Below are positions 1-33,999 of a stretch of 33,999 nucleotides of DNA, piece after piece; the stretch's first letter is position 1; each line of letters begins with the position of its first letter. Both the position numbers and the translations under genes were made by a program. This DNA comes from a virus. Location of the stretch: the IMG/VR virus record IMGVR_UViG_3300024344_000066, positions 1 to 33,999 of that record; one strand, given 5' to 3'. The notes beneath the pieces are model-generated. The model had not been told where the DNA came from, searched no databases, and was given only the letters and a program-made list of their open reading frames with translations.

Positions 1-55
1 CACTACCAACTTTCCCAATAGGTCTGTACCCAAAGGCCGCGTCAATATTAGCCAT
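1..55 (-). CDS. N-terminus of virion structural protein (partial)
   Basis: Only the first 18 codons are inside the window, reading MANIDAAFGYRPIGKVGS; the rest lies beyond the left edge. A GAGGA ribosome site precedes the ATG. It sits downstream of portal and scaffold-like genes, where tailed phages usually encode the capsid or a decoration protein, and from memory this N-terminus is common among structural proteins of uncultured marine phages. The gene is well supported by RBS and position. Capsid versus decoration protein cannot be decided from 18 residues. Confidence 0.6.
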   Translation of the reverse strand, partial: MANIDAAFGYRPIGKVGS

Positions 56-130
56 GATTTTATCCTCATAGTAATTGTTACAACACACTCACCATGAATG
101 TGCTATGTTTGTAACTTAAGGGGAAAAAAA

Positions 131-604
131 CTAGTTGTCTTTTTTACCGCCACCAAATGTTACGCGAGAACGCCTGCTTTCATTATGTACAGGCATGCTA
201 GGATGTTGGTCTCTAAGTGGATCGTTTGCAACAGCGTCGTCTTTATCTTGCGCAGTTTGTGCAAAATATTTTTTTCGCTGCTCAACAATTTCCTTAGGAA
301 TTCTTGCTAGCATCAAACCTCCAACAGCTATAACACCTTCGTATTTACCTGATTCCATTTGTGGCCATTCAGTGTCTGGGTATTCATCAGCTCTGACAAA
401 TTCCCATCCTTCACGCATTCTAGCGGATACATTTTTTGAATCCATCTGTCCTATCGTTTCGGCCCTTATCCAACGGTGTTTAAAACCGTTAGGTGCAGGT
501 GGTGCATCTAACTGTGATGGTGGAGCCCATTCTTTCCTTCGTTCGGTTTTAACTCGGGTTTCAGACTCGCGTGACGGTAGTTTATTATTTTTATTTGTAT
601 TCAT
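131..604 (-). CDS. conserved marine-phage structural-module protein, unknown function
   Basis: A 157-aa charged soluble protein with no membrane segment. The N-terminal 45 residues are Lys/Arg/Pro-rich, the middle is more ordered (WEFVRADEYPDTEWP, then GKYEGVIAVGGLMLARIP), and the tail is basic. The start is set by an AAGGAG site 8 nt upstream that overlaps the end of the scaffold-like gene, whose stop lies 4 nt away. It lies between scaffold and the partial structural gene, so a role in head assembly is plausible. I do not recognise a named family and assign no function. Confidence 0.85.
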   Translation of the reverse strand: MNTNKNNKLPSRESETRVKTERRKEWAPPSQLDAPPAPNGFKHRWIRAETIGQMDSKNVSARMREGWEFVRADEYPDTEWPQMESGKYEGVIAVGGLMLARIPKEIVEQRKKYFAQTAQDKDDAVANDPLRDQHPSMPVHNESRRSRVTFGGGKKDN

Positions 605-608
605 ATGC

Positions 609-1547
609 CTACTCCTTCACGTACTTCGCATATTCGCTTAGTGGCACACCTAATTTTTTTGCTATGGCTACCTGTGAGGGTGTGAGTCTTACAGAACCTT
701 TACGCGCCCTTGCTGGTGCTGCACCTCTATTAGCGGATGCAACTGTTTGCGAAGGCGAAACTTGTTGTTCAAATTTATGAGGAAATGTTTCCCTCATTCT
801 TTTGTCTACTTCACTATAGTATGAATCTGACTGTGGGTCAAATCCTTCTTCCATTAGTTTACGATGAATTGAGAAAGATGTCAAGGTCATTGGTTCATCT
901 GAACCAAACCAAGTGTTCTTTTCAGCCCAATCTGTTGCTTTTGGGTCAGGTTCACGTGGAGGAGGCGCTTGTCTAGGCATTTGTTGAGGCATTTGTGGTT
1001 GATTTGGGTCAACTCCTCTTGCCTGCATCTCTTGCTGCAACCTTTCTCTTTGTGCTTTGTGTGACGCTGCACGTTCTTCTTCTATAGATAATCTACTAAG
1101 TTTGGCTTGTGCTTCTACTTGTTTATCTACATCTCCTAAATCCATAGCTTGTTTAAGCTCGTTTTTAGTTTCAGTTATTTGTGCTGCTACACGATCTCCA
1201 AATTCTGCAACGTAACCAGAATCTAATTGATTAGCACGTTGTGCTTGTGTCTGTGCTTCTTTTTGTACACCTTGTGCATATTGCACAGCTGCCTGTTCAC
1301 GTCTTTCAGCTTCTCTTAATCTTTTTGTTAATTTGTCGATTCTTGATTGAACCTTATTGCCGTAGTCATCCATTTCTTCTGAGGATGCAGTCTTGACTTC
1401 TGTCTCAACAGCTGGGGTATCCTCATCAGGATTTATAGTCTTTTTAGTGTCTGAGATTTCTACTTCAACAGGTGAACCAGAATCAGGTAAGTCTACCATA
1501 TTTTCTTCTACTTCAGCTTGTGTCTGTATTTTAGTTTCTGCAGGCAT
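609..1547 (-). CDS. scaffold-like head assembly protein
   Basis: A 312-aa highly charged protein. Residues 1-60 are acidic, about 65-190 are rich in Glu, Gln, Lys and Ala with heptad-like spacing (predicted long coiled coil), 190-215 are Pro/Gln-rich, and the C-terminus is basic and compact (VRLTPSQVAIAKKLGVPLSE). Elongated helical character, acidic N-terminus, basic C-terminal capsid-binding-like tip and position between portal and the putative capsid gene all match phage scaffolding proteins. GGAG lies 6 nt before ATG. The scaffold call rests on architecture and context, not on a diagnostic motif. Confidence 0.65.
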   Translation of the reverse strand: MPAETKIQTQAEVEENMVDLPDSGSPVEVEISDTKKTINPDEDTPAVETEVKTASSEEMDDYGNKVQSRIDKLTKRLREAERREQAAVQYAQGVQKEAQTQAQRANQLDSGYVAEFGDRVAAQITETKNELKQAMDLGDVDKQVEAQAKLSRLSIEEERAASHKAQRERLQQEMQARGVDPNQPQMPQQMPRQAPPPREPDPKATDWAEKNTWFGSDEPMTLTSFSIHRKLMEEGFDPQSDSYYSEVDKRMRETFPHKFEQQVSPSQTVASANRGAAPARARKGSVRLTPSQVAIAKKLGVPLSEYAKYVKE

Positions 1548-1560
1548 AATTTACTCCTGT

Positions 1561-2064
1561 TTATTTATATTGCAAGATATCCTCTGGGTCTTTTACCACA
1601 GCAATTATCTCGTCCTCGTTAAGTATTCTCACTTCACCACCCTCTATACCAAAACGTGATCCGGCATAACGACCAAATATAATCCAGTCATTTTTTTTAC
1701 ACCAAGGTCCGTTTGGATATCTCGTTTCATCTTTATAAGCATCAGGTCCAATTTTTAAAACTAAACCTGTTACTGTCGTGTAACCTCTCTCTTCAATTGT
1801 TTCATCTGCCAATATTACACCACCTTTAGTTTTGCCTTGTCCTTTGTACGGAAGAACTAATATTCTCCATCCAGTTGGATCTGGTAAACGTTCTAATACT
1901 TTATCTGTAGGTAAATGTTTTATATCTTTTGTAGCGTCTTCTTGTATTTTTTTAAGAAACCTGTTTTCTTTTTCTTCAGCTTTCTTATTATTTTCATCAG
2001 CTTCTACGGCTAAATCTTTTTCTTCTAAAGCAAATCGTCTTTTAGGCAATTCTTTTTCAGTCAT
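1561..2064 (-). CDS. groES-like: GroES-like co-chaperonin
   Basis: The C-terminal ~100 residues follow the Cpn10 pattern: GWRILVLPYKGQGKTKGGVILADE (the mobile-loop region), then VTGLVLKIGPDAYKD, a WIIFGRYAG strand, and a terminal EDEIIAVV strand. The first ~58 residues form an extra charged segment rich in Lys and Glu. Known family role: a heptameric lid for GroEL; a phage version could help fold capsid protein on the host chaperonin. I chose the ATG at 2064 over the in-frame ATG at 2076 because it follows GAGG at suitable spacing and overlaps the upstream stop by 8 nt. This gives 167 aa, against about 95 for bacterial GroES. Confidence 0.85.
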   Translation of the reverse strand: MTEKELPKRRFALEEKDLAVEADENNKKAEEKENRFLKKIQEDATKDIKHLPTDKVLERLPDPTGWRILVLPYKGQGKTKGGVILADETIEERGYTTVTGLVLKIGPDAYKDETRYPNGPWCKKNDWIIFGRYAGSRFGIEGGEVRILNEDEIIAVVKDPEDILQYK

Positions 2065-2248
2065 TTTTTTCCTCATCTTTCTGCAGGTCTTGTACTTCCT
2101 GTTCTATTATGGTGTAAGCTTTGTGTTCACCAACAGCTTTCATGTATTCATCAAAGCTCGGTAAACCCGTTGCTATCACTTCTTTTAGTTCTTCTTTGCG
2201 CGATCTAATCTTTTTCAAGACGAGATAAATCGCGGTTTCATCTCTCAT
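2057..2248 (-). CDS. small helical protein, unknown function
   Basis: A 63-aa protein, almost entirely charged helix (LKKIRSRKEELKEVIATG, then FDEYMKAVGEHKAY, then EQEVQDLQKDEE). From memory, similar short proteins lie next to GroES-like genes in uncultured marine phages. It ends 8 nt inside the next gene, suggesting coupled translation. The ribosome site is poor (A/T-rich leader), so the start is less certain than the frame. Confidence 0.75.
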   Translation of the reverse strand: MRDETAIYLVLKKIRSRKEELKEVIATGLPSFDEYMKAVGEHKAYTIIEQEVQDLQKDEEKND

Positions 2249-2264
2249 TAAAAAAATCTATATA

Positions 2265-2507
2265 TTAACAATCCCACTTACGCAAGGCTTTATTTATCCT
2301 AGAGTTAGGATCTCTCTTTGTTTTTGCCCCTGTTAATTTTTTCTTCATGCCACCCATACGTGCACAAAAAGATTTACGTCTACCACTTGTTTTAGATTTA
2401 GTAGGCGCTTTTAATGTGCCACCTTTATAGCTAGCACGTCCTTTGGCATTTAATCCACCTGACTTGCTTTTTCCAGCTTTACGTTGCCATGCTGCTGTCT
2501 TAGGCAT
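2265..2507 (-). CDS. small basic protein, DUF6321-like
   Basis: An 80-aa, very Lys/Arg/Gly/Ser-rich protein with the recognisable order AAWQRKAGKSKSGGLNAKGRAS, then GRRKSFCARMGGMKK, then ALRKWDC at the end. This pattern matches what I recall of DUF6321 proteins in marine phages. The charge suggests DNA or RNA binding or packing inside the head, but the function is unknown. Its ATG lies inside the last codons of the upstream 40-aa gene (8-nt overlap) with no Shine-Dalgarno of its own, so translation is probably coupled. Confidence 0.85.
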   Translation of the reverse strand: MPKTAAWQRKAGKSKSGGLNAKGRASYKGGTLKAPTKSKTSGRRKSFCARMGGMKKKLTGAKTKRDPNSRINKALRKWDC

Positions 2508-2622
2508 ACTTAGTTTTTTTACGTTTGTTTTCTAGAACCATACCACAACCTTTTGCAATGCCTTTTGGATTTTTATCTGACTTGGCTTTTCTTTGTTGTG
2601 ATATTGATTTTTTCTTAGCCAC
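2500..2622 (-). CDS. 40-aa basic protein with GTG start
   Basis: A short gene starting at GTG (MAKKKSISQQRKAKSDKNPK, then GIAKGCGMVLENKRKKTKYA). It overlaps the upstream basic-protein gene by 8 nt and the downstream gene by 8 nt, in a different frame each time. The continuous overlaps, the conserved-looking GIAKGCG centre and lack of internal stops support a real gene. From memory, related 40-aa proteins occur in the same place in marine phages. Function unknown; the basic charge suggests nucleic-acid contact in the virion. Confidence 0.7.
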   Translation of the reverse strand: MAKKKSISQQRKAKSDKNPKGIAKGCGMVLENKRKKTKYA

Positions 2623-2989
2623 GTTTTTTAGCTGGTTTTTTTGCTGTTTTAGCAGATTGCTTTAATGCTTTATCTGTAACAGTGCCTTTACCAGGTTTGC
2701 TCGTACCTCTTTTTTTAGCGCGGTTCATGTAATAGTACAAACCTTTTTTAACAGTACGGCCGTCTTTAGTTACGTGTGTATCTTTTGTAGAACCACCTTT
2801 TTTATAGCCCATAGCCATAGGTTCTTTTTTCATCATGCCGCCACCCATCATTTTTTTCTTGCCTTTTTTTGCGCCAGCAATTCTATCTGCTTGAGTTGGT
2901 TTAGGGTTATTGTCAATACCGGCTTTTACAGAAAGCATTCCAAAGCTAGATTTCTTTCCGTTTTTCTTTTTCATTGTTTTTTTCATCAT
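2615..2989 (-). CDS. basic Lys/Gly/Met-rich virion-module protein
   Basis: 124 aa with about a third Lys/Arg. Segments: KAGIDNNPKPTQADRIAGAKK, a low-complexity KKKMMGGGMMKKE stretch, STKDTHVTKDGRTVKKGLYYYMNR, and a tail resembling histone-like or protamine-like DNA-binding peptides (ALKQSAKTAKKPAKKRG). The start overlaps the upstream stop as ATGA; two tandem ATG codons leave a one-codon ambiguity. It may package with DNA inside the head. That is inferred from charge only. Confidence 0.75.
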   Translation of the reverse strand: MMKKTMKKKNGKKSSFGMLSVKAGIDNNPKPTQADRIAGAKKGKKKMMGGGMMKKEPMAMGYKKGGSTKDTHVTKDGRTVKKGLYYYMNRAKKRGTSKPGKGTVTDKALKQSAKTAKKPAKKRG

Positions 2990-3420
2990 TTTTTTACTAA
3001 GCTTCCTCCGAAATATAGTCCAATAATTGACGCCATTAAGTGCGTATCCATTGGTGTTATTACAACACCTGCGTACTGTCTGTCCACAAGCATTTCTTTC
3101 TGTTCAATTAAAAACAGAAAACCTCTACTAAACTCTGTCCATGTCAAAAATACTGCCGTGTCAAAAAACACTGGTACTATCTTCGGCCACACTATTATAA
3201 AAAAAACTGCAGTAAGTGCAATAATTCTTCTCGTAAATTGAAAACCTTTGTTTTCGTATGTACGGGCATCATTTATGTGTTTCATTTGGTTATTAGCTCT
3301 TGCTAATAACATCTTTTGTTCATCTTGTTTTGCTTTGATACTCTGTCCCCAGATAGTCATAAAACCACCTAGTACACTAGATCCAAGCATTGTAATCATT
3401 TCTACTGGTAATCCAAACAT
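2986..3420 (-). CDS. three-span membrane protein, holin candidate
   Basis: 144 aa with three hydrophobic segments: residues ~5-25 (MITMLGSSVLGGFMTIWG), ~65-87 (RIIALTAVFFIIVWPKIVPV) and ~123-141 (PMDTHLMASIIGLYFGG). A charged helix (QSIKAKQDEQKMLLARA) links the first two. Size and topology resemble three-TM holins such as those of gene transfer agents, which would permeabilise the inner membrane to release the cell-wall hydrolase. GAGG lies 7 nt before ATG. It sits one base after the Gly-rich protein gene. Holin function is an architecture-based guess. Confidence 0.7.
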   Translation of the reverse strand: MFGLPVEMITMLGSSVLGGFMTIWGQSIKAKQDEQKMLLARANNQMKHINDARTYENKGFQFTRRIIALTAVFFIIVWPKIVPVFFDTAVFLTWTEFSRGFLFLIEQKEMLVDRQYAGVVITPMDTHLMASIIGLYFGGSLVKK

Positions 3421-3421
3421 A

Positions 3422-4438
3422 TTAATCCTCTACTAAACTAACTATACCACCTTTGGCAAATGGTTTTCCACCTGACAAAAATGCTTGGTTGACTTGTTCT
3501 TGTAAATTTCCTGGTCCTACTTGTCCTCTTTGCTTAGGTTGTCCTTGCATGCCGGCATCATAGTAATAGCCACCGCCGCCGCCACCTCCTCCGCCGCTAC
3601 CGCCACCGCCGGAACCGTAACCTCCATAGCCACCTCCACCGCCGTAGCCTCCTCCACCGCCACCATATCCAGCTGTTGGATTTTGGCGAAAAATGTCTTC
3701 TACATATTGATGACCTGAAGCTACTAACTCAGCAGCTGTTTTATCCCCCATATAATTTGGAGAACCCATAACTGTTGTTCCAGGTGGGCCATCAAAATCA
3801 TACATAGAAACTTCAGGATAAAAATTAGCCATTGCAGCATCAATTGAATCTTGCGTTCCATAATCATATCTATTGTAATACTGCCCCATCATTTTAAGAA
3901 GAGCATCTTGAACTGTTTTGCTAGAAGCTGTAGTTCCAGTAGAAGCACCGAACACGCTGCCAAAACCTGTAGCCATTGGTTGACTCATATCGTATTTGCC
4001 AAACTTCATGGCATCTATATCTAGTTTATCTGAAGGTAATCCATATTTATTATACGTTGGATTTATTCCCGAATAATAATCTTGCATGTAGCCTGGTATT
4101 TGACCACTGTCAGCTAAATCCAGTTTTTCATAATAAGACATCGGACGACCGTCCGCATGAAATTGAGGTGCTTTTGCATCTGATTCTGCTAAACGATATT
4201 TTAACTGTTGAGCTTGAACAGTGTTTGCTTTTCCTTGATTTTGTAATCTTGCTAATTGATCTGCTGCTTTTTCGTTACCGCTTCTATTATCTTTAGGTTG
4301 TGATTGATTACTTTGTCTATTATTTTGATCTCTTTGACGTTCTTGTTGGCCAGCTTGAAAAGATGCATTAGAAGATCCTCCAGAACCAGAATAGCTTCTA
4401 GACCCACTTCTTCCTGCTATATAAGCATCTCTGCTCAT
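3422..4438 (-). CDS. Gly-rich, disordered virion protein with C-terminal KGGIV motif
   Basis: 338 aa. Residues 1-75 are Ser/Gln/Asn/Arg-rich and probably disordered, 85-250 are mixed and Tyr-rich, 258-290 are nearly pure glycine broken by Tyr and Ser, and the end reads KPFAKGGIVSLVED. Gly-rich tracts occur in tail fibres and adhesins as flexible or polyglycine-II regions. The KGG-hydrophobic ending recurs in other proteins of this operon. The start is TAATG-coupled to the upstream gene. Probably a virion component; no catalytic motif seen. Confidence 0.75.
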   Translation of the reverse strand: MSRDAYIAGRSGSRSYSGSGGSSNASFQAGQQERQRDQNNRQSNQSQPKDNRSGNEKAADQLARLQNQGKANTVQAQQLKYRLAESDAKAPQFHADGRPMSYYEKLDLADSGQIPGYMQDYYSGINPTYNKYGLPSDKLDIDAMKFGKYDMSQPMATGFGSVFGASTGTTASSKTVQDALLKMMGQYYNRYDYGTQDSIDAAMANFYPEVSMYDFDGPPGTTVMGSPNYMGDKTAAELVASGHQYVEDIFRQNPTAGYGGGGGGYGGGGGYGGYGSGGGGSGGGGGGGGGYYYDAGMQGQPKQRGQVGPGNLQEQVNQAFLSGGKPFAKGGIVSLVED

Positions 4439-5526
4439 TATCTTAAATTAATCCTACTAGGTTCTTGCTTTACTTTTTTATTGTTAATAAAATCTAATAA
4501 TTGTTGAAGTCTAAGAGAATCTTGCCTGTTTTTTCCTTCAGCACTATAGTCATAAGTTGTTCTTGGTAAATCGCCTCTGCCTCTGCCTTCTTGGTATACA
4601 ATTCCAGGACCGTACTCAGGATATGGAATTAGACCAGGATACATAGGTCCTGCAACGTCTGCCATTGTTGGTCTACGATTAGGATCGTCTCTTGGTCCAA
4701 TAAAATTAGTTCCTGGGTATTGACTCATAATGCCTGCTTCTCTATTAGAATCATCAAATGGCATTGATCTTTCTGGTGCCAAAGTATTTTCATCAGTATA
4801 AAAAGCACCAAAATCATCTTCTACATAATTATCTGGTGCAACGTAAGGTTGATCAGGATCTGTATCAAAATCTAATCCTTCTGCTCTGTCATAATAAGTA
4901 GGAGCGTTAGGGCTATAAATAACTTCTGATTGTTCCATTGGACCTTCAATAACTGGTGTTGAACCAGGATGTCTGTCCATAGGTGCGCCCATACCAAAAG
5001 TTTGTGCTGCATAATCTTGCATCTCTGCTTCGTTTGAATCAACAGCTCCTCCTATACCAATGTTACTAGCAATATCAGCACCCACTGCTCTAATAGGATC
5101 ACCTACGTTTGTTTTTAAAGCTGATTGAATACCTGACTGTGCTTGTTTAGCTTTGCCAAAAGCTTCTTTTGCTAACATTCCAAGTAATCCTCCAGTCTCA
5201 CCATACTTCATGGCAAAATCTTGAATAGGATACATTGTTGCGTAAGCATTTGGTGCAGCGTTTCTAAACATATTACTTTGATTAGAAAATTGTCTTTGTA
5301 CGTCCAAAGGTGCTACACCTTGGCGTTCACCTATTTTGTATTTATCAAAACGATTGTATTGTCTTCTTGCATCTTTAAGCTCGTTTAGGCGTGGGTCATT
5401 TTTTGTAAAGTTAGGTGCTTGCGATTGCAAGTTCATCATACGATTGTAATTCTGCATCTCCGGCCCCTGATTAAAAGGGGTCGGAGTGTTTTTACGTTTT
5501 AAATATTCTGACCTTCTGTCGATCAC
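4438..5526 (-). CDS. Pro/Tyr/Asn-rich structural protein, unknown function
   Basis: 362 aa, starting at GTG in a TAGTG overlap with the 39-aa membrane-peptide gene. The N-terminal third is polar and basic, about 105-160 has Ala/Gly-rich helices (GGLLGMLAKEAFGKAKQAQS), and 190-340 is acidic and Pro-rich with many Asp-Tyr-Pro combinations, ending in a charged helix. The low complexity and operon position suggest an internal or tail-associated virion protein. I recognise no domain. Confidence 0.75.
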   Translation of the reverse strand: MIDRRSEYLKRKNTPTPFNQGPEMQNYNRMMNLQSQAPNFTKNDPRLNELKDARRQYNRFDKYKIGERQGVAPLDVQRQFSNQSNMFRNAAPNAYATMYPIQDFAMKYGETGGLLGMLAKEAFGKAKQAQSGIQSALKTNVGDPIRAVGADIASNIGIGGAVDSNEAEMQDYAAQTFGMGAPMDRHPGSTPVIEGPMEQSEVIYSPNAPTYYDRAEGLDFDTDPDQPYVAPDNYVEDDFGAFYTDENTLAPERSMPFDDSNREAGIMSQYPGTNFIGPRDDPNRRPTMADVAGPMYPGLIPYPEYGPGIVYQEGRGRGDLPRTTYDYSAEGKNRQDSLRLQQLLDFINNKKVKQEPSRINLR

Positions 5527-5645
5527 TAAATAGCTCCAATTATTACTATAACAACTAATGCGACGATAGCCGCCTTAATCCAGTCCTTAAGTTTCCAGTC
5601 ACTCCACTCTTTCAAGTGAGCCCATAAATCTTTTAGTAACTTCAT
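5526..5645 (-). CDS. 39-aa single-span membrane peptide
   Basis: A very short gene with a strong AGGAGG site 4 nt before the ATG. The N-terminal half is amphipathic and Trp-rich (LWAHLKEWSDWKLKDWIK); the C-terminal half is one membrane span (AAIVALVVIVIIGAI). From memory, nearly identical peptides recur in uncultured marine phages at this position. The stop overlaps the next start (TAGTG). Candidates are a small holin/pinholin or a virion-associated membrane peptide; neither is shown by the sequence. Confidence 0.8.
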   Translation of the reverse strand: MKLLKDLWAHLKEWSDWKLKDWIKAAIVALVVIVIIGAI

Positions 5646-5653
5646 ATTACCTC

Positions 5654-5809
5654 CTATTTGCCTTTTTTAAGGCCACCCTTACGGTAACCTTTTTTAACCT
5701 TTCCACCTTTCTTCATTGTCATTCTTTGACCTGTTGCACGTGCATGCTTTGTTGCTTGCTGTGCACCAGCAGAAGTATAGGGAAATGATCTACTACCTAC
5801 TTTTGGCAT
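5654..5809 (-). CDS. 51-aa basic protein with KGG repeats
   Basis: Begins MPKVGSRSFPYTSAGAQQAT and ends in a Lys/Gly tail with two KGG units (MKKGGKVKKGYRKGGLKKGK). AGGAGG lies 4 nt before the ATG, and its own stop (TAG) overlaps the AGGAGG of the next gene. Small MPKVG... proteins accompany portal genes in related marine phages as I recall them. The basic tail suggests DNA or capsid binding; function unknown. Confidence 0.8.
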   Translation of the reverse strand: MPKVGSRSFPYTSAGAQQATKHARATGQRMTMKKGGKVKKGYRKGGLKKGK

Positions 5810-5817
5810 ATTACCTC

Positions 5818-6084
5818 CTAATGTATTGTTGGTTTTGGCATATCCTTAAAGAAATGCAAAACTTCTTGTTGGTAATCAAAACTTTCAGCAACAGCTACGA
5901 ACATTTCTTTTGTTTGTTCTGTCCCTAAAGCTTTTTCATACATGTTTCTTGTTACAGCCATCAAAGCTCCACAAACCTGTAAATAATCTTCACTACATTT
6001 TATTTCGCTTTCTGCAGCTTCTTCTATTTTTAGCATTGCGTCTCTAAGCTTGGTCAGTAGTTTTTTTGTTTGTTCTGTTTCCAT
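5818..6084 (-). CDS. small helical protein following the portal gene
   Basis: An 88-aa helical protein with two cysteines (SEIKCSEDYLQVCGALMAVT). It overlaps the end of the portal gene by 41 nt in another frame. An alternative start at codon 17 (position 6036), just after the portal stop and preceded by AGAG, would remove the overlap and give 72 aa; I kept the longer form but the choice is open. The stop abuts the AGGAGG of the next gene. No recognised family. Confidence 0.7.
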   Translation of the reverse strand: METEQTKKLLTKLRDAMLKIEEAAESEIKCSEDYLQVCGALMAVTRNMYEKALGTEQTKEMFVAVAESFDYQQEVLHFFKDMPKPTIH

Positions 6085-8563
6085 TATTACTTGTCTTTTG
6101 TTTCATAGCCTCCCTAGTGTTTGCCATGTTCTCTTTTAGTAATGCCATTGCCTCTGTAGAGTCCTCTTTATTAACATCGGCTGCAACTTTCATCAAGTTA
6201 ATAGTTGTGTCTGCTTCTAATTTATCTCTTTCAATATCAATTTTTTCTGCATCAAATACCATGTCTTTTTGCATCTGCATTTGAGTTTCCATAGCTTTTA
6301 AGTCAATTTCTTGTTGTTTTAATTTAACAAGTGGATCTTGAGCTTCTCTGCTTATTCTAGATTCTTCATCAGATGCTAATTGTTTTGTCATCTCTGCTTC
6401 AATTTTTGCTTGATCAGAAGCTTGTTGATTTATTAATTGATCCATTTGTTGTTGCATCTGTTGCACTGCTTGTGGGTTTTGTTGTGCCTGTTGCATTGCT
6501 TGTTGTAACTCTTGAAACTGTGGTCCGTATTTTTCTTGCATTTGTTCACTTGCCATTAATGATATATGTTCTGATACGTGTGCCTGCAGCATTGCATATA
6601 ACTGCGGGTTAATTTGTACCATTCTTGTAAACATAAATTCTGCATGTGCAGATATATGTGACATGTGATCTTGCATAGGAAACGGTTTTGGTTCTTTGCC
6701 ACGCATTGCACCAGCGTTTTCCATTGCAGGTGACATAGGTTGTGGATTGCCTGGGTCAGGTAATAATAATGTTTCTACATTATCCACACCCATCGCCGCA
6801 TACATTCTTCTGTAAGCTTCACGTAAATTGTGTAATTGTGGTGCAGCATTAGCAAGTTGTAATTGTTGTTGTGCCAATGTAACACGTTGTGCCATAGAAA
6901 ATATGTTAGGGTCGGATACGGGTAGTATATCTACTCTGTCATCAAAATCTTGTTGTTTAATCATTTGGTTTCCACCTACAACCATGTAAGGATATTGCGG
7001 TGGTAAATAGATAGAGAATACTTTTGCTAATAGTTTAAATTCTATTTTTTGTGCATAGTGTAATCTTTTGTGTATAGCACTCATAACTTTTGTGCCACGC
7101 TCTATTAATGCTAATGTTGTGCCAACAGGGTTTTGTTCGTTGCCTTCGCCCATCTTCATGTCTGCTATTGCAGCAAATGATTTACCTGCATCAACAGCAA
7201 AACCTAATAATTGAAATAATACAGCTGATGGTTCTTTGTATGGAAGCATCATTAGTGATTCTTTTATTGATTGTCCTGTTACATCTACATCTCTAAACTC
7301 ACCCGGTTGTAAAGGTTCATCGTGGTCACGTATACGCATGCCACGCGCCTTGAAACCTGCTGGTAAGTTAGCAAGAGTACCTGCATCAATTAATTGTCGC
7401 AAAGCACTTGTTGCAGTTCTTGATAACCCACCAAGCATGTGGATAAGACCAAATCCATAAAAGCCTAATCCAGGGAGGAACTTATAGTGTACAAAATAAT
7501 GGTTCTTCATAAAGTTTGGATCACCTTCTTTGTAATTTCTTTTTATTGACAATATCTCTTGTGAGTATTGGTCAATAGAAACTATGTAAGGTAATTTAAC
7601 CCCAGACGTATCTTCAAATCCTGGTACGTCTGCATTTATATGCATCTCCAATATTGTATGTTCTTCATCGCTAGAGCCATAATTTTTTTCTGCTCCATCT
7701 AATTCATCTATCTTATCTGCAACGTCATCAGAATCAATTTGTCCAGTTGGTAATTCTATGTCACGGTAAAAACCTTGTAATTGTTGTTTACGTATATCGT
7801 TGCCACTTGTTTTTATAATGTGTGTAATTCTATCAGCTGATTCTAAATCAGTTGCCATGTAGTTTATAACAAGATCTTCACCTGCAACAAATTTTGCACA
7901 GGCACGTTTCATCAAACCATCATAGTAAACTTTTTTAAATGCAGAACCACACAACGGTAAATAAAACAATAACTGGTCCATGTCTGGATCGTATTCTTGC
8001 ATTACCTCTGTTATTTGGTAATTCATAAATTCTTGCACACGCTGTGCTTGTTCGTTTGTTTCAGGTGTTTCTACACCTACAACTTGAGTTCGTACGGGGC
8101 CGCTTGGGGGGAGAAGTTCCTTATACGCTTGGGCTTGAAACTGTGTAACAGATTCAGCGAGTAAGGGATGTACGACCCCGGACGCTCCTTCGAATGGTTG
8201 TGTGCGGTCTTCATATTTGAAGCCTAGCATATCAAGGCCTTTGATATAGGTATCTTCCCAATCTTTCCTTGAATCACGATCCGATTCGAATTCAGCTAGT
8301 AGATCACTTGCGAATCTACTTAATTCATTATCTTCTATATATTCTGCTAAATTAGCATCATGTGGTACTTGCGACAAATCTATTGGTGCGTTTGGATCTA
8401 AATTAATTTCTGCACTACCATCTTCTAGTAGTTCTACATCAGATTCAAAGTCAACACCTTTTTCAGGATTAATTTCTATTTCCTCACCAGTAGGTTCTAT
8501 TTCTAGTGCACCTGTAAGTGCTTCTAGTGCTTTATCTATATTGTTTTTATTATTATCAGCCAT
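6044..8563 (-). CDS. portal protein
   Basis: 839 aa. Residues 1-75 are acidic; the portal core begins near residue 85. The segment at ~123-160 (PFEGASGVVHPLLAESVTQF, then QAQAYKELLPPSGPVRTQ) is the hallmark of podovirus-type portals that form the dodecameric DNA gateway and bind TerL. The C-terminal third is very Gln/Met-rich (about 640-760) and helical, like the barrel extensions of large portals. It begins inside the stop of the 1367-aa gene (8-nt overlap ATGGCTGA) and lies upstream of scaffold, as expected for a head operon. Family assignment is confident. Confidence 0.9.
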   Translation of the reverse strand: MADNNKNNIDKALEALTGALEIEPTGEEIEINPEKGVDFESDVELLEDGSAEINLDPNAPIDLSQVPHDANLAEYIEDNELSRFASDLLAEFESDRDSRKDWEDTYIKGLDMLGFKYEDRTQPFEGASGVVHPLLAESVTQFQAQAYKELLPPSGPVRTQVVGVETPETNEQAQRVQEFMNYQITEVMQEYDPDMDQLLFYLPLCGSAFKKVYYDGLMKRACAKFVAGEDLVINYMATDLESADRITHIIKTSGNDIRKQQLQGFYRDIELPTGQIDSDDVADKIDELDGAEKNYGSSDEEHTILEMHINADVPGFEDTSGVKLPYIVSIDQYSQEILSIKRNYKEGDPNFMKNHYFVHYKFLPGLGFYGFGLIHMLGGLSRTATSALRQLIDAGTLANLPAGFKARGMRIRDHDEPLQPGEFRDVDVTGQSIKESLMMLPYKEPSAVLFQLLGFAVDAGKSFAAIADMKMGEGNEQNPVGTTLALIERGTKVMSAIHKRLHYAQKIEFKLLAKVFSIYLPPQYPYMVVGGNQMIKQQDFDDRVDILPVSDPNIFSMAQRVTLAQQQLQLANAAPQLHNLREAYRRMYAAMGVDNVETLLLPDPGNPQPMSPAMENAGAMRGKEPKPFPMQDHMSHISAHAEFMFTRMVQINPQLYAMLQAHVSEHISLMASEQMQEKYGPQFQELQQAMQQAQQNPQAVQQMQQQMDQLINQQASDQAKIEAEMTKQLASDEESRISREAQDPLVKLKQQEIDLKAMETQMQMQKDMVFDAEKIDIERDKLEADTTINLMKVAADVNKEDSTEAMALLKENMANTREAMKQKTSNNGNRTNKKTTDQA

Positions 8564-11500
8564 TTACAGCTATTCCCCCTCGTTTGTATGCGCCCAATCC
8601 TTTAGAAATTCTATCTATTGCTTGTGGATTATCCTTTATTAGCAACATTGGAACTTCATAAGCCCTATTGGAATCATCAACTATAACAGATTTCATAAAT
8701 TTTGCACCACTTTTTTTAGACACTTTTTTCATTGCCCCTTCTGCTATTGGTCCGTAAGCAGTTATGTTACCAATGTAATCTCTACTACCCACTGATGTGT
8801 TTCTATTTTTTATTGCTGGTGTTGATATGGATATGCCATCATACCCACCTTCTTGTGCTGTTTTAAGTGCATACTTCATAACAAACTCGTTATAATCTTC
8901 TGTTTTAGAATATGGTCCTTGAGGTATACCACTATTATCACCAGAACCAGCTGCTGCTCGTTTTTCAGCAATAATGTTTCTTATTTTTGCACGCTCTCTG
9001 TTTAATCTTGCTAATCGCACTTGTGTTTGTTTTGTTTGTGGCATTGATAATAAATCTTCTATCTTGGATTGTATTAACATCATTTGTTGTTCGTTTGCAT
9101 TATCTGTTTCTCTTACTAAATCACCACGATCTGCATATTTTGATTGTCTTAGATCATCTTGGTATGCACGTTGGTTTGTTTGTCCTGCTGCCTGTGCTTT
9201 TTTAACTCTTCTGCCTGCAGCGTTTATCGGTTGATGCATGTCAGATTGTATTTCTTCTATGTGTAATATTCTTCTGCCAAATTCATCTGTTCTATCAGAC
9301 GTACGCATGTGTACAAATGCATTTGCACGCTGTGAAGTATTTAACCCAAAATCATGTGCATAGGTGTATGTTGGTTCTGTATTACGCAATGATCCAGGTT
9401 TGTTATTGTACTTAAATAAAAACTCACGGTAGTTCGATCCGCCACCCATTGTTTGTTGTCCACGGTAAGTTGCCTCTCTTGCATACTCTTTAAATCCTCC
9501 AAGTCTTACACCAGTTGTTGATGCAATTTCTTGTAATGGTTGTTTTAATTCGTACGGAAACTTTTGTGGAAATCCTTCTGTAATAGAATTAGCAACACCA
9601 AAATTTTTTTGCACTAGATCTTCTATGGTTGCAATTTCTTTTAGTATTACATCCTTGTTATTGTTATTTACTGCTTCTTCTAATGAAGGTATTCTCATTT
9701 TCATACCACTTAAAACATTTTTTAATGGTCCAGGTCTGTATGCTTGTAAATCTGTTTGTCGGTAAAGTTTAGTAAGTGCTTTTGATTCTTTTACACCAGG
9801 TGAACCTAATGATATTACATCTATTTCAGGTGCAAGCTTTGTATCAAACTCTTCTATTATTTGTGCTTTTGATAATGTCTTATTTCCGTTTCTAGATAAG
9901 TGTGTCGATAACTGTGTATCATTTAATTCCATGTCCTTAATAGGATTGTGTTTTGCAAATGGTCGTTTTAGATATGCTAACCATTCTGCACCTTTTGCAG
10001 ATTCCATTGGTGCGTCTATAAGTTTCTCACGTGATGACCAAAACATTGCACCAGCTGTGTCATCTGCTTGTGGTTTTCTTGCTCCAACTTTGTACGTATT
10101 AGCTGATGGATCTTTTCGTAAAAAATCTCTAGCTGCTTTTTCTGTATCAAAATCTTTTATTGGTAAACCAGCTTCATCAAAAACTGTAAACGGTCTATCC
10201 GGGCGCATTGGTCCTTGCACCTTAGGTCCTGTTAATTTAGGAGAGTATTCTCTTAACTTGCCTATGACCTTTGGTGCTAGTTTCTTTACCAGTCCACCGC
10301 CGACAAAATTTTGTGGATTAGCTTTTATTTCTTTTACTGCATCACTAACTGTAAACTTGTTAGCCATGCCACCTTGGTTGTATGATTTATAAAATTTGTG
10401 TGCGCCATATTGATCTAAATAATTATAATCTACATTGCCAAAGTTTTTTTCGTAACCAGGTAGAGCAAAAAAATCTGCACCTCCTGTAAAGTCTTTTGCT
10501 TGCCCTGCAATAATTTGATCTGCATAATCAAGATATTGGTTATACAAATCTAAATCGTTATCTTTGTAATCAGAAAAAAATCTTGTTGTTTTATCACTGT
10601 ACGGAGAAAATTGTCCTTCACCAGATAATACACTAACAATAGGGCTAATATTTTTATTAGGGTTACCACCATACATATTTACATAATTAGGGTTTTGTGA
10701 ACGGTTAAAAATAACATGTCCAACAGCTTGGCCTCCTTGAAAATTTTTATCATCTTCAGCCATCATCATACGTGCCATTGCTTCTCTGTCATCCATTTGT
10801 CTTATTCTACTAAATCTAAGATCTGGTTTTTGTTTTGGTTCTATTTTATTTGTGTTTTGATAATCACGCATACTTGTACCTCCACGATAAAAACCGTGTA
10901 TGTTTCCACCTCTAAATTGTGATTCAAAATCCATTTCCATTCTTTCGTCTCTTAAATTTTTTAATCTTTTTTGTTCTTTAGCTATTTGTTTAGCTTTTGC
11001 TTTTGTGTTGAATATGTTACCAGATGGAGAAAAGGAATCAATAAAACTTTCGAATAGGTCTGAATAGTCACCGTCCTCAGGCAGTGAAGCAAAATCTTTC
11101 ATCTTTTCACTACCATCGCCACGCATAATGCCCATCTTTCTTTCGAACGCTTGCATCTGTGATGGTGTAGTTACATCCCAAGTAATTGGATCATCTTTTG
11201 CATAATCTTCTGGTGACGTCATGTAATAATTTTCATCAACTATTTCTACTTGTCCTGTTTTTTTATCTATGTAGATGTGTTGGTTATTAGCAAAGTCACT
11301 ACGAATATCAAACTCTATGTGTAGGTCACCGTTTTTTTCTTTTGTCATGTTAACAGGAACTTTGTAGCCATCTGAGTTTGTAATTTCAAATTCTTGTTTA
11401 CCACCTTTACTACCATAGTTTCTAATTCTAGTGCCATTTGCTAAAGTTCTTCCCATAGCACTTGGTCCACTTAATTGATCTAGTACACCCACCATTGATT

Positions 11501-12659
11501 TAATCCATGGCGGTGCACTTCTTGTTATTGTTTTTGTTGCAGCCTGGGCCGCTAGCGGCGCTAATCTACCCACAGGCATTGTTGCAGCCGCAGCTGTAGC
11601 ACCAGTTTGTTTAATAAATTTTCTTCGTGATGGATCAAACTTTGCACTGTCAATAATTTTTTGTAATCCTTTTTTAATTAGACCACCCTTAGAATAACCA
11701 TAATATTTTAATATTAAGTCATCCAACATGCCTTCGTAATTTTGTATAAAGTTTTCTTCAGGTTGTTGTAGTCTTGCACGGTCACGGTTTTGTTTTCGCA
11801 TAGAAAGAAATACGTTGCCTTTGTCAAAAGATTTCATTGGGTCGTCAGCCGCAGCTATTATGTGACTAAGTTCTAATAATTCATCATCACCAATTAAACC
11901 AAGTTCTTTTGCTTTACCTGTTTGTCTTCTATTAAACTTTGAACGTGTTGCTAAAAGATCAGCAAAAAAAGGTGCATCTGTTTCAGAAAATTTTTTTATT
12001 ACTTCATTTTGTGGTATTTTACGTGCTTTTGCTTGAGAAAGCATTCTACCTAAGTGTCGTGCCAAAGCAGCACCGGCATTTATATCTTTTGCTGGTACAC
12101 CTTCAAGTGATTTGTTAATTTTTGACATTGTGTCTCTAACTATTTCTGTACTGCCCTCATCTAATGCGTTTAATGCATCGCCATACTTTGTCATTAGTAT
12201 TGGTCTACCAAATTCATCTTTAAATTTTGTTCTAACACCATATCCAGTACCTGTGCCTAATCTCCCTTGCCTGTAAGGACCTAAATAATACCCAGGATCA
12301 ACACCCATTGCTCTTGATTGTTCGTCAGTTAAATAACGAAGTTCATCGTCAGACAACTCATCAAGTCTTCTTGTCATTTCAATATTCTTAGGAAGTTTTT
12401 TTCTTTTTGTAGGTTTTGTTAAAGGTTTAGTATCTATATCGGCAATACGTGCTTCTTCTATTTGACGTGGCACTAATACATGTTTAGATTTTCTTGTGTC
12501 CGGGTCAAATCTTTTTACTCTTGTTAAATCTTTAGGTTGATATTTTTTACCTTCGTATTCATAGTAATCTAAAACTTTTTTAGGCTTAGGCGTGTAGCCT
12601 TTGGTAAGACCTTTTCTAATTACTTCTTTAAATACAGGAACAGCAGCTTTTAAAACCAT
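8556..12659 (-). CDS. 1367-aa composite virion protein with SleB-type cell-wall hydrolase domain
   Basis: The largest gene here. Residues 1-320 are helical and basic; 323-331 read SKGGLIKKG; 344-374 look like an internal twin-arginine signal (SRRKFIKQTGATAAAAT followed by an Ala-rich stretch). Residues ~620-760 match the SleB/CwlJ (Hydrolase_2) pattern: EAMARMMMAED, QGGQAVGHVIFNR, FTGGADFFA, AHKFYK. A second block begins at 787 (GGGLVKKLAPKVIG). Residues ~1080-1330 carry a module with LHIEEIQSDMHQ and KYALKTAQEGGYDGISI, which I recall from large polyvalent phage proteins. It ends KRGGIAVNG. Likely an ejected or tail-associated lysin-bearing protein that opens peptidoglycan at entry. It is TAATG-coupled upstream. 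The hydrolase call is fairly firm; other parts are unassigned. Confidence 0.8.
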   Translation of the reverse strand: MVLKAAVPVFKEVIRKGLTKGYTPKPKKVLDYYEYEGKKYQPKDLTRVKRFDPDTRKSKHVLVPRQIEEARIADIDTKPLTKPTKRKKLPKNIEMTRRLDELSDDELRYLTDEQSRAMGVDPGYYLGPYRQGRLGTGTGYGVRTKFKDEFGRPILMTKYGDALNALDEGSTEIVRDTMSKINKSLEGVPAKDINAGAALARHLGRMLSQAKARKIPQNEVIKKFSETDAPFFADLLATRSKFNRRQTGKAKELGLIGDDELLELSHIIAAADDPMKSFDKGNVFLSMRKQNRDRARLQQPEENFIQNYEGMLDDLILKYYGYSKGGLIKKGLQKIIDSAKFDPSRRKFIKQTGATAAAATMPVGRLAPLAAQAATKTITRSAPPWIKSMVGVLDQLSGPSAMGRTLANGTRIRNYGSKGGKQEFEITNSDGYKVPVNMTKEKNGDLHIEFDIRSDFANNQHIYIDKKTGQVEIVDENYYMTSPEDYAKDDPITWDVTTPSQMQAFERKMGIMRGDGSEKMKDFASLPEDGDYSDLFESFIDSFSPSGNIFNTKAKAKQIAKEQKRLKNLRDERMEMDFESQFRGGNIHGFYRGGTSMRDYQNTNKIEPKQKPDLRFSRIRQMDDREAMARMMMAEDDKNFQGGQAVGHVIFNRSQNPNYVNMYGGNPNKNISPIVSVLSGEGQFSPYSDKTTRFFSDYKDNDLDLYNQYLDYADQIIAGQAKDFTGGADFFALPGYEKNFGNVDYNYLDQYGAHKFYKSYNQGGMANKFTVSDAVKEIKANPQNFVGGGLVKKLAPKVIGKLREYSPKLTGPKVQGPMRPDRPFTVFDEAGLPIKDFDTEKAARDFLRKDPSANTYKVGARKPQADDTAGAMFWSSREKLIDAPMESAKGAEWLAYLKRPFAKHNPIKDMELNDTQLSTHLSRNGNKTLSKAQIIEEFDTKLAPEIDVISLGSPGVKESKALTKLYRQTDLQAYRPGPLKNVLSGMKMRIPSLEEAVNNNNKDVILKEIATIEDLVQKNFGVANSITEGFPQKFPYELKQPLQEIASTTGVRLGGFKEYAREATYRGQQTMGGGSNYREFLFKYNNKPGSLRNTEPTYTYAHDFGLNTSQRANAFVHMRTSDRTDEFGRRILHIEEIQSDMHQPINAAGRRVKKAQAAGQTNQRAYQDDLRQSKYADRGDLVRETDNANEQQMMLIQSKIEDLLSMPQTKQTQVRLARLNRERAKIRNIIAEKRAAAGSGDNSGIPQGPYSKTEDYNEFVMKYALKTAQEGGYDGISISTPAIKNRNTSVGSRDYIGNITAYGPIAEGAMKKVSKKSGAKFMKSVIVDDSNRAYEVPMLLIKDNPQAIDRISKGLGAYKRGGIAVNG

Positions 12660-13657
12660 TAGTCCCTCATGTATTCGTTAACTGCGTCTTGTAACTCAGG
12701 GCTTATTCTATCTTTACTACCTCTTAAAAATTTTTTTCCAAGACCTCTAAGAATTCCTACACCCCCAGCACCCATTTCAGTCATAAAAGTTAATCTTTCT
12801 AGATCTTCTTTATTTGGTCCTTCATATTCCATAAATGGTAAAAAATATTCACCATCTGCTGCATATTTTAATGGTATGTCAGTTCCAGAAATATTACCAA
12901 GATTAAATTTTCTTAACCCTGGACCAAACAAACCAGAAATGTCGTTCATTGGATCTTCGTAATAATTGTATCCAAATTTAGCAATAGAATTTTTTTCTAA
13001 TAAATCTGCATAATCTTTTTGAAAATCATCTTCAAATTTAGATCGTTCTTCTAAATATTTATTTTGATACATGTCATTTACATAAGCATCGTAATCTTCG
13101 TAAGTGTTACCTGGATTAACTGTAAAATATCTATTCATGGTTGCTGCGTTTTCATCAACATGACTTTGTGCAGTTTCGTATGCTTTGTTATATTTAGAAT
13201 CGTATTTAGAATCAATTGTAGCTGCAGTATCGTTTTCTAATTCTTGTATTAAAGAATAATCTTGCATTGGGTTTTCTGTTGTAAAACTTGGCAATCCTGT
13301 AAAGTTAGAAATAGCACTTGAAGCTACATCTCTACCTTGTTCAGAAAGTCCAGTTAAATTTTCAGGTTTAAAATCTATTCCTGGTATAAGTGTATTTTTT
13401 TCCATGCCCTCTTGTGTAAAAGGGTTATAAAAATCTGCGCCTGCATCTATATAGTCATATGCCGCTGCAGGGATATCAGTTGCAATATCACCTAAAAAAG
13501 TTGTTGCATCTAAAAATGCGTTTACTGGAACTCGTCCTGCATCTTTATATAAATCTGGGTTTGTTAACCTGTCTACGTTAGTATCACCGTACGATTCATA
13601 TATCTCTGGTAATCTTAGGTAGTCGGCTAACGCCATTATTCCTGTGCCTAACATCAT
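12659..13657 (-). CDS. structural-operon protein of unknown function
   Basis: 332 aa, acidic, Tyr/Asn/Asp-rich, with an Ala/Gly-rich hydrophobic C-terminal segment near residues 290-312 (EMGAGGVGILRGLGKKFLRG). It lies between TerL and the 1367-aa protein and is joined to both by TAATG overlaps. It may be an internal virion protein delivered with its large neighbour. I see no catalytic motif and no family I can name. Confidence 0.75.
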   Translation of the reverse strand: MMLGTGIMALADYLRLPEIYESYGDTNVDRLTNPDLYKDAGRVPVNAFLDATTFLGDIATDIPAAAYDYIDAGADFYNPFTQEGMEKNTLIPGIDFKPENLTGLSEQGRDVASSAISNFTGLPSFTTENPMQDYSLIQELENDTAATIDSKYDSKYNKAYETAQSHVDENAATMNRYFTVNPGNTYEDYDAYVNDMYQNKYLEERSKFEDDFQKDYADLLEKNSIAKFGYNYYEDPMNDISGLFGPGLRKFNLGNISGTDIPLKYAADGEYFLPFMEYEGPNKEDLERLTFMTEMGAGGVGILRGLGKKFLRGSKDRISPELQDAVNEYMRD

Positions 13658-15108
13658 TAATAGTATTCTCTCCCTCCGACTTGTGTCGTTTTCTCGTCTT
13701 CGTAATCATCTTTTAAACCAACATAGTAACCTTGTCTATATTTCATTAAAGCTTGCGTGGTTGAATCCACGTAGTCATCGTTATCACCGAAAGGAAAAGC
13801 TGCGCACTCTTCTATTACTTCCTCGGCGAACTTTTTATTGGGCGCCCATATAGCTCCTGATTCAAACAGGGGAGCTACGCTGTTTACCCTAGAGTGTTTA
13901 TCATTTCCTCTTGAGGGTGTATAATTTATAACAGGTATTCCTGCCTTTTGCAACTCATGAGTTAAAGGTAAGCCAGATGCCTTTGCTTCTATCAAAATTG
14001 TCTCCGGTTCCCAGTATCTATATTCTTCTTGTGCGATTGATTTTAGTTCAGGAAAGTTCCAACGTCCTTTTTTTGCGTCCAGTAAAATTAATGCTTGCGG
14101 ACCACCTTCTTCGGGCTCAAATACACCCCACGTTGTTATTGCCGAGTAATCGGCTGTCTCTTTTGCACTAAACGCCGTATCGTAGCTCTGTATAATGTAT
14201 TTTAGGTGCGGAATTGTATCTTCTTCCCATGTTTGCCACCATTCACGTTTTATAAGTGCACCTTCCTCGGATGTAGGCTGCTGCATCCACTGTGCTTGCC
14301 ATTTTGACTCCGGAATAGATGCCTTGACACCTTGTAGACCTTTCATGGTCCAAAAATTACCCCACATGGGTTTTTCATTTATAATTGCAGGGAATTCGAC
14401 AACTTCCCATTGATCAGAATCCTCTGCCTTACCCTGGGCCTCGAGCAGCCGTCCTGTTAGGTCTTTTATTGACCATCTTGTCATAACGACAACGATTGAA
14501 CCACCAGGTTGTAGACGTTGACGCGGACCGGATGTATACCATTCGTAATGTGAGTCTAGAACGGCCGGCGAAAGCGCATCTTGCTCGGAATGAGGGTCGT
14601 CAATAATAAGTAAATCGGCACCACGACCTGTAATCGCACCACCGACACCTGCAGCGAAGTATTCACCGCCATGGTTTGACTCCCAACGGCCGGCGGCCTT
14701 TGAATCAGCTGCTAATCTGACTGTAGGGAAAACTGTTTCGTACTCTGGCGACTCTATAACGTTCTTGGCCTTCCGACCGAACCTAATTGCTAGTTCGCCT
14801 GTGTGTGTTGTTTGGATGAGCTTGGCCTTTGGATGGTTGCCCATGTAAAATGCAGGAAAAAGGTTAGATGCAAACTCCGATTTTGTATGTCGAGGTGGCA
14901 TATTAACAATAAGACGCTTTAATTCGCCTTTTGCAATACGGTTTAGCTTCTCTGCGTAGATACGATGGTGTTTTCCTTCTATAAAATCAGGCCAAACAGT
15001 CTTGACAAACGACAAAAAATCATTTTGTGATTTTTCTTGCTTGTCTAACAGCGCATTTTTAAGAATATACTTTAAAGTTTGAGTATCAAGCGTCTCTAAA
15101 TTGCTCAT
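13657..15108 (-). CDS. terL: terminase large subunit
   Basis: 483 aa packaging motor. The ATPase has a Walker A-like MPPRHTKSE at ~70-78 (Thr where many TerL have Gly), Walker B LLIIDDP at ~166-172 and the coupling motif VVVMTRWS at ~206-213. The nuclease domain begins with SYDTAFSAKETADYSA (Asp310), then ILIEAKASG (Glu374) and DDYVDST (Asp445/448), the RNase H-like acidic triad that cuts concatemers. Length is normal. The start overlaps the upstream stop as ATGA. TerS is 3.2 kb away rather than adjacent. Confidence 0.95.
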   Translation of the reverse strand: MSNLETLDTQTLKYILKNALLDKQEKSQNDFLSFVKTVWPDFIEGKHHRIYAEKLNRIAKGELKRLIVNMPPRHTKSEFASNLFPAFYMGNHPKAKLIQTTHTGELAIRFGRKAKNVIESPEYETVFPTVRLAADSKAAGRWESNHGGEYFAAGVGGAITGRGADLLIIDDPHSEQDALSPAVLDSHYEWYTSGPRQRLQPGGSIVVVMTRWSIKDLTGRLLEAQGKAEDSDQWEVVEFPAIINEKPMWGNFWTMKGLQGVKASIPESKWQAQWMQQPTSEEGALIKREWWQTWEEDTIPHLKYIIQSYDTAFSAKETADYSAITTWGVFEPEEGGPQALILLDAKKGRWNFPELKSIAQEEYRYWEPETILIEAKASGLPLTHELQKAGIPVINYTPSRGNDKHSRVNSVAPLFESGAIWAPNKKFAEEVIEECAAFPFGDNDDYVDSTTQALMKYRQGYYVGLKDDYEDEKTTQVGGREYY

Positions 15109-15743
15109 TTCTGCTCTTTAAACTCATAAAAGTAGTTTGTATCATCGCCTGCAGTCCATTTACTTATAGATTCTACGTTATATTCTATGGTTGACACCTT
15201 AAAATCAGGTTGTTTAGGCTCAGATGGTGTCAATGACTTGTCATAAAACAGTGTTCTGTTGTTTGGCTGTGCTGCAAAGTGGCCATTGTCCAATTCTATT
15301 ATGTTAAAAGATTTGTGTTCGGCTGGAACTTGTGAATAATTTATGTTTGGTAAGTTATGGTCTGCATGACAACTATCAATCGTAAACAAGTATTCACCTG
15401 AGTGCCATTTTTTTGATGGAGATAGATATTTTGCTCTAGGTGGCACTGTTATTTTTTCTATAACTGTGATGTGATAACTAAAAGAATCCCAAAGCTCTAG
15501 TTCTTCTAAAGGAAGATCATCTTTAATATCAGGGGAAGAAACAAAAGCACTAATAGGGAGCTTATCATATAAAGCAGCATATTCCGGCAGATACGTTTCA
15601 AAGTAAAGTGCTCGACCTTGTATTGACTTAACAGTAGCCCAAACACCTTCTACAAATTCTCCGTGCCCTTTTTGATGATCATACAAATACTGTTTCTTAA
15701 CATATACCTTTACTGGTGGAACGTTCGCAACTAAAAAAGCCAT
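15105..15743 (-). CDS. conserved 212-aa marine-phage protein, first gene of the late operon
   Basis: Starts MAFLVANVPPVKVYVKKQYL. An upstream in-frame ATG at 15842 would give 245 aa, but that 33-codon extension runs through a good promoter at 15772-15800, so I chose 15743, about 22 nt downstream of the predicted transcript start. The interior is beta-rich with many aromatics (GRALYFETYLPEYAALYDKL, then ELWDSFSYHITVIEK, then GEYLFTIDSCHADHN). I recall close relatives upstream of TerL in many uncultured marine phages, but know no function. No strong Shine-Dalgarno is present; the short leader is A/U-rich. Confidence 0.85.
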   Translation of the reverse strand: MAFLVANVPPVKVYVKKQYLYDHQKGHGEFVEGVWATVKSIQGRALYFETYLPEYAALYDKLPISAFVSSPDIKDDLPLEELELWDSFSYHITVIEKITVPPRAKYLSPSKKWHSGEYLFTIDSCHADHNLPNINYSQVPAEHKSFNIIELDNGHFAAQPNNRTLFYDKSLTPSEPKQPDFKVSTIEYNVESISKWTAGDDTNYFYEFKEQK

Positions 15744-15771
15744 ATAAAAACGATTTAATTTTTTAAAATTT

Positions 15772-15800
15772 TTTATAACGTTTTTTACGAAGATTGTCAC
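15772..15800 (-). promoter_or_regulatory. late-operon sigma70-like promoter
   Basis: On the minus strand GTGACA (15795-15800), 17-nt spacer, TATAAA (15772-15777): one mismatch to consensus in each box with ideal spacing. The predicted start is near 15765, 22 nt before the ATG at 15743. It heads the whole leftward structural operon. Confidence 0.7.
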
Positions 15801-15845
15801 TCTCAAACTTGCCTCTACATAATTCAAAGCATGCTTACGCAAAAA

Positions 15846-15878
15846 GGGGGGGTCGGGGGTCGTTTAGGTCCCGGGCAC
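15846..15878 (+). other. G-rich tract and CCCGGG palindrome upstream of the late promoter
   Basis: A run of seven G (15846-15852) and a run of five G (15855-15859) are followed by GG and by CCCGGG near 15871-15876. The plus strand could form a G-quadruplex. It sits between the late promoter and the DnaA boxes, and could be a strand-specific origin or packaging signal; no direct evidence decides. Confidence 0.4.
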
Positions 15879-15881
15879 GAG

Positions 15882-15901
15882 TTATCCACAGGTTATACAC
15901 A
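15882..15901 (+). promoter_or_regulatory. pair of DnaA boxes
   Basis: TTATCCACA (15882-15890) and TTATACACA (15893-15901), both exact matches to TTATNCACA, same strand, start-to-start 11 bp (about one helical turn). Adjacent same-face spacing suggests cooperative DnaA binding beside the late promoter. Confidence 0.7.
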
Positions 15902-15924
15902 GCCACTAGATATAGTAGCTGTGT
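15897..15924. repeat. long inverted repeat at the DnaA boxes
   Basis: ACACAGC, c, ACTA, gata loop, TAGT, a, GCTGTGT: an 11-bp stem with one C-A mismatch and a 4-nt loop, overlapping the second DnaA box. No T-run follows on either strand, so it is not a standard intrinsic terminator. An origin hairpin or a 3'-end structure for the minus-strand gene at 15941 are both possible. Confidence 0.55.
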
Positions 15925-15940
15925 TGAGAATTAGCTGAGA

Positions 15941-16237
15941 CTAACCAGCTAAACCTAGTCGCTTTAACAAGTAGCCAACATCACCTTGCATATGATGTAG
16001 CAACTGCATACGATTGTCCTTATCTTCTGCAATCCATTCAACAATAGAATTGCATAGCACACCACTAATCAACTTCCAATCCAAGCTATCTTTACGAGGA
16101 ACAGATGAGATGATTGATTCAAGATCGCCAACACTAGCCTGATCTTTGGCATACTCAACTACTTCAGTAAGCACGGGTGTAATATCCACACCCTTTACTG
16201 ATTTTACTTTTACTACTTCTTTAGATTCATTAGTCAT
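15941..16237 (-). CDS. 98-aa protein, unknown function
   Basis: An acidic, mostly helical 98-aa protein (VLTEVVEYAKDQASVGDLES, then WKLISGVLCNSIVEWIAED, ending YLLKRLGLAG). A GGAG site lies 8 nt upstream of the ATG. It follows the 25-aa membrane-peptide gene by 16 nt in the same short operon as the gene at 16328. No domain recognised. It is the last gene before the DnaA-box hairpin and late promoter, so a role in early takeover or origin control is possible but unsupported. Confidence 0.75.
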   Translation of the reverse strand: MTNESKEVVKVKSVKGVDITPVLTEVVEYAKDQASVGDLESIISSVPRKDSLDWKLISGVLCNSIVEWIAEDKDNRMQLLHHMQGDVGYLLKRLGLAG

Positions 16238-16253
16238 TTCTAATTCTCCTTTG

Positions 16254-16331
16254 TTAACTAATTGATAATATAAAGCTATATCCTATAAACCACATAATAG
16301 ATACACCTATTATTAATGTTATGATATTCAT
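16254..16331 (-). CDS. 25-aa single-span membrane peptide
   Basis: A 25-residue hydrophobic peptide starting MNIITLIIGVSIMWFIGYSF, essentially one membrane span. The ATG overlaps the upstream stop (ATGA) so translation is probably coupled. It is too short for most gene callers. The sequence between the genes has no competing frame. One of several tiny membrane peptides in the early region. Confidence 0.6.
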   Translation of the reverse strand: MNIITLIIGVSIMWFIGYSFILSIS

Positions 16332-16594
16332 TGTGGATAACTCTTTCCACTAATCTCAAACACAGTATTAGGATTGACATTAGCCCAACGTTGAAACCCC
16401 TCTTTAGCTCTACTATTAATCTTAAATACTAATACATAGTTAGGGTGTTCAGTTACTCTCTTCTCTTGGGTAAATCTATATCCAAGTTTACCAACTACAC
16501 CTAGTTTGATGTGTCCTATCTGTCCATTGTTCTTACGCCACTTACAGCTAAAGAAACCACGTTTAACAATATCTTTAAATTCGTTCTTAGTCAT
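16328..16594 (-). CDS. small beta-rich protein, possibly SH3-barrel (DUF2693/WYL_2-like)
   Basis: 88 aa. FFSCKWRKNNGQIGHIKLGV, then PNYVLVFKINSRAKEGFQRW, then VNPNTVFEISGKSY gives a short all-beta pattern similar to what I recall of phage SH3-barrel proteins that contain a K-x-(D/N)-G turn followed by paired strands. Nucleic-acid binding would fit but is not shown. A perfect DnaA box overlaps its last codons. It is followed by two coupled or adjacent small genes. Confidence 0.7.
   Translation of the reverse strand: MTKNEFKDIVKRGFFSCKWRKNNGQIGHIKLGVVGKLGYRFTQEKRVTEHPNYVLVFKINSRAKEGFQRWANVNPNTVFEISGKSYPQ
16332..16340 (-). promoter_or_regulatory. DnaA box within 3' end of coding sequence
   Basis: TTATCCACA on the minus strand, an exact match. 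It encodes the Tyr-Pro-Gln end of the 88-aa protein, so it may be coincidence, but it lies in a cluster of five such boxes within 2 kb. Confidence 0.5.
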
Positions 16595-16623
16595 ATCTTT
16601 CTCTTTCTATTTATTAACCTACT

Positions 16624-16651
16624 ACTATACACATAAATAAGACAATAATAA
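16624..16651 (-). promoter_or_regulatory. weak candidate promoter for the 16594 operon
   Basis: Minus-strand TATAGT (16624-16629) with a poor TTATTA (16646-16651) at 16-nt spacing, about 30 nt upstream of the ATG at 16594. Location fits the promoter pattern of the neighbouring modules but the -35 box is weak; a TTGTCA farther upstream is badly spaced. Confidence 0.3.
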
Positions 16652-16765
16652 GATGACAAATTGTCGCACCCGGGCAGATAACCAGTTGCGTGATGGCAGA
16701 TGTGAATGGATGAAGTTCAGCATCTCAGCGGTCGCCCCGGTGCATAAACGTGGGAGCTTTAGCTA

Positions 16766-16915
16766 TTAGCTGTGTTGGTTGTTAGGGAGCTTGGGAGTTT
16801 TCTGATGGGGCGAAGGTAATGGCTCTTGATCAACCAGAGCGAAACCCTCGCCTAATCCATAGGACAGGTCTTTATGAGCACCCGTCACAGGAGTCCGCAA
16901 CAACTTAATGCGCAT
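16766..16915 (-). CDS. 49-aa small protein ending in a repeat-encoded TPKLP tail
   Basis: Begins MRIKLLRTPVTGAHKDLSYG, continues GLGEGFALVDQEPLPSPHQ and ends KTPKLPNNQHS. GGAGGG lies just before the ATG, and a leftward extended -10 promoter (16986-17014) starts transcription ~64 nt upstream. The last residues are encoded by copy A of the 15-bp repeat. Composition looks protein-like rather than random, but I recognise no family. An alternative is that this is a structured RNA; inverted arms such as GGCTCTT/AAGAGCC flank it. Confidence 0.5.
   Translation of the reverse strand: MRIKLLRTPVTGAHKDLSYGLGEGFALVDQEPLPSPHQKTPKLPNNQHS
16786..16800 (+). repeat. 15-bp dispersed repeat, copy A (variant)
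   Basis: GGAGCTTGGGAGTTT, one mismatch to the common form. On the minus strand it is inside the 3' end of the 49-aa gene and encodes TPKLP. Confidence 0.7.
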
Positions 16916-16970
16916 TACCCTCCCTAAATTTGTAAGGCAAGAGCCGAATAACTCCGTTTATCTTGCCTCA

Positions 16971-16980
16971 TAGTTAACTA
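16971..16980. promoter_or_regulatory. palindrome at predicted transcription start
   Basis: TAGTTAACTA is a perfect 10-bp palindrome that overlaps the predicted start (~16979) of the promoter at 16986-17014. This placement is typical of an operator. Confidence 0.4.
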
Positions 16981-16985
16981 TTCTT

Positions 16986-17014
16986 ATTATACCACACCAA
17001 GGTCGGTCGTCCAA
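16986..17014 (-). promoter_or_regulatory. extended -10 promoter
   Basis: Minus-strand TATAAT (16986-16991) preceded by TGG (extended -10 TGn), 17-nt spacer and a weak TTGGAC (17009-17014). It drives the 49-aa gene at 16915 and perhaps the following small operon. A DnaA box lies about 20 bp upstream of the -35. Confidence 0.65.
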
Positions 17015-17032
17015 GGACATTAATAAATATCT

Positions 17033-17041
17033 TGTGGATAA
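17033..17041 (-). promoter_or_regulatory. DnaA box upstream of promoter
   Basis: TTATCCACA on the minus strand, exact consensus, in non-coding DNA just upstream of the promoter at 16986-17014. Well placed for DnaA to act as regulator as well as initiator. Confidence 0.6.
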
Positions 17042-17108
17042 CCCAATTCCTATACTGTGCAGTACCAAACCATGTCTTTCTATTATAATATATCATAACT
17101 CAGCAGTT

Positions 17109-17155
17109 CCCCGGCGCGCCCGGTGTAGTTAGTGTACAACCAGCCAACATTATGC
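17109..17155. repeat. GC-rich block and AACCAGC/GCTGGTT inverted repeat
   Basis: A CCGGCGCGCCCGG block near 17111-17123 (contains the palindrome GGCGCGCC) is followed by AACCAGC and GCTGGTT arms. It is the GC element that follows repeat copy B in the leftward direction and precedes the next promoter. Confidence 0.5.
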
Positions 17156-17170
17156 TGGTTGGTTGTTCCA

Positions 17171-17185
17171 GGAGTTTGGAGTTTG
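17171..17185 (+). repeat. 15-bp dispersed repeat, copy B (variant)
   Basis: GGAGTTTGGAGTTTG: the same unit as the other copies but with one G missing in the centre. It lies 24 nt beyond the stop of the 48-aa ORF (leftward). Confidence 0.65.
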
Positions 17186-17255
17186 CAGCAGCTCCTGCTG
17201 CCTGGCAGCTACTGACCAGCAGTACCTGCATCTCCTGCTGCAGCTACGCAGCTGT
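17181..17255. repeat. cluster of short hairpins rich in CAG/CTG
   Basis: Successive inverted repeats include GCAGCAG-ctc-CTGCTGC (7-bp stem), CTGCC-t-GGCAG and CAGCT-acgc-AGCTG. They overlap the 3' half of the 48-aa ORF, so they could be either coding or structural. Confidence 0.45.
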
Positions 17256-17355
17256 TTAGTATATTAGTATGTACCATGCCAAAAGGCAGAAAACCGCCAA
17301 TTTTACAGGTATAAGTAACATTAGTCAGTCCATATTTACCTCTACTTTCTATCAT
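17209..17355 (-). CDS. 48-aa possible small protein (or transcript) behind a strong promoter
   Basis: Begins MIESRGKYGLTNVTYTCKIG, has GFLPFGMVHTNILNSC and an Ala/Gly-rich end. The promoter at 17365-17393 would start RNA near 17358, only about 3 nt before the ATG, so translation would be nearly leaderless. There is no Shine-Dalgarno. It could instead be a non-coding RNA, for example one acting at the origin. Included because of the promoter and its place in the repeated module; a coding role is uncertain. Confidence 0.35.
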   Translation of the reverse strand: MIESRGKYGLTNVTYTCKIGGFLPFGMVHTNILNSCVAAAGDAGTAGQ

Positions 17356-17364
17356 TCTACCATT

Positions 17365-17393
17365 AATATAGATCCACTTCAGGCGTATGTCAA
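17365..17393 (-). promoter_or_regulatory. near-consensus sigma70 promoter
   Basis: Minus-strand TTGACA (17388-17393), exactly 17-nt spacer, TATATT (17365-17370): a perfect -35 and one mismatch in the -10. It fires leftward into the 48-aa ORF and hairpin cluster. Confidence 0.75.
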
Positions 17394-17452
17394 GCCTCGC
17401 TTCAAAAAATAATGGCGGAAAACCACGGAAAAATTTTTCAGGTTAACGGGAT

Positions 17453-17460
17453 CGCGCCCG
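17453..17460. repeat. GCCCGGGC palindrome after repeat copy C
   Basis: A perfect 8-bp GC palindrome within GCGCCCGGGCTAC, about 53 bp to the left of repeat copy C and about 60 bp before the promoter at 17365-17393. Related CCCGGG elements occur near 15871, 16669 and 17951. Confidence 0.5.
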
Positions 17461-17512
17461 GGCTACAATGACACCATATCACCCCCACCTATAGGCGAGG
17501 GAGATATTCATC

Positions 17513-17527
17513 GGAGTTTGGGAGTTT
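17513..17527 (+). repeat. 15-bp dispersed repeat, copy C (perfect)
   Basis: GGAGTTTGGGAGTTT, then TGCC. It lies 9 nt beyond the stop of the 70-aa gene (leftward). Confidence 0.75.
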
Positions 17528-17535
17528 GCCTACTT

Positions 17536-17748
17536 TCAGTTGCTAAACACCTCGTACATCTTGTCCAATGCACTTCTGTTATCTGAATGTGCCTCATCGA
17601 CTCTATCAGCATTTCGCTTCATTACAGGAACAACACTATCATAGTGCTGTGATATCTTTCGCAAGGTATCGTTCTGTTCTTCTAATGATTCGTTGATTCT
17701 ATTTAACGCATCCACTATTGGATCGTATTTATCTTCTGGTAATACCAT
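17536..17748 (-). CDS. 70-aa coiled-coil protein behind a perfect promoter
   Basis: A 70-aa acidic helical protein (IVDALNRINESLEEQNDTLR, then KISQHYDSVVPVMKRNADRV) with heptad-like hydrophobic spacing, so probably an oligomeric coiled coil. AGGAG lies 6 nt before the ATG. It is alone in its transcription unit, 24 nt downstream of the start predicted from a consensus promoter whose spacer contains a DnaA box. It is probably strongly and early expressed. Function unknown; interference with a host complex would fit such a small, strongly expressed early product, but that is speculation. Confidence 0.75.
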   Translation of the reverse strand: MVLPEDKYDPIVDALNRINESLEEQNDTLRKISQHYDSVVPVMKRNADRVDEAHSDNRSALDKMYEVFSN

Positions 17749-17779
17749 AATAACTCCTTTGTTTCTAATTCTAAGTCCT

Positions 17780-17808
17780 ATTATAGCAAAAAGTTATTCA
17801 CATGTCAA
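17780..17808 (-). promoter_or_regulatory. perfect-consensus sigma70 promoter containing a DnaA box
   Basis: Minus-strand TTGACA (17803-17808), 17-nt spacer, TATAAT (17780-17785): every position matches consensus. The spacer contains TTATTCACA on the plus strand (17794-17802), an exact DnaA box. Predicted start near 17773, ATG at 17748. Confidence 0.85.
17794..17802 (+). promoter_or_regulatory. DnaA box in promoter spacer
   Basis: TTATTCACA, exact TTATNCACA, located between -35 and -10 of the promoter at 17780-17808. Bound DnaA would block RNA polymerase here. Confidence 0.65.
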
Positions 17809-17830
17809 TGGCAGAAGTTACCATCCTGAA

Positions 17831-17858
17831 GACCAGCGGGCGCAGCTGGGCCCTGGTC
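17831..17858. repeat. GC-rich hairpin upstream of perfect promoter
   Basis: GACCAG-c-GGG pairs with CCCTGGTC: about nine base pairs with one bulged C, loop of about ten. It lies just past the 3' end of the nuclease gene and upstream of the -35 box, as the GC element that follows repeat copy D. No poly-U follows, so not a classical terminator. Confidence 0.5.
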
Positions 17859-17877
17859 GACTGCAGGAGAACATCAA

Positions 17878-18330
17878 TTATAGTTTTTGGCTGTTTTGCT
17901 GGAGTTTGGGAGTTTGCGAGCTTTGGATTACCTGAATTAGCGCAGCGGGCGCCCGGGCAACTGGACCATGCCACAAAGACCTTGGCCCTTGGGTGTACTT
18001 TTGGCGGAGTTTGGGAGTTTCGGTGCCGTGAAAAACGTTTACGGTGCGTGCGTCTGGGTCGTATACCATAATAAATACAGGTGCACCAAGCATACTATGT
18101 TTGACATGCCATGCATTTTGTAGAGGTGAAATTAGTACCGTTTCGGTACCATTTTTATTACGTTTAAGCACCTTCAATTCAAGCGTAAAAAATCCTGTGT
18201 CTTTATGAAATACTACGCAATCCGGGAAACCAGGCGTAACGTAGGACTCAATACGTGACACAACAAAATTACCATCGTTTAAACATGTCTTTAAACTCTT
18301 CCAAAAGTTTGTTTCCGTCTTTGCGGTCAT
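17878..18330 (-). CDS. VRR-NUC-like PD-(D/E)xK nuclease with repeat-encoded tail
   Basis: 150 aa. The N-terminal ~100 residues hold a compact nuclease fold: TKTETNFWKSLKTCL (Glu6), then GFPDCVVF (Asp37) and FFTLELKVLK (Glu51-x-Lys53), the G-x-PD...ExK pattern of VRR-NUC/Holliday-junction-resolvase-like enzymes, followed by LQNAWHVKHSMLGAPVFIMV. This suggests cutting of branched or replicating DNA. The last ~45 residues are low-complexity and run through two copies of the 15-bp repeat, giving TPKLRQ and TPKLQQ. The catalytic core is complete without this tail, so it looks like an extension added by the repeats. Confidence 0.8.
   Translation of the reverse strand: MTAKTETNFWKSLKTCLNDGNFVVSRIESYVTPGFPDCVVFHKDTGFFTLELKVLKRNKNGTETVLISPLQNAWHVKHSMLGAPVFIMVYDPDARTVNVFHGTETPKLRQKYTQGPRSLWHGPVARAPAALIQVIQSSQTPKLQQNSQKL
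17901..17915 (+). repeat. 15-bp dispersed repeat, copy D (perfect)
   Basis: GGAGTTTGGGAGTTT followed by GCG. It is inside the 3' end of the nuclease gene and encodes QTPKLQ on the minus strand. Confidence 0.75.
17942..17957. repeat. overlapping GC palindromes after repeat copy E
   Basis: GCGGGCGCCCGGGC contains GGGCGCCC and GCCCGGGC, two overlapping 8-bp palindromes, within the nuclease gene tail. They lie about 50-60 bp to the left of repeat copy E, as in the other modules. Confidence 0.5.
18006..18020 (+). repeat. 15-bp dispersed repeat, copy E (perfect)
   Basis: GGAGTTTGGGAGTTT followed by CGG. It marks the boundary between the nuclease core and its odd tail and encodes ETPKLR on the minus strand. 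Confidence 0.75.
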
Positions 18331-18338
18331 AACTTTTC

Positions 18339-18974
18339 TTACTCTTTTTGACTCTCTGATGATACTGGCGTGATGTCCTTAGGTCCTTCGCTATCGGATT
18401 TCTCTTCGACCGATAAGACTGTGTTGACTCCTTCTTTTTTGAATTCACCTGTTAATCCTAGCTCCTTTAATTGTCTTAGTACATCATCTCGAGACATGTC
18501 ATCAATAGATCCTGTTCTAATTTCTTTTCTCTCAACATACAATCCTGCAGCTTGTCCTCGTAACCGTTCTGCATTTATAGCAGCACTATGTGACTTGTCT
18601 TGTAATGCCTTCTCACGTAGTCTTGCCAATTCTGTTACATGTTTATTCATTTCTACCTTGTGTGTCTCGTACAATTCATTTCTTTTTTTGTTCACTATTT
18701 GTACCACTTTAGGATATTTCTTTACATTCAATAACTCAGAAGCTGTTGTTGCAGCACGTTCAGGTTTATAGCCTGCTTGTCTTGCACATTCTGTTGGTGT
18801 TATTCTACCCTCGTTAGCAACATATATATCTACAAATATTCTCTGCCTATCTGTCAACCCATCAGCACCTCTTGGGTGTTTTAATGCCATATCACGAGTA
18901 TTACGGATGGTATTACCGACCACCTTCTCTTCAATCTTCTTTAACTTACTGTTATATATATCTTTTTCACTCAT
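18339..18974 (-). CDS. terS: terminase small subunit
   Basis: 211 aa from MSEKDIYNSK. Residues ~40-95 match the Terminase_2-type helix-turn-helix (LTDRQRIFVDIYVANEGRIT, then PTECARQAGYKPERAATTAS, then ELLNVKKYPKVVQIV), which recognises the packaging site. Residues ~105-145 form an oligomerisation-type helix and the end is acidic. I chose the ATG at 18974 because TTTTGGAG lies 6 nt upstream; the ATG at 18992 has no such site. It is adjacent to the nuclease gene but 3.2 kb from TerL, which is unusual. Confidence 0.9.
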   Translation of the reverse strand: MSEKDIYNSKLKKIEEKVVGNTIRNTRDMALKHPRGADGLTDRQRIFVDIYVANEGRITPTECARQAGYKPERAATTASELLNVKKYPKVVQIVNKKRNELYETHKVEMNKHVTELARLREKALQDKSHSAAINAERLRGQAAGLYVERKEIRTGSIDDMSRDDVLRQLKELGLTGEFKKEGVNTVLSVEEKSDSEGPKDITPVSSESQKE

Positions 18975-19017
18975 TTTAACTCCAAAATACAATAATTTGA
19001 CTCTTTACCCATGAACT

Positions 19018-19160
19018 CGTAATACCTTCGTAATACCTGGTATCCCTTATCCCATATAGAGAATTGGCAAAAGGTATTACGGTATTGGCAAATCCCGGTA
19101 AATAAAAAAACAAAAAAACTTTTTAGCATCCAGCGCACAATACAATACCTATGGTAATAC
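19018..19160. repeat. AATACC operator-like array downstream of the LexA-type gene
   Basis: Repeats of AATACC/GGTATT: CGTAATACC at 19018 and 19029 (11-bp step), the palindrome ATACC-T-GGTAT at 19033-19043, tandem GGTATTAC-GGTATTGG at 19073-19088, and ATACC-TAT-GGTAA at 19145-19157. The interval between the regulator gene and terS holds no other gene I accept. The symmetry and one-turn spacing suggest binding sites for a dimeric regulator, most simply the neighbouring LexA-type protein. Confidence 0.6.
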
Positions 19161-19370
19161 GACAATACTTCTCTTCGAATATGGTATATCGTCAACATAT
19201 CCGCGCTTTTTTAATGCTTGCACGTACGCATGCACATTACTCTTTGACTTCATGTTATTCATTTGTTTTAGCTCTTCATACGATGGAGAATAGCCATTTG
19301 CCTCTATAAAATCCTTAATTTTAGCCAAAAAATTCATCTGTTTTGGTGTTAATCCTTTCTTGTTACTCAT
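19149..19370 (-). CDS. LexA-type DNA-binding regulator (HTH domain only)
   Basis: 73 aa closely following the LexA N-terminal winged-helix pattern: LTPKQMNFLAKIKDFIEANG, then YSPSYEELKQMN, SKSNVHAYVQALKKRGYV, and RSIVVL at the end. The self-cleaving peptidase domain of LexA is absent, so control cannot be by RecA-stimulated autoproteolysis of this protein. The same AATACC repeats flank the gene on both sides, including its own ribosome site. Probably an autoregulated repressor of early or terS transcription. The DNA-binding family is clear; the targets are inferred. Confidence 0.85.
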   Translation of the reverse strand: MSNKKGLTPKQMNFLAKIKDFIEANGYSPSYEELKQMNNMKSKSNVHAYVQALKKRGYVDDIPYSKRSIVVLP

Positions 19371-19387
19371 AATACCTCGCCAATACC
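19371..19387. promoter_or_regulatory. AATACC tandem site overlapping the regulator's ribosome site
   Basis: AATACC at 19371-19376 and 19382-19387, 11-bp step, the same spacing as the pair at 19021-19037. On the minus strand it overlaps GAGGTATT just before the ATG at 19370, so the repeats may also matter at the RNA level. Confidence 0.55.
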
Positions 19388-19489
19388 TTATTTTTCCTTC
19401 TTAAACTTACGGCCTACAAAGAATACAATAAGATTTTGTATTGTATTCACAGTCACCATTAATAATAACCAAAATTCCCATAACTCCAT
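19388..19489 (-). CDS. 33-aa membrane peptide
   Basis: Starts MELWEFWLLLMVTVNTIQNL and continues IVFFVGRKFKKEK: one hydrophobic span with a basic cytoplasm-like tail. It is TAATG-coupled to the upstream gene, and its stop directly precedes the AATACC site of the LexA-type gene. No function known. Confidence 0.6.
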   Translation of the reverse strand: MELWEFWLLLMVTVNTIQNLIVFFVGRKFKKEK

Positions 19490-19884
19490 TATTTCTTTTC
19501 TTCTAACCCTGTTGCTTCTGGATGAGCCCAGTATTCTTTGCGAACTACATTTAACATTTCTTCTCTACCCCACTCATCTATTGCTTCTTTTGTTATAGAT
19601 CTCTCCAATGTCTTTTGTATTTCTTTTTCATCTTCTGTAAGTTCTATTCTCTTAGGACCTTTCTTACGCACATATGTATTTATACGTGCCCATGTAATCA
19701 TATAGTCAGAAGCTTTTGGTCTTATATATCCTCTGTCTGGATCCATGCCAGGATACTCTGGCGTAGGACTGGTGTCAAAATTATTAGCTATATATTCCAA
19801 TACTTTATCATCACTTTCAAATTGCTTTACTATCTTCTCTACTATTACTTTGTCTTTCCATAAATTAATTTCGTACGTCTGCAT
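19489..19884 (-). CDS. 131-aa charged protein, unknown function
   Basis: 131 aa, helical and charged, with a central Pro-rich turn (FDTSPTPEYPGMDPDRGY) and Trp-rich C-terminus (DEWGREEMLNVVRKEYWAH). GAGGG lies a little upstream of the ATG, and the gene overlaps its upstream neighbour by 20 nt. No motif or family recognised. It belongs to the leftward early operon that also encodes the LexA-type regulator. Confidence 0.75.
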   Translation of the reverse strand: MQTYEINLWKDKVIVEKIVKQFESDDKVLEYIANNFDTSPTPEYPGMDPDRGYIRPKASDYMITWARINTYVRKKGPKRIELTEDEKEIQKTLERSITKEAIDEWGREEMLNVVRKEYWAHPEATGLEEKK

Positions 19885-20143
19885 GTGTCACCCTCAAATA
19901 TTCTATCTTTTTTATCCATCCTTTTGGAATAGCAATAGCACCACCCCCATGGTTATCGTCCCGGTCCAAGCACCACGAACGCATGATCACTATCTTCTCA
20001 TCATTATTAACTGTCATCCACCCAACCTCTTGGCATGTCGCTAAAGGTGCAGCCATAATATCTTTTATATCAATCCACCCAGTCTCTGTGTCACGGGCAT
20101 CCATCCACGTTACACGCACCATTGGCACATTGTTAATGTCCAT
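19865..20143 (-). CDS. 92-aa conserved small phage protein
   Basis: 92 aa, beta-rich: VRVTWMDARDTETGWIDIKD, then QEVGWMTVNNDEKIVIMRSW, then GGGAIAIPKGWIKKIEYL. The TWMDA...GW and GGG-IAIPK-W pattern is familiar from many marine phage genomes, where the protein has no known role; the two-strand units suggest a small barrel. The ATG directly follows the upstream stop (TAAATG), at the edge of a 16-bp palindrome. Confidence 0.8.
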   Translation of the reverse strand: MDINNVPMVRVTWMDARDTETGWIDIKDIMAAPLATCQEVGWMTVNNDEKIVIMRSWCLDRDDNHGGGAIAIPKGWIKKIEYLRVTHADVRN

Positions 20144-20596
20144 TTAACTAAGCTTAGTTATTTTTTCTATCCACTCACGTATCATAGGTTTACTATTATA
20201 CATGGGTCTTTTAAGATCCTCTCGTTGCCCACTGCCATCTTTACTGACAAAGGATAACGTTCTAATCATCGCGTCTTCTTCATTCTTAGCACGAATCATG
20301 TAACTAAATGTTATTTCACGTTTCGTTGTAATCTGGTAAGTATGACGCTCTTCGCCTTTTTCTACATGAAAGCTTTTCATACCACCAATTGATGTGCCCT
20401 CTGTAGGCTGTGTAAATGTTACTGTAGGGTCAGTAGGATTCATCTCTGCCTCCGCTAACGCGGCCTCAGTTCTTGCTTCACGTATTTTTTGACGTTCTTT
20501 TTGTATATGGTCCCATTCTTGTGGGCGTTCTTTTATTATAGCATCACGTAAATCAGCGTGTGCTTTCTCTTCTGGTGTATCTAATTTTTTCTTCAT
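20144..20596 (-). CDS. 150-aa protein, unknown function
   Basis: 150 aa. The N-terminal 50 residues are a charged helix; residues ~60-125 are beta-like (HTYQITTKREITFSYMIRAK). It overlaps the upstream 26-aa gene by ATGA. Its last codons lie inside a perfect 16-bp palindrome. Not recognised. Confidence 0.75.
   Translation of the reverse strand: MKKKLDTPEEKAHADLRDAIIKERPQEWDHIQKERQKIREARTEAALAEAEMNPTDPTVTFTQPTEGTSIGGMKSFHVEKGEERHTYQITTKREITFSYMIRAKNEEDAMIRTLSFVSKDGSGQREDLKRPMYNSKPMIREWIEKITKLS
20145..20160. promoter_or_regulatory. 16-bp perfect palindrome at a gene junction
   Basis: TAACTAAGCTTAGTTA is perfectly self-complementary. It covers the last codons and part of the stop of one gene and ends one or two bases from the next start. 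As RNA it would form a 6-bp hairpin over the junction; as DNA it is a symmetric protein site. Confidence 0.45.
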
Positions 20597-20673
20597 AATA
20601 ATCGCTCATTAAATAATAACATAAATATAACAACAACAAGACAACCAAGCATTATTACAAGTTTTTCTTCCAT
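20593..20673 (-). CDS. 26-aa membrane peptide
   Basis: MEEKLVIMLGCLVVVIFMLL plus FNERLL: one membrane span flanked by charges. The ATG follows immediately after the upstream stop (TAGATG) and the stop overlaps the next start (ATGA), so it is embedded in a coupled chain of genes. No function known. Confidence 0.6.
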   Translation of the reverse strand: MEEKLVIMLGCLVVVIFMLLFNERLL

Positions 20674-20850
20674 CTAAAATCCTGGGTATTCTGGGCAAGT
20701 TGTGCCTTCCATTGATTCGTAATAACCAACAGCTGCATGTGCTTGCAACATTTCTATTTCATCGCCATCAAACATAGAACTATAAAATGCATCTTGTGCA
20801 CGTTTTAGTTCGTCATGTACACTAACCATTTTAACTATTGGACCATTCAT
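20674..20850 (-). CDS. 58-aa acidic protein
   Basis: 58 aa: VSVHDELKRAQDAFYSSMFD, then EIEMLQAHAAVGYYESMEG, ending PEYPGF. The ATG at 20850 overlaps the stop of the 35-aa gene (ATGA) and is preceded by AGGG at close spacing; an internal ATG at codon 8 is another possible start. The coding frame is uninterrupted and protein-like. From memory, similar short VSVHDELKRAQDAFY proteins occur in marine phages; role unknown. Confidence 0.65.
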   Translation of the reverse strand: MNGPIVKMVSVHDELKRAQDAFYSSMFDGDEIEMLQAHAAVGYYESMEGTTCPEYPGF

Positions 20851-20954
20851 AACCCTACCATGTACAAAAATATTTTATACACCCATATCAATAGATAAAA
20901 AGCGACATACAATTTTATAGGTATCAATAAAAACCAAAACAGTGCCCAAGTCAT
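20847..20954 (-). CDS. 35-aa membrane peptide
   Basis: MTWALFWFLLIPIKLYVAFY followed by LLIWVYKIFLYMVGL, almost wholly hydrophobic and aromatic. Its start overlaps the upstream stop (ATGA) and its stop overlaps the next start (ATGA). The double coupling supports a real gene despite the length. It could be a small toxin-like, holin-like or membrane-complex peptide. Confidence 0.6.
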   Translation of the reverse strand: MTWALFWFLLIPIKLYVAFYLLIWVYKIFLYMVGL

Positions 20955-21190
20955 TTGCGCACCGCTATGTATTCGTAATCAAAATCTGCGTGTTTCTTTT
21001 GTACTAACAATAACAGACCAGCGTCTGCCATTTTGTATACTGCGTTGCCTAATTTTTTTACACGGTCACGATCATTTGTTGGCGCTATTGGCTGCAGAAA
21101 AGGATCACATAAGTAACCACGGTAATATGTTATTTTATCACCTTTGTTAGATTTATTTAACCAGGTGTGTATTGCTTTTTGACTCATCAT
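20951..21190 (-). CDS. 79-aa protein, unknown function
   Basis: 79 aa: AIHTWLNKSNKGDKITYYRG, then RDRVKKLGNAVYKMADAG, then DFDYEYIAVRK. The middle resembles a small winged-helix unit (helix, turn, basic helix, hydrophobic strand), but not strongly enough to name. There are two tandem ATG codons and only a weak AAGAAA ribosome site. It is the first long gene of the leftward early operon starting at the promoter at 21421. Confidence 0.75.
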   Translation of the reverse strand: MMSQKAIHTWLNKSNKGDKITYYRGYLCDPFLQPIAPTNDRDRVKKLGNAVYKMADAGLLLLVQKKHADFDYEYIAVRK

Positions 21191-21241
21191 AATAATTTCT
21201 TTTAATACAAAAGCCTCCGAGGGATTATCTTGTGTTCACCC

Positions 21242-21400
21242 TCAACCTTTTCCCGACAAATCAAGTTTCCTAAACTTAACGAGTACTTCAGAACTAAAAC
21301 TCCAACCCCTAATCCATTTGGACATTGTGATCGGTGTCCTATGCCTTACAACTTTGTGATTGTTGTTCAGCCAGGAGGATATATCAATTGCAATTGACAT
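21242..21400 (-). CDS. 52-aa possible basic protein at the head of the early operon
   Basis: Begins MSIAIDISSWLNNNHKVVRH, then RTPITMSKWIRGWSFSSEVL, with a basic end. The ATG lies ~14 nt downstream of the predicted start of a strong promoter and is preceded by AAGAAGAG at close spacing. The helix-turn-helix-like composition (PITMSKWIRG) would fit a small DNA-binding protein. No family recognised. The alternative is a 220-nt structured leader for the 79-aa gene. Confidence 0.45.
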   Translation of the reverse strand: MSIAIDISSWLNNNHKVVRHRTPITMSKWIRGWSFSSEVLVKFRKLDLSGKG

Positions 21401-21420
21401 ACTCTTCTTTCGTATGACTA

Positions 21421-21449
21421 ATTATACCATTTTTAGCAAAACATTACAA
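21421..21449 (-). promoter_or_regulatory. strong leftward early promoter (extended -10)
   Basis: Minus-strand TTGTAA (21444-21449), 17-nt spacer, TATAAT (21421-21426) preceded by TGG: perfect -10 plus extended -10, four of six in the -35. Predicted start ~21414. It drives the chain of small early genes. Confidence 0.75.
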
Positions 21450-21460
21450 GAACATTATTT

Positions 21461-21474
21461 CGCAGATTTCTGCG
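21461..21474. promoter_or_regulatory. inverted repeat between divergent promoters
   Basis: CGCAGA-TT-TCTGCG, a perfect 6-bp inverted repeat with a 2-nt centre, located between the leftward -35 (21444-21449) and the rightward -35 (21497). A likely operator for coordinated control. Confidence 0.5.
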
Positions 21475-21496
21475 GCAAATCGTGTCAAGAAAAAAC

Positions 21497-21525
21497 TTTA
21501 CTTGTCACGCCTTGTAACATATAAC
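21497..21525 (+). promoter_or_regulatory. rightward promoter of the exported-protein operon
   Basis: TTTACT (21497-21502), 17-nt spacer, TATAAC (21520-21525). Four of six and five of six matches with ideal spacing; predicted start ~21532. It precedes all plus-strand genes (21609-25684). Confidence 0.6.
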
Positions 21526-21552
21526 TAAATTCTCAACTTCATTTCACCCAGT

Positions 21553-21589
21553 GGACTCTCTATGCTGCTCATTCGAGCAGTGAGGGTCC
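21553..21589 (+). ncRNA. long leader hairpin upstream of the rightward operon
   Basis: GGACTCTC pairs with GAGGGTCC (8 bp, one G-U), and within it CTGCTC-attc-GAGCAG (6 bp, tetraloop); internal loop of four and one bases. It lies in the 5' leader ~20 nt after the predicted start and ~20 nt before the first ATG. No U-run follows, so it is more likely an mRNA-stability or control element than a terminator. Confidence 0.55.
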
Positions 21590-21608
21590 CATTAACAAAG
21601 AGAACAAT

Positions 21609-21737
21609 ATGGCAACAAGAATCAGAAACATCTGGTATAAGATTAAAAAATGGTTAAAATATCACCCCAATAAATATTACATGAGAGGAAAAAGTGATAA
21701 AGATATTCATGGCCATAATCATAACATCAATGCCTAA
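21609..21737 (+). CDS. 42-aa basic protein, first gene of the rightward operon
   Basis: Begins MATRIRNIWYKIKKWLKYHP, continues NKYYMRGKSDKDIHGHNHN and ends INA. The N-terminal half is an amphipathic, Trp/Lys-rich helix that could bind membrane or nucleic acid; the end is His-rich. AAAGAG lies ~6 nt upstream. It overlaps the next gene by 44 nt. Promoter, hairpin leader and position support a gene; function unknown. Confidence 0.55.
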   Translation: MATRIRNIWYKIKKWLKYHPNKYYMRGKSDKDIHGHNHNINA

Positions 21738-21927
21738 CTGGCCATCGGTAAAATACCAAGGTTATTTGCACCCAGACGAAGCTACATGTTTAGAGCAAAA
21801 TAAAATACTATTAGAACAATTTCAAAGTTTCGCAAAATTGCAAGGCGATTATGACGCGCATTTTGAATCGTTTTGTTTACAAATTGAGTCATACCCTATA
21901 CAAGGTTTTAATAACACATCAGCATAG
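21694..21927 (+). CDS. 77-aa probable exported protein with GTG start
   Basis: Starts at GTG behind AGAGG: MIKIFMAIIITSMPNWPSVK gives a short hydrophobic N-terminus, then a soluble part with two cysteines (HPDEATCLEQNKILLEQ and ESFCLQIESYP) that could form a disulfide after export. The hydrophobic stretch is short for a signal peptide. No family recognised. It belongs to an operon dominated by exported or membrane proteins, which supports an envelope location. Confidence 0.7.
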   Translation: MIKIFMAIIITSMPNWPSVKYQGYLHPDEATCLEQNKILLEQFQSFAKLQGDYDAHFESFCLQIESYPIQGFNNTSA

Positions 21928-21944
21928 TTTTTTCTGGAGGGGAA

Positions 21945-22715
21945 ATGAAAGACAACATAATATTATTAATAGTACTAACGTTTATACTCAGTATAAGTAC
22001 AGCAACATTTGCTAACGACACCAACACACAAACCAACACATCTGGCAGCAATACAAATATTACAGGTGGGTATACAACAACAAATAACAATACGTATGCG
22101 TCTGGATCATCAAACGACACAACAAGCACAACTACAAATAATACTACAAACTCTACAGCTGCATCAGAAATACCACCACCATCAGCTAATTCACCATCTT
22201 ACTCGTCCATGAGCCAAGATGTGTGCTCCATGGGTGTTAGTGGATCTGTTTCTACAGGTGTATTTGGCATATCAGGGGGCAAACATGTAGTCGATGAGAA
22301 CTGCGAGCGTATTAAACTTGCAAAAGTGCTACAAGATTTTGGCATGAAAGTGGCAAGTGTGGCAGTATTGTGCCAGGATAAACGTGTATTTTCTGCGATG
22401 GAAGCTGCAGGGACACCGTGCCCGTACTCAGGCCTCATAGGCCCACAGGCCGCGGAAATGTGGGAAAAATACCCTGAACTTAGACCTGATTACGAAGAAC
22501 ATCTTGCTAAAGAACAAGTAGTTGCTAAAATAGATGCTGAAATTGCAGAAAAAGAAAGAATAGAGGCAGAGAGAATAGCTGTTGAAGAGGCAGAAGCAGC
22601 AAGAATAGAGGCAGAAAGAATTGAACAAGAACTACTTACATTAAAGGAAGAAAATGAAGTTAACGATATCGAGCCTGTTATTGACCCTGTGCCTGTTAAC
22701 ATGCACGGCGAATAG
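21945..22715 (+). CDS. secreted Thr/Asn-rich protein with Cys domain and coiled-coil tail
   Basis: 256 aa with a strong GGAGGGG site. A Sec signal peptide (MKDNIILLIVLTFILSISTA, cleavage likely near residue 23) is followed by a Thr/Asn/Ser-rich low-complexity region (24-90), a compact domain with four cysteines (DVCSMGVSGSVSTGVFGISG, DENCERIKLAKVL, AVLCQDKRVF, GTPCPYSGLIG), and a long Glu/Ala/Arg coiled coil (~190-240). I recall the Cys domain from other marine phages, always without known function. Probably outer-membrane or virion-surface related; its role is open. Confidence 0.8.
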   Translation: MKDNIILLIVLTFILSISTATFANDTNTQTNTSGSNTNITGGYTTTNNNTYASGSSNDTTSTTTNNTTNSTAASEIPPPSANSPSYSSMSQDVCSMGVSGSVSTGVFGISGGKHVVDENCERIKLAKVLQDFGMKVASVAVLCQDKRVFSAMEAAGTPCPYSGLIGPQAAEMWEKYPELRPDYEEHLAKEQVVAKIDAEIAEKERIEAERIAVEEAEAARIEAERIEQELLTLKEENEVNDIEPVIDPVPVNMHGE

Positions 22716-24303
22716 CACAGAAGTAAATACAGGAAACATTCTTTCCAATTCTACTTTTGGAACAGGCAACACTACAACTACAACTGGTTGGTCGACAGAC
22801 GGCGACGAAGGTGTTCACACCCACGGTGCTTGGAATGGATTTCCATATCAAACAGGCATGGATGATAGTGGTGGTGTATTAGCATTTGAAGGACATACGG
22901 AAGATAACGTATACCAGGATGTAGATTTAGTTGACGACGGCCATTTAACACAACAACAAATGAATCAAGGCTTTACCTCAACCATGGGAGCAGACGTATG
23001 GTTTTGGAACAATATAGAAAACACACTTACTCTTAAACAAACTATTACAGGAGCTGATGGCTCAGTATCTACACAAGTTAGAGAGATAACTGGCACCAGC
23101 ACTACAGATGGTAATACGTTTAAAAACTATACAAATGTACACATTGAAAGTTCAAATACACAAACAGATATTACAATTAGAGCAGAGTTATTTAATGAAA
23201 CTGCAGGCACAGCCTATGATGATTCTCATCGTGGACCAGATGTAGATAACGTTACATTAAATATAACATACCAAGATATACCCCCTATTAACGAAGATAC
23301 ACAAGAAGTTATAGATAACATAGAAAATAACATACCTGACATACCAGAGGATATTTTTGAGGAACCAGATTTTGTATTTGAGGAAGAATATTTTACATGG
23401 GAAGAAGATTTTTATTTTGATGATACTTTTACAATAGAAGAAGATTTTTCTGTTTATGAAATGCCAGAAGAATTTCAAATTATAGAAATGCCAGAAGAAT
23501 TTGAGGACATGGTTATGGATATGCCAGATGAAATGCCTGATATGGAAATGCCAGCTGACATGGAGGATGCATTTACTGTTTTATCAGATGAAATGCCGGA
23601 AATGGAAATGACAGAAGAAATGGAAGAAGAATTTGTAGAAATGGTTGAAGATGATATGCCAGAAATGGAAGATATGCAAGAAGAACCAACTACAATGGAG
23701 ATGGCAGAAGAAGAAAGTATTGACATGGAGATGGAAACAGAAGAAGATATCATGGAAATGCCTAAAGAAGAGGCAGAAGAAATGGAGGTAGCTGAAAATG
23801 AAGATACCATGGAAGACCCCAAAGAGGATGAAGAATCTAGCAAAGGTTCTGAAGAAACACTGGAAGAAGAGTCGGGATCGGAAGAAAGCGTTTCAGAGAC
23901 TGCTTCGAATGAAGAAAAGACAGTGGGAGACACAGATGTTGCTGACAAAGGAGGAATCAAGACTAAGAATATCGAAGTCAGCAAGAATATAAAGATTAAA
24001 GACGTGGATGTTGGTGAAATAAAAATAACCGTCAATCCAAAAGATATATTTAAGGAGGTCGTTAGCCTAGATTCATACGAAAGTAAGGATTTTTATAAGG
24101 ATAAGGGCCTCCAATACAAAATAAATGACGATTTCTTTGACCAAGCAAGCATGATTCAATACAACAAAGAAATATACACAAATGTTACTTTAATAGCCTA
24201 CATACAGACAGATCCCGTGACTGTGTACAAACAGGAACTACAAGAATTGGCTATACAAAAAGCTGGCATTATGATAGAACTCAAACTATTAAGAGGTAAC
24301 TAA
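22654..24303 (+). CDS. secreted protein with beta-sandwich-like domain and long Glu/Met-rich acidic region
   Basis: 549 aa. Signal peptide MKLTISSLLLTLCLLTCTAN (cleavage ~20). Residues ~22-207 look like a beta-sandwich (ILSNSTFGTGNTTTTTGWST, then DGDEGVHTHGAWNG, then DVWFWNNIENTLTLKQTITG). Residues ~209-425 are extremely acidic with repeated MPEE, MPDE and EMEM units, then a lysine-bearing domain (430-549) with NPKDIFKEVVSLDSY. It overlaps the previous gene by 62 nt in another frame, but AAGGAAG before the ATG and the complete signal peptide support the start. The acidic part could bind Ca2+ or other cations or act as a spacer; function unknown. Confidence 0.75.
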   Translation: MKLTISSLLLTLCLLTCTANSTEVNTGNILSNSTFGTGNTTTTTGWSTDGDEGVHTHGAWNGFPYQTGMDDSGGVLAFEGHTEDNVYQDVDLVDDGHLTQQQMNQGFTSTMGADVWFWNNIENTLTLKQTITGADGSVSTQVREITGTSTTDGNTFKNYTNVHIESSNTQTDITIRAELFNETAGTAYDDSHRGPDVDNVTLNITYQDIPPINEDTQEVIDNIENNIPDIPEDIFEEPDFVFEEEYFTWEEDFYFDDTFTIEEDFSVYEMPEEFQIIEMPEEFEDMVMDMPDEMPDMEMPADMEDAFTVLSDEMPEMEMTEEMEEEFVEMVEDDMPEMEDMQEEPTTMEMAEEESIDMEMETEEDIMEMPKEEAEEMEVAENEDTMEDPKEDEESSKGSEETLEEESGSEESVSETASNEEKTVGDTDVADKGGIKTKNIEVSKNIKIKDVDVGEIKITVNPKDIFKEVVSLDSYESKDFYKDKGLQYKINDDFFDQASMIQYNKEIYTNVTLIAYIQTDPVTVYKQELQELAIQKAGIMIELKLLRGN

Positions 24304-24827
24304 TGAAAATTATAGAGAAATTAAGTACATATGCTGCATTAATTGGCGTTATAGGAGCCATAGGCGGAGGTTTTTACACCTGGGGCCAATTTAATACACG
24401 TCTTGATGCAATAGAATCAACACCATCTGTTGATGTAGGTGCAATTAATAAAAAAATAAATCAAAATAAAATAGAACTTATAGATCGTATTGATGCAGTA
24501 GAAGATAGTATTCCTGAAACACAAGACATGACATGGGTGTTAAAAGAATTTGTAGCTGTAAGAGAAGAAATGCCAGAACAAGTTGATCTAACATCTGTAT
24601 TTAAAGAAATTGGTAAAGTTAGAGAGCAAATAGCCATGCTACCTGAACCTGCTGATTTGCAACCTATTTTAAACAAACTTCAAATGTTAGAAGAATATGG
24701 TTGGGAAATAGAAGAGGATCTTGAAGAACTTTCTAAACAAACTGCAATTGTATCAAAAGAAAACGAATTACAAGACATACAAATTAAAGAAATAAAAAAG
24801 AAGGCTGACAATCCTTTAGCTAAGTAA
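24303..24827 (+). CDS. membrane-anchored coiled-coil protein
   Basis: 174 aa. One N-terminal membrane span (~10-30, AALIGVIGAIGGGFYTW) and then a long acidic helical periplasmic-type domain (IGKVREQIAMLPEPADLQPI, EDLEELSKQTAIVSKENELQ). This resembles the topology of inner-membrane spanins (Rz-like), though there is no lipoprotein partner directly beside it. TAATG-coupled at both ends. A spanin or scaffold in the envelope is a guess. Confidence 0.7.
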   Translation: MKIIEKLSTYAALIGVIGAIGGGFYTWGQFNTRLDAIESTPSVDVGAINKKINQNKIELIDRIDAVEDSIPETQDMTWVLKEFVAVREEMPEQVDLTSVFKEIGKVREQIAMLPEPADLQPILNKLQMLEEYGWEIEEDLEELSKQTAIVSKENELQDIQIKEIKKKADNPLAK

Positions 24828-25003
24828 TGGCTAATAAAAAATACAAGTGGTTTTTAACTAAACGTAATAGGATGATGAAAAAAAATAATTCTGTTATAAC
24901 AGATAATAATGATTTTCATAATCACATGAAAAAAGAAAAAGAAATTTTAGATATTTCTATGAAAGAATCTTTAAAGCAAAAAGAGGAAAGAACAAAATCA
25001 TGA
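24827..25003 (+). CDS. 58-aa Lys/Asn-rich protein
   Basis: 58 aa: MANKKYKWFLTKRNRMMKKN, a polar middle and a charged helical end (LDISMKESLKQKEERTKS). It starts in a TAATG overlap and ends in an ATGA overlap with its neighbours, so it is part of the coupled chain. No membrane span, no family. Confidence 0.65.
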   Translation: MANKKYKWFLTKRNRMMKKNNSVITDNNDFHNHMKKEKEILDISMKESLKQKEERTKS

Positions 25004-25392
25004 AAGTAAGCGATAGCACCGCAATCAGCATGCCTATGAGGAATCTTTTGAGTATCCTCGCAGCCGTCGGAATTGGCGTGTATAGTTATTTTGGCATCAT
25101 TGAGCGCCTAAATAATATTGAGACAAATGGTAAACTAATGATTGCTGACGTTGAAAAAAACACAGAATTTAGAATTAAATGGCCTCGTGGTGAAATGGGA
25201 TCTTTGCCCGCTGACGCTCAACAGGACATGTTAATTGAATTTATGGCTACACAAATAGAAGCTGTGCAAGAAGAAATGGAAGGTATGATGAGTAACACCG
25301 TAAATATAAAACGAGCACAACAAGATATAGAAAAATTAATTTTAGATACAGAAAAGCTAGAGGACAAAGTGAGAGCAAATGGAAGTCATTAG
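25000..25392 (+). CDS. membrane-anchored protein with conserved FRIKWPRGEMG motif
   Basis: 130 aa. The N-terminal span at ~13-32 (MRNLLSILAAVGIGVYSYFG) is followed by IIERLNNIE, NTEFRIKWPRGEMGSLPADA and an acidic coiled-coil end. I recall the (E/D)FRI-WPRGE-G motif from marine phage proteins of the same size, always unassigned. The start is ATGA-coupled. Probably faces the periplasm; role unknown. Confidence 0.8.
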   Translation: MKVSDSTAISMPMRNLLSILAAVGIGVYSYFGIIERLNNIETNGKLMIADVEKNTEFRIKWPRGEMGSLPADAQQDMLIEFMATQIEAVQEEMEGMMSNTVNIKRAQQDIEKLILDTEKLEDKVRANGSH

Positions 25393-25684
25393 CGTAATAC
25401 TCATGTTTGTTTTTGGTAATATGAATGACCAAGCAACTCAAATGACACAATACATTCCTATGAAATCATTATCATCTTGTATGAAAGAAGTACGATTACT
25501 TAAAAAGAAAAACACCGGATATGACAAAGATGCTTTTTGTGGTCCTGGTATTGTACATATAGAAGAAGGTGAAGTAATTGCATTATATAATGAAGTACCA
25601 ACTGGTTCTAAACTAATTAAGAAAGATATAGATGCAGCAGCATTTGAAAGATGGTCTCTACGTGCCAAGGCTAAATGGAATTAG
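25379..25684 (+). CDS. 101-aa probable exported protein
   Basis: 101 aa. N-terminus MEVISVILMFVFGNMNDQAT is hydrophobic and signal-like; the remainder has two cysteines (SLSSCMKEVRLLKKKN and DKDAFCGPGIVHIEEG) and a basic end. It overlaps its upstream neighbour by 14 nt and, tail to tail, the minus-strand SufE-like gene by 14 nt, so the two operons converge without any spacer. Confidence 0.7.
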   Translation: MEVISVILMFVFGNMNDQATQMTQYIPMKSLSSCMKEVRLLKKKNTGYDKDAFCGPGIVHIEEGEVIALYNEVPTGSKLIKKDIDAAAFERWSLRAKAKWN

Positions 25685-26078
25685 CATAAAATTTTACTTT
25701 TTTTAACATACTGTGCACACCATTGTTTCTACCTGGTGTTAACAGTGAATCAAGATTCATTTTCTCAAACTCTTTTTGATCAAATTTATTAATATCCTGG
25801 GCCCTAGATCCACTGTACACGTCTGCTATTATACAGACCATGCCTTTAGATATAAGTGCATCTGAATCAGCAGTAAAATATATTTTATCATCTTCCACAA
25901 AGTGTGGGATTAACCATGTACGTGACTGGCAACCTGGAACTTCAAATGATTTAACTTTATGTTGCTCTGGAATCGTTACTGAATTTTTTCCGTAATCCAT
26001 AATCCAAATAAATTTATCTTCATCTGAATCTATGTTACTTAGTATTTGCAGATATTTTTCTAATTTTCTTTTTATCAT
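25671..26078 (-). CDS. sufE-like: SufE-like sulfur-acceptor protein
   Basis: 135 aa, aligning over its full length with SufE: KFIWIMDYGKN, then FEVPGCQSRTWL (the persulfide-carrying Cys50 in G-C-Q-S), YFTADSDALISKGMVCIIAD, NKFDQKEFEKMNL and LLTPGRNNGVHSMLKKVK. SufE takes sulfane sulfur from the cysteine desulfurase SufS for Fe-S cluster building. As a phage gene it would be an auxiliary metabolic gene, boosting cluster supply or feeding the PP-loop protein encoded nearby. All key residues seem intact. Confidence 0.9.
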   Translation of the reverse strand: MIKRKLEKYLQILSNIDSDEDKFIWIMDYGKNSVTIPEQHKVKSFEVPGCQSRTWLIPHFVEDDKIYFTADSDALISKGMVCIIADVYSGSRAQDINKFDQKEFEKMNLDSLLTPGRNNGVHSMLKKVKFYANSI

Positions 26079-26190
26079 TCTTTACTTCTTTCATCCAACT
26101 TTCTTTAGGTCCATAATAATATGCTGTTGTTTCTTCGTACGGATATACTTTTCTTTTTTCTTTGTATGTTTGTAAAATATATTTAGGCAT
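26035..26190 (-). CDS. 51-aa Lys/Tyr-rich protein overlapping sufE-like start
   Basis: Begins MPKYILQTYKEKRKVYPYEE, then TTAYYYGPKESWMKEVKN and a basic tail. The start overlaps the upstream stop by 8 nt (ATGCCTAA); the last 44 nt overlap the start of the SufE-like gene in another frame. Without it there would be a ~105-nt gap in an otherwise gapless operon. Function unknown. Confidence 0.55.
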   Translation of the reverse strand: MPKYILQTYKEKRKVYPYEETTAYYYGPKESWMKEVKNDKKKIRKISANTK

Positions 26191-26503
26191 TGCATTCCGG
26201 TAACATTTTTATACATGAAACAATATTTATTTTATCAACAACAGGTTCTTCGTATTCAATTGGAGGTAAATCTGTAATTTTAATTTCATCATTATCCTTT
26301 TTTATGAACGAACAACCAGAAACAAGCAAAACAAAGATAAAAAAGTAAAAACCAACAAAAATAGACCATAGAATCACCCGGGTCATTCGTTTAAACCCCG
26401 CTAGCGGTGCCTTTACGGCCTTTTTTATTTGGCGGAAACCCTTGGTTTTTTTGTCATAGCCCCAAACGGCCATTTCCTCATTTTTTCGCCAATGATTTGT
26501 CAT
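26183..26503 (-). CDS. membrane protein or lipoprotein with lipobox VSGC
   Basis: 106 aa. A basic N-terminus (~1-42), a hydrophobic segment (ILWSIFVGFYFFIFVLL) ending in VSGCSF, a good lipobox with Cys64, and then a short acidic Pro-rich tail. If translation begins at the internal Met40 (position 26386), the product is a 67-aa lipoprotein like outer-membrane spanins (Rz1), with a Pro-rich tail. The long form has the only supported start so far, so both are possible. Confidence 0.65.
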   Translation of the reverse strand: MTNHWRKNEEMAVWGYDKKTKGFRQIKKAVKAPLAGFKRMTRVILWSIFVGFYFFIFVLLVSGCSFIKKDNDEIKITDLPPIEYEEPVVDKINIVSCIKMLPECNA

Positions 26504-26675
26504 CTGTCAACTCCATTTGATCTATTGTCCAATTACATTGTTGTATTGCTCCTTGAACTTGTCCAACACTTGACTCCATGTTTCTAATTGCATCTCTTCC
26601 TTTGTTAATATTGTTAACAAGATCAGTCATTTGTTTTTCTAATTCTTTTTTTCTCTCTAGTATTTTTTCTTTCAT
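26478..26675 (-). CDS. 65-aa coiled-coil protein
   Basis: From MKEKILERKKELEKQMTDLV to LTDDKSLAKK, almost all charged helix. The frame stays open to 26735 (85 aa), but I chose the ATG at 26675 because it follows the upstream stop by one base and has GGAG 7 nt before it; the longer form would overlap the PP-loop gene by 59 nt. It overlaps the next gene by 26 nt. Function unknown. Confidence 0.7.
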   Translation of the reverse strand: MKEKILERKKELEKQMTDLVNNINKGRDAIRNMESSVGQVQGAIQQCNWTIDQMELTDDKSLAKK

Positions 26676-26676
26676 T

Positions 26677-27747
26677 CTATACTCCACATAATCCTTCACA
26701 TTCATCGGCAAATTCCTCATCGAATGTTTCGCCAAATAGTGAAGCTTGTTTTTTTGGTTCCAAGAAATCTATATCACGAAGTGGCTTTGCTGATTTGTGC
26801 AAAAACAATTCCGATGTTGTATTCTTTAAACCATGTCTAATTTTATCATCAACCTCACATGCATCTGCAAAATCTTCTGGATAATTCTTTTGCATGTTTT
26901 TCCATTGATCGTTATGATGATAAGGGCACCCTATGCACGATGATTTACCCGGCATGGGGTGTTTCTTAATATCACGATACCACTGAAGACAATCCATACG
27001 AGACATCTTCATTTCTATTAAAGGCCAACGTGATGTTAACCATGGTAGCCTAGCGTTTTTCATACGCATGGCTTCGTCGGTAGATATGCCAATCCACTGT
27101 TCAACCAATTGTCCTTTCTTGACACGGTGTCGTGGTTTAATGCCTAACAACTCTCTAATCTTTTTTTGAATAGGGATAACTTTATAATCATGTGTACACT
27201 GACGATAAAGCATCCCTACTTTTCCACCAGGACGAGCAGCAAACAACGGTGGGTTTGGTACACGTCCAGCAAACGATTTTTCCTCTTCTCTAGACCCTGG
27301 TTCTGGGTTCGCTGCTTTGATAAGATCCTCACGGATATTACCTCTTTCCACAGTGATCAGCGGACAAATTGTTATTGCTTTCTTTAAATATTCTACATGT
27401 TCATATACAAACTTAGGTTCCCACCCAGTGTCTGCAAATATCATGTAGTCTGGTTTATGTTTTGTTAATCCTTCTTGCGCCATGAGTGCCAGACAGGAAG
27501 ACTGTACCCCTGCCCCGAGTGATAATATGCGCATCGTCGGTTCGCGTTTGTTTCCTTCTTCGTCAAAGTATTCCGGCTCTTTTGTTGCTGCAACTGCTGC
27601 CATATTGTTGAGCTTTTTACGATCAATTTTCGTAGACATTTGTTCAAGTACTTTTCTTCTTTCAAATTCCATCTGCTCCGGATTAATAGCAAAGCTATTC
27701 TTTTTATTCTCTAATCTTTTTTTCCTTGTTTCTTTATTTATGCTCAC
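26677..27747 (-). CDS. PP-loop ATPase of the PAPS reductase/adenylyltransferase-like family
   Basis: 356 aa, GTG start in a GTGA overlap with PolA, GGGGAG site. Residues 1-70 are a charged extension. The PP-loop is SLGAGVQSS (76-84), followed by MIFADTGWEPK (102-112). Cysteines at 184 (YRQCTHDYK), 271/274 (SSCIGCPYHH) and 350/354 (ECEGLCGV) could bind an Fe-S cluster, as in TtcA or DndC relatives. Such phage proteins use ATP to activate a substrate for reduction or sulfur insertion; their real substrate is unknown. Assimilatory PAPS reduction is one possibility, DNA or tRNA modification another. The SufE-like gene 0.6 kb downstream supports a sulfur role. Confidence 0.85.
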   Translation of the reverse strand: MSINKETRKKRLENKKNSFAINPEQMEFERRKVLEQMSTKIDRKKLNNMAAVAATKEPEYFDEEGNKREPTMRILSLGAGVQSSCLALMAQEGLTKHKPDYMIFADTGWEPKFVYEHVEYLKKAITICPLITVERGNIREDLIKAANPEPGSREEEKSFAGRVPNPPLFAARPGGKVGMLYRQCTHDYKVIPIQKKIRELLGIKPRHRVKKGQLVEQWIGISTDEAMRMKNARLPWLTSRWPLIEMKMSRMDCLQWYRDIKKHPMPGKSSCIGCPYHHNDQWKNMQKNYPEDFADACEVDDKIRHGLKNTTSELFLHKSAKPLRDIDFLEPKKQASLFGETFDEEFADECEGLCGV

Positions 27748-29609
27748 TTGGCATCTCCCCAGTTATCTTTAATTTTGTAATCAACATTAGAAGGCACTTT
27801 TAAATCTATACATGTTTCCATCATATCTTTTATTTCTTTTGCCTCTTTATCAGATTTTACGCTACAATTCAACTCATCATGAACCTGTATAAGTGGTATT
27901 ATACCCAATTGCTCGTATATATCAACCATGGCTTTTTTAGTTTGATCAGCAGCTGTGCCTTGTATTAACCTGTTTAATGCTTTGTATGTGCCGGCTCTTT
28001 TTATAGAACCACCCCATTTTGTTGTTGCTTCATTGTGTGGTAATGCTTTGTGAAATACACCAGCTTCGTACCAAGCAGGTTCCCATAGATCAAATTTACA
28101 TCTACGTCCTAAATATGTTCTTACAGATCCTATTTGGTTTGCACGATTCATTACAGCTTCTAACATACCCTGCATAAACGGAACCTTTTCTCTAAACTCT
28201 TTTAACATTTCCTTTGCTTCTGTAGGGGCTATATCTAGGTCCACAGCCATCTTTTTATACCCCATACCATACATTACCCCTAGACCTATTGTTTTAGCTA
28301 ATCTACGGTCAATTCCTGCCATCTCTGCTGTTTGTTTGTGAAAGTCTAATCCTTTTACAAATGCTTGTTGTACTTCCTCTGCACCTGCATTTTTATTTAA
28401 TATGGCAAAATGTGTTAGTATTCTAGGTTCTTGTTGTGAATAGTCAGCAGACAACCAATACTCTCCTTGTTCTGGTATAAATATTTTACGCAATTCTGAT
28501 CCATATTCATTTCTTATAGGCATCTGTTGTAAATTAGGAGCGTACATAGAAAACCTACCTGTTACTGTGCCACCATTGTCTCCACGTATTTGATTTATAT
28601 GTGCATGTAATCTACCATTGTGTACATATTTAGCTACACCATCAACAAATGTTCCTTGCAGTTTGTTTAACACACGTGCCTTTGTTATCATGCGTGGTAA
28701 TTCATGTGCATGTGTTTCAAGAAATGTTTGTGTAAAACTAGGAGCTCCAAGTGCTGTTCTAGGATATTCTAAATTAACACTATCAAATGCCTGGGCCACA
28801 GACCGTGCTGCATTGATTTGTACATCTTGACCTACTAAATCTTTTATTCTTTTTAAGTATTGTTTTTCTTTGTTAAGTAATTTCTTTTTAAGACCAAATG
28901 CTTTCTCCATATCTACGCGCACACCACGTTTAGTCATGTTAAATATAACACGTATTAATCTACATTCTATGTCATATACTTTTGTTAAATCTTCTTTTTC
29001 TATCTCCGTAATAAATCTCTCGTGTAAACGCCATGTCAATCTAGCGTCTGCCTCTGCATACTCCCCAACAAATGATGCGTGCATTTTATACATGTCAGCT
29101 TTAGCATCTAATCCCAACTCTTCTGCTTTAGCTTTTAGTAATGATTCATTTTTAAATTCACCTAAATACTCTGCCACCATGCTGTTTAATGTAAAAGAAT
29201 ATCTATTCTCATTTAATAATGCAGCAGCTATCATAGTGTCATGTATGTAACCTTTTACTTCTATGCCTAAAGTAGACAGCCATCCAATATCATACTGTGC
29301 GTTATGAAATACTTTTTGTATAGATTCATCCTCACACACTTCTTTAATATACTCTACGATAATTGATTTATCCATGTTACCACCGCCCTCGTGAGCTATA
29401 GGATAGTAAGCAGTAAAGTCACCACTGGATATGGCAATACCTATAACAGATCCAATTTTTCTAGGCCAACCAGGACCCATCTTTTTTAACTCTGTATCAC
29501 ATGTTTCCAAGTCAATTGCCACCACATCTCTACCCTTCATTGAAGGTGTTTCTGTGGGATGCAACCACTCTGCTTTTACTTCGTCTTTTCTAAAAAGATC
29601 CTGATTCAT
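27744..29609 (-). CDS. polA: DNA polymerase I (family A) with 3'-5' exonuclease
   Basis: 621 aa replicative polymerase without a 5'-nuclease domain. Exonuclease: AIDLET (Asp33/Glu35), NAQYDIGWL (Asp107) and YAEADARLTW (Asp188). Polymerase: TVTGRFS (348-354), motif A ADYSQQEPR (Asp389; most family members have SQIELR), O-helix RRLAKTIGLGVMYG (Arg435-Tyr447), motif C VHDEL (His577-Glu579). The O-helix residue equivalent to E. coli Phe762 is Leu443. GGAG precedes the start; it overlaps the DUF6378 gene by 20 nt. All catalytic residues look intact. Confidence 0.95.
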   Translation of the reverse strand: MNQDLFRKDEVKAEWLHPTETPSMKGRDVVAIDLETCDTELKKMGPGWPRKIGSVIGIAISSGDFTAYYPIAHEGGGNMDKSIIVEYIKEVCEDESIQKVFHNAQYDIGWLSTLGIEVKGYIHDTMIAAALLNENRYSFTLNSMVAEYLGEFKNESLLKAKAEELGLDAKADMYKMHASFVGEYAEADARLTWRLHERFITEIEKEDLTKVYDIECRLIRVIFNMTKRGVRVDMEKAFGLKKKLLNKEKQYLKRIKDLVGQDVQINAARSVAQAFDSVNLEYPRTALGAPSFTQTFLETHAHELPRMITKARVLNKLQGTFVDGVAKYVHNGRLHAHINQIRGDNGGTVTGRFSMYAPNLQQMPIRNEYGSELRKIFIPEQGEYWLSADYSQQEPRILTHFAILNKNAGAEEVQQAFVKGLDFHKQTAEMAGIDRRLAKTIGLGVMYGMGYKKMAVDLDIAPTEAKEMLKEFREKVPFMQGMLEAVMNRANQIGSVRTYLGRRCKFDLWEPAWYEAGVFHKALPHNEATTKWGGSIKRAGTYKALNRLIQGTAADQTKKAMVDIYEQLGIIPLIQVHDELNCSVKSDKEAKEIKDMMETCIDLKVPSNVDYKIKDNWGDAK

Positions 29610-29886
29610 TAATTTCTCCTGCTATTGCTGCATAACCACACATGTCAATGAAGTTATCCAAATTGTTTTTAGTTCCTTGCGTGTGTCTTGATACTTTTAA
29701 TAGCACCATCATTAAAGCTACATCTTCAGCTGTAATACTAGCCATTGGTTGTAATTTTTTGTCTAGAAATATATTCCAAAACTCTGCAATTTCTGCATGA
29801 TTCTTAAATGCATCTCCATGTGTTTCGTTCCTGTCACCAGTGACAAGCTCTTTTGCCTTCTTTAATATTTCTTCTTTGTTTATCAT
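29590..29886 (-). CDS. DUF6378 family protein
   Basis: 98 aa: LVTGDRNETHGDAFKNHAEI, then FWNIFLDKK, then EDVALMMVLLKVSRHTQG, then DNFIDMCGYAAIAGE. This is the compact helical pattern of the DUF6378 family, common in phages next to replication genes. The GDR-x-x-x-HGD and YAAIA blocks resemble all-alpha nucleotide-hydrolase folds, but no activity is established. It begins in an ATGA overlap with the helicase stop. Confidence 0.85.
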   Translation of the reverse strand: MINKEEILKKAKELVTGDRNETHGDAFKNHAEIAEFWNIFLDKKLQPMASITAEDVALMMVLLKVSRHTQGTKNNLDNFIDMCGYAAIAGEINESGSF

Positions 29887-31397
29887 ATGAAATATCCTCT
29901 CTCTGTTTGGGGGTTTATAATATGTAGTGATTTCTTCGCACGAGTTGCGCCTACATAAAAAACTCTGTCTGTATCATCTGGACTAACTTCCATTTCATTT
30001 TGATTTGCACGAGACAAATCTGTCAACAACATAACATTATCACATTCTCCACCTTTTGCCATGTGTATTGTACTTAAATTTATTTTTGGATCTACACCTA
30101 ATCCTCCATGTTTTTCTAATGACATCACATACGATTTATCTTTTTCTCCTATTGTAGTAAAAGCCACATCCCAAGGCACACCAGCATTTATTAATCCATG
30201 ATGCATTGTCAATGATTCTAAATCATACATTTGACCCTCCTCTAATGTTTTTAAAGTTTTGTAACCTCTTTTTATATTAAAACCTGTTTTTAGATTTGCA
30301 TAAATAGCCGCAACATCATTGTAATTTAATTGTTCAAATTGATTTAATCTTTTCCAAGCACTAATAGCTTTTAACAAATCTTGTTTAATTGGTGTCTTGC
30401 CATAAATTGTATAAGGCAATCCTAAATGACGTAAATCTTCTTCGATATCATTTAGCATGTAGCTGCACGTTGCAAGTGCTAGCCAATTACCTTCTGAAAC
30501 ATCAACAGCACCAGGATATGCATGGTATCTAACTTCTCCTTTATATGCTCTTGGTGCCCACTCTTTAGGTCTTCTGTTTTTAATTCTTGATACAACTTGT
30601 GTTGCTATTAAATGCACATCAAGAGGGACTCTATATGATTGATTTAAAACACTTATATTGCCATCCATCTTAATTAAATGCTCAATATCTGCACCAGCCC
30701 ATCTAAATATTGCCTGATCATCATCACCACTTATGTACACTCTTTTAGAATTAGCCCATATCTTTTCACACATTCTCCATTGTAACTTTGTCAAATCTTG
30801 TGCTTCATCTACAATAACAACATCAAGAGGTGGTGTGTGTCCAAACTGTGTAAACTGTGTCAACATGTCTGTAAAATCAAATTTGTTATTTGTTTGTTTA
30901 TAATCTTCAAAAGAACGATAAGCCCACAATAATTCTTCCCAAGCATAATCTAAATTAGCTGCGTTATAAAAATCTTGTAATTCTAAATCTTGCATCTTAG
31001 ATTTATTTATGTCTCTTAGATATTTATTATCTGTAGACACAACGCCGTTCTCTTCCCAGTCAGTTGTAACTCTTTTTAAATCTACACCATACTTATCAGA
31101 AAACTCTGCGTAATCTTTATTGTCCATAATCTCTGCTTTTGTAAATCCCATCTGTCTTTTACCAAATGCATGCAACGTACAAAAATAAGGAAAATCTTTG
31201 TCTGTTAAATTAAATTTTACCTTTGCTCTATCACGTGCTTCATTTGTTGCTTTTGTTGTAAAACTTACAAATGCAATTCTATCAGGTGGCGTGCCACTTT
31301 TAAGTTCCTGGTCCACGATCCGCAGTAAATTTTCAGTTTTACCTGTGCCAGGTGGCCCTAATATTATATTAACGTCCGGCAATGCGACACCCTCCAT
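29883..31397 (-). CDS. superfamily 1 (UvrD/Rep-like) DNA helicase
   Basis: 504 aa. Motif I GPPGTGKT (14-21), Ia FVSFTTKATNEARDRA, II VVIVDEAQD (193-201), III SGDDDQAIFRWAGA (223-236), IV LNQSYRVP, V STIHMAKGGECDNV (442-455), VI VFYVGATRAKKSLH. Smaller than UvrD (~720 aa), as is usual for phage versions. Probably unwinds duplex ahead of PolA or in repair. A TTG at 31382 (codon 6), with GGAGG 8 nt upstream, is a plausible alternative start. Confidence 0.95.
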   Translation of the reverse strand: MEGVALPDVNIILGPPGTGKTENLLRIVDQELKSGTPPDRIAFVSFTTKATNEARDRAKVKFNLTDKDFPYFCTLHAFGKRQMGFTKAEIMDNKDYAEFSDKYGVDLKRVTTDWEENGVVSTDNKYLRDINKSKMQDLELQDFYNAANLDYAWEELLWAYRSFEDYKQTNNKFDFTDMLTQFTQFGHTPPLDVVIVDEAQDLTKLQWRMCEKIWANSKRVYISGDDDQAIFRWAGADIEHLIKMDGNISVLNQSYRVPLDVHLIATQVVSRIKNRRPKEWAPRAYKGEVRYHAYPGAVDVSEGNWLALATCSYMLNDIEEDLRHLGLPYTIYGKTPIKQDLLKAISAWKRLNQFEQLNYNDVAAIYANLKTGFNIKRGYKTLKTLEEGQMYDLESLTMHHGLINAGVPWDVAFTTIGEKDKSYVMSLEKHGGLGVDPKINLSTIHMAKGGECDNVMLLTDLSRANQNEMEVSPDDTDRVFYVGATRAKKSLHIINPQTERGYFI

Positions 31398-31674
31398 TCT
31401 TATCTACAAAAATAAACTTCATCTTTAGTTTCTTTTGTTCTTGTGTTAATTTTCTACATATGCGTGTGCCTGGTTTCCATGTTTTACGATAACTCTCGCT
31501 CTTTACATCGTATATTTCTAATGCACCTTTTTCATTAATAGCAATAAGATCTGCAGGACCTACGCCATATAAATTTTTAAAAACAAAAAATCCTTTTTCT
31601 ATTAAATACAATATGGCTATCTGTTCACTTTGCATTCCCTTTTTTATTTTCGGTAATTTAAAACGGTGTGGCAT
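31369..31674 (-). CDS. PD-(D/E)xK nuclease-like protein
   Basis: 101 aa. Order: SEQIAILYLIEKGFFVF (Glu17 in the first helix), GVGPADLIAIN (Asp42), LEIYDVKSES (Asp56-x-Lys58) and RKLTQEQKKL. The Glu, Asp, then D-x-K series fits the small PD-(D/E)xK family related to PDDEXK_5 or Hjc-type enzymes. A role in resolving branched DNA is plausible. GAGG lies 7 nt upstream; 17-nt overlap with the primase gene. Confidence 0.8.
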   Translation of the reverse strand: MPHRFKLPKIKKGMQSEQIAILYLIEKGFFVFKNLYGVGPADLIAINEKGALEIYDVKSESYRKTWKPGTRICRKLTQEQKKLKMKFIFVDKNGGCRIAGR

Positions 31675-33175
31675 CTTGTTTCCTCACTTCGTATTCTGAA
31701 TCTTGTTCATCAAAAGATGGTACACCCCATGTGTTAACTCCCTTGTTTTTTAGTTTCCAGAATTTATGTTCTCCATTTATTTTACGTAGCTCAGCAATAA
31801 TTTGACCTGTATTGCTGTAGTGTGTAAACTTATTTCGTATAAGATATGCGTGTAAATCTTGTAATCTAAAGTATATTTTACCTGCCTCTGTGTAAGGTTT
31901 ACGTAATAATATATCTTCTTTTACTTGTCCCTGTGCACGACCAGTACAGAACTCCTGGAGGTGAGCTAAAAACTGGCCGGACACAGATCCGTCATTTGAC
32001 ACAGGAATTTTAAGAGCACTCTGCATCTTACTATTCACTAATTGTTGCCAATCAGACGCCTTCATCAAAGGAGGCATCATGGTTAATACTTCCATAACCC
32101 TCTTCTGAAACTTTGTTTGTATTTGTAATTCTTCTGTTGTTAATTGTATTTTAAGATCTTGTTCATTATCATCTGTAGGTATTTCTAAAAACCATATAGG
32201 TGGTTCTGTTTCTAACTTAGATAAAGATCCTAACTGTTGTGATACATTCTCTGCACCAACACCGTGTTTTCTTGTCTTGCAAACATTTACATTACAAAAA
32301 GAACTAATAGGTTGATCTTTACATTTGTATTGATAACCTTTTTTATTTAATTGTGCTACAACTGTGGCAACCTCTTTGTGATCTAGTGGTGGTTGCATAT
32401 ATTTTTGATTATACTCTTCTAATAACCTTTCCCAATTATCTGGATCAAATTTCTTTGTATACACACCAATATTAAATAATCCATTATTGCGTGTACCAGG
32501 AGGAAAACCTTGTCCACATAGAGCCTGCAAACAAGGTGGTCCATCTTTTATAATTTCTTCACTATTTTTCCCCCCAACATCATCTATGTTATCTACAACG
32601 TTTCTACTGTAAATCTCATAGAATTCTTCTAAAGACGCTGTTGTGCCATTTTCTTTTAATGCATAACGCACTGACTTATTACCATTATAATATGGTAAAT
32701 TTAAAAAGTTACCTAAGTCACCTTTTTCTAATGATATACTAGATTGCTTAGGAAATATTTCTGACGTAGAATGACCTATTAATGCAGCTATCTGTGTTAA
32801 TTTATTTCTTATTAATTTTGATGCAATTGTTTTTTTCATAAACAAAAATAAATGGGCACCACCACTTTTAGATTTGCAATATACCAAAGGTATATTTAAT
32901 TTTTTTATTTTTTTGAATAGAGCACCATGGTCCAAAGGATAACTATCAATATCAATACATCCCCACTTAGTAGTATTATCAGCCCTAATAGGAATAATAC
33001 CAAGAGACGGACCCTCTCCCTCCAAATGTTTTTGCCAAAGCTCATCTGTAACTTCCTGTCTAACTATATAAGATTTACCTTGCTGCTTACCGTCAGCACG
33101 TGAGCCATTCGGCTGGTGCTGACCATAAGCTACATCTAAACCTTCAAATATAAGTTTAAATTTCTCAACTTCCAC
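31658..33175 (-). CDS. archaeo-eukaryotic-type (TOTE-like) primase
   Basis: 505 aa, GTG start behind GGAGGG. N-terminal AEP domain: WGCIDIDSY (Asp75-x-Asp77, metal site), VYCKSKSGGAHLFLF (Ser104-His108) and SEIFPKQSS...LGNFLNLPYYN (~138-163). This is the order of TOTE-type primase-polymerases. The middle (~215-310) has a helical PriCT-like part and a cysteine pair (SFCNVNVCKTRKHG). The C-terminus (~430-500) looks like a winged helix (LIRNKFTHYSNTGQIIAELR). Likely synthesises primers for PolA. No separate replicative helicase fused to it is seen. Confidence 0.85.
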   Translation of the reverse strand: MEVEKFKLIFEGLDVAYGQHQPNGSRADGKQQGKSYIVRQEVTDELWQKHLEGEGPSLGIIPIRADNTTKWGCIDIDSYPLDHGALFKKIKKLNIPLVYCKSKSGGAHLFLFMKKTIASKLIRNKLTQIAALIGHSTSEIFPKQSSISLEKGDLGNFLNLPYYNGNKSVRYALKENGTTASLEEFYEIYSRNVVDNIDDVGGKNSEEIIKDGPPCLQALCGQGFPPGTRNNGLFNIGVYTKKFDPDNWERLLEEYNQKYMQPPLDHKEVATVVAQLNKKGYQYKCKDQPISSFCNVNVCKTRKHGVGAENVSQQLGSLSKLETEPPIWFLEIPTDDNEQDLKIQLTTEELQIQTKFQKRVMEVLTMMPPLMKASDWQQLVNSKMQSALKIPVSNDGSVSGQFLAHLQEFCTGRAQGQVKEDILLRKPYTEAGKIYFRLQDLHAYLIRNKFTHYSNTGQIIAELRKINGEHKFWKLKNKGVNTWGVPSFDEQDSEYEVRKQDATPF

Positions 33176-33200
33176 GAACCCTCCAGTTCCTTTTTATTTA

Positions 33201-33983
33201 TTAAAATGGTACTGATTCTTCGCTTGGTTTTTCTTCTGATATTAATTTGGGGGTTTCTGGCTTTGCGTCCACAGCGCCAGACGCTGCGGATTGTGCAAAA
33301 GCTTTGCTTTCACCATAGATGGAAGCATCAGTTACCTGGTTACCTTTCTCAATAGAGAACCCAAACCAACTACCTCTGTCGTTAGATTCACTCACAGTCG
33401 ATAGATTGTAAGTAAATGCATACGTAGGAGGTGTAAACATACCCTGTGGACCCTTAATTTTTTGCGATAGCATTAAGCTGTTCCAACGTCTACTCTTCTT
33501 GAGTTGACTTGAAGACATGCTAATCACAGCATTTTGGTATCCGTCACCACTTAACATTAATACAAAATGATAAGCTGTTTGAACGATATGATTACCATTT
33601 GGCAATACTTGTTTACCGGTCATAGGGTCACGTTTAGTTTGTCCAATAATGCCACTGTCGGCACTATGTGAGTCAATAAACCCTCCACCTTGTTCTCTAG
33701 GTTTCCACTCTACGTATTTGAGGTGGTAGAAAACAGGAATGACTTCGAGTTTATCAAAGGATTCTTGTGTAACTGTATTAAACAGTTGTCCAGCTTTTGC
33801 AGACTCTAAATATTCTGCTTTTGATGGATTTACTTGAGGGCTGGACGTTTGCAAGATGCTAATGTAAGGAATAGCTGTATCCCTTGCAAAATTTATAGTG
33901 CCAAAACCACTCATGGCTTTTGAATCTTCTGCTAAAACAGCTAGATCCAAAGTATCTTTAGTTTTTACATTTTTAGTATTCAT
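33201..33983 (-). CDS. single-stranded DNA-binding-like protein
   Basis: 260 aa. The core is beta-rich (IPYISILQTSSPQVNPSKAE, FDKLEVIPVFYHLKYVEW, AYHFVLMLSGDGYQNAVISM, STQ-like SSSQLKKSRRWN) and resembles proteins annotated as ssDNA-binding in marine podoviruses. The end is disordered and acidic, with a hydrophobic tip (EEKPSEESVPF) like the SSB C-terminal peptide that recruits partners. AAGG precedes the ATG. It is first in the replication operon, next to primase. The function call is from recall and the tail. Confidence 0.7.
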   Translation of the reverse strand: MNTKNVKTKDTLDLAVLAEDSKAMSGFGTINFARDTAIPYISILQTSSPQVNPSKAEYLESAKAGQLFNTVTQESFDKLEVIPVFYHLKYVEWKPREQGGGFIDSHSADSGIIGQTKRDPMTGKQVLPNGNHIVQTAYHFVLMLSGDGYQNAVISMSSSQLKKSRRWNSLMLSQKIKGPQGMFTPPTYAFTYNLSTVSESNDRGSWFGFSIEKGNQVTDASIYGESKAFAQSAASGAVDAKPETPKLISEEKPSEESVPF

Positions 33984-33999
33984 AATTTACCTTATTCAG

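Follow-up and report, generated by a model that had tools for sequence, protein, structure and literature searches.

An array of predicted transcription units with a shared 3'-end repeat, carrying tiny-protein and structured RNA payloads, between terS and terL of uncultured marine phages

The window, that is, the whole stretch of DNA analysed here, is a virus record of 33,999 bases without end repeats (IMG/VR record IMGVR_UViG_3300024344_000066). It carries genes for terminase, portal, DNA polymerase, helicase and primase. Its TerL shares 58–67% identity with those of the Pelagibacter phages HTVC027P and HTVC023P, phage 023Pt_psg01 and phage DSL-LC04. Within the 1367-aa protein encoded at 8556–12659, PF07486 (E 1.9e-7) marks a cell wall hydrolase domain, and PHROG matches at 15105–15842 and 26677–27747 point to a ferredoxin family and a PAPS reductase family, respectively.

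Near its middle the window holds an array of short repeats, GC palindromes, promoters and small payloads (Table 1). The stretches that bear this array are mostly uncultured marine phages, distant allies of the HTVC027P/HTVC023P pelagiphages, and the bins containing related terL contigs are MAGs of SAR86, Pelagibacter and other proteobacteria. The gene order p92-p131-TerS-Nuc-repeats-p70-repeats-ncRNA-p98/p88-TerL is kept in the family, with p98/p88 varying in orientation; terS and the nuclease gene lie on one side of the array and terL on the other. The number and kind of payloads differ among relatives, while the boundaries are conserved. Because many loci are related to one another, the locus counts given below are not counts of independent events, and those derived from IMG/VR apply among the matches listed. 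The terS–terL regions of the isolates HTVC027P, HTVC023P, 023Pt_psg01 and DSL-LC04 lack the repeat, and similarity searches across 50,697 phage records returned no relatives of the array.

Table 1. Features of the array in the window, listed in the sense direction
Feature	Position	Strand	Remarks
Repeat copy, sense AAACTCCCAAACTCC	18006..18020	-	Exact match; nuclease gene of relatives ends at or in this copy
GC palindrome GCCCGGGC	17951..17958	.	48 nt past repeat, within short inter-repeat spacer
Repeat copy	17901..17915	-	Exact match
Promoter TTGACA-17-TATAAT, p70 gene	17780..17808	-	Predicted; 12/12 consensus
DnaA-type box TGTGAATAA	17794-17802		In spacer of p70 promoter
Gene p70, 70 aa	17536..17748	-	126 loci
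Repeat copy	17513..17527	-	Exact match; 8 nt past p70 stop
GC palindrome GCCCGGGC	17456..17463	.	
Promoter TTGACA-17-TATATT	17365..17393	-	Predicted; 11/12 consensus
48-aa ORF	17209..17355	-	Relatives share the N-terminal part but have other C-termini
Repeat copy, 14-mer variant AAACTCCAAACTCC	17171..17184	-	
GC block CCGGGCGCGCCGGGG	17109..17123	.	
DnaA-type box TTATCCACA	17033..17041	-	~19 nt upstream of -35
Promoter TTGGAC-17-TATAAT, ncRNA	16986..17014	-	Predicted
Structured ncRNA, predicted, ~179 nt	16801..16979	-	From inferred start to repeat
Hairpin A (GGCAAGA-UAAA-CGGA-GUUA-UUCG-GC-UCUUGCC)	16933..16970	-	Covariation; covariance-model match E 8.7e-14
Repeat copy, one mismatch (AAACTCCCAAGCTCC)	16786..16800	-	Abuts 3' end of ncRNA
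GC block GCACCGGGGCGACC	16730..16743	.	43 nt past repeat

The repeat consists of two AAACTCC units with a period of 8 nt. The exact 15-mer GGAGTTTGGGAGTTT occurs three times in the window, at 17513, 17901 and 18006. The copy at 16786 has a single mismatch to it, and the copy at 17171 lacks one G, which makes it a 14-mer (GGAGTTTGGAGTTT). These are the five positions, occurring nowhere else in the window, that a first-pass annotation made from the letters of the window had listed, and they stand as three exact copies and two variants. A scan of the window with up to three mismatches gave five matches, all in the array region and all on the plus strand, against a chance mean of 0.98, and none of 100 shuffles reached five; beyond the named copies, the sole match at this threshold overlaps the one at 17901. 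The repeats are confined to 16786–18020 in a single orientation. In IMG/VR the exact 15-mer was found in at least 120 stretches with at least 294 copies, and its orientation is constant within each contig among the matches listed. Single-copy motif matches in GC-rich contigs (e.g. L045, L051, L080) were taken as likely chance. A literature search found the 15-mer in no paper.

Inter-repeat segments fall into two classes, short ones of 58–90 bp and long ones mostly of 240–600 bp. The order in the long units (n = 351) is repeat, GC palindrome, often a DnaA-type box, strong sigma-70 promoter and payload. The first GC element begins 40–60 nt past the repeat in 318 of the 351, and in the window GC palindromes or blocks lie ~43–50 nt past each copy in the sense direction. 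The -35 element is usually found 80–160 nt into the long segment. Promoters, which are predictions throughout, reach a score of 10.2 or more in 228 of the 351, against 32 when the sequences are reversed, and in 98 long units the distance from the end of TTATCCACA to the -35 element is 10–20 nt. Because the spacing is this strict across 351 long segments, the element order read in the first-pass annotation is accurate, with its three minus-strand promoters and a GC palindrome at a set distance. The short segments hold no promoter; a GC palindrome is present in 82% of them and a DnaA-type box in 48%. In the window, DnaA-type boxes are clustered around the array (17033–17041, 17794–17802, 16332–16340 and 15882–15901).

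Each promoter had been proposed to drive a small gene of 70, 48 or 49 aa. This is borne out for p70, is uncertain for the 48-aa ORF and does not hold for the 49-aa ORF, in whose place we find a structured RNA. p70 was recovered at 126 loci, always sense, with a median identity of 53% among the matches listed, and had no Pfam or PHROG match; it is a real gene. Whether the 48-aa ORF is a gene is uncertain because only its N-terminal part is kept in relatives. The 49-aa ORF (16766–16915) was rejected: relatives sharing its DNA have no conserved frame, their versions being 28, 36 and 73 aa long and unrelated at the C-terminus, and the ORF overlaps the structured RNA. Like p70, the nuclease gene is always sense. 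The p98–p88 pair (15941–16594 and homologous loci) is inverted versus terL in about two thirds of the loci, with p98 antisense at 90 loci and sense at 39.

The third payload is, by fold prediction and covariation, a previously undescribed structured non-coding RNA. The fold predicted for the window has an MFE of -63.1 kcal/mol and a z of -3.43, and its 5' end is hairpin A. The folding z has a median of -3.0 over 74 non-redundant RNAs and of -0.9 over terS control segments. In an ungapped alignment of hairpin A that involved no fitting to structure, 32 distinct sequences have 97.8% of cells paired, and 9 of the 13 pairs changed on both sides. Covariation reaches 0.501 versus 0.162 when shuffled (0/500) and at most 0.118 when slid. 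A second element, hairpin D, is 100% paired with a covariation of 0.619 versus 0.147 shuffled. Rfam gave no ncRNA match at the gathering threshold, and sub-threshold matches were at chance level only. Hairpin A was absent from the full records of HTVC027P, HTVC023P, 023Pt_psg01 and DSL-LC04. With its usual stem, it was not found in GTDB contigs, nor was hairpin A found in four MAGs with related terL contigs, where its absence carries little weight.

The predicted RNAs are strings of stem-loops in which the loops are conserved and the stems are rewritten with strong covariation. Several unrelated loops share the stem frame GAGGG...CCCUC. Loops D and J are found on several stems and in 5' as well as 3' positions. 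Hairpin A also occurs within leaders, shortly before start codons, in phages that lack the repeat. Such other lineages without AAACTCC are L129, L135, L136, L141, L142, L144, L160, L170, L204 and L206; their copies lie mostly a few dozen nucleotides before the start codon and have different covarying stems, the leaders including those of L129, L136, L141, L142, L144 and L170. Five further contigs with the hairpin A core and no matching stem (L128, L131, L137, L138 and L211) were excluded as chance or coding. Hairpin D was likewise seen in leaders before start codons of unrelated phages (L216, L218, L220, L221 and L222); in L216 and L220–L222 it is part of a larger conserved folded region.

Covariation by itself cannot separate RNA from single-stranded DNA, and the hairpins might in principle be ssDNA structures. 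We consider this very improbable. A strong promoter lies directly upstream of hairpin A, and AAACTCC downstream, in 99 of 126 loci (RNA span 70–410 nt), and hairpins A and D also occur in 5' leaders of other phages, shortly before start codons. On the sense strand G-U pairs outnumber A-C mismatches 21 to 5, a bias indicating that this strand is the one that folds.

Since the loops are conserved while the stems are free, we infer that each loop may bind a protein, an RNA or a small molecule. We propose more tentatively that a library of short stem-loops, each having a conserved loop on a freely rewritten stem, is spread across marine phages and combined variously into stand-alone ncRNAs ended by AAACTCC and into the 5' leaders of unrelated phages. 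If true, this library would correspond, at the RNA level, to exchangeable protein-binding domains and might be directed against host factors. Phage-encoded folded RNAs include GOLLD, boxB, put and RNase III sites, some of them directly upstream of genes. The array ncRNA differs from these in its interchangeable loops on rewritable stems and in having no Rfam match.

The repeat is locked to the 3' ends of the payloads. From the p70 stop to the repeat the median distance is 5 nt, with at most 10 nt in 75 of 124 loci. For the nuclease the median is -25 nt (150 loci), the stop lying within the repeat or just past it. Intrinsic terminators are near-absent on the sense units (p70, 1/123; nuclease, 11/149; after hairpin A, 8/113), but follow antisense p98 in 81 of 90 loci (5 when shuffled), and none of these 90 antisense 3' ends has AAACTCC. 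Sense p98 has an intrinsic terminator in 23 of 39 loci. On the simplest reading, the repeat and palindrome together would stand in for these terminators in the sense direction. The first-pass annotation had suggested an insulating terminator for each unit, composed of the repeat as a C-rich Rho loading site and of a GC hairpin. The position of the repeat and the missing intrinsic terminators agree with the first part of this idea, whereas the role given to the GC palindrome does not hold and the Rho detail is at most a possibility. The palindrome is not an intrinsic terminator because the T-run is absent: the T fraction is only 0.24 in the next 10 nt, and a GC stem followed by a T-run was seen in 7 of the 351 segments. 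The array resembles Rho-dependent terminators in its short C-rich, G-poor RNA element at 3' ends without an intrinsic terminator. However, the C-rich, G-poor bubble covers just the repeat and ~20 nt, while a classical Rho-dependent terminator has a long unstructured RNA of this composition; a Rho-loading site here is at most a candidate.

We favour the repeat as a factor-dependent 3'-end or termination element between independently transcribed units. "Terminator" here names a position and a missing alternative rather than a measured activity, and the transcript ends are inferred from sequence. On balance we think it probable that the locus is an array of independent units in which the repeat is the sense 3'-end or termination signal and the ncRNA acts via its loops. 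In the layout observed, a unit has its own predicted sigma-70 promoter, a strong one that frequently follows closely on a DnaA-type box. Its payload is either the tiny protein p70 or an ncRNA folded into interchangeable stem-loops, and it ends with the two AAACTCC, followed 40–60 nt on by the GC palindrome. The repeat would work in the sense direction, as an RNA signal or as a protein-bound DNA site, and termination there would leave each unit transcribed on its own. In this direction the repeat and palindrome would take over the task of intrinsic terminators, and the ncRNA would work via its conserved loops, each a putative binding site. Against this reading, read-through from some units into the next may occur, and the promoter-less short spacers between two repeats are superfluous in a simple model of one terminator per unit. 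The repeat might also be a DNA site that was passed on together with a one-way array.

One form of protein-bound site would be that of the stoperators, which are asymmetric, 13 bp long, placed in short gaps between genes and oriented with transcription (PMC9283540). In cluster A mycobacteriophages (L5, TipsytheTRex) these sites are likewise short, asymmetric, located at gene ends or between genes and locked in orientation to transcription (PMC9283540). A protein on the asymmetric DNA repeat might similarly halt RNA polymerase one way, which would fit a site of fixed orientation relative to transcription at unit ends. We regard this as rather unlikely. Stoperators, to which the phage immunity repressor binds, are spread genome-wide, whereas the copies here form one cluster of ~1.2 kb in the window, and a 69.8-kb record has all four of its copies inside 1.1 kb. 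The repeat also differs in its two 8-nt direct units and in its pairing with a GC palindrome 40–60 nt on, and the window, although it is a genome fragment, yielded no repressor or lysogeny gene.

The repeats and DnaA-type boxes could also form an origin or an array of regulator-binding sites (iterons), lying at gene ends merely for want of other non-coding room. DnaA-type boxes, counted as TTATCCACA and its complement, are enriched 5–6 times near the repeats. Short spacers hold tandem TGTGGATAACCTGTGGATAA together with GC palindromes, and the isolate relatives have different short-period repeats in the same terS–terL region. We nevertheless judge an iteron array unlikely: the repeats lie a few nucleotides from a stop codon or from the final hairpin of the RNA and run into the C-terminal end of the nuclease gene, two distinct kinds of payload lie between them, the copies follow the units and do not form one compact cluster, and no initiator protein was identified.

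Payloads that vary in number and kind within kept boundaries, and RNA modules that are shuffled, would suit a repeat and GC palindrome acting as recombination joints for cassette exchange between phages. This is improbable and was rejected, as homology-block ends show no enrichment at repeats (0.174 vs 0.151, sd 0.026) or at GC elements (0.111 vs 0.108).

The PeSL elements of T4-type phages, reportedly described by Arbiol et al. in 2010, are said to be mobile regulatory cassettes in which a promoter and a structured element delimit small genes in a plastic region. The array has a promoter and a GC palindrome at fixed spacing and may be comparable to such cassettes. It differs in that a 3'-end sequence repeat with a loop-less GC palindrome is what stays constant, that its payloads include an ncRNA and that the element shows no enrichment of homology breakpoints.

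Marine viromes commonly contain the array, and its structured RNA combines strong covariation with absence from Rfam. Should the repeat prove to be a termination element, it would be a compact alternative to intrinsic terminators that works in one direction only and within one locus. Should the loops bind host factors, the shuffled modules would offer a direct route to their partners, as every loop lends itself to testing on its own. A transcriptome study of HTVC027P makes no mention of promoters or non-coding RNA.

Other short-period or GC-rich repeats were observed in the terS–terL region of relatives, namely GCTTGNN, GGGCCCACCC, CCGTGGG and CCTTGCGN (L124, 4933–6180; L125, 6398–8836; L127, 8419–8693; L228, 3533–4463). 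In L229, a phage contig from a betaproteobacterial MAG, two families of near-perfect palindromic repeats lie upstream of terL, one at 329–352, 682–705 and 2198–2221 and the other at 850–896, 1255–1301 and 1438–1484.
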